Assembly: GCA_035532035.1 (NCBI GenBank)
Contig: DATKRS010000010.1
Location: 1-64,000, forward strand
Reading direction: 5' to 3'
Origin: Candidatus Dormiibacterota bacterium
Lineage (GTDB): Bacteria > Vulcanimicrobiota > Vulcanimicrobiia > Vulcanimicrobiales > Vulcanimicrobiaceae
DNA: 64,000 nt
In this document: positions 1 through 64,000 of the stretch, piece after piece
Layout: each line of letters opens with the position of its first letter
How positions within the stretch are numbered: the first letter of the stretch is position 1
Position numbers and translations under genes: made by a program
Notes under the pieces: model-generated
Told to the model about the DNA's origin: nothing
Database searches by the model: none
The model's input: only the letters and a program-made list of their open reading frames with translations

Positions 1-207
1 CGCGTAGTTGAGAGAACCGGAGACGGACTCTCCCGTGGAAGCATTCATGAAGCGGAATGTGTTGTCCGGCGAGAGCGCGATGACAGAGTTCTGACCGCAG
101 CATTTGCCGGTTAACTCGACGTCGATAAACCTCAAGTTGCCGGGCGCTGGTGCATTGCTGGAGCACGCCACGGCGAGCGCGAGCAGAGGCGCTAGCGCCA
201 TTTTCAC
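1..207 (-). CDS. Putative lipoprotein, 3' part beyond window
   Basis: Partial gene reading off the left edge. The N-terminus has a hydrophobic stretch ending in the lipobox LAVAC (residues 11-15 when GTG 207 is used), so it should be processed by signal peptidase II and lipid-anchored. The next residues contain a CC pair (TGKCCGQ) and a strand-rich segment (ALSPDNTFRF). GTG 207 was preferred to ATG 201 because it adds a lysine to the signal n-region; neither start has a strong ribosome binding site. No family is recognisable from the 67-69 codons present. It faces away from the secreted-protein gene at 503. Confidence 0.55.
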   Translation of the reverse strand, partial: MKMALAPLLALAVACSSNAPAPGNLRFIDVELTGKCCGQNSVIALSPDNTFRFMNASTGESVSGSLNYA

Positions 208-502
208 GCTCGTTGCTGCAAATGCATCGCGCACGAACCATCTCCTCACTGTCGACGCTGGAGAGCGCGAAGCGCGCAAAGCACAGCTGTTGCGCCTACG
301 CGAAGGCAGCACCTCTGCGAAGGGCCGACGGGGGACTCTGCATGATGGCCGATCCTTGGTGTCGAGGCTGCGGCACTAGCCTGTCAGCTCGTTCGAGGAC
401 CCGGCCACCCCTACGCAAGAGCGGAGGAAAGAAAATGGTATAGCCGAAACGCCGCGACAGCCACATACCGTCGTGCGCCGTTCGGTGCAGAAAGGACTTC
501 CC
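208..502. other. Divergent intergenic region with a two-codon ORF
   Basis: This stretch separates the minus-strand lipoprotein from the plus-strand secreted protein and must hold both promoters, though no convincing -35/-10 pair was picked out. A good ribosome binding site (GGAGGA, about 424-429) precedes ATG 435, but that frame reads only ATG GTA TAG. It is either the relic of a lost start or a minimal upstream ORF about 60 nt before the next start. Confidence 0.4.
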
Positions 503-1000
503 GTGGTTAGATTTCCGCATGTTATTATTGTGTTGGTTTTTGCATTCGCGGCTGTGACCGCAGTTGCGCTCGCTGCGGCAATGACGCCACAGCAGACGAT
601 CCACAACATGGTCGGCACGTGGAGCTGCGTGACGCACGACAGCACGCACAAGACCTGGCGTGAGACCGACGTCGACGCGATGTACGGCTCCTGGCTGCGC
701 ATGACGTCGACGTATCCGGCGCAAAACGGCGAGCACGCAGGGACCGGGGTCGGATTCTTCGGGTATGATTCCAAACACGCTCGCTGGATCGTCACATCCC
801 TCGACACGAGCGGGGACTACGGCATCAGTTACAGCACGTCGCACACGTTCAACGGCGCGCACTGGCTCGACGGCTACCCGGCCAATCACGGCTCGGCGAC
901 GACGCGCATGAGCAGCTCGAAGCAGTTTACCGTGGATTCGAGCGGCCCTGATGCGCACGGTCACACGGTCACATCGCACGAGGTCTGCACGCGCACCTAA
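503..1000 (+). CDS. Small secreted protein of unknown function
   Basis: A 165-residue protein with an N-terminal hydrophobic segment (VIIVLVFAFAAVTAVALAAA) that looks like a Sec signal peptide, so it is probably exported. The mature part starts with MTPQQTIHNMVGTWSC and is rich in Trp, Thr, Ser and His. The phrase MVGTWSC followed by beta-strand-like alternation suggests a lipocalin-like or DUF1579-type barrel, but this is only a guess from pattern. The GTG at 503 was chosen because AAAGGA lies 7 nt upstream; an in-frame ATG at 473 would put ten polar residues before the signal. A strong hairpin follows the stop codon. Confidence 0.65.
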   Translation: MVRFPHVIIVLVFAFAAVTAVALAAAMTPQQTIHNMVGTWSCVTHDSTHKTWRETDVDAMYGSWLRMTSTYPAQNGEHAGTGVGFFGYDSKHARWIVTSLDTSGDYGISYSTSHTFNGAHWLDGYPANHGSATTRMSSSKQFTVDSSGPDAHGHTVTSHEVCTRT

Positions 1001-1025
1001 GCAGCGCTAAAGAACCAGCATGAGA

Positions 1026-1059
1026 AGAAGCCCGCAACGAACGGTCGTTGCGGGCTTCT
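1026..1059. terminator. Bidirectional hairpin terminator
   Basis: A perfect 15-bp stem (1026-1040 with 1045-1059) closed by a 4-nt loop ACGG lies between two convergent genes ending at 1000 (+) and 1071 (-). There is no long T-tract on either side, so it may act as a symmetric barrier rather than a textbook intrinsic terminator. Confidence 0.75.
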
Positions 1060-1070
1060 CAGCGTACGGA

Positions 1071-2090
1071 CTAATTCGCGAGGGTCGACAACGGAACCTT
1101 ACCGCGTAGAATATCCAGCACCGGGTGGTACGGATAGCCGACGGAAACGTAGGGGCTGTCTCGCCACGCGAGATCGCTGAGGTCGCGAAGCTCGTCAGCA
1201 CCTCGTGCCAGTTGCCGCGCCGCAAAATCGGCGGCTTGCGCGGAATACGCTTTGAAGCCGGCGCCGGTCGGGCCGGCGATGCGATAGAGTGGTACCATTG
1301 CCGACGCAGTGCCTTCGAGATACGTCGCTACCAGCGCGTCGAGATCGCTCTGTGAAAGCAACCGCGCCGGCGATGCAATCTGCTCCGGGCGCATCTGCGC
1401 GCGCACGTCGCGCGCCGAGACATACCGATCCACGAAATCACTTTCGAAAACGCTATGAATCGGCGCCTGCGTATACGCCTGCGGATCCGGATAGCGGCCC
1501 CAACCGTTGAAGTGAACGGTGACGTGAAGCGGCTGCGAGCCGTCGGCGATGAAGTGGCTCCAAACGCCGAGGTCCCGGAGCGTCAAAATTTCGCGCAAGC
1601 GCCGCGCCACGCCAAACTGCGCCCGCATCGCCGCCGTGCTCGCGTGTTGCGCGCCATAGTTGTAGACACGCCACAGCGCGAAGTCCTGACGTAGCTGCTC
1701 GAAGCCGTCGAGAATCGAGTACGGCAAGTAGCCCACGCTCCACGGAGTCGCGTGCCGCTGCTCGAGCGCCAGCGCGTACGCTTTCATGCTCTCCGGCAAC
1801 GCGTGCAGGCTCACGCCATCAATCGTGCCGTCGTCTGCGACGTTGAGGTAATGGCCCGGATCGTTGTCCGCGTCCCACGACGCTCCCGAGCCCTTCAGCC
1901 GATCTTCCTCCGGTCCGAGCGTTGCAATCTCGTTGGCCGCCGTAGCGGTGCGCACGAACGCGGGCATGTCCGCCGGAAAGTTCTGCGCCGCCAAGCGGCT
2001 GATCATCGTATGCCCCTGCATCCCCCATGCAAATGCATTCGCAGGCGAAGTCAGGGCGAGCAGAAGAGCGAGGGCGGCGTAGCGTCTCAT
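1071..2090 (-). CDS. Secreted S1/P1-type nuclease family protein
   Basis: A 339-residue exported protein of the S1/P1 nuclease - phospholipase C fold, in which three zinc ions are bound partly by the amino group of the mature N-terminal Trp. The signal peptide ends at ANAFA, leaving Trp22 as first residue with His27 five positions later, as in P1 nuclease. Further ligands are visible: DPGHYLNV, then HFIAD followed by GSQPLH, which reproduces the His-x3-Asp-x5-His spacing. The last motif reads HSVFE where P1 has HSVWD, an Asp-to-Glu change in a metal ligand. ATG 2090 was chosen because it directly starts the signal peptide. Likely role: extracellular nucleic acid or phospholipid breakdown; substrate not determinable. 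Confidence 0.75.
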   Translation of the reverse strand: MRRYAALALLLALTSPANAFAWGMQGHTMISRLAAQNFPADMPAFVRTATAANEIATLGPEEDRLKGSGASWDADNDPGHYLNVADDGTIDGVSLHALPESMKAYALALEQRHATPWSVGYLPYSILDGFEQLRQDFALWRVYNYGAQHASTAAMRAQFGVARRLREILTLRDLGVWSHFIADGSQPLHVTVHFNGWGRYPDPQAYTQAPIHSVFESDFVDRYVSARDVRAQMRPEQIASPARLLSQSDLDALVATYLEGTASAMVPLYRIAGPTGAGFKAYSAQAADFAARQLARGADELRDLSDLAWRDSPYVSVGYPYHPVLDILRGKVPLSTLAN

Positions 2091-2203
2091 TTGAGGGCGC
2101 TCGTTCGCGAGCCGGGTTTTCGATACCCGCTTGCGCCTGCGAGGCAGCCGCACGCCGGCTGCCCCTTATCCAAATGCTTCTGGAGTCGCGCTCGTATTAG
2201 ACA

Positions 2204-2902
2204 TCAAGCGCGATCGGAGCTACGCGCTTGCCGATACCGTCCGAAGAGCGCTTCGGGAATGCAACATAGCGCCAGAGCGCCGACGAGAGTCGTGAGACCG
2301 ATCGCGTTCCAGGCGGCCTTGCCGAGCGGCAAAACGCCGAGCCCGTACAACAGCGAGAGCGCGGCCATGGCGAGGAAAAACGGTCCCGTGAGATAGCAAT
2401 GCACGCGTTTGCACCGAAGCGCATTCGCGACGCACCCGAGGCCCATCGTCGTCAAAGCACCCACCCATACGGTCGTTCGCCACTCTTGACTGAGATCGAA
2501 GAGTCCGCTTGCGACGAGCGCAAGGGAGGGCAGCAAAAATACCGGGCCTGCGACCCACCGATTGCGCAGAATGTCGCGGGATTCGCAGGCAGGGGCGTGC
2601 CGGCGAATGGCTGCGCGGATCGTCTCGATTGACGGCGTTCCGGAAACGCCCGTGGCGCAATGATAGGTCCGGCACATGAGTCCGTACGCGGTGCGTTCGC
2701 TCGCCGACGGCTCGACATCCTCGCCCTCGACGCGCACCGAGGGTGAGCCGAGAAAGCGCGCGCCGCGTGCCGCTTCCAGACTGTTCACCTCGACGCAGTC
2801 GATCGCGGCATCCACCCCTTCGAGGCGCACCGCCTGTCGCACGAGATCTCGCGTAGCCTCCGCGTTCGGGCACCCTTCAAACGTCAGTACTTCAACGCGC
2901 AT
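2204..2902 (-). CDS. Thioredoxin-like domain fused to membrane domain
   Basis: A 232-residue protein. The first 105 residues look like a thioredoxin-fold domain (VLTFEGCPNAEATRDLV, then SPSVRVEGEDVEP) with one Cys in place of CxxC and a second Cys pair further on (MCRTYHC). After about residue 110 come about four hydrophobic segments, including ALRCKRVHCYLTGPFF and GVLPLG, ending in CCIPEALFGRY. The combination resembles uncharacterised proteins found near mercury or redox genes; the conserved Cys residues on both sides suggest thiol or metal handling at the membrane. Its start overlaps the upstream gene by 11 nt, implying translational coupling. Confidence 0.6.
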   Translation of the reverse strand: MRVEVLTFEGCPNAEATRDLVRQAVRLEGVDAAIDCVEVNSLEAARGARFLGSPSVRVEGEDVEPSASERTAYGLMCRTYHCATGVSGTPSIETIRAAIRRHAPACESRDILRNRWVAGPVFLLPSLALVASGLFDLSQEWRTTVWVGALTTMGLGCVANALRCKRVHCYLTGPFFLAMAALSLLYGLGVLPLGKAAWNAIGLTTLVGALALCCIPEALFGRYRQARSSDRA

Positions 2903-3218
2903 GATACTCGATTGCTACCCTTCCCAGCGTTTGCAAGCATTCGGCGAGCACGGGCCGCGAATACCGCCGCATCGAGCCGTGGAGCGTTTGTGGTCGCAGT
3001 TGATGCATCCGGAACGATGGTTTCGGGGGAGTTGCTCCATCCCATGCAACGCCGGGTGCGTAGAACATGTAGACGTCCCAGGCCGGGCCACCGGCAACCG
3101 GAAGAAGATGCTCGTACGCCGTTCCGAGATCGTTGCTGCCGCCCCAATAGCGCGACACGCGAGGGTCGGGCACGAGCGATGCTGCGTTCTTGCCCAAAAC
3201 TGCACGCAACCTTAACAC
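2892..3218 (-). CDS. Conserved hypothetical protein, possibly N-truncated
   Basis: About 108 residues from GTG 3218. The core has the pattern DPRVSRYW ... GPAWDVYMFYAPGVAWDG ... PPKPSFRMHQL, which I recognise as a recurring uncharacterised family usually preceded by a membrane anchor. Here the region upstream of the core is only about 12 codons and runs into the promoter of the divergent gene at 3255, so the usual N-terminal anchor seems to be missing. Overlap of 11 nt with the downstream thioredoxin-like gene supports expression as a two-gene operon. Start codon is uncertain (TTG codons at 3209 and 3197 are alternatives). Confidence 0.5.
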   Translation of the reverse strand: MLRLRAVLGKNAASLVPDPRVSRYWGGSNDLGTAYEHLLPVAGGPAWDVYMFYAPGVAWDGATPPKPSFRMHQLRPQTLHGSMRRYSRPVLAECLQTLGRVAIEYHAR

Positions 3219-3254
3219 ACGATGAAACGTGTAGCCTCCGCGGTACCGTAGGAT

Positions 3255-5198
3255 ATGAATGTGGAGCCGATGCCTACTCGGCATGCCTCAGTCGAAAGCA
3301 TTTTGTTTGCACTCGCGACCTTCGCTGTCGTGCTAACCTTTATTGCAATTGCCGCGAGCCGCCCGACTGTAGACGCCTCGCAGGCAGCGAAAGTCGAAGT
3401 AAAATTCAGCGAAGCCTCGTCGCTGCAGACCCTTCGCTTGTACACCGAGCACTTGCTCGTAGCGCAAGACGCGCTTTGGCTCGATCGCGGGCCGGCATCG
3501 ACTGCTGCCTACACGCAAGCTCGCCGCTGGTTCGAAGCGCACCTGACCCATGTCGCGTGGACTAATCCGGCGGCGGCCCAGCACATTCGCTTGCTGTACG
3601 ATCGTTACGTGCATGCGACATTGATGGCGGGGCTCGTCGGCGCCGCGCGCCCTCCCGCACTCCTCGCGCGCGATTACACGCAGATGGAAGAGTACGTCTT
3701 CACGCAGACGATGCGAGCGTACGACCGGGCGTACGCACAGCAGGATCGTTACTATGCGTTCCGGGACCGAACGCGAAAATCAACGCTGGTGCTATCGCTG
3801 GTGGTAGCAGCCGCGACGTTGCTGCTCCTCGCGCTCTCGCAGGTGTACCGAGCTCGTTTGCAACGCTCTGCCCAAGAGCGTATCGCATTCTTGGCGAAGG
3901 CAGCCATGAGGGACGCGCTTACCGGGCTGCGGAACCTGCGAGCCTTCGAGGGCGATCTGCCGAGCGCGGCGGCACTTGCGCAGCGATGCAACCACGTGAT
4001 CTCGCTCGTCGTGCTCGATTTGGACGGATTCAAAGAGACCAACGATCATTTTGGTCACGCCGTGGGCGACGAGGTTCTCAAATACGTCGCTGAACGCCTA
4101 ACCGGCTTGCGTGAAGCCGACGGTGCGTATCGCTTGGGTGGTGACGAGTTCGCAATCATCTTGCCGGGCACGAGCGGGCGGGGCGCCGAGGTTGTAGCAC
4201 GGCGTCTGCTCACGCCGATCGCCTACGAGCGTGCCGCGGCCACGCTAAGCGTCGGCATCGCGCAGCTCCGTCCCGGCGAGGCATTGAACGACTGGCGTGA
4301 ACGGGCCGACATCGCGCTGTACGAAGCCAAACGACGTGGCGGGAATACCGCCGCGCTCTTCGAGAGCATGGAGGCACAGACGCGTTTTGTGAGCGCGCAA
4401 GCCATCTCGAGGCTCCGCCAGCTGCTGACAGAGGGCGGGATGCGGACGGCTTTCCAACCCATCTGGGACAGCGTGACCGGCGATATCCTCGCGTTCGAAG
4501 CGCTTGCACGTCCGCCTCTTGAATATGGCTTCGCCGGTCCGCAGGAAGCATTTGATACGGCGCAACGCATCGGTCGCGTTGTCGAGCTGGATCGCTTGTG
4601 CTTGCAATCAGCGCTCGCAGCCGTCCGAGCAAATGATTTGCGCAAGCAGATATTCTTGAATCTGACGCCTGCCACCCTCGAACACCCACTCTTTCGAGCC
4701 GAGTCGGTCGGCTCGTTGCTCGCCGAGCACGAGATCGATCCCGCGCGCGTCGTCATCGAAATCACCGAGCGGTCGATCAAGGACATGGACGCAGTCGTTC
4801 GCAGCGCGCAAGCGCTCCAAGAGCTCGGGATACGCGTCGCTCTCGATGACGTCGGAACCGGCAGCTCCGGCTTGAGTTTGCTTAGCGCGCTGACGTTTGA
4901 CTTCGTGAAAATCGATCGCACGCTGTTGCTCGACGGGACGAGCCCGAAGGCCCGCGCCGTTCTGGCTGGGATTTTGGCGATTGCCGAGGCGATGGGCGCG
5001 ATCCTGATCGCCGAGGGGATCGAAACGCCGGCGCTCCTCGAGTTTGCGGCGAAACTGCATCTGACGGCGCGGGCACCGAGCGCCGGCGTCGGTGCCTTCC
5101 AGGGCTACCTCCTCGGGGCGCCCCAGATTCTCACGCCGCCGCACGGCGCTGACGTGTTCTTCAACGGTGGTAAGGCTTCGCTGCTCGTCGCGAACTAG
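3255..5198 (+). CDS. Membrane GGDEF-EAL c-di-GMP enzyme
   Basis: A 647-residue bifunctional cyclic-di-GMP protein. Two transmembrane helices (about 15-34 and 177-195) enclose a 140-residue extracytoplasmic sensor of no recognised type. The GGDEF domain has an intact GGDEF motif (295-299) and an RxxD product-inhibition site (READ, 286-289) at the canonical 5-residue spacing, so cyclase activity and feedback are plausible. The EAL domain carries EAL at 415-417 and the later acidic and lysine motifs EITER, DDVGTG, KIDRTLL and AEGIET, so phosphodiesterase residues are also retained. Start is ATG 3255; ATG 3270 is possible. It stands alone, only 36 nt from the divergent gene. Confidence 0.92.
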   Translation: MNVEPMPTRHASVESILFALATFAVVLTFIAIAASRPTVDASQAAKVEVKFSEASSLQTLRLYTEHLLVAQDALWLDRGPASTAAYTQARRWFEAHLTHVAWTNPAAAQHIRLLYDRYVHATLMAGLVGAARPPALLARDYTQMEEYVFTQTMRAYDRAYAQQDRYYAFRDRTRKSTLVLSLVVAAATLLLLALSQVYRARLQRSAQERIAFLAKAAMRDALTGLRNLRAFEGDLPSAAALAQRCNHVISLVVLDLDGFKETNDHFGHAVGDEVLKYVAERLTGLREADGAYRLGGDEFAIILPGTSGRGAEVVARRLLTPIAYERAAATLSVGIAQLRPGEALNDWRERADIALYEAKRRGGNTAALFESMEAQTRFVSAQAISRLRQLLTEGGMRTAFQPIWDSVTGDILAFEALARPPLEYGFAGPQEAFDTAQRIGRVVELDRLCLQSALAAVRANDLRKQIFLNLTPATLEHPLFRAESVGSLLAEHEIDPARVVIEITERSIKDMDAVVRSAQALQELGIRVALDDVGTGSSGLSLLSALTFDFVKIDRTLLLDGTSPKARAVLAGILAIAEAMGAILIAEGIETPALLEFAAKLHLTARAPSAGVGAFQGYLLGAPQILTPPHGADVFFNGGKASLLVAN

Positions 5199-5530
5199 CC
5201 ACGAGCGAAAGGAACAGGCGTTATGTCAGCGAGATGGCATGCGCAGTGTAGGACTCAGCCGAGGCGCTGCTGCAACTATCCGCAGGCAGGTCACCGCAAG
5301 GACGGACCCAATCATGAAACTTCTTGCATCGCTCATGCTCGTACTCGCTCTTCCCTCTACGATGCTTACCGCCGCCGCAACCCATGGATTGGAATGAACG
5401 ATCTGCCGCTGCAAGCGGTTGCGAGAACGCCGCACTGTCCGGTGACCCTCCGCTATTCGCGTTTCAACGCACCGGTGTCGATCGTCGCACCTTGAACAGA
5501 TAAATGCTTTCCCCAAAAGAGAGGTATATC
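5199..5530 (+). pseudogene. Intergenic region with frameshifted small secreted ORF
   Basis: No intact gene fills these 332 bases. ATG 5314 opens a clean signal-peptide-like reading (MKLLASLMLVLALPSTMLTAAA) that stops at 5397 after 27 residues. The +1 frame continues from about 5390 to 5495 with MNDLPLQAVARTPHCPVT, giving a secreted peptide of about 60 residues if one frameshift is assumed. No homology is recognised, and the product may be a decayed gene, a sequencing error, or chance. Confidence 0.3.
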
Positions 5531-6061
5531 GTGAGACTGCTCCGCGCTTTTGCTTCCTTCGCGTGTATCGCCGCGTACGTCGTTCCGACTGTGGCGTATT
5601 CGCAAACGATCACGAACGCGCCGCTCCACCGGTACTTCATGGCCGGTGCGGTTCGCCTGCGCATCGACAAGATCGAAACCTATCCCGGGTCCGCGGTGTC
5701 GAGCGTTCCCATGCTCGAAGGGCAGGGGCTGAGCGGCTCCGGCTTCGTCGTCGTTACGGCGACGGCGCAGAACCCGAGCTCACAGGAGATAGCGATACCT
5801 CACATGGAGGTCGGCTTCGAGCTCAAGGACGGATCGCAAATGAACGAAAGCGCGCCGGACTTGATGAACCTGCCGGGGACGAGAGCCGCCGCACCGACGA
5901 GCCTGCACCCAAAACAGCACGTCCAGTTTAGCTGGGTGATCAGCGACTGGACGGGCTCGCCGCCGACGAAGGTCCTCCTGAAGGTGTGGAACGACTCCGG
6001 CTACCCGGGCTTCTGGTATCGCATCCTGCTACGGCCGAGCGACGTCAGCAAGCATGCGTAG
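5531..6061 (+). CDS. Small secreted protein of unknown function
   Basis: A 176-residue protein with a signal peptide (RLLRAFASFACIAAYVVPTVAYS) and a mature region rich in beta-strand pattern: GFVVVTATAQNPSSQEIAIPHMEVGFELKDG in short pieces reads like an immunoglobulin-like or DUF4352-type domain, in which a conserved VVTxTVxN phrase precedes a paired strand. GTG 5531 was chosen because AGAGAGG is 6 nt upstream; ATG 5504 has nothing comparable. It ends 12 nt from the convergent cupredoxin gene. Confidence 0.6.
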   Translation: MRLLRAFASFACIAAYVVPTVAYSQTITNAPLHRYFMAGAVRLRIDKIETYPGSAVSSVPMLEGQGLSGSGFVVVTATAQNPSSQEIAIPHMEVGFELKDGSQMNESAPDLMNLPGTRAAAPTSLHPKQHVQFSWVISDWTGSPPTKVLLKVWNDSGYPGFWYRILLRPSDVSKHA

Positions 6062-6072
6062 GGGATCACCGA

Positions 6073-6441
6073 CTACACCACCTTGACGACGATCGCCATC
6101 TTGCCGTGACTCATGCCGCATGGAATCGTGCAGTGTAGCGTGTACGTGCCGGTCTTCGCCGGGGTGAAGGTGATGGTTTGCGTAGATCCCGGCGTAATCG
6201 TCGTTGCCGGAATTCCAAGCTCGCTGGACTGAATCCCGTGCACGCCGCTCTGCCCGACGATCTTCAACTCGACGGGCTGTCCGACGTGGACGGTGATTTC
6301 CGACGGGCTGAATAACGTGGTAGCGGACGCGGTGATCGTTACGACGTGGGGAGCCGGGGCGGCTGACGCCGCGACCGGGAGAGCGGCGCTCAGCGAAAGG
6401 CCAAGTGACGCTGCGAAAAGGGCGGAAAGATAGCGTTTCAT
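6073..6441 (-). CDS. Secreted CuA-like cupredoxin
   Basis: A 122-residue exported copper protein. After a signal peptide ending near ASA, the cupredoxin fold carries a His (VHGIQSS) and the loop LHCTIPCGMSHGKM, matching the CuA pattern Cys-x3-Cys-x3-His-x2-Met seen in cytochrome c oxidase subunit II and nitrous oxide reductase. The two bridging cysteines make a binuclear CuA site likely, as opposed to a single-Cys blue copper site. No oxidase genes are nearby, so it may be a soluble electron carrier or a copper chaperone; which one cannot be told from sequence. Confidence 0.8.
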   Translation of the reverse strand: MKRYLSALFAASLGLSLSAALPVAASAAPAPHVVTITASATTLFSPSEITVHVGQPVELKIVGQSGVHGIQSSELGIPATTITPGSTQTITFTPAKTGTYTLHCTIPCGMSHGKMAIVVKVV

Positions 6442-6526
6442 GCTGCGATCGTATACGACGGCGAAGAACGCATTATGAACGACTTGTGAATGCGACTTCT
6501 GTCACAGCGTGAAATGAGATCGCGCG

Positions 6527-7168
6527 CTAAACGATATCTACGCGCAACTCGGCGCTCACCGCGCCGGCGTTAGCTACTTCGAGCTCCCGTGCGCGATTTC
6601 TGGCTTCGCTGACAGCGGCGACGAATGAACGATCGGCCGGCATGCGCGCCGCACGGCGCGGGTAACCGCTACCGCTATAAGTCTCGCAAAAGCGTTGGCA
6701 GATGTGTGCGAGGTACTCGAAGTTCTCCCAAAGCGCGGGCTCGCCCAGGTCCTCGCGAACGAACGTCACGATCGGTAGGAGGGCGTTCCAGTTACGCACG
6801 ACCACGTGCGCCCACATATCGCAGGCGAGGGAGCGATCGATGATGCCGGTCTTTACGAAGACGCCCATGTTCTCGAAGAAATTCGCGACCGTGTCGATCG
6901 CCTGATACTCGCCCTCGAACTGCGATTGCGGTTGGGCGATGCGCAGCACTTCCTTCGGGTCGGCGAGGCGCCGTGGAAGTTCGTAGCTGACGAAACGCTG
7001 CGCCTCGCGAAAGTCCGGCGCTTCGAGCGTCTCGCGGCATTCCGTCAAGGCTACGATCTGGTTGCTGCTGCGAAGATGCTTGAGCTGCACGAGCGCCGCC
7101 CCCGCCGATGCGGCGATGACGAAGAACGTTCCGAGCGTGCCGATAGCCGTCAACCATTCAGGCGTCAT
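6527..7168 (-). CDS. DUF4760-type single-pass membrane protein
   Basis: A 213-residue protein with one N-terminal membrane helix (about residues 6-27, AIGTLGTFFVIAASAGAALVQL) followed by a soluble helical domain. The phrase QAIDTVANFFENMGVFVKTGIID and the later MWAHVVVRNWNALLPIV fit the DUF4760 family, whose function is unknown. It is flanked by a separate short Met/Gly-rich gene on the same strand (52 nt upstream). No enzymatic motif was seen. Confidence 0.65.
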   Translation of the reverse strand: MTPEWLTAIGTLGTFFVIAASAGAALVQLKHLRSSNQIVALTECRETLEAPDFREAQRFVSYELPRRLADPKEVLRIAQPQSQFEGEYQAIDTVANFFENMGVFVKTGIIDRSLACDMWAHVVVRNWNALLPIVTFVREDLGEPALWENFEYLAHICQRFCETYSGSGYPRRAARMPADRSFVAAVSEARNRARELEVANAGAVSAELRVDIV

Positions 7169-7220
7169 ACTCGTGCCTCCACGTGAGGCGTGCGTTTCGC
7201 GTTGCGTGCGATCGTCTCCG

Positions 7221-7598
7221 CTAAAGGCGCTGCTCGGGGTCGAGAGGGAAACGCCGGATCGGCCCTTGCGTGCAGCCGCCGTAGCGTCCGCGCTCCATCC
7301 CGCTGCCGCCGAACTCGCTACCCATGCGGCCGAGCAGCGATTGCATCATCTGCACGAGCTGCTGCATCATGCCGGTGAGATTCGAAAGCACGCCGCCGAG
7401 GCCCATTCCGAGCGGAGCGTCGTTGAGCGCACTGACGGCATCGCCGACTCCCGGCATGCTCGAGCTCCAGGGCATCATCGAGGAGACCCCGTCACCTTGG
7501 AACGGCGCTTGCTCGGGTGCGCACGTTTGCGGAGCGTATCCGGTGAGCGGTGAGGATCCCAAGGGCATCTCCTGTGGCTCGTAAGGTTGAATGTACAT
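7221..7598 (-). CDS. Met/Gly/Pro-rich hypothetical protein
   Basis: A 125-residue protein preceded by a strong ribosome binding site (GGAGGT, 6 nt before ATG 7598), which argues that it is real despite its low complexity. The N-terminal half is Pro/Ser-rich; the middle holds an amphipathic Met/Gln/Leu helix (GVLSNLTGMMQQLVQMMQSLLGRMG); the tail is Gly/Arg-rich. No signal peptide or known domain. It is divergent from prfB with about 88 nt between starts. Confidence 0.55.
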   Translation of the reverse strand: MYIQPYEPQEMPLGSSPLTGYAPQTCAPEQAPFQGDGVSSMMPWSSSMPGVGDAVSALNDAPLGMGLGGVLSNLTGMMQQLVQMMQSLLGRMGSEFGGSGMERGRYGGCTQGPIRRFPLDPEQRL

Positions 7599-7686
7599 GA
7601 CTTACCTCCATCGTTGGTGCTCCATCACGACGGACTTCTCGGCCAACAAGGGGGCGCGGGAAAATTTCCAGAAGCGCGCCGCCGAT

Positions 7687-8788
7687 ATGAGCGAATCGCA
7701 GCGCACGGCGATCGGCCGGCTCGACGAGCAGTTGAATGCCGTCAAGGAGCGGCTTTGACTATGCCGGTAGAAAGCGCCGGTTAAGCGAGCTCGAGGCCCG
7801 CGCGGGCACGTCCGGCTTCTGGAACGACCCCGAAGGCGCGCAGCGCGTCATGAAGGACTCCGCCGAGTTGCGCGAGGAGCTCGGCGCTCTCGACGCAATC
7901 GCCAAGCTCCTTTCGGAAGCGCGCGAGATGCTCGACCTCTTCTCGGGTGACGCTGTAGCGGAAGGGGAGGCCGACGCGATGCTCGCGACGGCGCGACAAC
8001 GGCTGGAGGAGATGCAGATGGCGGCGAGCTTCAGCGGCGAGTTCGACGCGCACGGGGCAATCCTCAGCATCAACGCGGGCGCCGGCGGCGTCGACGCAGC
8101 GGACTGGACGCAGATGCTCGCGCGTATGTATCTGCGGTGGGCCGAGAGCAAGAGCTTCGAGACGCGCGTCGTCGACGAGTCGCCGGCGGAAGAGGCGGGG
8201 CTGAAATCGATCACGTTCTTCGTTCGCGGAAAGAACGCGTACGGCATGCTCGAGAGCGAGCGCGGCGTGCACCGTCTCGTTCGCATCTCGCCGTTCGACG
8301 CCGCGCATCGCCGCCATACGTCGTTTGCCGCGGTCGACGTCGTGCCGGAGATCGAGGCGAGCGAAAGTGACGTCGATATCAAGCCGGACGACCTGCGGGT
8401 CGAAACCTTCAAGTCGGGTGGCGCCGGCGGCCAGTACGTGAACAAGACGGAGTCCGCGGTGCGCATCGTGCATCTGCCGACGGGCATCGTCGTCGCGTCG
8501 CAGCAGGAGCGCTCGCAGGCGCAGAACCGCGAGGTCGCGCTCGGCATCCTGCGGGCGCGGCTCGTCCAGCGCGCCGCCCAGGAGCGCGACCGGCAGCTCT
8601 CCGACTTGCGCGGGGAGCGACAAGCGAACGAATGGGGCTCGCAGATCCGCTCGTACGTCTTACATCCGTATCAGCTCGTCAAAGACCATCGCACCGGCAT
8701 CGAGACCGGCAACGCACAGGCGGTGCTCGACGGCGAGATCGACCTCTTCGTTTGGTCCTACTTGCAGCAGCGCAGACGTGCTTCGTGA
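7687..8788 (+). CDS. prfB: Peptide chain release factor 2 (programmed frameshift)
   Basis: RF2, which ends translation at UGA and UAA. The protein is encoded in two frames: 22 codons from ATG 7687 plus CTT, an in-frame TGA at 7756-7758, then the remaining 343 codons in the +1 frame from GAC 7757. The body has the peptide anticodon SPF (RISPFD) and the catalytic GGQ (GAGGQYVNKTESAVR), and a normal length of about 366 residues. The frame-0 part before the shift is almost the same length as in E. coli. In-frame ATG 7597 would lengthen it by 30 residues but overlaps the divergent gene's start. The next gene overlaps the 3' end by 11 nt. Confidence 0.95.
7744..7759 (+). promoter_or_regulatory. RF2 autoregulatory +1 frameshift site
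   Basis: AAGGAG (7744-7749) acts as an internal Shine-Dalgarno, followed after exactly 3 nt by CTT TGA C (7753-7759). Spacing and slippery codon equal the E. coli prfB signal. When RF2 is scarce the ribosome pauses at TGA and slips from CTT to TTT, restoring the RF2 frame; when it is abundant, translation stops. Confidence 0.95.
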
Positions 8789-10160
8789 CCGCCTGATCTG
8801 GCTCGGTGCGCTGCTCTATGCGGCAATCTTTACCGCGCTCGGCGCGGCGAAGTATGCGGCGCACCGTAACCTCGTCGACTTCGGCATATTTGCGCAGACT
8901 GCCGCAAGCGCGTTCGGCTGCTTTTGCAACACGGTCGAAGGCAGCCATTGGGCGTTTCACTTTTCGCCGGTTCTCTATCTCGCGGGCGCCGTCGTTGCCG
9001 TCGTGCACTCGCCGATCGCTCTCGTCGCGCTGCAATCGGCTGCGTGCGCGCTCGTCGCTCCGCCGATTGCCGCGCTCGTCGGAGCGCGCGCCCCCGTCCG
9101 TATCGCACGGCTCGCGGCGCTGGTGGTCTGGCTCTATCCGCCGCTCGCCGGGCTCGCGTTCGGGGATTTTCACGAAAACGTCTTTGCACCGGCCGCCGTG
9201 GCGTGGGCGATCTGGGCCTCCGATGCCGGCCGATGGCGTCTCATGCTTGCCTTTGCGGCGCTCGCGCTCGCGGTCAAGGAAGACCAAGCGATATTCCTCG
9301 CCGTCGCGGGGCTGCTCGGCTGGTGGCGCCTTCGTGGAACCACCATCGGGCGCGCGGCGTTGCTGATCTGTGGCGCGAGCGTCGTCACGCTCGTATGGTT
9401 CTACCACGGCATTCAGCCTGCGGCGAGCGTCGCCGCAACGCATTGGTCGCCGGAGCGATTCTACGCGTGGAGCGCCGCAGACGTTCGGGAGCTCTTCCCC
9501 GGCGGCATTCTCGCGCGCGCCGGCTTTCTGCTGCTGGCGTTCGTTCCGCTGCTCTTCTTGCCGTTCCGCTCGCGCATGATGTGGCTGGCCGCCGCGCCGC
9601 TTGCGGAAGTGTTGCTCTCGCGCATGCCGACGACGTTCACGATGGGCACGCACTACGCCGGCGCGTGGATCGGCTACGTGCTCGTTCCGTTCGGTTTCGC
9701 CGTGCGGCGCATCTCGCCGCTGCGCGCGCAGCATCTGCTCGCTGCCGCAGCGCTGCTCTGCGTCGTCGAGTTCGCCGTTGCCGATCCGCTGCATCCCGGC
9801 CTGAACCTGCACGCGCCGCGCGCGCGGGACGCGCGGCTCGATCTCTTCCTCGCGACGCTGCCCGCGGGTCTCGACGTCGCGACGCAAGAGGAAGCGTACA
9901 CGCATCTTGCGCTCGGAGATCCGCACGCCGGCGTGCTTCCGGAGCGTGCGTCGCAGCCGCTTGCCGCGTGCTTCGCGCTCGTCGACGCTGACTATCCGGA
10001 CTCTCCTCGCCTCGAGGAGTATGGCGCCACGCTTCGGCGCCTCGTGCGCGAGCGGCGTTACGTGCTGGTGCGGCGCGACGGCGCGATCGCGCTCTACCGC
10101 GCCGCGGCGTGCTCTTCTACGGCCGCAACGGTGCGCGCAATCCAGTCGTCTGCGATCTGA
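8778..10160 (+). CDS. DUF2079 polytopic membrane protein
   Basis: A 460-residue integral membrane protein with about nine or ten hydrophobic segments. The opening (KYAAHRNLVDFGIFAQTA, then NTVEGSHWAFHFSPVLYL) matches the DUF2079 family, which is related to GT-C glycosyltransferases that use polyprenyl-phosphate sugars: an early Asp in the first extracytoplasmic loop is preserved (VDFG). It probably transfers a sugar in envelope biogenesis, an inference from fold only. GTG 8778 overlaps prfB by 11 nt, and the 3' end overlaps the convergent GT9 gene by 67 nt. Confidence 0.8.
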   Translation: MLRDRLIWLGALLYAAIFTALGAAKYAAHRNLVDFGIFAQTAASAFGCFCNTVEGSHWAFHFSPVLYLAGAVVAVVHSPIALVALQSAACALVAPPIAALVGARAPVRIARLAALVVWLYPPLAGLAFGDFHENVFAPAAVAWAIWASDAGRWRLMLAFAALALAVKEDQAIFLAVAGLLGWWRLRGTTIGRAALLICGASVVTLVWFYHGIQPAASVAATHWSPERFYAWSAADVRELFPGGILARAGFLLLAFVPLLFLPFRSRMMWLAAAPLAEVLLSRMPTTFTMGTHYAGAWIGYVLVPFGFAVRRISPLRAQHLLAAAALLCVVEFAVADPLHPGLNLHAPRARDARLDLFLATLPAGLDVATQEEAYTHLALGDPHAGVLPERASQPLAACFALVDADYPDSPRLEEYGATLRRLVRERRYVLVRRDGAIALYRAAACSSTAATVRAIQSSAI

Positions 10161-11071
10161 ACGACGAAGAACGGCGCGGCCCACGGATGCCACCGCGCGA
10201 CTTGGTATGCGAGATCGCGCCGGCGCGCAAAGAGCGCAACCGTCGGCGTACCGACCATGCCCGCCACGTGAACGGCGCCCGAGTCCGGAGCGACGAGCAT
10301 CGCTGCGGCAGCGATTGCTTCTTTCCATGGCTCGAGCGCCTCGAAGCGCTCGACGGCCGCGCCGCCTGCGCGCTCCACCGCGTCCGCAAAGGCGCCCTCG
10401 CTCGAGGAAGCGATTGCGCGCACGGGATGTTGGTGCGCGAGCTCGCGCAGCAGCTGCGCGACGGCTCCAGCGTCGGCGCCGAAGCGCTCCCACTTGTGCG
10501 TCACTTGCACGGCCACGCTTGCGTGGCGAACGACGTCGCGCTCGAGGACGAGCGGGCGCAGACGCGCGAGCTCGCGCGTCGGCACCCGCTCTTCCACGAG
10601 CCCGCGCCCGAGCTCGAAGAGTACCTCGCATTCGTGCCGTCGGCGCCGGTCGAGCCCCGCCGGGCGATACAGCGTCGTCGTGAGCAGCGAGCGAACCCAG
10701 AGCGTCTTGAGCGGCTTCCCCCAGCCGTTCGCAAAGCCCGCGCGTCGCGGGGCAGCCGTTGCGACCGCCAGGCGATAGCCGGCGGGATCTTCGGTGGCGA
10801 CGAGCGCGGCTGCGTAACCGCGCGACGCGAGCGCGACGCCGAAACGCGCGATCGCCGCGGCGTTCTCCGCACTGTTCGTCCGCAGCTCGAAGGGCGCGAT
10901 CGCGACGTCCCGCACGGCCGCGCGGGAGAAGGCGGACGCGTTGTCCTCCCGCAGCACGAGGTCGACGGGCCGGCCCGCGGAACGGAGCGCGGCGAGCAAC
11001 GGCGTGAGCGCCAGTGCGTCGCCGATGCCGTCGAGGCGGATGATCAGCACGGGCGGTGAATCCTGCGGCAT
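10094..11071 (-). CDS. Glycosyltransferase family 9 (heptosyltransferase-like)
   Basis: A 325-residue GT9 enzyme, the family that adds ADP-heptose or similar sugars to lipopolysaccharide core. It begins VLIIRLDGIGDALALTPLL, the typical GT9 N-terminal loop, and the C-terminal domain holds VAPDSGAVHVAGMVGTPTVALF (in two pieces: VAPDSGAVHVA and GTPTVALF), the sugar-nucleotide site. ATG 11071 was chosen because the upstream 31 residues are Arg/Pro-rich and out of character. It supports the presence of an LPS-like outer layer, although the acceptor is unknown. Its 3' end overlaps the DUF2079 gene. Confidence 0.85.
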   Translation of the reverse strand: MPQDSPPVLIIRLDGIGDALALTPLLAALRSAGRPVDLVLREDNASAFSRAAVRDVAIAPFELRTNSAENAAAIARFGVALASRGYAAALVATEDPAGYRLAVATAAPRRAGFANGWGKPLKTLWVRSLLTTTLYRPAGLDRRRRHECEVLFELGRGLVEERVPTRELARLRPLVLERDVVRHASVAVQVTHKWERFGADAGAVAQLLRELAHQHPVRAIASSSEGAFADAVERAGGAAVERFEALEPWKEAIAAAAMLVAPDSGAVHVAGMVGTPTVALFARRRDLAYQVARWHPWAAPFFVVQIADDWIARTVAAVEEHAAAR

Positions 11072-11088
11072 GCTCGGGCGAGGCTTGC

Positions 11089-11412
11089 GTGATTGAGAAC
11101 GTCGTAACCTTCGAGGAGGTCGCGGGCTATAGGAGACGCCGAGACCTGGGATACGTCTGCGCAAACGCGTCGCGTCCGCGCAACGTGCTGCGCTCTACGT
11201 TTCGCAGCCTTGGCATGCTGATCGGTCTCGCGCCCATCGAATCGCTCTCGGAGGCAGACGAGCTGCGTGGCGAAGCGCTTGCGGCGTTGAGCCGAAACGC
11301 CGACGCGATGGGAGCAAACGCCGTTGTCGGCGTGCAGTTCCACGTCGCCGAAGAAGATGGAGCCTGCACGGTCACGGCGTATGGGCGCGCGCTGGATCTC
11401 GAGCGCGAGTGA
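11089..11412 (+). CDS. YbjQ/UPF0145 family protein
   Basis: A 107-residue protein of the YbjQ family (putative heavy-metal-binding fold, Pfam PF01906). The hallmarks are LGYVCANASRPRN near the start, EALAALSRNADAMGANAVVGVQF in the second half and a closing VTAYGRAL. Members form small pentamers of unknown function. GTG 11089 was preferred to 11056 since the family starts a few residues before the first strand. It is divergent from the GT9 gene, 17 nt apart, and its stop overlaps the next gene by 4 nt (GTGA). Confidence 0.75.
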   Translation: MIENVVTFEEVAGYRRRRDLGYVCANASRPRNVLRSTFRSLGMLIGLAPIESLSEADELRGEALAALSRNADAMGANAVVGVQFHVAEEDGACTVTAYGRALDLERE

Positions 11413-12113
11413 ACGCGAGCGAGCGCGAGCGACGCACGCGCGATCTTGCCGATGCTGCGGCGCTCGCGGATGCCTGCCGAAAGTGCGCGATCGGCGCGCA
11501 GCGACAGCGCAATGTCTACGGCGAAGGCGACCCGTACGCCGCGCTGATGGTGATCGGAGAGGGCCCGGGCGAGACCGAAGATCGGCTCGGGCGGCCGTTC
11601 GTCGGCCGTGCCGGAGCGTTGCTCGACAAGATGCTGGCCGCGATCGACCTCGCTCGCGAAGATGTCTACATCTGCAACGTCGTTAAATGCCGCCCGACGC
11701 TTGGCACGCCCGGTGGGTTGCGCAACCGGCCTCCCGATCCGCAAGAAATCGCGAACTGCCGCCCGTTTCTCGATCGCCAGATCGACCTAATTCGCCCGTC
11801 CGTGATTCTCGCGCTTGGCGCGCCTGCCGCGAAATCGTTTCTCGGCGCCGGCTTCCAGATCACGAAGATGCGCGGGCGCTGGTACGAGGGGCCGGCAGGT
11901 ACGCCGTTGATGGTAACGTTCCACCCCGCCTACATCCTGCGCCAGACCGGCGGAGAGATCGACGCGGTCAAGCGGCTCGTGTGGAACGATCTGAAGCAGG
12001 TTCGCGCCAAGCTCGACGAGGCGCCGGCCGAGCCCATGCCGGAACAGGCGAACCTCTTCGAGAAAAATGCGACATCGGAATCCGGAAATGGCCCAAGCCC
12101 GACAAGCTCCTAG
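11409..12113 (+). CDS. Family 4 uracil-DNA glycosylase (4Fe-4S)
   Basis: A 234-residue base-excision repair enzyme that removes uracil from DNA. Motif 1 (IGEGPGETEDRLGRPFVG) and motif 2 (FHPAYILR) of family 4 UDGs are present. Four cysteines for the iron-sulfur cluster can be assigned: C23 and C26 (ACRKC), the Cys of VVKCRP and that of IANCRPFL. The C-terminal 30 residues (EAPAEPMPEQANLF...) are a disordered tail with a PCNA/clamp-binding-like QANLF end. It starts at a GTG that overlaps the YbjQ stop and ends inside the rlmN 5' region, suggesting one transcript. Confidence 0.92.
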   Translation: MNASERERRTRDLADAAALADACRKCAIGAQRQRNVYGEGDPYAALMVIGEGPGETEDRLGRPFVGRAGALLDKMLAAIDLAREDVYICNVVKCRPTLGTPGGLRNRPPDPQEIANCRPFLDRQIDLIRPSVILALGAPAAKSFLGAGFQITKMRGRWYEGPAGTPLMVTFHPAYILRQTGGEIDAVKRLVWNDLKQVRAKLDEAPAEPMPEQANLFEKNATSESGNGPSPTSS

Positions 12114-13254
12114 CGTGAATCGCGAGGCGCGGACGATTTGGCTCGAGGCAACGGCGAAGCGTGCTGGGTTCTCCGGCGTGCCGGCTTTCGCGCAAGCATT
12201 TGATCTGCGCGAGTACCGGCTGACGCAGCTCTACCATGCAGCCGCCAAAGAGCTGTGCGCCTCGCTCGGCGAAGTCACGACGCTGCCGAAGACGCTGCGC
12301 GCGCGGATGGCCGAGCGCGGGGTCACGCTCTCGTCGCTCGAGCCGGCAACGATTCAACGCTCCCGCGACGGACATACGTCGAAAGGTCTCTTCCGGCTGG
12401 GCGACGGGAACGACGTCGAGGCCGTGCTGATGGAGCACCGGCAGGGTCGCACGACGATTTGCATCTCGTCGCAGGCAGGTTGCGCCTTCGCGTGTGCGTT
12501 CTGCTCGACCGGGCAGGCGGGATTCGCCCGTAATCTGAGCGCCGTCGAGATCGTGGACCAAGCGCGCTACTTCGCACGCGAGGCGCGCGAGCGCGGCAAG
12601 CGCGTCACGAACGTCGTCTTCATGGGGATGGGCGAGCCCTTTCACAACTACGACGCGGTGATGGAGGCCGTCGCGCTGCTCAACGACCCGCAGGGATTCG
12701 GACTCGGTCACCGGCACATCACGATCTCAACCGTCGGGCTCGTCGATCGTATCGACGCGTTCTCACGTGAAGGCATCCAGGTCAATCTCGCGATCTCGCT
12801 GCACGCACCCAACGACGAGCTTCGCAGCTCGTTCATGCCGGTGAATCGCCGGCACGGCGTCGCGGAGCTCATGGCGGCGTGCGCGCGCTACGTCGAGCGA
12901 ACGCACCGCAAGGTTTTCTTCGAGTACGTGATGCTCGCGGGTATCAACGATTCCGATGTTTGCGCGCGCGAGCTGGCCGCGTTGATGCGCGGGCACCTCT
13001 ATCACGTGAACCTCATTCCGTACAATGCGACGCCGGACGCGCCCTACGCCGGCAGCGCCGAGGAACGCATCTGGAGCTTCGCCGGAATTCTCGACGAAGC
13101 AGGCGTCCCGGTCACGGTGCGCCACAACATGGGTCGCGATATTGCCGCTGCTTGCGGGCAATTACGCTCCGAAACGCAGCCGAAGGCGCAGCGTAGCGGG
13201 TCCAAGGAGCTCTCGGGGGCGGGACCGGGGCAGGTGAAGCAAGCAGCGCCGTGA
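12088..13254 (+). CDS. rlmN: 23S rRNA (adenine-C2)-methyltransferase RlmN
   Basis: A 388-residue radical-SAM enzyme that methylates A2503 of 23S rRNA and A37 of some tRNAs. The radical-SAM cysteines are in GCAFACAFCSTGQ (CxxxCxxC), the SAM-binding GMGEPFHNYD is intact, and the methyl-carrying Cys near the C-terminus is seen in AAACGQLR. The second cysteine of the ping-pong mechanism thus appears conserved. The last 30 residues are polar and poorly conserved. ATG 12088 overlaps the UDG gene by 26 nt; GTG 12115 right after the UDG stop is a fair alternative. Confidence 0.93.
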   Translation: MAQARQAPSVNREARTIWLEATAKRAGFSGVPAFAQAFDLREYRLTQLYHAAAKELCASLGEVTTLPKTLRARMAERGVTLSSLEPATIQRSRDGHTSKGLFRLGDGNDVEAVLMEHRQGRTTICISSQAGCAFACAFCSTGQAGFARNLSAVEIVDQARYFAREARERGKRVTNVVFMGMGEPFHNYDAVMEAVALLNDPQGFGLGHRHITISTVGLVDRIDAFSREGIQVNLAISLHAPNDELRSSFMPVNRRHGVAELMAACARYVERTHRKVFFEYVMLAGINDSDVCARELAALMRGHLYHVNLIPYNATPDAPYAGSAEERIWSFAGILDEAGVPVTVRHNMGRDIAAACGQLRSETQPKAQRSGSKELSGAGPGQVKQAAP

Positions 13255-13266
13255 ACTCCAAGCGCG

Positions 13267-14415
13267 TTGTTAGAAGCCATAGCGCTCCTCGTTCTCGCCA
13301 ACGTCGTGTTGGCCGCCCGCAGCATGCTTTTCGTATTCGGTTCGCGCGACGAGATGGTCGTGCGGGAGCCCGAAGCCGATCTTCCATTTCTCTCCATCGT
13401 CGTGCCCGCACGTAACGAGGAGCGCCAAATCGAAGGTTGCGTGCGCTCGCTGCTCGCCCAGCGTTATCCGGCGTTCGAAGTGATCGTCGTCGACGACGAA
13501 TCCGACGACGAAACCGCATCGATCGTTGCGCGCATCGCCAAAGAGCATTCGCAGTTGCGCCTGATACACGGAGCGCCGCTCCCGCAAGGCTGGGTCGGAA
13601 AATCGTGGGCGCTCGTTCAAGGGGAGCGCGCGGCTCGAGGCGAGTGGCTGTTGTGCACCGACGCCGATACGGTGCATCATCCCCTTGCGGCATCCTCTGC
13701 CGTGCAGACCGCGCGCGAGCGCAATGTCGGCGCGCTCAGTCTTCTCACGACGCAGGAGATGAAGTCGTTCTCGGAGCGCGCGCTGCTCCCGGCGATCTTG
13801 TGGACGATCGTGCTCGCGACGGGGCACCTCGCCGCCATCGGAGACCCGCGCAAGAGAGCGGCGATGTTCAACGGCCAGTATCTCCTGCTGTCGCGCGCAT
13901 TATACGAAGCGACCGACGGCCACGCCGTCGTCGCGAACGAGATCGCCGAAGATCTCGAGTTTGCGCGGCATCTCAAACGTGATGGCCGGTTTCGAATCAC
14001 GCTTCTCGGCGCGAACGATCTCGTGCGCACGCGCATGTACCGGTCGTTTGCGGAGATTTGGAGTGGTTTCGTCAAGAACTTCGCGCTCGGCATGCGCGAG
14101 CGGACGGCCGAAGCCGTTGCGGGGCTCTTCGGCCTCGCGCTCATCTCCCCGATTACGCCGCTCGCAGTAGTGGTGCTCCTGCTCTTCCATCGTTGGGCGC
14201 TCGCCGGCGTTCTCGCGGTCGCCTTTCTTGCCGGCTTGTTCGTTGCGGAGCTCGGAATGAGGCGCATGCGATTCCCCGCGGGATCCTGTGCGTGGCTTCC
14301 CGCTGGTTTCGTCGTGCTGCTTGCCATCTGCGCGACCTCCGTCGCGCGGCTCACGGGCTCGGTCGGCGTCGATTGGCGGGGCCGACGCTACCGTGGAGTG
14401 TTGCGCGGGAGTTGA
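13267..14415 (+). CDS. Membrane glycosyltransferase family 2 (HpnB/CrtQ-like)
   Basis: A 382-residue GT2 enzyme: an N-terminal hydrophobic helix, then the GT-A domain (LSIVVPARNEERQIEG, VIVVDDESDDET, the DxD-containing CTDADT), then three C-terminal membrane helices. This order resembles hopene-associated HpnB and carotenoid glycosyltransferase CrtQ, so a lipid acceptor in the inner membrane is plausible, though not proven. The start is TTG 13267; no ATG fits before the first helix. It lies between rlmN and glyS with short gaps of about 12 nt each. Confidence 0.8.
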   Translation: MLEAIALLVLANVVLAARSMLFVFGSRDEMVVREPEADLPFLSIVVPARNEERQIEGCVRSLLAQRYPAFEVIVVDDESDDETASIVARIAKEHSQLRLIHGAPLPQGWVGKSWALVQGERAARGEWLLCTDADTVHHPLAASSAVQTARERNVGALSLLTTQEMKSFSERALLPAILWTIVLATGHLAAIGDPRKRAAMFNGQYLLLSRALYEATDGHAVVANEIAEDLEFARHLKRDGRFRITLLGANDLVRTRMYRSFAEIWSGFVKNFALGMRERTAEAVAGLFGLALISPITPLAVVVLLLFHRWALAGVLAVAFLAGLFVAELGMRRMRFPAGSCAWLPAGFVVLLAICATSVARLTGSVGVDWRGRRYRGVLRGS

Positions 14416-14426
14416 TCCCTGTCACG

Positions 14427-18396
<3,970 letters not shown>

Positions 18397-18400
<4 letters not shown>

Positions 18401-18416
18401 CGGCCGGGATCGCTAC
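18397..18416 (+). terminator. Hairpin straddling the ppdK stop codon
   Basis: GTAGCG (18397-18402) pairs with CGCTAC (18411-18416) around an 8-nt loop, with the TAG stop in the left arm. It lacks a T-tract. A second hairpin, AGCGCCC/GGGCGCT with loop GGCA, follows at 18482-18499. Confidence 0.4.
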
Positions 18417-18481
18417 CAAAAGGCGGCGCAGTGCTCCAGCCATACGGCGTCTCCCGCCGTCGGCTGGTGGTGAAGCGCCGC

Positions 18482-18522
18482 AGCGCCCGGCAGGGCGCTC
18501 AATACCACCCGTATGTCATACG
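18482..18522. repeat. Hairpin and inverted repeat before tnpB remnant
   Basis: AGCGCCC (18482-18488) and GGGCGCT (18493-18499) form a 7-bp stem with a 4-nt loop. Eleven bases later CGTATG (18510-18515) and CATACG (18517-18522) form an almost gapless inverted repeat. IS200/IS605 elements carry sub-terminal hairpins, so these could be the relic left end of the element whose tnpB follows; they could also serve ppdK termination. Confidence 0.35.
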
Positions 18523-18544
18523 ACCAGCGTAAAGTACGGTTAGG

Positions 18545-19095
18545 ATGGAGTCAGTCTCGAGCAAGGTCGTCTATCGCCTCTATCCGTCGCATTCGCAAGA
18601 GGCTGTGCTGCTCGATATGCTCGGCTTGCACCAGCGGCTTTATAACGCCGCGTTGGAGCAGCGGATCGCGGCCTGGCGGCTGCAACGCAAAAGCCTGTCG
18701 GCATACGACCAAATGCGCGATCTGACCGACCTGCGCGCCGTCGACGTGCAGTAGCCGGCCTCAACGCGCAGTCGGCGCAAGTGACGCAACGTCGCCCGAA
18801 AGGCCTCAATCGCGAGATTCTCGCGACGGCCCCCAGCGCATTTCTCGCCATGCTCCGATACAAAGCGGCAGAAGCTGGTGTCGAGTACGTCGAGGTTCCC
18901 TCGCGCAAAGTTAAACCGAGTCAAACGTGCAGCGGCTGCGGAGCGCAGCGCAAGAAAGCGCTCTCGGAGCGCCAGCACGTTTGCTCGTGCGGCTTGGTTC
19001 TGTCACGCGATCGGAACGCCGCTCGCGTGAATCTTTTGTGGGCGTTCGCCCGCACCGGCCGGGAACCGACCGGGTGCCTCGCGCAATCAGCGTGA
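18545..19095 (+). pseudogene. tnpB (IS200/IS605 OrfB) remnant, internally deleted
   Basis: ATG 18545 opens an N-terminal TnpB domain (RLYPSHSQEAVLLDML, RLYNAALEQR, SLSAYDQMRDLTDL) that stops at 18754. The next conserved piece, GLNAQSAQVTQRR, is in another frame (from about 18751), so there is one frameshift. It joins directly to the C-terminal half (GLNREILATAP, MLRYKAAEAGVEYVEVP, zinc finger CSGC...CSC, then SRDRNAARVNLL with the third RuvC Asp). RuvC I and II, about 230 residues, are absent, so nuclease activity is impossible. The tail RTGREPTG matches the part of tnpB genes that usually doubles as guide-RNA (omegaRNA) scaffold. No tnpA lies nearby. Confidence 0.85.
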
Positions 19096-19141
19096 GCAAC
19101 ACGAAACTCCATCCTGTACGCGCAGCGTCAGGTGGAGTCGT

Positions 19142-20356
19142 TCATGTGCGTAGCGACGCGACCATCAGCGCGCACAGCTTACGCGCTTCGGCCACGTCGA
19201 CCGCGGTTCGTCGTACGAAGAGCTTTCTCCAATACGCATTGCCGCTGAGTTTCGCGATCAAGTCGGAGGCGACGCGGGCATCGACGAGACCCGCCGGCGT
19301 GCCGACCCATACCGTCGGCCGTGACGCGTCGGCGACGAGCGGGAGGCGGTGCATGACTTGCGCCTGCTCGTCGGCCCAGACGTTCTCCGGGCCGTAGCGC
19401 TCACGCAGCGAGCGCTCGCAGGCCTCGAACGCGCGCAGGTCGCTCTCGGCATTGAACTCGGCGGCGAGCACGTAGACGCGCACGCGCTCGCGCAAGGCCT
19501 TTGCGGCTTCGCTCTTCGCGTTGCCGAGCTCGTTGAGTACGCGGAAGTCGTCCCAGCGCAAGAACTCGTCGATCGCGTCGAGCGCGCGCGGGTTCGGCCA
19601 GAGTTCCTGCAGCACTTCGTGCAGGATGTGCTCGAAGACGCGCGTCGTGTGGTGAAAGTAGACCGACGCGAACATCATGTAGCGCGCCGTGACGAACGAT
19701 TCGAGCGCGACGACGCCGCGCGAATCGATGCCGAGCACGAGCGCTCCGTCTCGCTCGTAGAGACGCAGCGACTCGAGCATCTGCTCGACGTCGAAACGCC
19801 CGCTCACGACGCCGGTGAAATAGGCATCCCGCTGCAGGTAGTCCATGCGATCGGCGTCGAGATTCGGCCCGCTTACCAGCTCGCGCAACGCGGGGTAACG
19901 CGTCTTGGGATCGCCGAGCACGAGGCCGAGGACGTCATCCGGATCGACGTCGAGCGCTTCCAGAGCGGTGCGGAGATCGGGGAGCGCGAGCAACTCCTTC
20001 GTGCGGTCCTCATGGCGCACGCCGAGTACCGCTTCGCACGCATGACTGAACGGGCCGTGTCCGATATCGTGGAGGAGAAGGGCCGCTCGAACGAGGCGCC
20101 GCTGATACGCAACCTGGCGGCTGTCGGAGAAGAAGCTCGCGCCGTGCCGCACGATCGAATCGAAGGCTCTGCTGCCGACGGCGAGAGCGCCGAGCGCGTG
20201 CGTAAACCGCGAATGCTCCGCCGAGGGAAAGGCAAGGTAGGCGAGGCCGAGCTGGCGCAGGCGGCGTAGGCGCTGGAACTGCGACAGATCGAGCAGATTC
20301 GCCTCGCCATCGTCCAGCTCGATGAAACGGTGGACGGGATCGAAGATCCGCTTCAT
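19142..20356 (-). CDS. HD-domain phosphohydrolase (SAMHD1/dGTPase-like)
   Basis: A 404-residue metal-dependent phosphohydrolase. The HD motif signature is complete: H in AEHSRFTHALG, HD in LLLHDIGHGPFSH, and the distal Asp in NLDADRMDYLQRDAYFTG. The architecture is that of YdhJ/YwfO/SAMHD1-type proteins, many of which cleave dNTPs or nucleotides, but the substrate cannot be fixed from sequence. ATG 20356 (KRIFDPVHRFIEL) matches the usual N-terminus; an upstream 29-residue extension is not needed. It is divergent from dnaG with only 47 nt between starts, so the two promoters overlap. Confidence 0.9.
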   Translation of the reverse strand: MKRIFDPVHRFIELDDGEANLLDLSQFQRLRRLRQLGLAYLAFPSAEHSRFTHALGALAVGSRAFDSIVRHGASFFSDSRQVAYQRRLVRAALLLHDIGHGPFSHACEAVLGVRHEDRTKELLALPDLRTALEALDVDPDDVLGLVLGDPKTRYPALRELVSGPNLDADRMDYLQRDAYFTGVVSGRFDVEQMLESLRLYERDGALVLGIDSRGVVALESFVTARYMMFASVYFHHTTRVFEHILHEVLQELWPNPRALDAIDEFLRWDDFRVLNELGNAKSEAAKALRERVRVYVLAAEFNAESDLRAFEACERSLRERYGPENVWADEQAQVMHRLPLVADASRPTVWVGTPAGLVDARVASDLIAKLSGNAYWRKLFVRRTAVDVAEARKLCALMVASLRT

Positions 20357-20403
20357 GGTGAGGGGGATTCGTGCAGGCGACCGAATCTCCGGTAAAGCAA
20401 TCC

Positions 20404-22218
20404 ATGCGCTTCGATCAGTCCGCACTCCGAGAGATCCACGCACGCGTCGATATCGCTACGTTCATCGCGCAGTACGTGCCGTTGCGCAAGCGTGGAAACG
20501 ACCTCGTCGGCCTCTGCCCGTTCCACAACGAAAAGACGCCGTCATTTCACGTCCATCCCGATCGCGGCTTCTTCAAGTGTTTCGGGTGCGGCGTGGGCGG
20601 CGACGTGATCAGCTTCGTGCAGAAGCGCGAAGGCGTACCGTTCAACGACGCCGTGCGCATGCTCGCGCAGAAAGCCGGTGTCGAGCTCGAGCCCGAGAGC
20701 CCGCAGGCGGCGCGAATGCGCGGCGAGCGGGAGACGATCTTCGAGGCAAACCGACTCGCGGCCGCGTTTTTCGCCCGCACGCTCGCAAGCGCTGCCGGGG
20801 CAAAAGCGCGCGCGTATCTCGAGCGCCGGGGTTTCTCCGCCGAAACGGTTTCACGCTTTGGACTGGGCTACGCACCCGCGTCGTGGGACGGCCTCGTCGG
20901 CGAGCTGCAGCGCAACGCCATCGACGTGCGCATCGCGGCCAAGGCGGGGTTGGTGAAGCCGAAGGAGAGCGGCGGTTTCTACGATTTCTACCGCGACCGC
21001 CTCATGATCCCGACGCTGGCTTCCACGGGCGAAGTGATCGCCTTCGGCGGACGCGCGCTCGGGGACGATGAGCCGAAGTACCTGAACACGGCGACGACGC
21101 CCGTCTATACCAAAGGGCGGCATCTCTTTGCTTTGAACGTCGCGAGGCGAGCGGCGCAGCGGGAAGGCGCGTTCGTCGTGGTCGAGGGCTACCTCGACTG
21201 CATCGCCCTTCACCAAGCCGGCTTCGAGAATGCCGTGGCTTCTCTCGGGACGTCGTTCACCCTGGAGCAGGTAAACGAGCTGCGCAAGTACGCCGAGAAC
21301 ATCTTTCTCTGCTTCGACGGGGATGCGGCCGGAGAGGTGGCTGCAACCAGAGCAGTGGATATTGCGTCTAAAGTGCTGGAGCATGCGGGCTCGAGTGTCC
21401 GCGTCGTGCTCCTGCCGCCTGGCGCGGACCCCGATTCATACGTCCGCGAGCACGGAAGCCAAGGCTTCCAGGCTCTGCTGGAACGTGCGAAGCCGGCCAT
21501 CGAGTTCCGGCTCGACCCGGAGATCGATCGGCTGCGCGACGGGTTCTCCTCGCCGGCGGTCGTCGCGCGCAAAGCCGAAGGGCTGATACGCGCGATGACG
21601 CCGCGCGAAGAGTGGGATCGGTGGCGGCAATACATTGCCGATCGCCTGAAGGTCAGCGCCGACGATCTTCGAAATAGCCGATTCCTCACGAACACGGCGA
21701 ACTTCTCACCGCGAAGCGACGCGACGGGAAGCCGGTATGCGCCGGTTCGTTCCTCCGCGCCGGGAGCGGTGGAACCCCTGTCATTCGAACGTGAAGTCAT
21801 GAGCATCGTTCTCGAGGAGCCGGCGCTCGCTCTAGAGTTTGCGGAGCGCATTCACCCGTCGAGCTTTCGCGATCCGCGGTACCGCGGGATCTACGAGCGG
21901 ATCGTGCTCTCTGCGGGCGAGGCGTCGACAGCCGCCGATCTCATGGCGCTCTTCGCGGAGGATCCCGCCGCGCTCAGCCTGCTCGCCGCGGAAGGCAGCC
22001 GCGATCGCAGCCCGACCGTCCGCTTCGGCGACAGCGGCGAGCGGCGAGCGCACCTGGAGCGCATCGCGCAGCGTATCGAGCGGGGAGCCGCCGAGAGCCG
22101 ATACCGCGAGCTGCGAGGCCGTATTGACGAAGCCTTTACGGCAGGGGAACCGATTCCAGACGAGCTTCGTAAAGAATCCGAGATGCTCGTGTCGAAATTA
22201 AGGAAAGTGAAAGCGTGA
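20404..22218 (+). CDS. dnaG: DNA primase
   Basis: A 604-residue replicative primase that makes RNA primers for lagging-strand synthesis. The N-terminal zinc-binding domain reads [11 protein letters not shown] ... [12 protein letters not shown] (Cys-His-Cys-Cys), the TOPRIM fold has [16 protein letters not shown] with the conserved Glu and [10 protein letters not shown] with the two Asp, and the C-terminal part is the DnaB-interacting helical domain. ATG 20404 was chosen over GTG 20371 because dnaG proteins begin close to the first helix. It overlaps the sigma factor 5' region and forms the standard dnaG-rpoD pair. Confidence 0.97.
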
Positions 22219-22232
22219 AAAAATTGGAAAGA

Positions 22233-22242
22233 AAGGAGGTGA
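22233..22242 (+). promoter_or_regulatory. Near-perfect Shine-Dalgarno before rpoD
   Basis: AAGGAGGTGA is an exact complement to the 16S 3' end and the strongest ribosome site in the window. It ends 11 nt before ATG 22254, a little longer than usual, and suggests initiation independent of dnaG coupling. GTG 22215, which overlaps the dnaG stop, is the competing start. Confidence 0.7.
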
Positions 22243-22253
22243 GAGAAAGAGCT

Positions 22254-23426
22254 ATGCAGCGTAAGAAGGGCACGGCTACCGCCGCAGCGCCTCCCACCGA
22301 AGCGCCGCCGGCGACGCTCGACGAGGCAAAGAAGCGACTCACCGCACGCGGGAAGACGCGCGGTACGCTCACGCAGGAAGAGATCTACTCGGCGCTCGAG
22401 ACGTTGGAAGACGTCACGCCCGAGCAGATCGACGAGCTCTTCGAGGAGCTCTCGGGCATGGGCATCGAGATCGACGACGAGCAAAAAGAAGAGAAGGCCG
22501 AGGTCGAGGAAGAGGCTCCGGAGCAAGTTCCCGACGGTCTCTCGCTCGACGATCCGGTTCGCATGTATCTCAAAGAGATCGGTCGCGTGCCGCTGCTTTC
22601 GATGGAAGAAGAGAAGTCCTTCGCCATGCGTATCGAGGCGGGCGAGCTCGAGACGAGTAAGAACGGGACTGCCGACAATGCGATCATCCTCGACGGCGAT
22701 GAAGCGAAGCGTCAGCTCACGGAGGCGAATCTTCGCCTCGTGGTATCGATCGCAAAGAAGTACGTCGGCCGCGGGATGCTCTTTCTCGACCTCATCCAAG
22801 AGGGAAATCTCGGGCTGATCCGCGCGGTAGAGAAGTTCGACTATCGCAAAGGGTACAAGTTCTCGACATACGCGACCTGGTGGATACGCCAGGCTATCAC
22901 GCGTGCGCTCGCCGATCAAGCGCGGACCATCCGCATACCGGTGCACATGGTCGAGACGATCAACCGTCTCGTCAAGGTGTCGCGCCAGCTGCTCCAGGAG
23001 CTCGGTCGCGAGCCGGCCGTCGAAGAGATCGCCGGTGCCATGGGCTTGAGCCCCGAGAAGGTGCGCGAGGTCATGAAGATATCGCAGGAGCCGATCTCTC
23101 TCGAAACGCCGATCGGCGAAGAAGAGGACTCCCACCTCGGCGACTTCATCGAGGATCAGGAAGCCGTCGCGCCGGCCGAAGCGGCGTCGGTCATGCTCCT
23201 CAAAGAGAAGATGCAGGACGTGCTGCAAAACCTCACCGAGCGCGAACGCAAAGTCCTCGTCTTACGCTTCGGGCTGGAAGACGGCCATCAACGCACGCTC
23301 GAAGAGGTCGGCCAAGAGTTCGGCGTTACGCGCGAGCGCATACGGCAGATCGAAGCAAAGGCGCTGCGCAAGCTACGCCACCCGTCGCGCGGCAAAGCTC
23401 TCAAAGACTACTGGTCAAATGAGTAA
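22254..23426 (+). CDS. rpoD: Primary sigma factor, sigma-70 RpoD/SigA
   Basis: A 390-residue housekeeping sigma factor. A short region 1.1 ([29 protein letters not shown] in outline) precedes region 1.2 ([17 protein letters not shown]), region 2 with the -10 recognition helix ([32 protein letters not shown]), region 3 ([12 protein letters not shown]) and region 4.2 ([19 protein letters not shown]). All primary-sigma landmarks are there, so promoters should follow the standard consensus. It is transcribed with dnaG and followed by a structured repeat block instead of a simple terminator. Confidence 0.97.
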
Positions 23427-23429
23427 AAA

Positions 23430-23550
23430 CGCGGTTCTTTGGCTCCAGGCTGTTGTCGCCTCGGGGCTCATTTACCGTAGTAAACCTCGCCCACTCGGCT
23501 CCTAAGCCTGAAGCCAAATACCCGCGTTTTGGCCCCAGGCTGTCGTCGCC
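23430..23550. repeat. Direct plus inverted repeat block after rpoD
   Basis: A 22-nt arm at 23430-23451 is repeated in inverted orientation at 23505-23526 (19 of 22 positions match), enclosing a central hairpin TTTAC-CGTA-GTAAA (about 23471-23484). The same 5' motif recurs directly at 23524-23550, sharing TTTTGGCCCCAGGCTGTCGT-like sequence with 23437-23460. The block sits between the convergent ends of rpoD and a secreted-protein gene. It could terminate both transcripts, or be a copy of a dispersed palindromic repeat; a single window cannot show which. Confidence 0.7.
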
Positions 23551-23571
23551 GTGCGCTCTCGCCTTCGAGAA

Positions 23572-24249
23572 CTACATGCTGTCGTGCGCGGGGGTGGAGC
23601 TCGGGTGGACGAGCGGATTCTTCTCGGCGAAAGCACCGTTCGGGTTCCGCTTCACCCAGACGATGAGATCCCAAATGTTCGCAAACGTGAAGATCCGCGC
23701 AACCTGCGATGCGGACTTGACCTTGTGCATCTTTACGAGCGTCGCCACCTGAGGGTCGGCGAGGCTTCCGCCGGCTGCAGTGAACGCCGAGGCTTCGACG
23801 CCGTGCTCGAAGCCCTGAGGTCCATGCGCGCCCACGAGCACGTAGTGCACGTGCTCGGGAATGTGGATCCACCGGCCCGGGAGGACGCCCCAGAGCGAGG
23901 GAGGCTTGCCGGCAACGTACGGCTCGGAGAAGTCCGCGCCGAGAAGATTGCCGTGAACGTCGTACCAGAGTTGGCTCGGATGGTTCCAGTCGTTCGAGGT
24001 CCAGTGGAGATTGGCGTAACTGATCGCGCCGGTGTTGTCTTCATTCGTGTACCGGAAATAGCCGGCGCGTTCGGCATCGGCGACGGTCGGATAGGTTGCC
24101 GTCAGCGTCTGCGTGATGTGCGTGACGAAGGCGACTTCGCTGGCTTGTGGTTTGGGAGAGAGCGTGGCCGGTTTTGGGGTGGGCGCGGCCAGCGCGGCTG
24201 CAGCCGTGATGCTGAACGCAAGCGTTGCTCCGATGATGCGGGTGAGCAC
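23572..24249 (-). CDS. Secreted protein of unknown function
   Basis: A 225-residue protein with a signal peptide (LTRIIGATLAFSITAAAALA) and a Pro-rich linker, followed by a globular part with unusual density of aromatic and His residues: ANLHWTSNDWNHPSQLWYD, GVLPGRWIHIPEHVHYVLVG, GPQGFEHGVEAS. The His-rich loops suggest metal binding, but no named domain is recognised. It lies 11 nt after a second secreted protein on the same strand and is probably the last gene of that operon. Confidence 0.65.
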   Translation of the reverse strand: MLTRIIGATLAFSITAAAALAAPTPKPATLSPKPQASEVAFVTHITQTLTATYPTVADAERAGYFRYTNEDNTGAISYANLHWTSNDWNHPSQLWYDVHGNLLGADFSEPYVAGKPPSLWGVLPGRWIHIPEHVHYVLVGAHGPQGFEHGVEASAFTAAGGSLADPQVATLVKMHKVKSASQVARIFTFANIWDLIVWVKRNPNGAFAEKNPLVHPSSTPAHDSM

Positions 24250-24260
24250 GAGGGTCCTCC

Positions 24261-25142
24261 TTACGTAGGTGTTGGGGAAACCGAGGGGGTCGGGGTCGGC
24301 GAAGGTGTCGCGGTGGGCGGCGGTGGTGCTGGCGTGGGCGGGGGCGGTGCGTGCGGCATCGGCCGCGCGATCGGAAGCGCCTGAAACGCCGCGCCGGGCG
24401 TCTCGACGGTCGCAGCGAAGGGTTGCGGCGTTTCGATGGCGATTCCCGCACGCGTTTGCCTCAACGTCGCCAAGAGGCGCGTTTTCAACTCGGCGCCGGC
24501 ACCGATGACGAAGTTTCGTCCGTGGCGAGCGATCTGAAAGAGCACGGCGTACGGGACGACGATGTCTTCGAGCGTGTTTTCAATCGCAACGGTCGATTCA
24601 TGGCCCGCCGTATCGCGCGGCGACAGGCGCGTCGTCGCGACCCCGAGCGGAATCTCTCGCCCGTCGGAGAGATGCAGCGGATCGACGTAGATGTCGACGA
24701 AACCGTAGCGATCGAGCATTTGGGCCGCCGACGTGTCGACGACGTGCACGAGGTCTGGCGTGCCCGCCGGTGCGACGACACGCCCGCCGACGCGTAAGTC
24801 GCTTTTCAGATGCATGCGAATGACGTCGCCGGCCTTGTTGGCCGACGACGAGATCCGATCGTCGAGAACGAAGATCGCCTCGGAGCCGAACGCGAGACCC
24901 GTGACGGGCGACCCAGCCGGAGACGCGCTCGCGCGCACGGCGGGCGAGTGCGTCGGCCTTGGAACGGGAAGCGCTGCCGCCGATCCGCCGATCAACGGCA
25001 GCGAAAAAGACGCTGCGGCGAGCGCCGCAAGCGCGAGCTCTCTAGCTCGCCTTCTCCTCGGCCTCTGCGGCCAAAGCAGCGCGCTTCCCCTCTTCGATGA
25101 GCTGTTTGACGCGCTGACCGCCTTTTTGTCCGATCCGTTCAT
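24261..25142 (-). CDS. Secreted Pro/Thr-tailed protein of unknown function
   Basis: A protein of up to 293 residues. After an Arg-rich n-region (PRRRRARE) there is a signal-like hydrophobic stretch, then a globular beta domain (FGSEAIFVLDDRISSSANKAG, HLKSDLRVGGRVVAPAGTPD, DIYVDPLHLSDGREIPLG) and a low-complexity tail of about 30 Pro/Thr/Ala residues (TPAPPPPTATPSPTP). The globular part has the look of a beta-barrel such as TrbI/VirB10-like or DUF-type secreted domains. The start is doubtful: ATG 25142 overlaps the KGG gene by 101 nt in another frame, and no ATG/GTG lies nearer the signal. Confidence 0.55.
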   Translation of the reverse strand: MNGSDKKAVSASNSSSKRGSALLWPQRPRRRRARELALAALAAASFSLPLIGGSAAALPVPRPTHSPAVRASASPAGSPVTGLAFGSEAIFVLDDRISSSANKAGDVIRMHLKSDLRVGGRVVAPAGTPDLVHVVDTSAAQMLDRYGFVDIYVDPLHLSDGREIPLGVATTRLSPRDTAGHESTVAIENTLEDIVVPYAVLFQIARHGRNFVIGAGAELKTRLLATLRQTRAGIAIETPQPFAATVETPGAAFQALPIARPMPHAPPPPTPAPPPPTATPSPTPTPSVSPTPT

Positions 25143-25380
25143 AGAAATCCGGGCCGTAGCGATCGCGCGTCGCTTCGCCGCCCTTCTTTCCACCTTTCTT
25201 GCCGATCTGCTCGTAAAAGGTATGCCCGTGGGCTTTCTTCGTCGCTAGACCGCCTTTGCGGCCGATCTGCTCGTAGAATTCCGGACCGTACTTTCTCTTA
25301 ACGGTCTCGCCGCCTTTCTGTCCGGCTTCCCGGACGGAAAGGCTCGCTCCGTTCTTGGGGCTCGTTGTCTCTGGTGTCAT
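25042..25380 (-). CDS. KGG-repeat stress protein
   Basis: A 112-residue hydrophilic protein made of tandem units of the type FYEQIG(R/K/Q)KGG, three full copies plus an initial QKGG (GQKGGETVKRKYGPEFYEQIG, then HTFYEQIGKKGGKKGGEATRD and PDFYERIGQKGG). The family includes YciG and B. subtilis GsiB, which accumulate in stationary phase or desiccation and are thought to be disordered protectants. ATG 25380 is preceded by a modest ribosome site. The C-terminal EEGKRAALAAEAEE is helical. It leads the operon with the two secreted proteins to its left. Confidence 0.85.
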   Translation of the reverse strand: MTPETTSPKNGASLSVREAGQKGGETVKRKYGPEFYEQIGRKGGLATKKAHGHTFYEQIGKKGGKKGGEATRDRYGPDFYERIGQKGGQRVKQLIEEGKRAALAAEAEEKAS

Positions 25381-25496
25381 GGGTTCCAATACCTGCGAAT
25401 GAGTAAGCCGTAGCGCCCCAGGGAGGGGGGTCGGTGAAAGCTCCACTATGTAGAACGCTAGTTCGGGCCGGTTTGTTTGCTTTGGAGGAGATATTG

Positions 25497-26990
25497 ATGG
25501 TTCGCGCGCTCGCTTTACTCGGGAAGGCCGCTCCACTGGTGCTTTTGGCGGCCTTGCCGGCGCTCGCAGCCACAGTAGGGAACGCCAGCCTGGTCCCGGT
25601 CGTCCAAGCCGAGCAAGCACGCTCGCTCGGCGGAGGAGTTTTGGCAGCTGCCCTCGCCTCGCCCAACGAGATCGTCGCGGTCCGGGCGGCGCTGGCCATC
25701 GGCAGGACCAAGCGTGCTGCCGGGGAGCCGCTGCTGGCAGCTCACCTCCACGATGCGCGAGCCGCCGTGCGCGCGATGAGCCTCTACGGGATCGGATTGA
25801 TCGCGAGCGGACGCCGGAGCGCGGCGATCCTCGCCGGCATGAACGACGCAAACGGAGCGGTGCGTTTCGCCGCGCTAGATGCCTTGGACCGCTATGCCGC
25901 GGCCGGGCGTCTTCCGAAAGCCGACGTGCTCGGCGCGTTCGAAGCCGTCGCCCGCCGGCTTCGCTACGACCGCGATGCCACCGTGCGCGCACGGGCCGCG
26001 GCGACGCTCGAATCTTTCACCACGACCTTCTACGCGCCGCTCGCCGCGCCGGCGCTGGTAGAGGCGGTCAACGGCGATCGCTCGCGGCGGGTACGCCGCT
26101 TTGCGATGTGGTCGGTCTTTCGCGGATATGCGCGGCTCGTGCCGCACGCTTTTCTCGCGCGCGCGTTGCATGACCGCGACGAGGTCGTGCGCATCGAGGC
26201 GGTGCGTGCGATCGGCAAGCGCGGCGAGGCGAGCGATCTCGCGCTCGTGCTGCCGTTGCTGCACGATCCGTCGTGGCGCGTTCAAGAGCAAGCCGGTGAA
26301 ACGCTTCGCGCGCTCCACGGGCTGCCGCCGACCCAGCACTGGACCGAGATCCCCGCCTACGTACACGTTCCCGCGCCGCGTCCGGATTCGTTGGCGGCCT
26401 TGCCCGCTCGCGCGCGCACGCCCGCACGCGGCCGTCCGCGGCGGCCGCAGCCGTCCGGCGCGATCCTGCAGCCCGCGCTCGATCCTACGACCGCTGCGGC
26501 GATGGGCGGGCCGGCTCCGGGGCCGCATCCGCGCGTACGCATCGTCACGACCAAGGGGAACGTGTACGTCACGCTCTTCCCCGAATGGGCGCCGATGACG
26601 GTCGAGAACTTCTTGAACCTCGCGAACCGCGGCTACTACGACCGCAATCGCTGGTTTCGCATCGTTCCCGATTTCGTCGTGCAGACCGGCGACCCGAACG
26701 ACAACGGCAACGGCGACGCCGGCTATGCCATCGGCGCGGAAGAGAACCCGATCGCACAGGGCAGCTACGTGATCTCGATGGGGATGAACTATACGACCGG
26801 CCCGAACGCGCACGCCATTCGCGATTCGGCCGGGACGCAGTACTACATCACGCTCTCACCGCAGCTGCACCTGGACCGGGATTTCACGGTCTTCGGACGG
26901 GTGACGAGCGGGTTCAACGTGCTCGGCCGCCTCGTGGAGTCCGATCGCGTCCTGCGCGTCGAGCGCGTCAGGGACGAGCGGCTCCCGTGA
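25497..26990 (+). CDS. HEAT-repeat protein with C-terminal cyclophilin domain
   Basis: A 497-residue exported fusion. After the signal peptide (residues about 1-25, LALLGKAAPLVLLAALPALA) come five to six HEAT-type repeats (about 40-290; e.g. VRAALAIGRTKRA, VRRFAMWSVFRGYARL, VRIEAVRAIGKRGE), then a Pro/Arg linker and a cyclophilin-type peptidyl-prolyl isomerase domain (about 345-497; APMTVENFLNLANRGYYDRNRWFRIVPDFVVQTGDP). The repeats probably bind client proteins while the isomerase acts on prolines. ATG 25497 follows GGAGGA. A bacterial HEAT-PPIase fusion in the envelope is uncommon. Confidence 0.85.
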   Translation: MVRALALLGKAAPLVLLAALPALAATVGNASLVPVVQAEQARSLGGGVLAAALASPNEIVAVRAALAIGRTKRAAGEPLLAAHLHDARAAVRAMSLYGIGLIASGRRSAAILAGMNDANGAVRFAALDALDRYAAAGRLPKADVLGAFEAVARRLRYDRDATVRARAAATLESFTTTFYAPLAAPALVEAVNGDRSRRVRRFAMWSVFRGYARLVPHAFLARALHDRDEVVRIEAVRAIGKRGEASDLALVLPLLHDPSWRVQEQAGETLRALHGLPPTQHWTEIPAYVHVPAPRPDSLAALPARARTPARGRPRRPQPSGAILQPALDPTTAAAMGGPAPGPHPRVRIVTTKGNVYVTLFPEWAPMTVENFLNLANRGYYDRNRWFRIVPDFVVQTGDPNDNGNGDAGYAIGAEENPIAQGSYVISMGMNYTTGPNAHAIRDSAGTQYYITLSPQLHLDRDFTVFGRVTSGFNVLGRLVESDRVLRVERVRDERLP

Positions 26991-27072
26991 AACATCGGCC
27001 GGTGACGCGTCGACGCGCAAGCGCATTCACGTTCTCACGATCGTCGGCGGCGACGTCAGCGCCCGCTTGGCG

Positions 27073-27546
27073 TCACGCCGGCACGTCGTCGGGTGACGTG
27101 CGGGACGGCTTCGAATCGAGGAGGATCGTCACCGGGCCCTGGTTGACGAGCTCGACATCCATGTCGGCACCGAACTCGCCGTAGGCCACGCGCACCCCCA
27201 GGCGCTCGAGCTCGGCACCCGTGCGACGGTAGAGCTCGCTCGCGAGCGGCTCCTTCGCCGCGGCAACGAAGGACGGCCGCCGGCCTCTGCGAGCGTCGCC
27301 GTACAGCGTGAACTGCGAGACGAGCAGCGCGTCGCCGCCGGTTTCCAGCAGCGAGCGATTCATGAGGCCGGCATCGTCGCGAAAGATGCGCAGGTTCGCG
27401 ATCTTCTCCGCCATCCAGCGTGCGTCGTGCTCCGTGTCGCCGTCGCCGACGCCGAGCAGGACGGCGAGGCCGCCTGCGATCTCACCAACGGTCCGCTCGC
27501 CGACGCGCACGGCGGCGCGGGAGACGCGCTGCACTACCGCGCGCAC
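27073..27546 (-). CDS. dtd: D-aminoacyl-tRNA deacylase
   Basis: A 157-residue quality-control enzyme that hydrolyses D-aminoacyl-tRNA and glycyl-tRNA(Ala). The two DTD signatures are present: SQFTLYGD and the carboxy-terminal NQGPVTILLDS with the catalytic GPVT. Length and start (ATG 27546, MRAVVQRVSRAAVRV) are standard. Last gene of a minus-strand trio; four bases separate it from proline dehydrogenase. Confidence 0.95.
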   Translation of the reverse strand: MRAVVQRVSRAAVRVGERTVGEIAGGLAVLLGVGDGDTEHDARWMAEKIANLRIFRDDAGLMNRSLLETGGDALLVSQFTLYGDARRGRRPSFVAAAKEPLASELYRRTGAELERLGVRVAYGEFGADMDVELVNQGPVTILLDSKPSRTSPDDVPA

Positions 27547-27550
27547 GAGA

Positions 27551-28438
27551 TCACCGGCTGAAGATCGACGAGAACGCGAAGAGCGCGTTTTCGCGGCGTT
27601 CGGCGACGCGGCGATAGAAATATCCAGCCCAGTGCGTTCCGAACGGCACGTAGATGCGCATGCGGTACCCCTCGGCGACGAGCCGGCGCTGGAGCTGCGG
27701 GCGACAGCCGTAGAGCATTTGAAACTCGAACCGATCGGTCGCGATGGCGTCGCGGCGCACGGCGTCCGTGACCGCCGCGATCAAGCGGCGGTCGTGGGTT
27801 GCGATGCCGGGATAGGTCCCACGCACGAGAAGGATCTCGGCGAGGCGCGCGTACGCGGCGCGGATCTCCGGCATCGCGGCGTAGGCAACTGCGGAGGACT
27901 CGCGATACGCTCCTTTGCACAGGCGCACGCGCGCGCCGAGCGCGATCGCACGCTCCACATCGGCAGCGGTGCGTTTGAGCATCGCCTGAAGAACGATGCC
28001 GACGTTGTCGTGCAGCCTGAAGGCACGCTCGAAGAGCGCGAGGGTGCGTTCGGTGAGCGCGCTGCCTTCCATGTCGATCCGCACGAACGGGTCGGCGTTG
28101 CTCTTCGCGCGTTCGAGGATGCGGACGAGGTTTTCCAGCGCGAATCCCTCGTCGATCAGTATCCCGATCGCCGTGAGCTTCACCGAGACGTTGCTGCGTA
28201 CGCCGGAGGAGCCTATCGCATCGAGCATTGCGATATACGTAGAGGTCGTCCTCGTGGCCGTCGCCCGGTCGAGCACGTCCTCGCCGAGAAAATCGAGCGA
28301 GGCGGCCATTCCCGCATCGTTGAGTCCGCGCACGGCAGCGATCGCGGAGTCGATCGTCTCGCCTGCGACGAAGCGCCGAGCGAGAAAGAAGAAGCGCTTT
28401 TGAAACGAGGAGCCGGGGGCGACTAGCCGTTCGATCAC
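27551..28438 (-). CDS. Proline dehydrogenase (monofunctional)
   Basis: A 295-residue FAD-dependent PRODH barrel that oxidises L-proline to pyrroline-5-carboxylate. Recognisable stretches: DFLGEDV, NVSVKLTAIG with the conserved Lys, VRIDMEGS, LCKGAYRESS, and GCRPQLQRRL with the flavin/substrate end YVPFGTHWAGYFYRRVAERRENA. The GTG at 28438 matches the usual N-terminus. No separate P5C dehydrogenase or PutR is close, so the second step must be elsewhere. It shares a transcript with the permease 5 nt upstream and dtd downstream. Confidence 0.9.
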   Translation of the reverse strand: MIERLVAPGSSFQKRFFFLARRFVAGETIDSAIAAVRGLNDAGMAASLDFLGEDVLDRATATRTTSTYIAMLDAIGSSGVRSNVSVKLTAIGILIDEGFALENLVRILERAKSNADPFVRIDMEGSALTERTLALFERAFRLHDNVGIVLQAMLKRTAADVERAIALGARVRLCKGAYRESSAVAYAAMPEIRAAYARLAEILLVRGTYPGIATHDRRLIAAVTDAVRRDAIATDRFEFQMLYGCRPQLQRRLVAEGYRMRIYVPFGTHWAGYFYRRVAERRENALFAFSSIFSR

Positions 28439-28443
28439 GGTCG

Positions 28444-29184
28444 TTACTGTACCATGCTGCGGCGAAGAATCCACTGGAGAACGAGTACGATCGCCGCGAG
28501 CACCACGAATCCATAGCATAGCGCGAGCGCTTCGCGTACCCCCGATGCCGAAAGCGTGACGTATACCTGCACGGGCAGCGAGGAGGGGTGGTATGCGACG
28601 ATGCTCGTGGCGCCATACTCTCCGATCGCGCGCAGCCACGCGAATGCAATGCCGGCCCCGACGTTGCCGGCCGCAGCGGGAAGGGCGACGCGCAAGAAGA
28701 TGCGCCATTCGCTTGCGCCCAACGTACGCGCCGCGTCGGCGTAAATCGGGTCGAGGACGGAAAATGCCGCCGCTGCGGCGATGGCGACGAACGAGCCCGA
28801 AACGAAGAACTCCGCGGTCGCAACGCCCACGAGCGTCTCCGGCACCGGCGTCGCGCGAAGGAAGGAGAGGAGCATGACTCCCGACGCGACCGGCGGAAAC
28901 GCGAGCGGGAGCGCGAGAGCGAACAGCGCCGCCATGCGAACGCGCGCCCGGGCATGCGCGATCGCGTACCCCGCGGGCACGCCGAGCACGCTCGCCGCGG
29001 CGGTCGCCATCAAGGACGCAAGAAACGACGTGCGCACGGCATCGCGCACGTGCGGCGCGCCGAATGCCGCGATCACCTCGCCGGGCGAAACGGCGAGCAA
29101 CACGGAAAGAATCGGGAGCGCAACCGCTGCCACGAGCAGCACGAGGAAGAGCGGGAAGAGGAGAGCTGCCCCTTCACGCTTCAT
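28444..29184 (-). CDS. ABC permease, molybdate/tungstate (ModB) type
   Basis: A 246-residue inner-membrane subunit with five or six helices. The EAA-type loop reads DPIYADAARTLGASEWRIFLRVALPAA and the end GYGATSIVAYHPSSLPVQVYV resembles ModB, WtpB and related sulfate/molybdate permeases. ATG 29184 was chosen since upstream codons are non-membrane and shadow another gene. No ModA-type binding protein or ModC ATPase is near; instead the gene starts an operon with proline dehydrogenase and dtd, so the solute is uncertain. Confidence 0.8.
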   Translation of the reverse strand: MKREGAALLFPLFLVLLVAAVALPILSVLLAVSPGEVIAAFGAPHVRDAVRTSFLASLMATAAASVLGVPAGYAIAHARARVRMAALFALALPLAFPPVASGVMLLSFLRATPVPETLVGVATAEFFVSGSFVAIAAAAAFSVLDPIYADAARTLGASEWRIFLRVALPAAAGNVGAGIAFAWLRAIGEYGATSIVAYHPSSLPVQVYVTLSASGVREALALCYGFVVLAAIVLVLQWILRRSMVQ

Positions 29185-29253
29185 CACCGAAAGTTTACCC
29201 ACGCTGAAGGGGAGGTGCGAGGCTGAAAAGCGCGACCGGCGAATGGCGCCGGA

Positions 29254-29646
29254 GTGGACCAGGAGCGTCGCTGGAGAGTACTGGTCGCGGACGACGATCC
29301 GGCGATCTGCATGCTGATCGAGACCGTCCTGCGCAGGGGCCCGTACGAGATCAGAGCGTGCGCGGACGGCGAGAGCGCCGTGCAAACGTTCGAGCGAGAG
29401 GGCCCGTTCGATATGCTGATCTGCGACTTCATGCTGCCGGGGATATCGGGCCTCGACGTCATCGAGCGCGTACGCGCACGCGAAGACGGCACGCTGCCGA
29501 TCTTGATGATCAGCGGGCATACGACGCATGCCGTGGACCGCGCTCGCCACGCCGGCGCCGATCTCTTTCTGAACAAGCCGTTCACGCTCTCGCAACTGCG
29601 CGGTGCAGTTGCGGCGCTCCTCGCGCCGCGCTCGTCCGCCACGTAG
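29254..29646 (+). CDS. Single-domain response regulator
   Basis: A 130-residue CheY-like receiver domain with no output module. Phosphorylation and switch residues are visible: acidic triad VADDDPAICM, the phospho-Asp in MLICDFMLPGISGLD, Thr/Ser in MISGHTT and Lys in FLNKPFTLSQLR. It probably relays phosphate or interacts directly with a partner; the partner kinase is not in the window. GTG 29254 start. It stands in the short divergent gap to the permease operon. Confidence 0.88.
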   Translation: MDQERRWRVLVADDDPAICMLIETVLRRGPYEIRACADGESAVQTFEREGPFDMLICDFMLPGISGLDVIERVRAREDGTLPILMISGHTTHAVDRARHAGADLFLNKPFTLSQLRGAVAALLAPRSSAT

Positions 29647-29674
29647 AACCGCACCTTAGGGCGCGAGCCGGCAC

Positions 29675-30241
29675 GTGATCGCAGCCGCGCTCAAGGTCCT
29701 GGTCATTGCCGTCTCCCTAGGGCTCGACGTCTTCGCCGTGAGCGTCGGCGTCGGCGTACGCGGCGTAGCGCTCCCGGTCAAGATTCGCATCGGTGTCGCC
29801 TTTGCGGCCGCCGAGGTCGGCATGAACCTCGCCGGCGCCGGCCTCGGCATCGCGGCCGGGCATGCAATCGGCGACGTGGCCGGCTACTTCGGCTTTGCCG
29901 CACTGTTCGCGCTCGGCAGCTACATGGTCTTCGAAAGCTTTCGCGAAGCTGCGGCACGACGACCGATCGACATGTCGCGCGGCTGGGGTCTCCTCCTGGC
30001 CTCGCTTTCGATCAGCCTGGATTCGCTCGGCATCGGCTTCTCGATTCTCTACATCGGCGTTCCGCTCGTCGAGACGCTTGCCGTCATCGCAATCGTGTCG
30101 GTTGCGTCGACGAGCGCCGGGTTGACGCTCGGCAAGCGGCTCGGGCGTCGCATCGAAGAGCGCGCGGAGCTCGTCGGCGGCATCCTCCTGGCGTTCACCG
30201 GCGTGCTTTTTGCCGTACTCAAGGCACTGCACGCCGGATAG
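29675..30241 (+). CDS. mntP: MntP-family manganese efflux pump
   Basis: A 188-residue, six-helix membrane protein. The paired Asp motifs typical of the family are SLGLDVFAVSVGVG in helix 1 and SISLDSLGIGFSI in helix 4, where the Asp residues are required for Mn(II) export. The protein length is standard. No yybP-ykoY riboswitch or MntR site was recognisable in the 28-nt gap upstream, so regulation is unclear. A 13-nt gap leads to the next gene. Confidence 0.85.
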   Translation: MIAAALKVLVIAVSLGLDVFAVSVGVGVRGVALPVKIRIGVAFAAAEVGMNLAGAGLGIAAGHAIGDVAGYFGFAALFALGSYMVFESFREAAARRPIDMSRGWGLLLASLSISLDSLGIGFSILYIGVPLVETLAVIAIVSVASTSAGLTLGKRLGRRIEERAELVGGILLAFTGVLFAVLKALHAG

Positions 30242-30254
30242 GAAAGAGAACGCG

Positions 30255-31160
30255 GTGGTAGTTGGTGCCGCCTTGCTCGACGACGTGCGCGCCGCCGGCG
30301 CGACGGCGGTCGCGATCGTCGGTACCGGCAAGAACGTCGGGAAGACCGTCACGATGCGCGCGCTGTACGAAGCGGCGGTCGCGCGCGGAATGCACGTGGG
30401 TGTCGTCAGCGCGGGGCGCGATGGCGAAGCGATCGACGTCATCGATCGCAATCCGAAGCCTCGTCTTTGGCTCGTGCCGGGAACCTGGATCGCAAGCGCC
30501 GTCCGCACGACGCGTCTCCTCGAGCGCGTCGAGCTCCCGGGCGGCGTCATCGAGACCGCGTGCGGCCCGCTGCAGCTCGCACGCGTCATCGAGGCGGATT
30601 ACTACGAGCTCGTCGGTCCGCCGACGGTCTCCGGATTGCGCCTCGCGGTGGAGGCGCTGCGCGAGCGATGCGAGCTCGTGCTCGTCGACGGAGCGATCGA
30701 TCGCCTCGCAACGATATCCGGCGGCGAGGACGCGGTCATCGTCGCATGCGGAGCCGCGGCCGCACCGACGATGACGGATGCAGTGGAGGACGTGCGCACG
30801 CTCGTCACCCGCTTGCAGCTTCCGCCGGTCGACGAGCGCGAGCCGGCGCTGCGCATCGGCGGTGCGCTGCTTCCCGACGTCGCGGCAGCGCTGCTCGCGG
30901 CTGCGGAGCAGCGCCAAGTGGTGGTGCGATCGCCGGCGGCGGTGGCTTTATCCGGAAGACTCGCGCAGCGCGCCTTCGCGCAACTGCGCTTGCGCTGCGA
31001 GCAGACCGTGAACGTGATCGCCGTCACCATAGCGCCCGAGGCGGCCCGCAGGACGTTCGATCCGCGTACCTTCCTCGGCGCGGTCGCGCAGGCGACCGGA
31101 CTACCGGCGTACGATGTTTATGCGGGCACGTGCGCGAAGCCCGCGACATGGATTCGCTGA
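30255..31160 (+). CDS. Probable lysine 5,6-aminomutase reactivase (KamB-like ATPase)
   Basis: A 301-residue P-loop protein. The Walker A is GTGKNVGKT, later blocks are PGTWIASA, ETACGPLQLARV, YYELVGPPTVSGLRLAVEALR, LVLVDGAIDRLATISGGEDAVIVACGAA. This order matches what I know of the KamB reactivase subunit, which helps restore the B12-dependent lysine 5,6-aminomutase. GTG 30255 was preferred (GGAAAGAGA upstream). It overlaps the kce gene by 13 nt, consistent with the lysine pathway, but the aminomutase genes (kamDE) themselves are absent here. Family call is from pattern memory and remains to be checked. Confidence 0.65.
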   Translation: MVVGAALLDDVRAAGATAVAIVGTGKNVGKTVTMRALYEAAVARGMHVGVVSAGRDGEAIDVIDRNPKPRLWLVPGTWIASAVRTTRLLERVELPGGVIETACGPLQLARVIEADYYELVGPPTVSGLRLAVEALRERCELVLVDGAIDRLATISGGEDAVIVACGAAAAPTMTDAVEDVRTLVTRLQLPPVDEREPALRIGGALLPDVAAALLAAAEQRQVVVRSPAAVALSGRLAQRAFAQLRLRCEQTVNVIAVTIAPEAARRTFDPRTFLGAVAQATGLPAYDVYAGTCAKPATWIR

Positions 31161-31999
31161 TCGTCACGTGCGCGCCCGTCGGCGCGGAAGTCATGCCGAG
31201 CCAGACGCCGTACCTGCCCGTGACGCCGCAGGCGCTGGGTGAGACCGCATCCGCCATTCGCGCCGCCGGAGCATCGATCGTCCACGTGCACTGCCGCAAC
31301 GACGACGGCACGAACACGCACGCCGTCGAGCGCTTCGCCCAGGCGTACGACGCCATTCGTTCCCGGAGCGATCTCATCGTGCAGTTCTCGACCGGCGGAG
31401 CGATCGGGATGAGCGCTCGCGAACGAGCGGGCGTACTGGATCTGCGACCCGAGATGGCGACGCTGACGTGCGGCACGGTCAACTTCGGCGACGAGATCTT
31501 CGAGAACGCCTTTCCGCTCATGCGCGCGCTCTTGCAGCGCATGAACGAGCTCGGCGTGCGGCCCGAGCTGGAAATCTTCGACAAGGGGCATCTCGCGAAC
31601 GCCCGCCGGCTCGCGCGCGAAGGGTTGCTCGCATTTCCGCAGCACGTCGACTTCGTGCTCGGCGTTCCCGGCGGCCTCGAGGCCACCGTCCAAAACCTCT
31701 GCGATCTCGTCGACGACCTTCCCGCGGGCTGCACATGGTCGGTCGCCGGCGTCGGCCGCGCGCAGCTCCCGATGGCCATGGCGGCGATTGCGATGGGCGG
31801 ACACGTGCGCGTAGGCCTCGAGGACAACATCTTTTACAGCAAGGGGCGCCTTGCACGAAACGAAGAGTTGGTCGAGCGCGTCGCGCGCGTCGCGCGAGAG
31901 GCGGGACGTCCCATCGCGCAGCCGCAGGAGGCGCGGCGAATCCTCGGACTCGAGCCGCTTCACGCGCCCCCGGCAGGCATTGACGCCCGCGGTTCGTAA
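31148..31999 (+). CDS. kce: 3-keto-5-aminohexanoate cleavage enzyme (BKACE family)
   Basis: A 283-residue Zn-dependent beta-keto acid cleavage enzyme (DUF849). The metal-binding His pair is in SIVHVHCRNDDG, the active-site region shows TCGTVNFGDE, LEIFDKGHLAN and the C-terminal GHVRVGLEDNIFYSKG. In the lysine fermentation pathway Kce converts 5-amino-3-oxohexanoate and acetyl-CoA to 3-aminobutyryl-CoA and acetoacetate. Other BKACEs use different keto acids, so the lysine assignment leans on the coupled KamB-like gene. ATG 31148 start. Confidence 0.85.
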   Translation: MDSLIVTCAPVGAEVMPSQTPYLPVTPQALGETASAIRAAGASIVHVHCRNDDGTNTHAVERFAQAYDAIRSRSDLIVQFSTGGAIGMSARERAGVLDLRPEMATLTCGTVNFGDEIFENAFPLMRALLQRMNELGVRPELEIFDKGHLANARRLAREGLLAFPQHVDFVLGVPGGLEATVQNLCDLVDDLPAGCTWSVAGVGRAQLPMAMAAIAMGGHVRVGLEDNIFYSKGRLARNEELVERVARVAREAGRPIAQPQEARRILGLEPLHAPPAGIDARGS

Positions 32000-32046
32000 C
32001 GAACAGCCGGTAATTCGGGAGGACCCTGCCTCTGCTAACGTATGTC

Positions 32047-33006
32047 GTGCGGCGAACGCTACAGGCGATCCCGCTGTTGATATTGATCTCGATGATCCTC
32101 TTCGGGATTACGAACAACGCGCCGGGTGGCGCGCTCGCGCCGTATTTGCAGAACCCGCACATCACGCCCGCCGACATCGCGCGGCTCAAGCACAATCTGG
32201 GTCTGGACCAGCCGCTGCCCGTTCAGTACTTCCATTGGGTCGGCCACGCGATACGTGGCGATTTCGGGTGGTCGACGAGCAACGCGGAGCCGGTTTTCGA
32301 CGCGATTATGCAGCGATTCGGCGCGACGGTCGAGCTCATGGGCGCGTCGCTCTTGGTCGCGCTTACGCTCGGACTTGCCGCCGGCATCTTTTCGGCCGTG
32401 CTACCGTACTCCGTGTGGGATTACATCATCACGGGCTTTGCGTTCTTCGGACAGTCGATGCCGATCTTCTGGTTTGCGCTTATGCTCCAGCTCGGCCTCG
32501 CCGTGCACGGCATTCCGCTTCCCGGCGGGTACATGATCCAGCTTCCTTCGGCCGGAATCTCGAGCTTGGATACGTTCAATCTCGGGGACCGGCTCGATCA
32601 TCTCGTCTTGCCCACGATCGCGCTCTCCTTTCTCTCGCTCGCGCTCTATAGCCGATTTACGCGCTCGTCAATGCTCGAAGTGCTGAGCGCGGATTACATC
32701 CGAACCGCGGCCGCCAAAGGTTTGCCGTTCCACACGATCCTCTTGAAACACGGGCTCAAGAACGCGCTGATCCCGGTGGTCACGATCGTCGCGATTTCTT
32801 TGCCGTCGTTGATCGCAGGTGCCGTCGTCACGGAGACGATCTTCGCGTGGCCCGGCATGGGGCGGCTTTTCATCAACGCGCTCCAGCAAGGCGACATCGC
32901 GTTGCTCATGGGCTACCTGTGCTTGGTATCGGTGCTCGTGGTTTTCAGTAATCTCTTGGCGGACGTTGCGTATGCCTGGCTCGACCCGCGCGTGAAATAC
33001 GACTGA
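32047..33006 (+). CDS. Dipeptide/oligopeptide ABC permease, DppB type
   Basis: A 319-residue inner-membrane subunit with six predicted helices and a large first extracytoplasmic loop (ADIARLKHNLGLDQPLPVQY, typical of DppB/OppB). The EAA motif is in SSMLEVLSADYIRTAAAKGLP and the end in VYAWLDPRVKY-like form. The listed start is GTG 32047, but an upstream CTG at 32032, 8 nt from GGAGGA, gives the more usual opening LLTYVVRRTLQAIPLL. It overlaps dppC-type downstream by one base. Substrate peptides or nickel cannot be separated on sequence alone. Confidence 0.88.
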   Translation: MRRTLQAIPLLILISMILFGITNNAPGGALAPYLQNPHITPADIARLKHNLGLDQPLPVQYFHWVGHAIRGDFGWSTSNAEPVFDAIMQRFGATVELMGASLLVALTLGLAAGIFSAVLPYSVWDYIITGFAFFGQSMPIFWFALMLQLGLAVHGIPLPGGYMIQLPSAGISSLDTFNLGDRLDHLVLPTIALSFLSLALYSRFTRSSMLEVLSADYIRTAAAKGLPFHTILLKHGLKNALIPVVTIVAISLPSLIAGAVVTETIFAWPGMGRLFINALQQGDIALLMGYLCLVSVLVVFSNLLADVAYAWLDPRVKYD

Positions 33007-33953
33007 TGGACGCCGTTCCGATGAACGCCTCGGCCGAACCGGACGAAGTCGCATACGTCAAGGTCACGTTTTGGCGACGCTTCCGGCGACACCGTCTCGC
33101 CGTCGTCGCGCTCGCGGTATTGACGATCATGGTGCTCAGTGCGGTCCTTGCGCCGGCGCTCTCGCACCTCGGCGGCTTCGCCGATCCGAACGCGATCGAC
33201 GAAGTCAACTGGCAGGGCAATCCCCTTCCACCGTGCTTCCAAAACGTCAGCCTCTGCGCGCATCATTTCCTCGGGACCGACGAGGTCGGACGCGATCTGT
33301 ACGCGCGGCTGCTCTTCGGCGCGCGCATCTCGCTGACGCTCGCGGTGACCGCCGTCCTCATGGAGATAACGATCGGCACTTTGCTCGGCGCGCTCGCCGG
33401 GTACTACGGCGGCATCGTCGACTACCTCTTGATGCGCATCACCGACGTCTTTCTCTCGATTCCGATCCTGCCACTGCTGCTCGTGCTCACCGGAATCGTG
33501 ACCGAGAAGTTCTCGTCGAAGGCCGCGCTCAACTTCGGCACGATCGTCCTGATCGTGGGCGCTCTCTCGTGGCCCTCGGTCGCGCGTCTCGTTCGCGCGT
33601 CGTTCCTGACGTTGCGCGAGCGAGAGTTCGCGGAGGCGGCGCGCGCCGTCGGAAACGGCGACGCACGGATCATCTTCCGTCACCTCTTGCCCAACGCGGT
33701 CGCACCCATCGTCGTCCAGGCAACGCTCGACGTCGCCAACATCATCATCTTGGAGTCGACGCTGGATTTTCTCGGCTTCGGCATCCAGCCCCCCACCGCG
33801 TCGTGGGGCAACATGCTGGCCAACGCTCAGGCAAATGTCGAGTCGGCGTGGTGGGCGGCGGTCTTTCCGGGCCTGTGCATCCTCGTGACGACGCTCGCCA
33901 TCAACTTCATCGGTGACGGCCTGCGCGACGCCCTTGACCCCAACATGAAGTAA
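33006..33953 (+). CDS. Dipeptide/oligopeptide ABC permease, DppC type
   Basis: A 315-residue partner permease. The signature GTDEVGRDLYARLLFGARISL and the EAA loop REFAEAARAVGNGDARIIFRHLLPN identify DppC/OppC/NikC. It shares a TGATG start/stop junction with the DppB gene. No substrate-binding protein or DppD/F ATPase genes are within the window, so the complex must be completed by genes located elsewhere. A perfect 12-bp palindrome (33970-33981) follows the stop, possibly part of a terminator. Confidence 0.9.
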   Translation: MDAVPMNASAEPDEVAYVKVTFWRRFRRHRLAVVALAVLTIMVLSAVLAPALSHLGGFADPNAIDEVNWQGNPLPPCFQNVSLCAHHFLGTDEVGRDLYARLLFGARISLTLAVTAVLMEITIGTLLGALAGYYGGIVDYLLMRITDVFLSIPILPLLLVLTGIVTEKFSSKAALNFGTIVLIVGALSWPSVARLVRASFLTLREREFAEAARAVGNGDARIIFRHLLPNAVAPIVVQATLDVANIIILESTLDFLGFGIQPPTASWGNMLANAQANVESAWWAAVFPGLCILVTTLAINFIGDGLRDALDPNMK

Positions 33954-34005
33954 CGGTAGACTCAAGCCTCGTCCCGGGACGGGGAGCATGGTGAGCCCCC
34001 TCTAC

Positions 34006-34089
34006 GCGCAAGTGGCGGAATTGGTAGACGCACTAGCTTGAGGGGCTAGCGCCCGCAAGGGCGTGCTGGTTCGAGTCCAGTCTTGCGCA
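34006..34089 (+). tRNA. tRNA-Leu (GAG)
   Basis: The cloverleaf folds cleanly: acceptor GCGCAAG/CTTGCGC, anticodon stem CTAGC/GCTAG around TTGAGGG with anticodon GAG, a long variable arm CGCCCGCAAGGGCG typical of class II tRNAs, and the T-loop TTCGAGT. It is 84 nt and CCA is not encoded. It reads CTC and CTT. No integrated element sits next to it. Confidence 0.96.
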
Positions 34090-34150
34090 TGAAACAACCG
34101 GGTGGCCCACCGCGTAGTCGCGATGGAAGGAGAGAGAGCACAGTTTCCCC

Positions 34151-37100
34151 GTGTGGTTAACCCGATTCGCAATCTCACGCTGGGTCATCACGACCGTGAT
34201 TTTCGCCACGCTGGCGATCTTCGGGGTCGTGTCCTTCATGTTGCTCGGCCGCAGCTCGAACCCACCGAACACGGAGTTCCCGGTCGTCGCCGTCGTTGCC
34301 AGCTACCCCGGTGCGTCGCCACAAGACATGGAGCGCATGGTCATCAAGCCGATCGAGGATCAGATGAACGGCATCGAGCACCTCGACCAGCTGAGCGCCA
34401 CGGCACAGGAAGGCACTGCGGTCGTCGTCGTGCAGTTCACCGTGGGAACGAACCTGGATCTCGCCTCCGTCGACGTGCAGCGCCGCGTCGACACGGCGCG
34501 CGTCTACATGCCCAGCGACATGAATCCGCCGACCGTCACGAAGGCGGGGCAGTCCGAGCCGCCGCTGCTCGACCTCGCCGTGAGCTCGAAATCTCTGACG
34601 CAGCCGCAAATCGCCGACCTCATCAACACGCAGGTAACGCCCCTCATCGAGCAAGACCCCGACGTCCAGTCGGTCGACGTCTACGGCGCGGCGAGTCGTG
34701 AGTTCCACGTCGAACCCGACCCGACGAAGCTGGACGGCACGAACGCGACGCTCGAAGATATCCTCAACGCGGTCGCGAGCAACAACCTGAACGTACCGGG
34801 CGGCATCATGACGCAGCCGACGCGCGAGGGCACGGTCGCGATTCATTCGTACATCAATCAAGCAAGCGACTTGCTCGGCATACCGCTCTCGCCGTCCACC
34901 GTGTTGCGCTACCCCGTGAAGGCACTCAAGCTTGGCGATGTCGCGAACGCGTACGATAGTCACGTCGAAATGCGCAACATCTCCTCGTTCAACGGTCAGC
35001 CGCGCGTCTACGTTGGCGTCAATCCGACGCTGGACGCGGATCAAATCAAGGCGACCCAGCGTCTGCGCGCCCTCCTCACGAAGATCGAAGCGCAGTTCCC
35101 GCAGCTGCACTTCAACGAGATCGACGCTCCGGCGGACTACACCGCGAAGATGCTGACCGGGGTCGGCCAGTCCCTGATCGAGGGCATCGTGCTGACAGCT
35201 ATCGTCATGCTGCTGTTCCTCCATGCATGGCGTAATGCGGTCGTGGTGTTCCTTGCGATCCCCACCTCGATTCTCTCGACGTTCATTCTGATGAAGCTCG
35301 CCGGCTTCCACATCGATTCGATGTCCATGATGGGGCTTTCGCTCATCATCGGAATACTCGTCGACGACTCCATCGTCGTGCTGGAAAACATCACGCGACA
35401 TCGAGACATGGGTGAAGACGCGACGACGGCCGCGATCAACGGGCGTACGGAAATCGGTGGCGCGGCAGTCGCTATTACCATGGTGGACGTCATCGTCTTC
35501 CTACCGATCGCCTTCATCTCGGGCATCGTCGGCGCCTATCTGCGCGAGTACGCCATCGTGGTCGTGACGGCGACACTCTTCTCGCTCCTGGTCTCGTTCA
35601 CGCTCACACCGCTGCTCGCGGCGAGGTGGAGCGTCGTCAAGCGCTCGGAGGCGACGCCGCGCTGGCTGCTCGCGCTCGACGACCGGCGCATCGACTTGGT
35701 TCTGCTCCTGCTGGCCGCCGGAATGTTTGCGGTCGGAACGTTCACGGGTTGGTTCGTACTCAACGCGATCGGGATATTCGTCTTCGCATTGCTCCTGCTC
35801 AATGCGTTCGTGCATCGCTACGATCGCATCGTGAGCGCGTATCACACGCGATTCCTTCCGTTTGCCTTACTTCACGGGCCGTTGGTGGCCTTCGTGTGCA
35901 GCGTCCTCTTGCTCAACGCGTTTACGCTGCTTGCCGGCGGCGGGTTCGTCACGGTTGCCGTCGACGCGCTCCTGATCGGCGCGTGCGCAATCGCGCACGG
36001 CATAGGCGCATACCTGCGCCGGTCGTTCCCCACGCCGCACCTTGGTGCGTGGTACCTCGCGCCGCTACGCTTCGTCCGCAGCCTCGGCACGGCAAGCAAG
36101 CGCGTCACGCTCGCCACGTTCGCCATTCCCATTGCCGCCGGATTGATCATGTTGCCGCTTGGCCGGGTGAGCTTCAGCCCGTTCCCGGCGCAGCAGACCG
36201 GCGAGATGGCGATGACCGTCACCTACCCTCCCGGCACCCCGATCGCGACGACGAACCGGTACGTGACGCAGCTCGAAGAGGCGATCATGCGCCTCGACGG
36301 CGTCAAGTCGGTGAGCGCGACGGTCGGACGCAAACAGGCAGGGTGGAGCAGCTTTACCGGCGGGAACTACGCGCAGCTCTCGGCAGCGATGCAAGACGAT
36401 CGCATCAAAGACACCAACGCGACCATCGCCAAGATCCGCCGGCTGGCCTATCTCGTGCCCGGCGGCGTTTTGGCCGTCGCGGGCGATAGCGGTAACGGCG
36501 GATCGGACCTGCAGTACTCGATCACCGGCCCCGACGCGGCGATCGGCCCCGCGGCCGAGAAGATTGCCACGTTCATTCGCTCGCTTCCGGGAACCGTGAA
36601 CGTGCAGACGAGCGCCGAGACGGGGGCGCCGCGCTTGAACGTCGACGTCGATCGCTCGAAGTGTGAAATTCTCGGCGTCAATCCGTCCGACGTCGCACAG
36701 GTCGCGCGCATCGCCGTCGACGGTGCCGTCGCGACGCGCGTGCGCACGGCGACGGGCCTCGTGGACGTGCGCGTTCAGTTCCCGCTTGCAGATCGCACGA
36801 CCGTCGCGGAGCTGAGGAACGTTAAAGTGCGCACGAACGACGGCTCGCTGATACCGATCGGAGACGTCGCGAGCTTCACGTGGACGCTGGCGCCGACGAA
36901 GATCGAGCGTTTGAATCGCCAGCGCGTCGTCAACGTCTACGGAGACTTGCTGCCCGGATATTCGCTTGGCCAAGTCGAGGGGCCGTTGCAGAAGGAGCTG
37001 CAGATGCCTGGCTTCCTTCCCGTCGGCGTCGGGCTGGTATCGCAAGGAAACTCGCAACTGATGGACGAGGCGTTCTTCAACATGTTCATCGCGCTGGTTG

Positions 37101-37639
37101 CGTCCTTTGCGCTCGTCTACGTGCTCATGGTGATCCTCTACGGCTCGTTCCTCGAGCCGCTGATCGTGATGTTCTCCGTGCCGCTCGCCATCATCGGCGC
37201 GCTCATGCTCCTCGCGCTGATGGCGCGGCTCGAGCCGCAGCAGGGGCAGTCGCTGAACATCATCTCGGTGCTCGGGGTCATCATGCTCTTCGGCTTGGTT
37301 GCCAAGAACGGCATCCTGCTCGTCGATTACTCGAACACCATGCGCAGGCGCGGCTTGCGCGTGCGTGACGCGGTACTGCAGGCGGCATCCGTTCGCTTCC
37401 GGCCGATCATCATGACGACGGCAGCGATGATCTTCGGCATGCTGCCGTTGGCGCTCGGTTACGCCGAGGGCGGCGAGTGGCGCCAAGCGATCGGGACGGT
37501 GATCATTGGCGGCCTTCTCAGCAGCCTCGTCCTCACGCTCTTCCTCGTGCCGATGATCTACAATACCTGGATGGGCGCGCTCGAACGGCGCGCGGACCGG
37601 CACGCGCTCGTCGCGGAGATGGAACCGGTCCGAACGTAA
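34151..37639 (+). CDS. RND efflux transporter with extra membrane helices
   Basis: An 1162-residue HAE1/AcrB-type proton-driven pump. TM1 is followed by a porter domain (SYPGASPQDMERMV), TM4 carries the proton-relay Asp pair (GILVDDSIVVLENI), and the second porter domain and C-terminal helix set (NMFIALVASFALVYVLMV, GLVAKNGILLVDY) are normal. Between TM6 (about 470-490) and TM7 (about 648-665) lie some 150 extra residues with four hydrophobic segments in two hairpins, where AcrB has only a short cytoplasmic helix. No adaptor (MFP) or outer-membrane gene is adjacent. GTG 34151 start. Confidence 0.92.
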   Translation: MWLTRFAISRWVITTVIFATLAIFGVVSFMLLGRSSNPPNTEFPVVAVVASYPGASPQDMERMVIKPIEDQMNGIEHLDQLSATAQEGTAVVVVQFTVGTNLDLASVDVQRRVDTARVYMPSDMNPPTVTKAGQSEPPLLDLAVSSKSLTQPQIADLINTQVTPLIEQDPDVQSVDVYGAASREFHVEPDPTKLDGTNATLEDILNAVASNNLNVPGGIMTQPTREGTVAIHSYINQASDLLGIPLSPSTVLRYPVKALKLGDVANAYDSHVEMRNISSFNGQPRVYVGVNPTLDADQIKATQRLRALLTKIEAQFPQLHFNEIDAPADYTAKMLTGVGQSLIEGIVLTAIVMLLFLHAWRNAVVVFLAIPTSILSTFILMKLAGFHIDSMSMMGLSLIIGILVDDSIVVLENITRHRDMGEDATTAAINGRTEIGGAAVAITMVDVIVFLPIAFISGIVGAYLREYAIVVVTATLFSLLVSFTLTPLLAARWSVVKRSEATPRWLLALDDRRIDLVLLLLAAGMFAVGTFTGWFVLNAIGIFVFALLLLNAFVHRYDRIVSAYHTRFLPFALLHGPLVAFVCSVLLLNAFTLLAGGGFVTVAVDALLIGACAIAHGIGAYLRRSFPTPHLGAWYLAPLRFVRSLGTASKRVTLATFAIPIAAGLIMLPLGRVSFSPFPAQQTGEMAMTVTYPPGTPIATTNRYVTQLEEAIMRLDGVKSVSATVGRKQAGWSSFTGGNYAQLSAAMQDDRIKDTNATIAKIRRLAYLVPGGVLAVAGDSGNGGSDLQYSITGPDAAIGPAAEKIATFIRSLPGTVNVQTSAETGAPRLNVDVDRSKCEILGVNPSDVAQVARIAVDGAVATRVRTATGLVDVRVQFPLADRTTVAELRNVKVRTNDGSLIPIGDVASFTWTLAPTKIERLNRQRVVNVYGDLLPGYSLGQVEGPLQKELQMPGFLPVGVGLVSQGNSQLMDEAFFNMFIALVASFALVYVLMVILYGSFLEPLIVMFSVPLAIIGALMLLALMARLEPQQGQSLNIISVLGVIMLFGLVAKNGILLVDYSNTMRRRGLRVRDAVLQAASVRFRPIIMTTAAMIFGMLPLALGYAEGGEWRQAIGTVIIGGLLSSLVLTLFLVPMIYNTWMGALERRADRHALVAEMEPVRT

Positions 37640-38314
37640 CCAACGGCCAAGGAACCAAAGAAAGAAGCGGACCGCGTCTTCGTACCGCTTCGCGGCGTCT
37701 TCGAGCGTCTCGGTGCATCCGTGGATTACTCTGCCTCTACGATTCTCGCGAACCGTGGAGATACGACGGTCGCCCTTTACATCGGCTCGAACGTCGGGTA
37801 CGTGAACGGATACGAGGTGCAGCTCGACGTGGCGCCGTTCATCATTGGCAGTCGCACCCTCGTCCCGCTGCGCTTCATCTCCGAGTCGCTCGGGGCAGTC
37901 GTAGACTGGAACCAGGAGCAGCAAACCGTCTACGTCGGCCTGACGACACCGATGGCGCCCGCGCCGCAGAGCAGGCCGCCTGAGTATCCGCAAGCCTGGC
38001 CGCCTCCCAGCGGCTGGTTGCAACGCTACGGACCTCCGCCGCAAGGCTGGCACGGCGAAGGAGGTGGCTACCGCAATCCAGGGTCCGGCCGGTATCCGCG
38101 CCAGACGCCCACGCCGTATCGTCCGCGTCCGCGGCCGTATCCGACGTTTCGTCCACCGCACCCGATCGTGACGCCGACGCCGACGCGCATCTACACGCCG
38201 CGGCCGTATCCGACGTTTCGTCCACCGCGTCAGCTACCGACGGTTCGCCCGCGTCCGATACCGTACAGAACCATTCCGCCGCGGCTGCGCCCTACCCCAA
38301 CGCCGACACCATAA
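37640..38314 (+). pseudogene. Copper-amine-oxidase-type stalk domain, N-terminus lost
   Basis: The frame directly follows the RND stop codon and stays open to 38314, but no ATG/GTG/TTG occurs before GTG 37721. Conserved stalk-domain sequence begins earlier: ADRVFVPLRGVFERLGASVDY spans 37672-37734, so the first part of the domain and any signal peptide are missing. The second half (GSRTLVPLRFISESLGAVVDWN) is intact. A 110-residue Pro/Arg tail (TPTPYRPRPRPYPTFRPP) follows. The next gene is a complete paralogue. Either deletion fused the tail to the pump's 3' end, or the domain is made by readthrough of the RND stop. Confidence 0.7.
38129..38228 (+). repeat. 31-nt direct repeat in Pro-rich tail
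   Basis: An identical 31-bp segment occurs at 38129-38159 and 38198-38228, separated by 38 bp; the period is 69 nt, exactly 23 codons. Both copies encode the peptide RPYPTFRPP in the same frame, so the repeat probably arose by tandem duplication within the low-complexity tail. Confidence 0.9.
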
Positions 38315-38375
38315 TCGCAGGCGAGCGGGCGGTGGTTGATTAGCTGTGCGGCCGGCGGGGAAGAAAGAGGGAGTG

Positions 38376-39191
38376 ATGAGACGATTATCGATACTTTTTC
38401 TCGCCCTTGCGGCCGCTGGCGCCGCATCTTTCGGCTTGGCGAGCGCTCAACAGCAGTTCACCGTCATGGTGAACGGGAGCCCGATGAGTTTTCCGGATCA
38501 GGCGCCGGTCGAGCGCGCCGGCCGGCTCTACGTTCCGATGCGCGCGATCTTCGAGCGCCTCGGCGCAATGGTCGTGTACAATAACGGGACGATCAACGCC
38601 ACAGGCGGCGGGCGGACGATTCAACTCCAGATCGGATCGTCGTATGCTACCGTCGGCGGGCAGCAGGTACAGCTCGATTCACCGCCGTTCGAGATCGGAG
38701 CTCGTACGCTCGTCCCGCTGCGTTTCGTCTCGCAGGCGCTCGGCGATCGCGTTTCGTGGGATCAGAGCCGCCTGACCGCCTATATCATGGGCAACGGCGG
38801 TTCCTCTGGAAATGGCTATGGGAACGGCTATGGGAACGGGGGTCCCAACGGTCAAGTACCGCCCTATCGGCCGGGAAGCTCCTACCAGCGTCCAGGTCCG
38901 GCGTGGGCCGACGCGGGCCATTCGCTCGTGCATCGCCCGTCTCCGTGGGGACAGACGTCGCGCCCCTATCCGCTGATCAACGCGTCGTTCCGCACCCCCG
39001 TGCTTCCTGGTAGCGTGCGCGTCATGCTCGACGGGCGCAACGTGACGGGGATTGCCAGGATCACGCCGCGCGGCTTCGAGTTTACCCCAGCCTTCCCGCT
39101 TCGCGCAGGAGAGCACGTCGTACGCATCTTTGCCAGGACGCAGGACGGCGTACCCGTCTCCGACAGTTGGAGTTTCACGGTCGTAGCGTAG
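38376..39191 (+). CDS. Copper amine oxidase N-terminal (stalk) domain protein
   Basis: A 271-residue exported protein. Signal peptide (LSILFLALAAAGAASFGLASA), then a complete stalk domain with its two VPxR motifs: GRLYVPMRAIFERLGAMVVY and GARTLVPLRFVSQALGDRVSWD. A Gly/Asn/Tyr linker (GNGYGNGYGNGG) leads to a C-terminal immunoglobulin-like domain (PVLPGSVRVMLDGRNVTG, PLRAGEHVVRIFARTQDG). Such proteins are cell-surface or periplasmic; no copper site is conserved in the stalk domain despite its name. ATG 38376 follows GAAAGAGGGAG. The truncated paralogue lies 62 nt upstream. Confidence 0.88.
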   Translation: MRRLSILFLALAAAGAASFGLASAQQQFTVMVNGSPMSFPDQAPVERAGRLYVPMRAIFERLGAMVVYNNGTINATGGGRTIQLQIGSSYATVGGQQVQLDSPPFEIGARTLVPLRFVSQALGDRVSWDQSRLTAYIMGNGGSSGNGYGNGYGNGGPNGQVPPYRPGSSYQRPGPAWADAGHSLVHRPSPWGQTSRPYPLINASFRTPVLPGSVRVMLDGRNVTGIARITPRGFEFTPAFPLRAGEHVVRIFARTQDGVPVSDSWSFTVVA

Positions 39192-39206
39192 CGAAGACTT
39201 GGGCTC

Positions 39207-39968
39207 ATGCGCTCGCGCAGGGCCCTCGTTACCGGGGCAGCCGCCGGTCTGGCTGCCGGAATCGCGCACGTAATTGCGCGTGAGGCTTTCGCCCACGTAG
39301 CAATTACGTTTCGCTCGACGGCTCCCGACGCAACCCTTGCCGCGATTCGTGCGGCCGGTGCCGAAGCGAGTGCACATCGCGTAGACTTCTGTGAGAACGA
39401 GGAGAGCGTGACGGGAGCTCTTGACGAGATCGTTGCATCGCACGGGCCCTTCGATACGCTGATCCATGCCGTCGGCCCGATCGTCGTCAAGCGCTTTGCG
39501 AACCTTTCGGCGCGCGAAGCGCGCGAGATGATCGCCGGGAATCTCGAGAGCGCCATCCTGTGCGCGCGCGCCGTGATGCCGGCTATGCGTAACCATCGGT
39601 TCGGTCGCGTGGTGTTCTTCGGCGCGAACGGATCGAGCGAGACGCGCCCGGCTCGAGGGCACGCCGTGTACGCGGCGGCGAAGAGCGCGGTCACCGCGTT
39701 TGCGCGAACGCTCGCACTAGAAGAGGCGCGTTTCGGAATCACCGTCAACGTCGTCGAGCCCGGCGACATTCGCGACAAGACGATGACGCGTGACCAAGCG
39801 CGGGCGCGAGAGGGAAGAAACCCGCGCGGCAGACCGGGATCGTTCGAGGACGTCGCGGACGTCGTTGCCTTCCTGATCGCTCCCGAACGCGATTTCGTCA
39901 CGGGTGCGGTCGTCGGCGTCACCGGAGGGTTGTGGGAGGCAGACGAGCGAAACGCCTCCTCTCCATGA
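39207..39968 (+). CDS. Short-chain dehydrogenase/reductase (FabG-like)
   Basis: A 253-residue NAD(P)-dependent oxidoreductase. The nucleotide loop reads LVTGAAAGLAAGIAHV (a variant of TGxxxGxG), the catalytic YxxxK is in HAVYAAAKSAVTAF, and the position of the usual Ser is the segment FFGANGSSETRP. Substrate not predictable. It ends in an ATGA overlap with the aminopeptidase gene and starts 15 nt after the stalk-domain gene, so these three are likely co-transcribed. Confidence 0.85.
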   Translation: MRSRRALVTGAAAGLAAGIAHVIAREAFAHVAITFRSTAPDATLAAIRAAGAEASAHRVDFCENEESVTGALDEIVASHGPFDTLIHAVGPIVVKRFANLSAREAREMIAGNLESAILCARAVMPAMRNHRFGRVVFFGANGSSETRPARGHAVYAAAKSAVTAFARTLALEEARFGITVNVVEPGDIRDKTMTRDQARAREGRNPRGRPGSFEDVADVVAFLIAPERDFVTGAVVGVTGGLWEADERNASSP

Positions 39969-42514
39969 TTCCTGCGGATCGGCGGCGCCCGTTTGCATTG
40001 CCCGGTGCCGAGTCTCGGTACGGCCCGGACAAGGTCGTCGACGTCGAGCATATCGACCTGCACGTCACGCCGAACATCGAGCGCGCCGTGTTGGACGTCC
40101 GCTGTACCACGACGATCCGGGCACTCGACGAGGCGGTTGAATGGCTCGCGCTCGACGCCGTCGATCTCGACGTTCGCACGGTAGAACGCGATGGGCGACC
40201 GCTCGAGTGGCGGCACCGCGACGAGCGCCTGGAGCTGCGGCTCGATCCGCCGCTTTCCCCCGGCGAGAAAGCCTCGTTCGTCGTCACATACCGCGTTGAC
40301 CATCCGCGGCACGGCGTATTTTTCATTCGCTCGACGGAGCAGCGACGGCGGGTTGCGCACGTGTGGACGCAATGCCAAGACACCTACGCGCGCTACTGGT
40401 TCCCGTGTTTCGATTATCCGCACGAGAAGCAGACGACGTCGGCAACGATCGTCGTGCGAAAAGGTGAGTTCGCGCTCTCCAACGGCGCGCTCGTCGAGCG
40501 CAAAGACGAGGGCGATGCGACGATCTTCCGCTACCGGCAGGACGTTCCGCACAGCACGTACCTCGTGACTATCGTTGCGGGACCCTTCGTGGAGATCGCG
40601 CAGGGGACGGCGGGAGCGCGCAAGGTTCCCGTCTTTGCCTACGTGCTTCCGGGCCGCGAAGCCGACGGGCAGCGCGCATTCGGGAACACGCCGCGCATGA
40701 TCGAGTTCTTCGAACGGGCGATCGGCACGGCGTACCCCTACGCACGCTATTCGCAGATTGCCGTGAGCGACTTCATCTTTGGCGGAATGGAGAATACGTC
40801 GGCGACGACGCAAACCGACCGCACGCTTCACGACGAGACGGCGCATCTCGACTTCTCGAGCGATCCGCTCGTCTCGCACGAGCTCGCGCATCAGTGGTTT
40901 GGCGATCTCCTGACGTGTCGCGACTGGTCGCAGGCATGGTTGAACGAAGGCTTTGCGACGTACTTCGAATGTCTTTGGCGCGAGGAAGACCTCGGATACG
41001 ACGAGTACCTGTACGACGTCTTCGTTAGCTTGGAGCGCTACCTCGATGAAGATCGCCGGCGCTACCGGCGCCCGATCGTGTACAACCGCTATCGCGACCC
41101 CATCGAGCTCTTCGATCGTCACCTGTACCAAAAAGGTGCGGCGGTTCTTCACATGCTGCGCGGCGAGCTCGGCGACTCGCGATTCTTCCGTTCCATCGCG
41201 CGTTACGTAGCGCAGAACGCGCAGCGCAACGTCGAGACCATCGATCTAATTCGTGCGGTCGAAGAGGCGACGGGCCGTAACCTGCGCGCGTTCTTCGACC
41301 GGTGGGTGTTCGGATCGGGGCATCCGGAGCTCGAGTACCGCGTCGCGTGGGACGAGCGGCGAAAACTCGCGACCGTGACGATCGATCAGCGGCAGCAGAT
41401 CGACGACGAGCATCCGGCGGCCGTCTTCGATGTGGAGGTCGGATTCGTTCCGGATGAGCCAGAGGGGCCGTCGCGCGATCTGCGCGGTTGCCTTCCCGGC
41501 GAGCGACGGGTGCGCGTGCACGTCGAGCGTGCCCACGAGACCGTCGCGGTTGCGCTCGAATGGGAACCGAAGCTCGTGCGCGTCGATCCGGGAGCGTTTT
41601 TGGTCGGGAACGTGCGGTATCGCCTCGGTACGACTCTGGCTGCGGCAACGTTGCACGGCGATCCCGACGTAGTCGCTCGCATCCGTGCGGCACGGGAGCT
41701 GGCAGAGGATGGCTCGCGCGTCGCCCGCGAGGCGTTGGCAGGCGCATTCGAGCGCGATCCATTTTGGGGCGTTCTCGAAGCCGCGGCGGAGGCGCTTGGC
41801 CGAACGCGAGCGCCCTGGGCGCGGGATATCCTACTGCACGCGATCGAGCACGATCACCCGAAAGTGCGCGCCGCGTGCGCGGCTGCGCTCGGAAACTTCC
41901 GCGACGCCGATACGGCCGCCGCGCTGTTGAAACGCGTCGAGAAGGATCCGTCGTATTTCGTTCGCGCCGCGGCGTGCGCGTCGCTCGGCAGGACGCGCGA
42001 TCCACGCGCGTTCGACGTGCTCGCCGCCACCGTGCGCCGCACGAGTTGGAACGGCACGGTGGAAGCTGGTGCGGTCGCCGGGTTGGCTGAGCTCGCCGAC
42101 CCGCGCGCCGTGCCGCTGATTGTTGCAGCTTCGGCATCGAGCGGCGACGATACGTTGCGTTGCGCGGCGGCGTCGGCGATGGCGCGCGCTGCCGAGCTGC
42201 TCGAGCACGAGCGCGCTCCGCTCTTCGACGCTCTCGATCGCATGCTCGACGACCCGATGTTGCTGGTTGCCGTCGTCGCCATCGATGCCGCGGCGAGCAC
42301 CGGCGAGATGCGATTCCTTCCCGCGCTCGATCGTTTGGCGCACGCCGCCTCCGACGGGCGGGCGCGCCGGCACGCCAGCGAGGCTGCGATGCGCATTCGC
42401 GAAAGCAGGAGCGTTCCGGCCGCCGTCACCACGCTTCGCGCAGATCTCGACGAACTTCGTGAACAACAACAACGGCTTCGGGAATCGTTCGAGGCGCTCG
42501 CGCCGCGCACGTAG
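39965..42514 (+). CDS. M1 family aminopeptidase with HEAT-repeat tail
   Basis: An 849-residue zinc aminopeptidase that removes N-terminal residues from peptides. The exopeptidase motif is GGMEN (about 273-277), the zinc motif HELAHQWFGD followed by NEGFATYFE (about 305-330). After residue 560 the usual M1 C-terminal domain is replaced by six or so HEAT-like repeats (AREALAGAFERDPFWGVLEA, VRAACAAALGNFRDADTA, VRAAACASLGRTRDP). A short coiled coil ends the protein. No signal peptide, so it should be cytoplasmic. ATG 39965 overlaps the SDR stop. Confidence 0.93.
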   Translation: MIPADRRRPFALPGAESRYGPDKVVDVEHIDLHVTPNIERAVLDVRCTTTIRALDEAVEWLALDAVDLDVRTVERDGRPLEWRHRDERLELRLDPPLSPGEKASFVVTYRVDHPRHGVFFIRSTEQRRRVAHVWTQCQDTYARYWFPCFDYPHEKQTTSATIVVRKGEFALSNGALVERKDEGDATIFRYRQDVPHSTYLVTIVAGPFVEIAQGTAGARKVPVFAYVLPGREADGQRAFGNTPRMIEFFERAIGTAYPYARYSQIAVSDFIFGGMENTSATTQTDRTLHDETAHLDFSSDPLVSHELAHQWFGDLLTCRDWSQAWLNEGFATYFECLWREEDLGYDEYLYDVFVSLERYLDEDRRRYRRPIVYNRYRDPIELFDRHLYQKGAAVLHMLRGELGDSRFFRSIARYVAQNAQRNVETIDLIRAVEEATGRNLRAFFDRWVFGSGHPELEYRVAWDERRKLATVTIDQRQQIDDEHPAAVFDVEVGFVPDEPEGPSRDLRGCLPGERRVRVHVERAHETVAVALEWEPKLVRVDPGAFLVGNVRYRLGTTLAAATLHGDPDVVARIRAARELAEDGSRVAREALAGAFERDPFWGVLEAAAEALGRTRAPWARDILLHAIEHDHPKVRAACAAALGNFRDADTAAALLKRVEKDPSYFVRAAACASLGRTRDPRAFDVLAATVRRTSWNGTVEAGAVAGLAELADPRAVPLIVAASASSGDDTLRCAAASAMARAAELLEHERAPLFDALDRMLDDPMLLVAVVAIDAAASTGEMRFLPALDRLAHAASDGRARRHASEAAMRIRESRSVPAAVTTLRADLDELREQQQRLRESFEALAPRT

Positions 42515-44006
42515 GGCGAAGGGCGCGCTGCGCCTGGCCGTCGTCGTGGCGGCGCTCCTCGTCGCGTTCGTCGTCTTCGTCGAGCGTCGTTCTCCGGCAC
42601 CGCCCGTAGCTCCGATCGTCGCGCCGGCACGGTTGCCCGCGCCGACGCCGCCGGCCAAACCGTGGACCTTCGAGCAAGTTCATCGTCTGCGCGGCACGCT
42701 CGCGGCAGCGTTTGCACCGGCGATTGCCGGTGCGACGCATTGGTCGCTATGCGTGATGAGCGCGCAGGGTAGCGTGCTCTTTGCGGTGCACGCTCGCACC
42801 GGCGTTAAGCCGGCTTCCGTCACGAAGCTCGTCGTCGCGACGACGGCTCTCGACGTGCTCGGCGGCTCGTATCGCTATCACACGTTCCTCGTTTCGAGCG
42901 GGTCGCCCGATGCGTCCGGCACGCTTGCGGGCGATCTCTGGCTCGTCGGCTCCGGCGATCCGTCGCTGCGCAGCACCGATCTCGCTGCAGGGGTACGGCA
43001 GCTCAGACGCCAGGACGTGCGACACATCGCGGGCGGCGTCGTCGTGGACGCCGATGCGTTTACGGGGCCGGAGATTAATCCTTTCTGGAATCCGCAAGAC
43101 GCGAACGAAGACTATCAGGCGCCGGTAAGCGCGATCTCTCTCGACGGCGACACCATCGAGTTCGACGTTCGCGGCACCACGCCGGGCGCGCCCGCGGCGG
43201 TGCGGGAGAACCCGTGGAGCGGGGCGCTGCACGCAATGGGAGGCATCACGACCGTCGCCGCAGCCGACGATCCGAGCGTCATCGTTGCCGCGCTCGCCTC
43301 ACCGAACCATTTCGCTCTTTCGGGTGACGTGCCGGCGGGGGAAACCGACAGAGAATGGGTTCCGGTGCACGGCATGGCGCACTACGCCGGCGCCGTCCTC
43401 ACGCAGCTTCTGCACGAGCAGGACGTCACAACGGCGGCCGCACCGGGAGTGGGGACCGCGCCGGCGTCACGCATCGTTCTTTGGGACCATGCATCGGCTC
43501 CGTTGCGCCATCTCGAGCGGCACATGCTCTATCTCTCCGACAACCATTACGCGGAGCAACTGCTGCGCACGCTGGGGCTCGTGGCTGACGGAACTGGTGA
43601 CGACGCCCACGGCCTCTCCGTCGAACGAGAGGACCTGGCGCGGCGAGGCGTGCCGCTCTCCGGAGCGCGGCTCGTCGACGGAAGCGGCCTCTCTGAGGCG
43701 GACCGCCTCTCATCCCTGACCATTGCGACGATTCTCGTCCGGGCTCTCGCGATGCCGCAGGAGCGCGGCTTCTACGACCTGTTGCCGCAGGGTGGGCGCA
43801 GCGGAACCCTCGAGGGCTATGCCTTCACCTCGGCGCTCGGCCGAGTTCGGGCGAAGACGGGGCACCTGACCGGGGTTTCGTCGCTTGCGGGATATGTCGT
43901 ATCGCGGCATCATGGAGTTGTGGCATTTGCATTCATGATCGACGGCTCGCCGGGCGACCCCGACGGCGCTATGGTTCATGCCGTCGACAGAATAGCGGAG
44001 TTGTAG
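42459..44006 (+). CDS. D-Ala-D-Ala carboxypeptidase/endopeptidase (PBP4, S13)
   Basis: A 515-residue class C penicillin-binding protein that trims peptidoglycan crosslinks. A basic N-terminus (RSRRSRRARRAKG) precedes one membrane anchor (about 28-44) and a Pro-rich linker. The three catalytic boxes are present: SVTK (about 119), SDN (about 360) and KTG (about 466). GTG 42459 lies 56 nt inside the preceding gene, the only start that keeps a positively charged n-region; later GTGs inside the membrane segment are unlikely. Confidence 0.88.
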   Translation: MNNNNGFGNRSRRSRRARRAKGALRLAVVVAALLVAFVVFVERRSPAPPVAPIVAPARLPAPTPPAKPWTFEQVHRLRGTLAAAFAPAIAGATHWSLCVMSAQGSVLFAVHARTGVKPASVTKLVVATTALDVLGGSYRYHTFLVSSGSPDASGTLAGDLWLVGSGDPSLRSTDLAAGVRQLRRQDVRHIAGGVVVDADAFTGPEINPFWNPQDANEDYQAPVSAISLDGDTIEFDVRGTTPGAPAAVRENPWSGALHAMGGITTVAAADDPSVIVAALASPNHFALSGDVPAGETDREWVPVHGMAHYAGAVLTQLLHEQDVTTAAAPGVGTAPASRIVLWDHASAPLRHLERHMLYLSDNHYAEQLLRTLGLVADGTGDDAHGLSVEREDLARRGVPLSGARLVDGSGLSEADRLSSLTIATILVRALAMPQERGFYDLLPQGGRSGTLEGYAFTSALGRVRAKTGHLTGVSSLAGYVVSRHHGVVAFAFMIDGSPGDPDGAMVHAVDRIAEL

Positions 44007-44020
44007 AGGTTCATACGCGC

Positions 44021-45475
44021 GTGGCTCAAGTTGCGATCGGCTTCACGCTGATCATGAGAGTTGATTTACCGAACTCACCCGGTGCGTTCGGCATGCTTGC
44101 CAATGCCGTGGGCGACGCCGGCGGTGTGATCGTCGCGGTCGACATGCACGGCGTGACGAAAGGTCGCGTCGTTCGAGACGTCACGATCAACGTCAGCTCC
44201 GACGTCATCGCCGCGGAAGTGCGTCGCGTCGTGGAGGGGCTGCCTGACGCGCACGTCATCAGCGTCTCCGACTCCACGTTTCTCGCTCATCTCGGTGGGA
44301 AGATCACCGTCGAGCCGAAGATCCCCGTCAAGACGCGCCAGGATCTCTCGACGGTTTATACGCCGGGCGTCGCTCGCGTTTCGATGGCGATCGCCGCCGA
44401 CGCGTCCAAGGCGTTTGCGCTCACGATGAAGCGCAACTCCGTGGCGATCGTCAGCGACGGGACGGCGGTTCTCGGTCTGGGTAACATCGGACCGCTAGGA
44501 GCGTTGCCCGTGATGGAAGGCAAGGCGGTACTCTTCAAGCAGTTCGCCGGGATCAATGCTTTCCCGATCTGCCTCGACACGACCGATGTCGACGAGATCG
44601 TCGAAACCGTGCGTCACATCGCGCCGGTATTCGGCGGCATTAACTTGGAGGACATCTCGGCGCCCAGATGCTTCGAGATCGAGCAGCGTCTGATCGACGC
44701 ATTGGACATTCCGGTGATGCACGACGACCAGCATGGAACCGCAGTCGTCATTCTCGCGGGACTCATCAACGCCGGGAAAGTCGTCGGCAAGCGCCTCGAA
44801 GACATGCAAGTCGTCGTCGCGGGAAGCGGCGCCGCGGGAACCGCGACGATCAAGATGCTGCTCGGAGCCGGCGTGCGCGACGTGATCGCCGTCGATCGGC
44901 ACGGCGCGCTCAATCGCGACGAGCGATACGAGGATTCGCATTGGCGCTGGCTCGCCGAGCATACGAACCGGGAGAACCGTCACGGGACCCTCGCGGAGGT
45001 TCTGCGGGGCGCGGACGTCTTCATCGGCGTCTCGGCGCCGGGCATTCTGAAGCCGGCGGACGTTGCGGCGATGGCGCCGTCCCCGATCGTCTTTGCGATG
45101 GCGAACCCCACGCCGGAGATCATGCCGGACGTCGCCGCCCCGGTCGCCGCCGTCGTCGCGACGGGCCGATCCGACTTCCCGAATCAAGTGAACAACTTGC
45201 TCGCCTTCCCGGGAATCTTTCGCGGCGCGCTCGACGTACGTGCGGCGAGGATCACCGACCGGATGAAGCTCGCGGCAGCCTTCGCGATCGCGTCGATCGT
45301 CGGCGATGAGGAGCGTAGCGCGGAGTACATCATCCCGAGCGTCTTCGACCATCGCGTGGTGGATGCGGTTGCGAAGGCGGTGGCGAGCGCGGCTGTCGAG
45401 GAAGGCGTCGCGCGCCGTGCGCTGAACATGGCTGCGGCAGATGGCAGCAGCACGGATTCTGGTCATCGAGGATGA
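44021..45475 (+). CDS. ACT-domain NAD(P)-dependent malic enzyme
   Basis: A 484-residue fusion of an N-terminal ACT domain (about 10-80; RVDLPNSPGAFGMLANAV) and a malic enzyme that decarboxylates L-malate to pyruvate. Catalytic landmarks: Tyr in STVYTPGVARV, Lys in the nucleotide region TMKRNSVAIVSDGT, metal ligands in NLEDISAP and MHDDQHGTA, and the Rossmann GSGAAGTA. The ACT domain suggests allosteric control by an amino acid. GTG 44021. The 3' end overlaps the OmpR regulator by 35 nt. Confidence 0.92.
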   Translation: MAQVAIGFTLIMRVDLPNSPGAFGMLANAVGDAGGVIVAVDMHGVTKGRVVRDVTINVSSDVIAAEVRRVVEGLPDAHVISVSDSTFLAHLGGKITVEPKIPVKTRQDLSTVYTPGVARVSMAIAADASKAFALTMKRNSVAIVSDGTAVLGLGNIGPLGALPVMEGKAVLFKQFAGINAFPICLDTTDVDEIVETVRHIAPVFGGINLEDISAPRCFEIEQRLIDALDIPVMHDDQHGTAVVILAGLINAGKVVGKRLEDMQVVVAGSGAAGTATIKMLLGAGVRDVIAVDRHGALNRDERYEDSHWRWLAEHTNRENRHGTLAEVLRGADVFIGVSAPGILKPADVAAMAPSPIVFAMANPTPEIMPDVAAPVAAVVATGRSDFPNQVNNLLAFPGIFRGALDVRAARITDRMKLAAAFAIASIVGDEERSAEYIIPSVFDHRVVDAVAKAVASAAVEEGVARRALNMAAADGSSTDSGHRG

Positions 45476-46133
45476 TGAAGACGTCGCACGGCTCGAGCGG
45501 GTCGTTCTCGAGCGCTCCGGGTACGACGTGCGCCATGCAGCGACCGGGGCCGAGGGGCTGGACCTCGCGGAGTCCTTCCGGCCCGACGTCGTAATCCTCG
45601 ACGTCGGCCTGCCCGACATCTCGGGGCTCGACGTGTGCACGTCGCTCTCCAACTCGAACAGCGCGTTCGTGTTGATGGTGAGCGGACATTCGCGCGAACA
45701 GGACATCCTGCTCGGGCTCGGGCTCGGCGCCGACGATTACATCACGAAGCCGTTCTCCGGAAACGAGCTCGTTGCGCGCGTGGCGTCGTTCTTGCGCCGG
45801 CGCGAGCGGCTGCTCAATAAGCAGGAAGGCGAGTCGAGCCTGGAGTTCGGCGATGCGCACCTCGATCGAAACTTTCACACGCTGGTGCGAAACGGCAAGA
45901 GCGTCGCGCTCACGGCACTCGAGTTTCGCCTGCTTTGGTTTCTCGCCGAGGCCGAAGGAAGGCTTCTCACGCGCGCGCAAATTCTCGAACAGGTTTGGAA
46001 CGACACGTCCGGCGTTCCGACGCGCGTCGTCGACGTTCACGTTGCGGCGCTCAGAAAAAAGATTGCCGAAGTCGACGCGCCGGTCGATCTCTCCAGCGTG
46101 CGCGGCATCGGATATCGCCTCGACAAGAGATAG
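45441..46133 (+). CDS. OmpR-family response regulator
   Basis: A 230-residue two-domain regulator: receiver with VIEDDEDVAR, phospho-Asp in VVILDVGLPDISG and Lys in YITKPFSGNE, followed by a winged-helix DNA-binding domain (ALEFRLLWFLAEAEGRLL, RVVDVHVAALRKKI, GIGYRLDKR). No sensor kinase is adjacent, so this is an orphan. Its ATG lies 35 nt within the malic enzyme gene, a possible coupling to C4 metabolism. Confidence 0.92.
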   Translation: MAAARILVIEDDEDVARLERVVLERSGYDVRHAATGAEGLDLAESFRPDVVILDVGLPDISGLDVCTSLSNSNSAFVLMVSGHSREQDILLGLGLGADDYITKPFSGNELVARVASFLRRRERLLNKQEGESSLEFGDAHLDRNFHTLVRNGKSVALTALEFRLLWFLAEAEGRLLTRAQILEQVWNDTSGVPTRVVDVHVAALRKKIAEVDAPVDLSSVRGIGYRLDKR

Positions 46134-46147
46134 ATGACGAATATCGC

Positions 46148-48487
46148 ATGAGAACCCGCGCTTTCGCAACGGCGGCGGTAGCCGCCGTTTTCTTCGGTGC
46201 GGCACCGCGTCACGTGCCACTGACCGTGTACGGCGCCCCAGCGGGAACGCGGCCTGCGGGCGCGTCGGCGCAGCGGCCGACCGCCGCAGTTCTCCCCGAC
46301 GGTCGCATCAGCGCGCCGATCGGCGACACGATCTTCGTCGGAACGAATCCGCAAGGCGTTGCGCTTTCGCCGGACGGGCGTTTTGCGGTCGTGAGCGATG
46401 ACGCAGAGGCGCCGGATGCCGGGCCGATTGCCGCTGCGAGCGCACTCGTTGCGGGGTACGCGCTCACGGTGGTGGACACGCAAAGCATGCACGTGACCGA
46501 CGTCTACCACGACGCCGCGGCTACGTTTTCTCCCGGCGTTGCCGTGCTTTCCGATCCGCGCAATCCGGCCCAAACGCTCGTCCTCGCGTGCGACGGCGTA
46601 CACGACGTCCTTCGCGTCTTCGATCTTTCGTTCGACGGAAAGCTGAAGCCGGAGCCGCCGATCGTACTTCCCCTGGCTTCATCTCCCGGTTACGCGGGCG
46701 ATCGCAGAGCCGGACCGACGGCCATCGCGATGTCTTCCGACGGGCGCATCGCTTACGTCGTCGAACGCGTCGGAGACGTCGTTGCTGCAGTCGACGTTGC
46801 GTCGCGTACCGTTCTCAACGGTGCACCGGTCGGGTTGGACCCGTCCGTCGCAGCGGCGGTAGACGGGCGCGTCTACGTTGCGAACGCCGGCCTTTCCGCC
46901 TATCGCAGCCGCTCGAATCCATCCCGGGCGGCGACGTTTGCGCAGCCGAACGTCGATCCGTTGAGGGCGTCATCGCTCGCGATCGTTCCGCTCGACGCGC
47001 GCGGCGCGCTGAACGACAACCCGAGCACGATCGCGTTTCTGCGCATGGATCCGATCCCCGACGGGACGCAGGAGATAGGAGGAATCGTCCCGAGCGCGCT
47101 CGTCACGCGAGCGGATGGATCGTATGCGTACGTCGCGCTGGCGAACGTCGATCGCGTCGCGATCGTCGATCTGCGCGGCACCGCGCACGTGACGGACGGA
47201 CTCGATCTCCGGCTGTTTCCCGATGCTCCGTACGGCACGCAGCCGAGCGCCGAAGTTCTCGCCGCGGACGGTTCGCGGCTGTACGTTGCGCTCGCCGGCC
47301 TCAACGCCGTCGCCGTTCTCGACGCGCACGATGGGGCAACGCTGCACAGGCTCGGCTTGATTCCTACGGGATGGTACCCGTCGGCCCTCGCTCTGTCGCA
47401 TGACGGCCGGTTTCTCTACATAGCCGACGCAGAGGGAGTCGACGGCTGGGGCCTTTTGCAGCGCGTCGATCTCGCCCATCTTCCGCTCGGACCGACGACG
47501 CTCTCCGCGCTCCGCTACAACCGGACCGCCGCTTATGCAAAGAGCAATCCGCTGGTGCCGCCGCTGCGTTCGGGACAGCGCTCGAATGCGATCCGTCACG
47601 TCGTGTACGTTTCCGTAGGGATCGACGACTACGATGCGATGCTCGGCGACTTGGTGGACGCCTCCGGGAGGCCGCATGGGAATGGCGCGCCCTCGTACGC
47701 GCTCTACCCGCAGAGCGCGACGCCAAACCTGCACGCGCTCGCGCGCGACTTTGCGCTCGCCGACAACGTATACGCCGCAGGTGACCCGGCGGCCGCTCTG
47801 CAATTGGCGACGGCGGGAACGGTCACCTTGCCCGTCGAGCGGGACGACGCGAATCCCGCAGATCCGCAGTCCTATCCGCGAGCGGGCTTTCTCTTCAACG
47901 CACTGCAGCGGGCGCATGAAAGTTTCCGCGACTACGGCGCGCTCCTCGACGTCTCGGGCTATCGCAATGGGCTGTACACGCTCGACGTACCGGTGTTGGC
48001 GGCGCTCGACGGCAGCGTCGATACGGCATATTCCACGTCGGCTCCCGGCACCGACGATGCCATGGCGCGCGAGTTCGCGCGCGATTACGGCGTGTTGTCG
48101 CAGGAGGGCAAGGTTCCCGATTTCAGTTTCGTCTGGCTGCCCACGGCACCCGGCGGCGAAGCAGCCGCCGATCGCGCACTCGGGCGCGTCGTCGATGCGA
48201 TCTCGCATTCGCCGCAATGGAGCAGTACGGCGATATTCGTCGTGCCGGAGTCGTTCGAGACCCGTCGCGATCACGTCGACGGCTCGCGCATCTACGCGGT
48301 CGTGGTATCGCCGTACGCGCGTCGCGGCTTCGTCGATAGTGAGCATCTGTCGATTGCGAGCGTGGTGAAGACGGAGGAGGAGATCCTGGGCTTACCGCCT
48401 CTGGCGACGAGCGATCTGCTCGCATCGGACCTCGCGGCGTGCTTCGCGGCGAGCCCGAACCCGGCACCGTTCACGGCACTCCCCTAG
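46148..48487 (+). CDS. Secreted YncE-propeller/phosphoesterase fusion, active site degenerate
   Basis: A 779-residue exported protein. ATG 46148 starts a signal peptide (RAFATAAVAAVFFGAA). Residues about 40-470 form a seven-bladed YncE-type beta-propeller (FVGTNPQGVALSPDGRFAVVSDD; TAIAMSSDGRIAYVVERVGD). The C-terminal 300 residues resemble PF04185 phosphoesterases, but the metal-binding KENRTYD motif is replaced by SVGIDDYD (about 487-494) and the EDDAQ-type motif by ESFETRRDHVDG (about 699-710), while DHVDGSR and SPYARRGFVDSEHLS remain. Hydrolase activity is therefore doubtful. Confidence 0.82.
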   Translation: MRTRAFATAAVAAVFFGAAPRHVPLTVYGAPAGTRPAGASAQRPTAAVLPDGRISAPIGDTIFVGTNPQGVALSPDGRFAVVSDDAEAPDAGPIAAASALVAGYALTVVDTQSMHVTDVYHDAAATFSPGVAVLSDPRNPAQTLVLACDGVHDVLRVFDLSFDGKLKPEPPIVLPLASSPGYAGDRRAGPTAIAMSSDGRIAYVVERVGDVVAAVDVASRTVLNGAPVGLDPSVAAAVDGRVYVANAGLSAYRSRSNPSRAATFAQPNVDPLRASSLAIVPLDARGALNDNPSTIAFLRMDPIPDGTQEIGGIVPSALVTRADGSYAYVALANVDRVAIVDLRGTAHVTDGLDLRLFPDAPYGTQPSAEVLAADGSRLYVALAGLNAVAVLDAHDGATLHRLGLIPTGWYPSALALSHDGRFLYIADAEGVDGWGLLQRVDLAHLPLGPTTLSALRYNRTAAYAKSNPLVPPLRSGQRSNAIRHVVYVSVGIDDYDAMLGDLVDASGRPHGNGAPSYALYPQSATPNLHALARDFALADNVYAAGDPAAALQLATAGTVTLPVERDDANPADPQSYPRAGFLFNALQRAHESFRDYGALLDVSGYRNGLYTLDVPVLAALDGSVDTAYSTSAPGTDDAMAREFARDYGVLSQEGKVPDFSFVWLPTAPGGEAAADRALGRVVDAISHSPQWSSTAIFVVPESFETRRDHVDGSRIYAVVVSPYARRGFVDSEHLSIASVVKTEEEILGLPPLATSDLLASDLAACFAASPNPAPFTALP

Positions 48488-48517
48488 GCCTCGCTCGTCC
48501 GAGGTGCGAACACCCGG

Positions 48518-49354
48518 GTGATGACCCAGTGCGCCGTGGCATACGGGCCCCGACTCATCGTAGCGCCGACGGCGACGATGCGCTCCGCGCTCGTCGTGCG
48601 TCCGACGCTCGCGATCGAGCGTGGCAAGCCGTTGAACGGCGAGCCCGGCGCGATCCTGGCAAGAGCCGTGGAGCAGCATGCGGTGCTCGTACGGACGCTT
48701 CGCTACTTCGACGTCGACGTGCGCGTCCTGGACGCGAGCGGCGACGATTCGCATGCGTGCGCCGTTGCCGACGCGGCGATGCTCTTCGAAAACGGCGCGT
48801 TGCTCATGCGCCCGTCTTCGATGAGCCGCCGCGCCGAGATCGATCACATTGCGGCGGAGCTCTGCGCGATCGACATCCCGCTCGCGGGTAGGATCGCGCC
48901 GCCCGGCTTGCTCGACGGTACCGACGTCCTGCTGATCGAGAACACCGCCTTCGTCGGCGCGGGTACGCGAGGCAACGCAATCGGACGCAACGGATTCGCC
49001 ACGGTCGCGCGCGCGAGCGGCTTCAACGTCGTCGAAGTTCCTCTCGCAGCGGGCGTCGCGTCTCTGCAGAGCGTCGTGGGCGTGGCGGGCCCGCAGACCA
49101 TCGTTCTCGCGCCGGGTTGCGTAGATGCCGCCGCGTTCTCGGATTTTCGGACGATCGAGTTGGAGCGCGGCGAAGAGCTTGGTGCCGGCGTGCTCTGCCT
49201 CGGTCAAAACCACGTTATTGCCGACGTGCGCTACCGCACCGCGCTCCAGCGCATGCGCCGCGCCGGCATCACCGTGGAAGGCATCGACCTCTACGAGTTC
49301 GAGAAGATCGGCATCACACCGTCGATGTTGGTCCTGCCGCTTCGGCGGGAGTAG
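48518..49354 (+). CDS. DDAH-like amidinotransferase fold, catalytic residues lost
   Basis: A 278-residue protein of the dimethylarginine dimethylaminohydrolase / arginine deiminase fold (CAVADAAMLFENGALLMRP, PPGLLDGTDVLLIENTAFVGAGTRGNA). The active-site His of the LHLKSAV-like segment is Ser here (VASLQSVVGV), and the catalytic Cys near the end (family GGLTCLSL) is Met (GITPSMLVLPL). It is thus likely a non-catalytic binder of guanidino compounds or another function altogether. GTG 48518 or ATG 48521; 8 nt before the metallophosphoesterase gene. Confidence 0.75.
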   Translation: MMTQCAVAYGPRLIVAPTATMRSALVVRPTLAIERGKPLNGEPGAILARAVEQHAVLVRTLRYFDVDVRVLDASGDDSHACAVADAAMLFENGALLMRPSSMSRRAEIDHIAAELCAIDIPLAGRIAPPGLLDGTDVLLIENTAFVGAGTRGNAIGRNGFATVARASGFNVVEVPLAAGVASLQSVVGVAGPQTIVLAPGCVDAAAFSDFRTIELERGEELGAGVLCLGQNHVIADVRYRTALQRMRRAGITVEGIDLYEFEKIGITPSMLVLPLRRE

Positions 49355-49362
49355 CGCCGAGC

Positions 49363-50094
49363 GTGCAGCGCGTCGCGATCCTCTCCGACATCCATGGAAA
49401 CCTCGTCGCGCTCGATGCCTGCTTGGCCGATCTCGTCGCGCAAGGCGGCGCCGATGCGATCGTTGCCGCAGGCGATCTCTGTCTGGACGGGCCGCGCCCG
49501 AAGAAAGTACTGCAGCGCCTCGAGGAAGTCGGCGCACAATGCGTACGCGGTAATACCGAACGGTTCATCGCGGGCATCGGCGAAGAGAAGTTCTCGCCCG
49601 GCGAAGCGGCGCAACTTGCGTGGACACGCAAGCAGCTCGGTGAGAAGTGGATCGCCTGGATGCGCGAGCTTCCTTTTGCGATGCGCGTCGGCGAGTCGCA
49701 CAACGAGTTGTTGATCGTTCACGCCAATCCAACGAACGATACAGAGCACGTGTGGCCGGAGGCAGACGAGGAAACGCTGAAGAGATTGATCGGCGAGGAA
49801 CGGGCTGCTACGATCGCGTTCGGTCACTTGCACCTGCCGTACGTGCGCCACTGGCGTGGAACGATGCTCGTTGACGTCGCATCCGTCGGCCTGCCGAAGG
49901 ACGGCGATCCACGCGCGAGTTATGCGCTGTTCACCGAACGCGAAGGCGGCTGGGAGGTGAAGCACCGGCGCGTAGCCTTCGACGTGAAGAAGGTAGCAAC
50001 GCAGCTTGCCGACTGCGGCATCCCGGAGAGCGCCGAGCTCATCGCGACCCTGCGCAGGCACCGCTACAAACGGTTGAAAGGATCGATCCCGTAG
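49363..50094 (+). CDS. Calcineurin-like metallophosphoesterase (YfcE/MJ0936 type)
   Basis: A 243-residue phosphodiesterase/phosphatase. The metal motifs run in order: ILSDIHGNL (DxH), IVAAGDLCLDGP (GD), RGNTERF (GNxE, in place of GNHD), VHANP and the closing FGHLHLPY (GHxH). The GNxE variant is common in YfcE-like phosphodiesterases of this type. GTG 49363 fits the mature beginning. It is 3 nt from the ABC ATPase gene, so the run 48518-51584 likely forms one transcript. Confidence 0.88.
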   Translation: MQRVAILSDIHGNLVALDACLADLVAQGGADAIVAAGDLCLDGPRPKKVLQRLEEVGAQCVRGNTERFIAGIGEEKFSPGEAAQLAWTRKQLGEKWIAWMRELPFAMRVGESHNELLIVHANPTNDTEHVWPEADEETLKRLIGEERAATIAFGHLHLPYVRHWRGTMLVDVASVGLPKDGDPRASYALFTEREGGWEVKHRRVAFDVKKVATQLADCGIPESAELIATLRRHRYKRLKGSIP

Positions 50095-50097
50095 CGC

Positions 50098-50820
50098 GTG
50101 AGCGTTGCTGCAATCGAGATCGATGGGCTGACGAAGCGCTACGACGACATCGTCGCGGTCGACGATATTTCTCTGCGGGTCGAAGACGGAAGCTTTTTCG
50201 GTTTTCTCGGGCGTAACGGCGCGGGGAAGACCACGACGATCAACGCGATCGTGGGGCTTGCCCGTAGGAGCAGCGGCTCCATTCGCATCTTCGGCTTCGA
50301 CAACGAGCGCGAATGGCGGCAGGCGCGGCGCTTCGTCGGGCTCGCTCCGCAGGAGTTCAACTTCGATCGCTATCTCTCGATTCGCGATGTGCTGATCTTC
50401 CAAGCGGGGTACTACGGGTTGCGCGGGCGCGCCGTCGCGGCGCGTGCCGACGAGCTCCTGGAGCGCTTTGGCCTGACGCGCCGCGCGCGCGTCGAGTACA
50501 CGAAGATCTCCGGCGGGCAGAAGCGCCGCCTGACGCTCGCTCGCGCCCTCATCCACCAGCCGCGCCTGCTGATTCTCGACGAGCCCACCGCCGGTGTCGA
50601 CGTCGAGCAGCGGCTCGAGTTGTGGGCGCTGCTTCGAGAGCTGAACGCAGATGGGTTGACCATCTTCCTGACGACGCACTATCTGGAAGAGGCTGAAGAG
50701 CTCTGCAAGCGCATCGCGATTATTCGCGACGGACGCATCATCACGGAGCAAGCGACGGAACAGCTCGTGCGGGAAGGCGAGAATCTTCAGGACGTGTTCT
50801 TGGAGCTCGTTAGGCAATGA
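50098..50820 (+). CDS. ABC-2 transporter ATPase
   Basis: A 240-residue ATP-binding subunit. Walker A GRNGAGKTT, Q-loop FVGLAPQEFNFD, signature ISGGQKRRL, Walker B LLILDEPTAGVD and switch His TTHYLEEAEEL are all intact. It pairs with the permease that begins in an ATGA overlap. The subgroup resembles exporters of drugs, lipids or polysaccharide (YadG/DrrA-like); the substrate is not evident. Confidence 0.94.
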   Translation: MSVAAIEIDGLTKRYDDIVAVDDISLRVEDGSFFGFLGRNGAGKTTTINAIVGLARRSSGSIRIFGFDNEREWRQARRFVGLAPQEFNFDRYLSIRDVLIFQAGYYGLRGRAVAARADELLERFGLTRRARVEYTKISGGQKRRLTLARALIHQPRLLILDEPTAGVDVEQRLELWALLRELNADGLTIFLTTHYLEEAEELCKRIAIIRDGRIITEQATEQLVREGENLQDVFLELVRQ

Positions 50821-51584
50821 CGGTCAACGCCGTGGGCTTGTGGACGCTCACGAAGCGCGAGCTGATCCGCAGCGTGAAGATCATCAACCAAGTGATCTGG
50901 CCGCCGATTATCACGACGCTGCTCTACGTGTACGTCTTCGGCATGGCAATCGGAAGCCGGATACCGCACGTGCAAGGAGTGACCTACGCGCAGTTTCTCG
51001 TCCCGGGGCTCATCATGCTGCAAACGATCGATTCGTCGTACGGCGAATGCTCGAGCTCGGTCTTCCAAGGCCGCTTCATGAATCACATCCAAGAGCTGCT
51101 GATCGCGCCGATGTCCGCGGCGGAGGTGCTCGCCGGATTCGTCTTCGGGAGCCTCGTCCGCGCGCTCATCATCGCCGGGCTCATCACGATTCTCGGCGCG
51201 CTGCTCGTGCACACGCTGCCCAGCGACTGGACGACCTACCTCGTGGTGCTGGTACTCGTCGCGGTGCTCTTCTCGGCACTCGGAATCATCTTCGGGTTGC
51301 TCGCCGAGAAGTTCGACCATCTGGCCGTCCTGACGACGTTCGTCATCACCCCACTCACGTTCGTCGGCGGCGTCTTCACGGCAGCCACGATGCTCCCGCC
51401 TGCGCTGCGCACGCTCGAGCTCGCGAATCCGATTTTCTACACGATCGACGCCTTCCGGCGAAGCTATACGGGCCAGAGTTTTCTCGCGCCGGCCTATTCG
51501 ATCGGCGCGATCGCGCTGCTCTGCGTCGTCACTCTGGCCATCGCGTGGCGCATGATCGCTCTCGGCGTCAAACTGCGCACGTAG
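50817..51584 (+). CDS. ABC-2 type permease (YadH/DrrB-like)
   Basis: A 255-residue membrane subunit with six predicted helices and the ABC-2 signature region (FVITPLTFVGGVFTAATMLP, then LANPIFYTIDAFRRSYTG). The pair with the ATPase is typical of YadG-YadH exporters. Translational coupling by ATGA. Its TAG stop is embedded in a small hairpin, and the next gene is convergent 14 nt away. Confidence 0.92.
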   Translation: MTVNAVGLWTLTKRELIRSVKIINQVIWPPIITTLLYVYVFGMAIGSRIPHVQGVTYAQFLVPGLIMLQTIDSSYGECSSSVFQGRFMNHIQELLIAPMSAAEVLAGFVFGSLVRALIIAGLITILGALLVHTLPSDWTTYLVVLVLVAVLFSALGIIFGLLAEKFDHLAVLTTFVITPLTFVGGVFTAATMLPPALRTLELANPIFYTIDAFRRSYTGQSFLAPAYSIGAIALLCVVTLAIAWRMIALGVKLRT

Positions 51585-51594
51585 GGTTTCCCTA
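51582..51594. terminator. Small hairpin on permease stop codon
   Basis: TAGGG (51582-51586), loop TTT, CCCTA (51590-51594): a 5-bp perfect stem whose left arm starts with the TAG stop, between convergent genes. Too weak alone for confident termination. Confidence 0.3.
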
Positions 51595-51598
51595 GCCG

Positions 51599-52432
51599 TC
51601 AGCCGCTGAAGAAGGGGTTGTGGGCGCGTTCCTGCGCGATCGTGGAGGGCGGTCCGTGCCCGGGCATGACGACGGTGTCGTCCGGGAGCGTGAAGAGCTT
51701 CGTGCGCACCGAGGTAAGGATGTCGTCATACGTAGAGACGTCGCCGTACGCGCCGCCGACGCTGCCGGCGAAGAGCGTATCGCCCGTGAACACCGTTGAC
51801 CTGAAGAGGTAGGAAGAAGAACCGTCCGTGTGCCCCGGCGTGTGGAGCATGCGCACGCGCACCTCGTCGCCGAAGGGAAGCTCCTCGCCGTCGCGCACGC
51901 GAAGCGCCCGGTCGGCGAGCGGGCCGATCGCGTGAACGTCGAGCTCGTGCATGACGATCTGCGCCGCGGGAAACGCAGCCGCTACGTCGGCCGTCGCGTC
52001 GCAATGGTCTGCGTGTTTGTGCGTGATCAGGACGTACTGCAGATGGTAGTCGCCGTCGCGCAGGATGCGCAGAAGATTCTCGGGCACGCCAGCCGGATCG
52101 ACGAGGGCCGCGCGACGGCTGCCGGCCAGGAAGAACACGTATCCGTTGCTTGGGTGTGGCTGTTGCGGATGATGGCGCACGTCGGGCGCTTCTACCGGCT
52201 GCGGATACCACCGGCCCGCAGCCGAGTCGGCGAGGTGTCCTGGATCGAGCCTCAAGACCCGCGCTACGGCGCGTGCTTCGTCCTCGCCGACAGTTCCCCG
52301 GCCTGCGGCCCATGCGGCAATGGTAGCAGCTGCGATGCCGGTCGCCCGCGCCATATCCTCGGCATCGGTGCGGGTTCCGAGCATCGCCTTGCGGAGTACG
52401 TCGCCGAATTCATCCTCGAGAGGCAGGTGCAT
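51599..52432 (-). CDS. MBL-fold hydrolase with N-terminal HTH-like domain
   Basis: A 277-residue protein. Residues about 20-75 resemble a helix-turn-helix (ATGIAAATIAAWAAGRGTVGEDEARAVARVL), followed by a metallo-beta-lactamase domain with HKHADHCD, TPGHTDGSS, FTGDTLFAG and MPGHGPP, the glyoxalase II/persulfide dioxygenase-type metal set. ATG 52432 was chosen; ATG 52483 would overlap the divergent trxB start. Substrate could be a thioester or polysulfide, which would fit next to trxB, but is not proven. Confidence 0.85.
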   Translation of the reverse strand: MHLPLEDEFGDVLRKAMLGTRTDAEDMARATGIAAATIAAWAAGRGTVGEDEARAVARVLRLDPGHLADSAAGRWYPQPVEAPDVRHHPQQPHPSNGYVFFLAGSRRAALVDPAGVPENLLRILRDGDYHLQYVLITHKHADHCDATADVAAAFPAAQIVMHELDVHAIGPLADRALRVRDGEELPFGDEVRVRMLHTPGHTDGSSSYLFRSTVFTGDTLFAGSVGGAYGDVSTYDDILTSVRTKLFTLPDDTVVMPGHGPPSTIAQERAHNPFFSG

Positions 52433-52481
52433 CCACGCATCTTCGGTGCAACCGGAGGCGACACCGCCGTGGTCGAAGCGC

Positions 52482-53453
52482 ATGAAGATGGAGCGCGTCG
52501 TCGTTATTGGATCCGGGCCAGCAGGTCTTACCGCAGCGGTCTATGCGGCGCGCGCGAATCTCGCGCCCTTGGTCCTCGCCGGTGGGCTGTACGGCGGACA
52601 GCTGATGCTGACGACGGACGTGGAGAACTACCCTGGATTCCCCGAAGGGATTCTCGGTCCCGAGCTGATGACGAAGATTCGCGAGCAGGCTGAGCGCTTC
52701 GGCGCGCGCATTCTCGACATCGATGCGACGGGCGTCGATTTCACGACAAGACGGCTCGTCGTCAGCACCTCCGACGAAGCCTATCGAGCAGAGACCGTCA
52801 TCGTCGCAACGGGCGCGAGCGCGCGCTGGCTCGGCGTTCCCGGCGAGGATCTCTTGCGGGGTCGCGGCGTGTCGACCTGCGCGACGTGCGACGGGGCCTT
52901 CTTCAAGGAGAGGCACATCGTCGTCGTCGGCGGAGGAGACTCCGCCATGGAAGAGGCGCTCTTCTTGACGCGATTCGGCCGCCGGGTGACGGTCATACAT
53001 CGCCGCGACGGTCTGCGGGCGAGCAAGATCATGGCTGAGCGAGCGCACGCCAATCGCAAGATCGACTTCATGTGGAACACCGTCGTCGAAGGGGTGCTCG
53101 GAGAAGAGAGAGTCACTGGTCTGCGGCTGCGCAACCTGCTCGACGAGAGCCTCTTCGATTTCGATTGCGACGCGATCTTCGTCGCGATCGGTCACACGCC
53201 GAATACCGAAATCTTCCGGGGGCAGCTCGATCTCGACAGCGCGGGATACATTCTCTCACCCGACGGCACCATGACGAGCGCCGAGGGCGTCTTCGTGGCC
53301 GGCGACGTGTACGATCACCGGTATCGGCAAGCGATCACCGCGGCGGGATCGGGCTGCCGAGCGGCGATGGACGCGGAGCGCTATCTCGAGGCGCTCGAGT
53401 TCGCACCGCCTCCGCTCACGCGATCGGTCGGCGCTTCGAGCGAGCGCCGGTAG
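52482..53453 (+). CDS. trxB: Thioredoxin reductase
   Basis: A 323-residue flavoprotein that passes NADPH electrons to thioredoxin. FAD loop GSGPAGLTAAVYAARA, redox pair STCATCDG, NADPH loop VVGGGDSAMEEA, and the C-terminal FAD contact GDVYDHRYRQAIT are all canonical. ATG 52482 or 52488 start, divergent from the HTH-MBL gene by 49 nt. The last 73 nt overlap the 3' end of the minus-strand GNAT gene. No thioredoxin gene is adjacent. Confidence 0.95.
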   Translation: MKMERVVVIGSGPAGLTAAVYAARANLAPLVLAGGLYGGQLMLTTDVENYPGFPEGILGPELMTKIREQAERFGARILDIDATGVDFTTRRLVVSTSDEAYRAETVIVATGASARWLGVPGEDLLRGRGVSTCATCDGAFFKERHIVVVGGGDSAMEEALFLTRFGRRVTVIHRRDGLRASKIMAERAHANRKIDFMWNTVVEGVLGEERVTGLRLRNLLDESLFDFDCDAIFVAIGHTPNTEIFRGQLDLDSAGYILSPDGTMTSAEGVFVAGDVYDHRYRQAITAAGSGCRAAMDAERYLEALEFAPPPLTRSVGASSERR

Positions 53454-53968
53454 ACGTAGGTCTCGCCCCGGTAACCGAGGCCGGGATCGAGATCGCGCCG
53501 CGTCGCGACCTGCGTGAAGCCCAGGCTGCGCGCGACGCCCGCCGACGCGGCATTGCCCGCCGCCATCTCGGCAATGCCTGTACGCGCGCCGTGTGCGCCG
53601 CGCGCGTGCTCGAGCACCGCTTCCATCGCTTCGCGCGCGAATCCGAGCCGGCGAAACGGCGGAAAGACGCCGTACGCGATGTAGACGCTCGTTCCCGCAT
53701 ACGTCGCCTGCGCCTCACCGATCGCAGCTCCGTCTTCTCGGCGCAAGCTGATCCAGTTCTCCCACCGTTCGATTGCGCCCAGGTACGGAACCTCGTGCAT
53801 CCAGCGCTCGTATCGCTGCCGCAGCGCCTCGATCGTCGGCGGTCGCAGGGCGGGAAAGAAGTTCCACATGCGCTCGTCGTCGAGATACTTCCACGTCAGT
53901 TCGGCGTGCGCGGGTTGCGCCGGTACGAGATCGAGGCGAGCCGTCGAGAGCGCGTGCCGTTGCGTCAT
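53381..53968 (-). CDS. GNAT N-acetyltransferase (RimJ-like)
   Basis: A 195-residue acyl-CoA N-acetyltransferase. The acetyl-CoA region reads YGVFPPFRRLGFAREAMEAVLEHA, and the following AGNAASAGVARSLGFTQVA is the usual second signature of the RimJ/RimL group. Substrate unknown. ATG 53968 overlaps the epimerase stop by 4 nt, making it the last gene of the ytpB-M28-TIGR01777-GNAT operon; its tail overlaps trxB. Confidence 0.85.
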   Translation of the reverse strand: MTQRHALSTARLDLVPAQPAHAELTWKYLDDERMWNFFPALRPPTIEALRQRYERWMHEVPYLGAIERWENWISLRREDGAAIGEAQATYAGTSVYIAYGVFPPFRRLGFAREAMEAVLEHARGAHGARTGIAEMAAGNAASAGVARSLGFTQVATRRDLDPGLGYRGETYVYRRSLEAPTDRVSGGGANSSASR

Positions 53969-54804
53969 CGCACGACGTCTTCGAGGGCGCCGGCCAACTC
54001 TGGGAATTTAAAGCGATAGCCGCGCTCGAGCGCGCGGCGGGGAAGCACGCGTTGACGCTCGAGCAACACGTTTGCCCCCTCCCCGAGTGCCGCCCGCAAC
54101 GCAAACGTCGGAGCCGGAAGGAACGCCGGCCTGTGAAGCGCGCGGCCCAGCTCGCGCACGAACTCGGCGTTGGTAACGGGGTTCGGCGCGACGGCATTGA
54201 GTGCTCCGTCCGGGTCGTCGATGGCGCTGAGGTAGATTCCGGCGAGATCGTCGGCGTGAATCCATGAGTACCACGACGTGCCGTCGCCGATGCGCCCGCC
54301 CATCCCGGCGCGAAAGAGCGGGACGAGCTTCGCGAGCATTCCGCCTTTGCCAAGCGCGAGGCCCGTGCGGATGCAGGCGACGCGCATCCCTAAAGCGGAA
54401 GCGCCTTGCGCTTCGCGCTCCCACGCAGCGCATATGCCCGCCAGAAACGTCTTTCCCGCGGGGCTGCTCTCGTCGAACGTCGCGGTTGCGCTCGGACCGT
54501 AATAGTCGATCGCCGAGGCGCTTACGTAGACGGTCGCGCGTCGTTGCAATCGAGCAAGATGCTGCAAAAAAGCGCGCGGAAGCACCGTGCGGCTGTCGTG
54601 AAGACGCTGCTTTACCGCAGCCGTCCAGCGCTGAGCGATCGGCTCGCCGGCAAGATTCACGATCGCCTCGCAATCGGTCGCGCCGTCCGCAGCATGCTCG
54701 GGGTCGCGCAGCGACAGAACCGTCACGTCATCGCCGCGCGCTCGCAGAGCTGCCGCGAGCGCGTCGCCGATGAACCCGCTGCCGCCGAGCAGTGCGACGC
54801 GCAT
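53965..54804 (-). CDS. TIGR01777/DUF1731 family NAD-dependent epimerase
   Basis: A 279-residue extended short-chain dehydrogenase. It opens with VALLGGSGFIGDALAAAL, has VNLAGEPIAQRW and the family block STVYVSASAIDYYG-like region with Tyr-x3-Lys replaced by the family pattern, and ends in a DUF1731 domain (LPAPTFALRAALGEGANVLLERQRVLPRR). The family's reaction is unknown (some members affect cell division inhibition, SulA-like name in E. coli YfcH). ATG 54804 follows the M28 stop by 1 nt. Confidence 0.88.
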   Translation of the reverse strand: MRVALLGGSGFIGDALAAALRARGDDVTVLSLRDPEHAADGATDCEAIVNLAGEPIAQRWTAAVKQRLHDSRTVLPRAFLQHLARLQRRATVYVSASAIDYYGPSATATFDESSPAGKTFLAGICAAWEREAQGASALGMRVACIRTGLALGKGGMLAKLVPLFRAGMGGRIGDGTSWYSWIHADDLAGIYLSAIDDPDGALNAVAPNPVTNAEFVRELGRALHRPAFLPAPTFALRAALGEGANVLLERQRVLPRRALERGYRFKFPELAGALEDVVR

Positions 54805-54805
54805 G

Positions 54806-56536
54806 CTAGACGGACAGCTCCGCGGTGATCGCATCGAGTGCGGCTGCCGCCCGAACGGCAGCCTCTCGAATCGTGCTCGTATCTCCGGTGGCTACAGCAG
54901 CACTCAGCTCCGGTAACGGTACGGCGGCATAGCCGTTACGCCCGTAGCAGATGAGATTCAAGCGGTGCACCGCATCGAGAAGGATACCGTCGCTGACATG
55001 ACCGTCGGCCGCTTGTGCCCGGGAGGCGAAGCGCGCTACCGCGGCGGCGAACGGCGCGACGTCGCCGGCATGCGCTGACGGCACGATCGTTGCGACGTCC
55101 TGGCGCAACGCCCTTGCGTACGGCGAGAGGCGGTAGAGTGCGCGCAGCGGCTCGTCTGCGAGCCGGTAGGCCATCACCGCGAGCAGTTGCGCCATCGCAC
55201 GGTGGTTCACGAATCCGGGGTCGGCTTGAGTCCGCGCGTAATGGAGATCGTCGAACGCGGAGTGGTAGACGCCGAATGGCCCGCCGAACCCCGAATCGAT
55301 CGTCGGAATACCCGTATCGTAGAGGAAGGCTTCGAAGTCGGAGCCGCCGCCCGGAGCGCCTACTTGCGCGCCGTCCGATTGAGCCTGCCAACGCGCGAGA
55401 AGCGAGCGTGTACGCTGCGCGGGGTCCATAATGCGTGCGGTCGCGCTCGTGACGAACTGCGCCAACGCTGCCGCGGCCGAGGCGCCGAATATCTGGCCGC
55501 TCTCGCCCTCGTCCATGTTGACGTACGCGACGCACTGCGCGCGCAGGCGATCGGCGTGCGCGCGCTCGTATGCGATCGAGCCGAGCTCGCCCAGCTCTTC
55601 GCCGTCCCAACCGGCGATCACGATCGATCTCCTTGGCTTCCACCCGGTACGCGCGAGCGCGCCGAGCGCCTTTGCCGTTTCGAGCAGCGTGGAGATGCCG
55701 TCCCCGTTGTCGGTGACGCCATACACCCACGCGTCGCGATGCCCCCCCAACACGACCTCCTTGCTCGATCTTCCGGCGAGAACCCCGATCGTATTCCAGA
55801 GCCGCCGGCGTACCAAAATCTCGCGTACCGTCACGCGGATCCTGGCGTTCGCGCCGAGCAGGCGGCGTGCCACCGCAGCGCTCACCGGAAGGACGGGGAT
55901 TTTGATTGCGTTGCCAAGGCTGCCACGCTGGACCACGCCGCTCGGAGAATGGGGACCGTTGTGAAAGATGATGGCGGCCGCGCCGTGCTGCTGCGCGCGC
56001 AGCGCGAGCAACCCGCGAAACTCGGCACCGTATTGCACGAGCACGATCTTGCCGCGCACGCGCACATTTGCGGCTGCGAGCGCCGCATAATCCGTTTCGC
56101 GCCCCTGCCCGGCGTCGACCAACGCAGCAGTAACCGTTCCCGAAGCGCTCCCCGCATTGAACGGAATGCCTGCGTCTGGCCGCGTGCCTTCGCGGTCGCC
56201 AGGGACGCCGGACTCGCGGAGATTAAGGGCGACCGGATGACGCGTCATGATGACGAGTGCGAGCAGGCGCGGCTGTGGAACGAGCGCGGCGAAGGATTCG
56301 ATCGTCGTGCGAAATCCGTAGGCGCGTAGACGGCCGGCCATCCATTGCGCCAGCCGCTCGTCTCCCGGCGTGCCCGCGTAATGCATCTCGCGATCGATGC
56401 GGCGCGAGCTCTCGAGCGCGCCGGCGGCGGTCGGCGTGGCGAGCAAGACGTCTTGCGGGCTCTGCGAGGCCGGTCGCGCGGGCAGCGTCTGCGTCGTGAA
56501 GAGCAATAGGACGGCGACGGCGATGCGCCGGCTCAT
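54806..56536 (-). CDS. Secreted M28 peptidase (PSMA/GCPII-like)
   Basis: A 576-residue exported zinc peptidase. Signal peptide (RRIAVAVLLLFTTQTLPA), then the GCPII-type layout: protease-associated domain (RGKIVLVQYGAEFRGLLALRA), catalytic M28 region with GGHRDAWVYGVTDNGDG (metal His-x-Asp and bridging Asp), WDGEELGELGS (catalytic Glu), and a late His in YHSAFDDLHYA. The C-terminal dimerisation domain is present. ATG 56536 overlaps the upstream cyclase gene by 4 nt, so both come from one message. Likely cleaves Glu-containing peptides. Confidence 0.9.
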   Translation of the reverse strand: MSRRIAVAVLLLFTTQTLPARPASQSPQDVLLATPTAAGALESSRRIDREMHYAGTPGDERLAQWMAGRLRAYGFRTTIESFAALVPQPRLLALVIMTRHPVALNLRESGVPGDREGTRPDAGIPFNAGSASGTVTAALVDAGQGRETDYAALAAANVRVRGKIVLVQYGAEFRGLLALRAQQHGAAAIIFHNGPHSPSGVVQRGSLGNAIKIPVLPVSAAVARRLLGANARIRVTVREILVRRRLWNTIGVLAGRSSKEVVLGGHRDAWVYGVTDNGDGISTLLETAKALGALARTGWKPRRSIVIAGWDGEELGELGSIAYERAHADRLRAQCVAYVNMDEGESGQIFGASAAAALAQFVTSATARIMDPAQRTRSLLARWQAQSDGAQVGAPGGGSDFEAFLYDTGIPTIDSGFGGPFGVYHSAFDDLHYARTQADPGFVNHRAMAQLLAVMAYRLADEPLRALYRLSPYARALRQDVATIVPSAHAGDVAPFAAAVARFASRAQAADGHVSDGILLDAVHRLNLICYGRNGYAAVPLPELSAAVATGDTSTIREAAVRAAAALDAITAELSV

Positions 56537-57621
56537 CGTGATCCCTCGTCGAGTGCCGTATCGATGATCTTCAACAACTCCAGCGCCGGTTCGTCGAGCC
56601 GCTGTGCGTAGACCTTCGGGTGCGTCAGATAGAAGAGCGACATGGTACGTAGCACGAAGCGGTGACGCCGGGGCTCGGGAAGGCGCGAGAAGGCGCGGAC
56701 GGCTCGACGTGCGAGGTATGCCACGCGCTCGAAGAAGCGCTCGCTCCCTCCGTAGAGCGCGACGAAGTTCACATCGTCGTGCTCGCGGTCTTCCTCTTGA
56801 TCGATGAACGAGTCGAGCAGCACGTGCAGCGCGCTCACCGCAGGGAAATACGCATGGTACGCATCGGCAATGGAGCCGTAGCGCGTGTCGAAGAGCATGA
56901 ACAGCGGCGCGTAGACGTGAAGCTGCGAGCCCGCCGCGCATGCGAACTCGAACCATTCGAGCTCGCCGTAGCGCTCGGCATGCCGCTCGTACCAGAGCCG
57001 GCACGCCTCTTCGCGCTCGGCCGGAGGGAAATGCACGAAGGTCTGCATGTCGGCGTAGAGGCTCGCGGCCTCGCGAAAGAGCGGCAGCAACTGCTCGTGA
57101 CCGGCTAGGCGCGCAAGCCCGCGCTGAACGCGGCGGACGAGCGTCACGAGATAATCGCCGTCGTCACCCGAAGGCCCGAGATCGTAATAGCCGCCGGCGA
57201 CCGCGTCGGGATGGAGTGCATCGGCGATCGCGCGGTGCAGGATCGGATACGCTGCGATGCCGACGTCGGGATGACGGTCGCACAGGTTATCGAGGTAGTC
57301 GTAGATCGTTTCGAGCGGCGCGACGATCTCGACGTAGCGATCGGCTGCCGACGGCGTCAAGAACGTTGCGAGGATGCAGCCTCCCGCGACGTGGTACGCT
57401 TTTGCGTCGATCGAGCTCAAGGCCTGAATGCGTAAGCGATCGTCGGGAATGACGTCGGCCAGCGCGCGGATCTCCGCGAGCGCTCGCGCGGCTTTTGGGA
57501 CGACGCTCAGCAGGAACTCCGCCACGTCATACGCTCCGGAGAAGCCGCCGCCGGCGAGCATCGCGAGGCGCGTACGGCTCGTCGCAACGCGCCCGACGGC
57601 CCATCGAACGTCTTGCAGCAC
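56533..57621 (-). CDS. Tetraprenyl-beta-curcumene synthase family (DUF2600/YtpB)
   Basis: A 362-residue terpene synthase-like protein. The family motifs are clear: ETIYDYLDNLCDRH and LLDSFIDQEEDREHDDVNFVALYG. In Bacillus YtpB folds a C35 prenyl diphosphate to tetraprenyl-beta-curcumene, a precursor of sesquarterpenoids made with a squalene-hopene-type cyclase. Here no C35 synthase or second cyclase is nearby. ATG 57621 is the first gene of a four-gene operon and faces the HTH-membrane-Gly-rich gene across 326 nt. Products may reinforce spore or cell membranes. Confidence 0.88.
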   Translation of the reverse strand: MLQDVRWAVGRVATSRTRLAMLAGGGFSGAYDVAEFLLSVVPKAARALAEIRALADVIPDDRLRIQALSSIDAKAYHVAGGCILATFLTPSAADRYVEIVAPLETIYDYLDNLCDRHPDVGIAAYPILHRAIADALHPDAVAGGYYDLGPSGDDGDYLVTLVRRVQRGLARLAGHEQLLPLFREAASLYADMQTFVHFPPAEREEACRLWYERHAERYGELEWFEFACAAGSQLHVYAPLFMLFDTRYGSIADAYHAYFPAVSALHVLLDSFIDQEEDREHDDVNFVALYGGSERFFERVAYLARRAVRAFSRLPEPRRHRFVLRTMSLFYLTHPKVYAQRLDEPALELLKIIDTALDEGSR

Positions 57622-57947
57622 CGCTATGGGTCGGCCCGGCGCAACCGAATCGACGGGGCCTGCTTGCCCTCGCTCAAGGGCGGCGAGCCCCCCGTTTAGC
57701 CTTCCCGATTCCCCGGCTTCTCATGGGCCGATTATACCGAATAGTATATATTACTCGCCCACGACCTGCCCCGGAGCGCAGGCCACGACTCGTGCGCCAC
57801 TTCACGGGCAGATGCCTCATATCGCGTGCGCGGGGCAGCAGCATGTCACGGCTTATCGTGCTTCACAAACGGTCGCCTTCCTGTAGGGTTTCAAGGGGCG
57901 GAGCCCGGCTCATAGAAACCAATCCAGCGGATCCACGGGAGCGAGCG
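57622..57947. promoter_or_regulatory. Divergent promoter region with AT-rich core
   Basis: No gene fits here. The segment 57730-57757 is sharply AT-rich for this genome and contains AGTATATATTACT, whose arms AGTA/TACT are inverted around TATAT; a TATA-like -10 box is plausible in either direction. It lies between the terpene-operon start and the HTH-TM-Gly-rich gene, so that gene's HTH domain could bind it, which is only inference. Confidence 0.4.
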
Positions 57948-59651
57948 TTGAGCGTCAGAATCGTTCTCGACAAAACAAAGGTGCGTCACCTGCGCGAACA
58001 GCGCGGGTTCTCTTCGCAGGCCGAGCTTGCAGAGCAGACGGCACGCGTCGATCTCAAACGAACCGGGGTGGGGCCTCGCGTCATCTGGGATGCGGAGAAC
58101 GGAAAACCCGTCACCGTGCGCACCTGGAGGCTGATCGCGCAAGCGCTGGACATCTCCGATCCGAACGAGCTGTTGGAGGGTTCTGCGCCGGAGCGCCGCG
58201 CGCCCATGCGGTGGATCGCGCTCGCTACCGCGAGCGCGATCGTCGTGATCGCAGCGGCTGCCGTGCTTTCGATGATTAGACCGCGCAACCCCGTTGTGAT
58301 GCCCGCAGACAGGACGCTCGTTTTCGAGGATCTGCGTGGGGAGAGCACGTTACGCCATCCGATGACTCTCGCGCACGGCCTGCTCTGCAGCAATCTCACG
58401 ATCGACGCGAACGTAACCCTCGCTACGGATGGTCACAGCATTCTCTGCTCCGGCACCATCGACAATCGCGGCACGATTGTAACCGGATACACGCGATACC
58501 GCGAGTATCCGCAGTCCTACGGCGGCTCCGGCGGCGGCGGCGGGGCGAGTTGCACAGGCAGTGGCGGGCAGGACGGCGATGCAACGCGCGTGCCGGGCGG
58601 ACCGGGATCGCTTGCGCCGGCCGACGGCGGCTCGCCACCTGCGCCCCTTCTTACGGCGAGTCTGCTTGAGAGCTGGTATCTCGTCGGAATGAAGCGGTAT
58701 CTTAGTGGAGCTGCCGGCGGAGGGGATCTGGCGTCCAGATACACCGGAACGCCCGGCGCGCGGGGCATCTACATTCAGGCGCAGCGCATTATCGCAGGGC
58801 GCATCGTTGCCCGAGGGCAAGATGCCTGCGACACGTCGGGTTGCGGGCCGATCCATGGATCGGCGGGCGGCGGTGGCGGCATCGTCGTGCTCGCCTACGG
58901 CGATGCGCTGGTTCCAGGCGCGTACTACGTTCGCGGCGGACGGGGAAATCGCACCGGTTGCTACCCGAGCGGCAGCGGCGGAAACGGAAGGGTTATCGCT
59001 TACGATTTCGGACGGTCCCCGCCGGTGCAACTTCCCCAACTTCGTCTCCTAACGCCGCGCGTGCGCTCCGCGAACGGCTGCGCGCAGCGCGGACGGATCG
59101 GCATCGTCAACAACACCGGCGGAACGGTTGCGCTGCTCTCAGGAAACGGCGCGTTTGCCTCGATATCCCAGCACAATAAGAGCGTCGCCGCGCGCCCGGG
59201 AGCGATTCTTCGAGGAAGCATACGATTGCGTACCGTCAACCGCAGTCCTGCGGTCTCAACGGCCCCGCTGATAGCAACCCCGACATGGGGTAAGCGCGAG
59301 ACCGTGTGGTTCACCGTCGCGCCTACGGTATCGCGCGGCATCGGCACCTACGATTCCGCCGTGACCGTCAAGGTGCCGTCAAAGGATGGGACGTATGCCC
59401 TGATCTTTGCCTTTCAGATCGCGTCGCGTGCTGCATTTGTCGCCTCCGGAAGCGACTACGTCGTCGGCCCTCCGCATTGGAGCTTTCGTGACGCGGTTGC
59501 GGACTATGACGAAGCGCAAATCTCCGATGCGCAAACCTACGGTTGTGCCATAGCCCGCCGCTTCGAAGGCCCAGGCTACGTATGGCTCTACGTTCCCGCC
59601 GATGCCTTGCGCATCGTCGTCGCAGGCCGCGCGGCGCGGGCCGGGTCTTAG
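57948..59651 (+). CDS. HTH - single TM - glycine-rich extracytoplasmic protein
   Basis: A 567-residue protein with an unusual layout. Residues about 3-78 look like an XRE-type HTH (TKVRHLREQRGFSSQAELAEQTARV, ENGKPVTVRTWRLIAQALDI), followed by one membrane helix (about 87-110) and a beta-rich outside part: SNLTIDANVTLATDGHSILCSGTIDNRGTI, then several Gly-rich loops (GGSGGGGGASCTGSGGQ, HGSAGGGGG) with many Cys, then an immunoglobulin-like C-terminus. This suggests a membrane-bound regulator or surface protein. TTG 57948 (after GGGAG) is preferred; ATG 57843 adds 35 residues. The stop sits in a hairpin. Confidence 0.65.
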   Translation: MSVRIVLDKTKVRHLREQRGFSSQAELAEQTARVDLKRTGVGPRVIWDAENGKPVTVRTWRLIAQALDISDPNELLEGSAPERRAPMRWIALATASAIVVIAAAAVLSMIRPRNPVVMPADRTLVFEDLRGESTLRHPMTLAHGLLCSNLTIDANVTLATDGHSILCSGTIDNRGTIVTGYTRYREYPQSYGGSGGGGGASCTGSGGQDGDATRVPGGPGSLAPADGGSPPAPLLTASLLESWYLVGMKRYLSGAAGGGDLASRYTGTPGARGIYIQAQRIIAGRIVARGQDACDTSGCGPIHGSAGGGGGIVVLAYGDALVPGAYYVRGGRGNRTGCYPSGSGGNGRVIAYDFGRSPPVQLPQLRLLTPRVRSANGCAQRGRIGIVNNTGGTVALLSGNGAFASISQHNKSVAARPGAILRGSIRLRTVNRSPAVSTAPLIATPTWGKRETVWFTVAPTVSRGIGTYDSAVTVKVPSKDGTYALIFAFQIASRAAFVASGSDYVVGPPHWSFRDAVADYDEAQISDAQTYGCAIARRFEGPGYVWLYVPADALRIVVAGRAARAGS

Positions 59652-59657
59652 ACCCGG
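59641..59657. terminator. Hairpin across stop codon, convergent genes
   Basis: CCGGGTC (59641-59647), loop TTA, GACCCGG (59651-59657): a 7-bp perfect stem carrying the TAG stop at its centre, between convergent genes 39 nt apart. It is the strongest of three such stop-codon hairpins in the window. Confidence 0.55.
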
Positions 59658-59689
59658 TGCATCTGCGTGGGCCGCTCTTGCCCCATATC

Positions 59690-60916
59690 CTAAATTCCCG
59701 AGATGAAGCGGCCGGGGTTCAGCGTGGCGTGCGGGTCGAAGGCGGCTTTGAGCGCTCGCATGCGCGCGATAGCCGGCGGGTCGGCGCCCCATACGCGCAG
59801 CGCCGCCCGTACGGGGTGCTCGCCGGCGATGACGCGCGCACGTGGCTCGACTTGATGCAGCGCGTCGTCGAGCACCTGCAGCTTGAGTGAGAGGTCGCGC
59901 GTGTCGTTGCGGCTCGCGCGGACGATGACGTCGCCGTTCATGACGTCGGCGATCACGTTAGCGTCCAATGCGAAGCGGCGCACGATGTCGCGCGCTTCGG
60001 TCGCGCACGCATCGAGACGATCGGGCATGGCCGGGATGCGATAGGTGATCGAGCGGTCCGCAACCGTCGACACGAACGCATCGAGGACGGCGTCGAACAC
60101 GTCGCGCGCGCGGGCGTCGACGATCTGCGTCTCCGGCACGCCCGCGCGGCCGAGTGCGGAGCGCAAGTCGCGCGTCGCGCGCTCGAGCAGCTCTTCGCCG
60201 TTCTCGAGCAGGACGAAGATCCGCCCTTCGGCGCCGGCCGCGCCGGAGATCTCTTTCTCGAACCCCTCGATCCAGAGCGCCGCGGACGGCTCGATCGCAA
60301 GTGCGCGTAGCTGTGCGAGCGCTCGGGAACGCGTCCCTTCGGGAAGCGGCGCCAAGAATGCGCGCGCCGCACCCGGCATCGGAAGGGTCTTGAAGTTCGC
60401 CTGCACGAGCACGCCGAGCGTACCGAACGATCCGACGTAGAGACGGCTCATGTCGTAACCGGCGACGTTCTTCACCACCATGCCGCCCGCGCGCGCGATC
60501 GTACCGTCGGCAAGCACGATCGTCGAGCCGATGAGCAGATCGCGCGGCCGGCCGTAGCGATGGCGCCTCGGTCCGAGCCATCCGGCGGCGAGCGTCCCGC
60601 CGACGGTCGCGCGGCCAGGCTTCGGAGCGTCGAGGGGCAAGAACTGTCCGTCGCGCTTCAGCCGTGCCGCCAGCGTCTTCAGCGTGGTGCCGCCTTGCAC
60701 GGCGATGGTGAGGTCCGCCGGGTTGTAGGCGACGATGCGTTTGAGCGCCGTCGTTTGCACGACGAACTCGCTGCCCATGGGGGGAAACCCCATGCCGCGC
60801 AGCGTCTCGCCGCCGCAGATCGCGACGCGCGTGCCGTCGCCGTCGCAGCGCGAGAGCAATGCGCACAGCTCTTCCACGCTTTGCGGGAGGGCGCGTTCGG
60901 CGGCCCCCGGCGTCAT
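59690..60916 (-). CDS. glcE: Glycolate oxidase FAD-binding subunit GlcE
   Basis: A 408-residue FAD-binding subunit of the glycolate oxidase complex. It has the FAD-binding type 4 region (VAICGGETLRGMG, RATVGGTLAAGWLG, GGMVVKNVAGYDMSRLYVGSFGTLGVL) and the GlcE-like C-terminus ending FDPHATLNPGRF. ATG 60916 lies in a 4-nt overlap with the glcD stop. The iron-sulfur subunit GlcF is not adjacent: downstream of glcE is a convergent gene. Confidence 0.9.
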   Translation of the reverse strand: MTPGAAERALPQSVEELCALLSRCDGDGTRVAICGGETLRGMGFPPMGSEFVVQTTALKRIVAYNPADLTIAVQGGTTLKTLAARLKRDGQFLPLDAPKPGRATVGGTLAAGWLGPRRHRYGRPRDLLIGSTIVLADGTIARAGGMVVKNVAGYDMSRLYVGSFGTLGVLVQANFKTLPMPGAARAFLAPLPEGTRSRALAQLRALAIEPSAALWIEGFEKEISGAAGAEGRIFVLLENGEELLERATRDLRSALGRAGVPETQIVDARARDVFDAVLDAFVSTVADRSITYRIPAMPDRLDACATEARDIVRRFALDANVIADVMNGDVIVRASRNDTRDLSLKLQVLDDALHQVEPRARVIAGEHPVRAALRVWGADPPAIARMRALKAAFDPHATLNPGRFISGI

Positions 60917-62313
60917 GCCGGCGTGCCGAGCTCGATGCAGCGCGAGCCGGCGGGAAAAATCTTCTCCGGGTTCAGTATGCGCTGCGGATCGAAAACGTCG
61001 CGTACGCGCGCCATCGCGGCGAGGTCCGCGGTGCCGTAGACGCGCGTCATCGCCTCGCGCTTTTCGTATCCGACGCCGTGCTCGCCGCTGATCGTTCCCC
61101 CGAGGTCGATTGCGGCTCGCAGGATCGCGTCGCCGGTAGCGAGCACGGCAGCGACCTGCCGGCGGTCGCGCTTGTCGTAGACGAGCAGCGGATGAAGGTT
61201 GCCGTCGCCGGCGTGAAAGACGTTCCCGACGACGAGATTGTGCTCGCGCGCCGCAGCCTCGACGGCGTGCAGCGCTTTCGGCAGCGCGCTGCGCGGCACG
61301 GTCACGTCTTGCGTGTAGTAGTTCGGCGCGATGCGGCCGATCGCGCCGACCGCACCTTTGCGCCCCGCCCACAGCGCGTCGCGTTCGGCCTGCGTTCGCG
61401 CGGCGCGCCACGAGAGCGCGCCGTGCTGCATCGCGATCGCGTGAATCGCGGCTTCGCATCCGTCCATCGCGTCTTCGAAGCCGGCGTTCTCGATCAAGAG
61501 CACGGCGGCGGCATCGGTTGGATACCCGGCATGGAACGCCTGTTCTACGGCGTTCACGATCACGCTATCCATCATCTCGAGCGCCGTCGGAACGATCCCG
61601 GCGCCGATGATCGAGGAGACGGTCTCCGAGGCGCTCTCGATGTCGGAAAACGCCGCAAGCCAGACGCGCGTCGCCTCGGGCAGGCGCAGCAGCCGAACCC
61701 AGGCGGAGGTCACGATCCCGAGCGTTCCTTCGCTGCCGACGAGCACCGCCGTCACGTCGTATCCCGCATCGTCCACGTCGGTCGTGAAGACCTCACCGCG
61801 CTCGTCGACGATCTCGAGGCCCAAAACGTGATTCACCGTCGTTCCGTACGAGAGACAATGCGGTCCGCCGGCGTTCGTCGCGATGTTGCCGCCGATCGTC
61901 GAGCTGCGCTGCGAGGCCGGATCGGGCGCATAGAAGAGCTTCGCGCCGGCAACCTGCTGCGAGAGCTGGAGATTGACGAGGCCGGGCTGGACGCGCGCCC
62001 GCCGGTTTGCGACGTCGAGTTCGAGCAGCTCGTGCATGCGGGCAAAGGAGACGATGATTCCGCCGCCGTCGATCGAGACCGCGCCGCCGCACAGGCCGGT
62101 GCCGGCGCCGCGCGCGATGACCGGCTCTTCGAACTCGCGCGCGATCTTCACGACGGCGCTGACCTGCCGCGTGTCGGAGGGAATGACGACGGCTGCGGGG
62201 AGCTTGCCTTCGCTGTATGCGTCGAACGAGTAGACCGACAGGTCTTCGGGGGCCGTCTTGACGTTCGCGGCTCCCAGTGCTTCGCGCAGCCGATCCTCGA
62301 GGCGCGCGCTCAC
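60913..62313 (-). CDS. glcD: Glycolate oxidase subunit GlcD
   Basis: A 466-residue FAD-linked 2-hydroxyacid dehydrogenase. FAD loops VIARGAGTGLCGGAVSIDGG and STIGGNIATNAGGPHCLSYG, GSEGTLGIVT, the active-site region NVFHAGDGNLHPLL and SGEHGVGYEKREAM, and the C-terminal VFDPQRILNPEKIFP are canonical. It oxidises glycolate or D-lactate, giving glyoxylate or pyruvate. GTG 62313 overlaps the NamZ-family gene stop by 4 nt. Together with glcE it may need a remote GlcF or another electron acceptor. Confidence 0.94.
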   Translation of the reverse strand: MSARLEDRLREALGAANVKTAPEDLSVYSFDAYSEGKLPAAVVIPSDTRQVSAVVKIAREFEEPVIARGAGTGLCGGAVSIDGGGIIVSFARMHELLELDVANRRARVQPGLVNLQLSQQVAGAKLFYAPDPASQRSSTIGGNIATNAGGPHCLSYGTTVNHVLGLEIVDERGEVFTTDVDDAGYDVTAVLVGSEGTLGIVTSAWVRLLRLPEATRVWLAAFSDIESASETVSSIIGAGIVPTALEMMDSVIVNAVEQAFHAGYPTDAAAVLLIENAGFEDAMDGCEAAIHAIAMQHGALSWRAARTQAERDALWAGRKGAVGAIGRIAPNYYTQDVTVPRSALPKALHAVEAAAREHNLVVGNVFHAGDGNLHPLLVYDKRDRRQVAAVLATGDAILRAAIDLGGTISGEHGVGYEKREAMTRVYGTADLAAMARVRDVFDPQRILNPEKIFPAGSRCIELGTPA

Positions 62314-63530
62314 GTGTAGAGCAAGAATCTCTGGCGCAGCGGCAGAAAATCGGCAACGCCTTGCTGCCAAGAGGCAACGATCTCGTTCGCGCTGCTACCA
62401 TCCAGGAGCTGCTTGCGGAAGGCATCGGTTCCCCAATCGATGTCCACCTCGCGCACGCTGTGAACGTCGATCGCGCTCGCTCGCATGTCGCGCGCCGTGA
62501 CCGCGACCTCGACCGACGTGCGGACGGGTGCGAACTGTGACGGTTCGGAGAGCCGCAGACGCGCGCCGGAAAAGGAGCGGCCCATATTTGCTCCTTTGAT
62601 CGGCGACCACGTCGCCGCGTCGAAGACGACCCCTGGCGCACCGGTTGCCGACAGGCGTTCGGTAAAGCCGCGAGCGTCGAGGTTGCGCGCGCCGGCGAAG
62701 AAAAACGGATCGGGCGTGCCGACGCCGTTGTTGAGCCCGGCACTGTCGATCAGCCCCGTGCACAGGTAGACGAACGTCGTCTGCCACGTCGGGATGTTCG
62801 GCGACGTGCGGATCCACCGCAAGCCCGTTTGCGGCCAAATCATCGAGCGCTGCCAGCCCTGCATCGGAATCACGCGCAGCTTGGCACCGATACCGAAGTG
62901 TCGGTTGAACATTCGCGCGAGCTCTCCGATGGTCATGCCGTGACGCATTGCGATCGGATAGAGCCCGATGAAGGAGGAGAACTTCGGGTCGAGCACCGGT
63001 CCTTCGACCATGGCGCCGCCGACCGGATTGGGTCGATCGAGAACCCAAAACTCGATGCCATGTGCCGCAGCGCTCTGCATCGCGTACGCCATCGTGGAGA
63101 CGAACGTGTACGCGCGCGCTCCGACGTCTTGAATGTCGAAGAGCAAAACGTCGATGCCGGCGAGCATCGCCGCAGAGGGATGGCGATCCGGCCCGTAGAG
63201 GCTGTACACGGGAAGCCCGGTGACGGCATCCACGTAGGACTCGACGAATGCGCCGGCGGGACGGTCGCCGCGCAAGCCGTGCTCGGGCGCGAAGAGTGCG
63301 TGCACGCGCACGCCGCTGCGGCGCACCGCGTCGACGATGGAAACGCCCTGTGCCGTAACGCCCGTTTGATTCGTAATGATGCCGATGCCGCGCCCCGCAA
63401 GCTCGCGTACATGATCGCGCAGCAACACGTCGCCGCCGAGCGCAACGGGCGCCTGTGAGAGCGCGCGTGCGCCTCCGGCAGCCGTAAGACCGGCAGCAGC
63501 AACCGAGCCGAGAAACTCGCGTCTTCGCAT
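62310..63530 (-). CDS. NamZ-family exo-beta-N-acetylmuramidase (DUF1343), Tat-exported
   Basis: A 406-residue exported enzyme of the DUF1343/NamZ family, which removes terminal MurNAc from peptidoglycan fragments. The N-terminus RRREFLGSVAAAGLTAAGG is a twin-arginine signal. Family blocks include LFAPEHGLRGDRPAGA, LLFDIQDVGARAYTFVSTM and LDRPNPVGGAMVEGPVL. ATG 63530 is preferred; TTG 63548 overlaps the mqnD stop by 4 nt. It probably serves cell-wall recycling. Located in a run with mqnD and glcDE. Confidence 0.88.
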   Translation of the reverse strand: MRRREFLGSVAAAGLTAAGGARALSQAPVALGGDVLLRDHVRELAGRGIGIITNQTGVTAQGVSIVDAVRRSGVRVHALFAPEHGLRGDRPAGAFVESYVDAVTGLPVYSLYGPDRHPSAAMLAGIDVLLFDIQDVGARAYTFVSTMAYAMQSAAAHGIEFWVLDRPNPVGGAMVEGPVLDPKFSSFIGLYPIAMRHGMTIGELARMFNRHFGIGAKLRVIPMQGWQRSMIWPQTGLRWIRTSPNIPTWQTTFVYLCTGLIDSAGLNNGVGTPDPFFFAGARNLDARGFTERLSATGAPGVVFDAATWSPIKGANMGRSFSGARLRLSEPSQFAPVRTSVEVAVTARDMRASAIDVHSVREVDIDWGTDAFRKQLLDGSSANEIVASWQQGVADFLPLRQRFLLYT

Positions 63531-63544
63531 GCTCCGTGCTTCGC

Positions 63545-64000
63545 TCAAACGAAGCGCGGTTCCGCCGCGCCCGCGAGCAGCCCCGCCGCACGGGCGCGGT
63601 CGAAGAGCTCGCGCGCGGCCGCGATCCCCAGCTCGCCGACGTCGTCGGTGTACTCGTTGACGTAGAGTGCGATGTGCTTGCGCATGACGTCGTCATTCAT
63701 CTCGAAGGCATGTTCGCGAACGTAGGGCATGACGGCGGCTTGGTTCTCGCGCGCGTACGCAAGGCTTGCACGGATGGCCGCATCGAGGCGTGCGCCGGCG
63801 CTGGCGCCGAGGTCGCTCCGTACGAGAATCGCGCCGAGCGGAATCGGTAGGCCCGTCTGCGATTCCCACCAGTCGCCCAGATCGAGCAGCGACGCTAAGC
63901 CGCTCTGTCCGTACGTGAAGCGCGACTCGTGAATGATGAGGCCGGCGTCGGCCTCGCCGCGCACGACTGCTGCGACGATCTCGTCGAATCGCATCTCGAG
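63545..64000 (-). CDS. mqnD: 1,4-dihydroxy-6-naphthoate synthase MqnD, 5' part outside window
   Basis: The last 151 codons of an MqnD-type periplasmic-binding-fold enzyme of the futalosine menaquinone pathway, open to the right edge (LEMRFDEIV at the border). Conserved parts: GLIIHESRFTYGQSGL, LGDWWESQTGLPIPLG and the helical end AFEMNDDVMRKHIALYVNEYT. The family is about 270-280 residues, so roughly the N-terminal half is missing. Points to menaquinone-based respiration. Confidence 0.85.
   Translation of the reverse strand, partial: LEMRFDEIVAAVVRGEADAGLIIHESRFTYGQSGLASLLDLGDWWESQTGLPIPLGAILVRSDLGASAGARLDAAIRASLAYARENQAAVMPYVREHAFEMNDDVMRKHIALYVNEYTDDVGELGIAAARELFDRARAAGLLAGAAEPRFV

Follow-up and report, generated by a model that had tools for sequence, protein, structure and literature searches.

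The open reading frame that continues past the stop codon of an RND efflux pump gene in the window (the whole 64,000-nt stretch of DNA analyzed) is probably a deletion scar, in which loss of a 5′ end inactivated one of two tandem genes for stalk-domain proteins. In the proposed ancestral arrangement, two distinct genes downstream of the pump, A and B, would each have encoded a secreted stalk-domain protein. Loss of about 176 nt would then have removed the end of the spacer along with the start codon, signal peptide, and first domain strand of gene A, leaving an orphan 3′ fragment of gene A in the pump's frame by a one-in-three chance and gene B intact. The pump gene, the gene A fragment, and gene B lie on the + strand.

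Following the TAA codon of the pump gene (37637–37639), the same frame remains open for 224 sense codons (37640–38311) and closes with a TAA at 38312–38314, in keeping with the 225 open codons originally predicted when the stop is counted. Stalk-domain sequence (RVFVPLRGVFERLGA) begins at codon 12, past 11 codons that include no ATG, GTG, or TTG, so that the domain does precede any start codon, as had been noted from the sequence. The first in-frame start is a GTG at 37721, already inside the domain, and the stretch from the pump stop to 37713 is free of ATG, GTG, and TTG in every frame. The domain was identified as PF07833 (Cu_amine_oxidN1; E=3.3e-30), with a Pro-rich tail behind it. The segment at 37665–38314 is accordingly annotated as a 5′-truncated stalk gene A and probable pseudogene, preceded by a spacer remnant (37640–37664) that aligns with the DNA directly after the pump stop in the closest relative. 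As compared to secreted proteins with this domain (“copper amine oxidase N-terminal” or stalk domain), the gene A fragment is a convincing family member, its match of 104.7 bits standing against a gathering cut-off of 24.2, and its Pro-rich C-terminal tail is the same as in gene A of two relatives, G001 and G004. Unlike those secreted proteins, it has no start codon or signal peptide ahead of the domain and lacks profile positions 1–11, the match covering only positions 12–108 of 108, as compared to 2–108 for G001 gene A. Since it has neither start nor export signal, the fragment most likely yields no functional secreted protein, and gene A is probably inactive. Counting against a deletion or pseudogene reading, the fragment contains no additional stop or frameshift, and decay thus has no separate sign.

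The window genome (G000) is a 2.25-Mb assembly of 38 contigs, 96% complete, from a genus represented by seven other genomes. The closest of these, G004, encodes an RND protein 94% identical to that of the window and shares its layout except for 176 additional nt past the RND stop, which code for a start codon, signal peptide, and first domain strand (MKRSRETLRRLCGLAAVVALSGIVSAPSSAQSTIAVVVNGEQVQFVQPPIEQ). In that genome, a spacer separates the TAA of the RND gene from an ATG-initiated gene encoding MKRSRETLRRLCGLAAVVALSGIVSAPSSAQSTIAVVVNGEQVQFVQPPIEQADRVFVPLRGVFERLGA... A point against the deletion reading is that G004 gene A is covered solely by two pieces at contig edges in a draft assembly, with about 3× coverage on one contig. 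Alignment of the two genomes is clean on either side of a 176-nt gap in the window at 37664/37665, ±3 nt, and the deletion junction is placed at 37664–37667 with a breakpoint ambiguous by 0–3 nt. A complete, separate gene A of 321 amino acids, with a signal peptide and full domain, is present in G001. When G000 was searched for the missing 176-nt segment, no copy was found elsewhere; matches were confined to its two flanks and the domain of a paralog, and relocation of the segment within the genome was rejected. In line with truncation by deletion, the orthologs found at this locus have intact 5′ ends, and G000 does not contain the missing piece. The sequence comparison thus establishes a deletion relative to G004 and G001, and a separate-gene state in all relatives. 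Comparison of the junction in sister genomes had been proposed with the original prediction, and its deletion-scar option gains strong support from G004 and G001, whose stalk gene at this position comes with a start and signal peptide of its own. Only gene B lies directly behind the pump in G003, G006, and G007, which are among the genus members readable at this position, so that gene A seems dispensable in the genus. Also counting against the deletion reading, the frame of G004 gene A is broken in the second of its two pieces, where a C run differs in length by 1 nt (L052:60–110, at the start of contig C77 and near the contig edge); a sequencing error, given the low coverage of that assembly, is one possible cause.

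Of 99 genomes of the family that were searched, 54 contain the pump ortholog; downstream DNA was readable for 39 orthologs other than that of the window, and a stalk gene was counted if it lay within 1.5 kb. A stalk-domain gene follows the pump in 25 of these 39. All 25 genes have 48–89 residues before the domain motif, which include one or more start codons and a hydrophobic stretch resembling a signal peptide, whereas the window has 11 residues and neither element. The pump stop is TAA in 12 of these relatives, TAG in 10, and TGA in three. Stalk gene and pump share a frame in 11 of the 25, and in five of these the frame stays open throughout from the RND stop. The frame relation of stalk gene and pump among relatives is essentially random, and with 11 of 25 sharing the pump's frame, the in-frame position in the window amounts to a roughly one-in-three coincidence. 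No pump–stalk fusion was present among the 54 orthologs, in which the longest RND open reading frame is 1225 amino acids.

The pump gene itself (34151–37639) is complete, with a GTG start, and encodes an RND efflux transporter (ACR_tran, HAE1-like) of 1162 amino acids. In a Pfam profile search, ACR_tran matched with E=3.8e-209 and spanned both halves of the protein, consistent with an RND efflux permease. Like HAE1-type multidrug efflux permeases (AcrB/MdtB/MexB), the window protein has two halves, both of which align with MdtB (up to chain residue 1020 of 1040), but it differs in carrying an insert of ∼120–150 residues between the halves, with four extra hydrophobic segments, that is kept in this family; it scores under the NCBIfam cut-offs for named subfamilies. 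The insert corresponds to about 35645–36107 (residues 500–650); of 149 genomes from the phylum, 62 showed it, with all of the matches listed belonging to this Eremiobacterota family. A tRNA-Leu (GAG) gene at 34006–34089 separates the RND gene from an ABC dipeptide permease gene.

Programmed or conditional readthrough of the TAA, which would extend the RND pump by a stalk and Pro-rich tail, was the other option originally raised, and the long open frame past the stop is the observation in its favor. The family survey makes this very improbable, as the 25 relatives have separate stalk genes with their own starts and signal-peptide-like N termini, the pump stop varies, neither spacing nor frame is conserved, and none of the 54 orthologs is fused. 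Neither a conserved stop context nor a conserved open frame, as would be expected of programmed readthrough, was found across relatives. Membrane topology argues in the same direction. RND exporters have six transmembrane helices per half (12-TM), with large domains in the periplasm (PMC4403515). Based on this architecture, on an even number of hydrophobic segments in the window protein (16 instead of 12, namely 12 that match the standard plan and four in the insert), and on alignment with MdtB to near its end, the C terminus of the pump is predicted to be cytoplasmic. A tail added by readthrough would thus be placed in the cytoplasm, the wrong side of the membrane, where it could not act as an extracytoplasmic stalk, contrary to the suggestion that the pump gains an extracytoplasmic tail. 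A readthrough fusion was rejected on conservation, lack of fused orthologs, and membrane topology. An equally improbable alternative is that a nonstandard or internal start, such as the in-frame GTG at 37721, still directs translation of truncated gene A into a cytoplasmic protein that has taken on a new role. The low dN/dS of the surviving domain could be taken to favor such a product, but is attributable to constraint before the deletion; initiation at 37721 would cut deeper into the domain and yield no signal peptide, and potential starts are missing in all frames from the RND stop to 37713. Taken together, it is highly doubtful that either readthrough or nonstandard initiation generates a low-level pump–stalk fusion or cytoplasmic stalk protein specific to this species.

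Another explanation, less likely than a genuine deletion though far more plausible than readthrough, is that gene A of the organism is intact and that the 176 nt were dropped in draft assembly or on merging of strains. Consistent with such an artifact, G000 is a draft, the frame of the surviving part of gene A is undamaged, and this part is constrained like an intact gene. Over 82 codons, the surviving domain differs from that of G004 by 24 synonymous and 14 nonsynonymous changes (dN/dS of about 0.16); the corresponding ratios are 0.06 (pump) and 0.18 (gene B). The predominance of synonymous changes indicates that most of the divergence from G004 arose while gene A was functional, and therefore that the deletion is either recent or an assembly error. 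Against the latter, the junction is well within a 107-kb contig, and the regions around both breakpoints in G004 share no run of 8 or more bases; repeat collapse is thus not an obvious cause, and repeat-mediated collapse was rejected on this ground. We infer that the deletion occurred in the organism, and not merely in the assembly, and the substitution pattern suggests that it was recent. A 5′ deletion (or assembly gap) affecting one member of a tandem paralog pair is a routine event that matters little in itself, but it serves as a caution that an open frame past a stop can be a deletion scar.

Gene B (38376–39191) encodes a signal peptide, a Cu_amine_oxidN1 domain covering profile positions 2–108, and a C-terminal part with a weak, sub-threshold Ig/CopC-like match; no sequence match to this intact stalk gene was found in the PDB. 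In a domain tree, window A is sister to G004 A (98/87), G001 A joins them next (100/99), and gene B belongs to a separate clade, so that A and B are distinct paralogs. The earlier description of gene B as an intact duplicate of the domain thus stands insofar as the gene is complete and has a signal peptide, while the domain is only paralogous and from a different clade of the family. The gene B ortholog of G001 (L050:9230–9652) lacks the stalk domain and retains the signal peptide together with an Ig/CopC-like C-terminal region; that of G002 (behind the RND gene of L039) shows the same pattern and, in addition, a further frame disruption.

A by-product of the survey, more interesting than the scar itself, is the conserved pairing of the pump with a secreted stalk gene. 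A literature search returned nothing useful on the PF07833 domain next to RND pumps. The stalk protein may act with the pump as its partner in the periplasm or at the surface. The pair of RND pump and adjoining secreted PF07833 gene (34151–39191 in the window) is conserved in this Eremiobacterota family, in the 25 of 39 relatives given above (L036–L038, L040, L041, L058–L060, L062–L070, L078, L081–L083, L089, and L091–L093).
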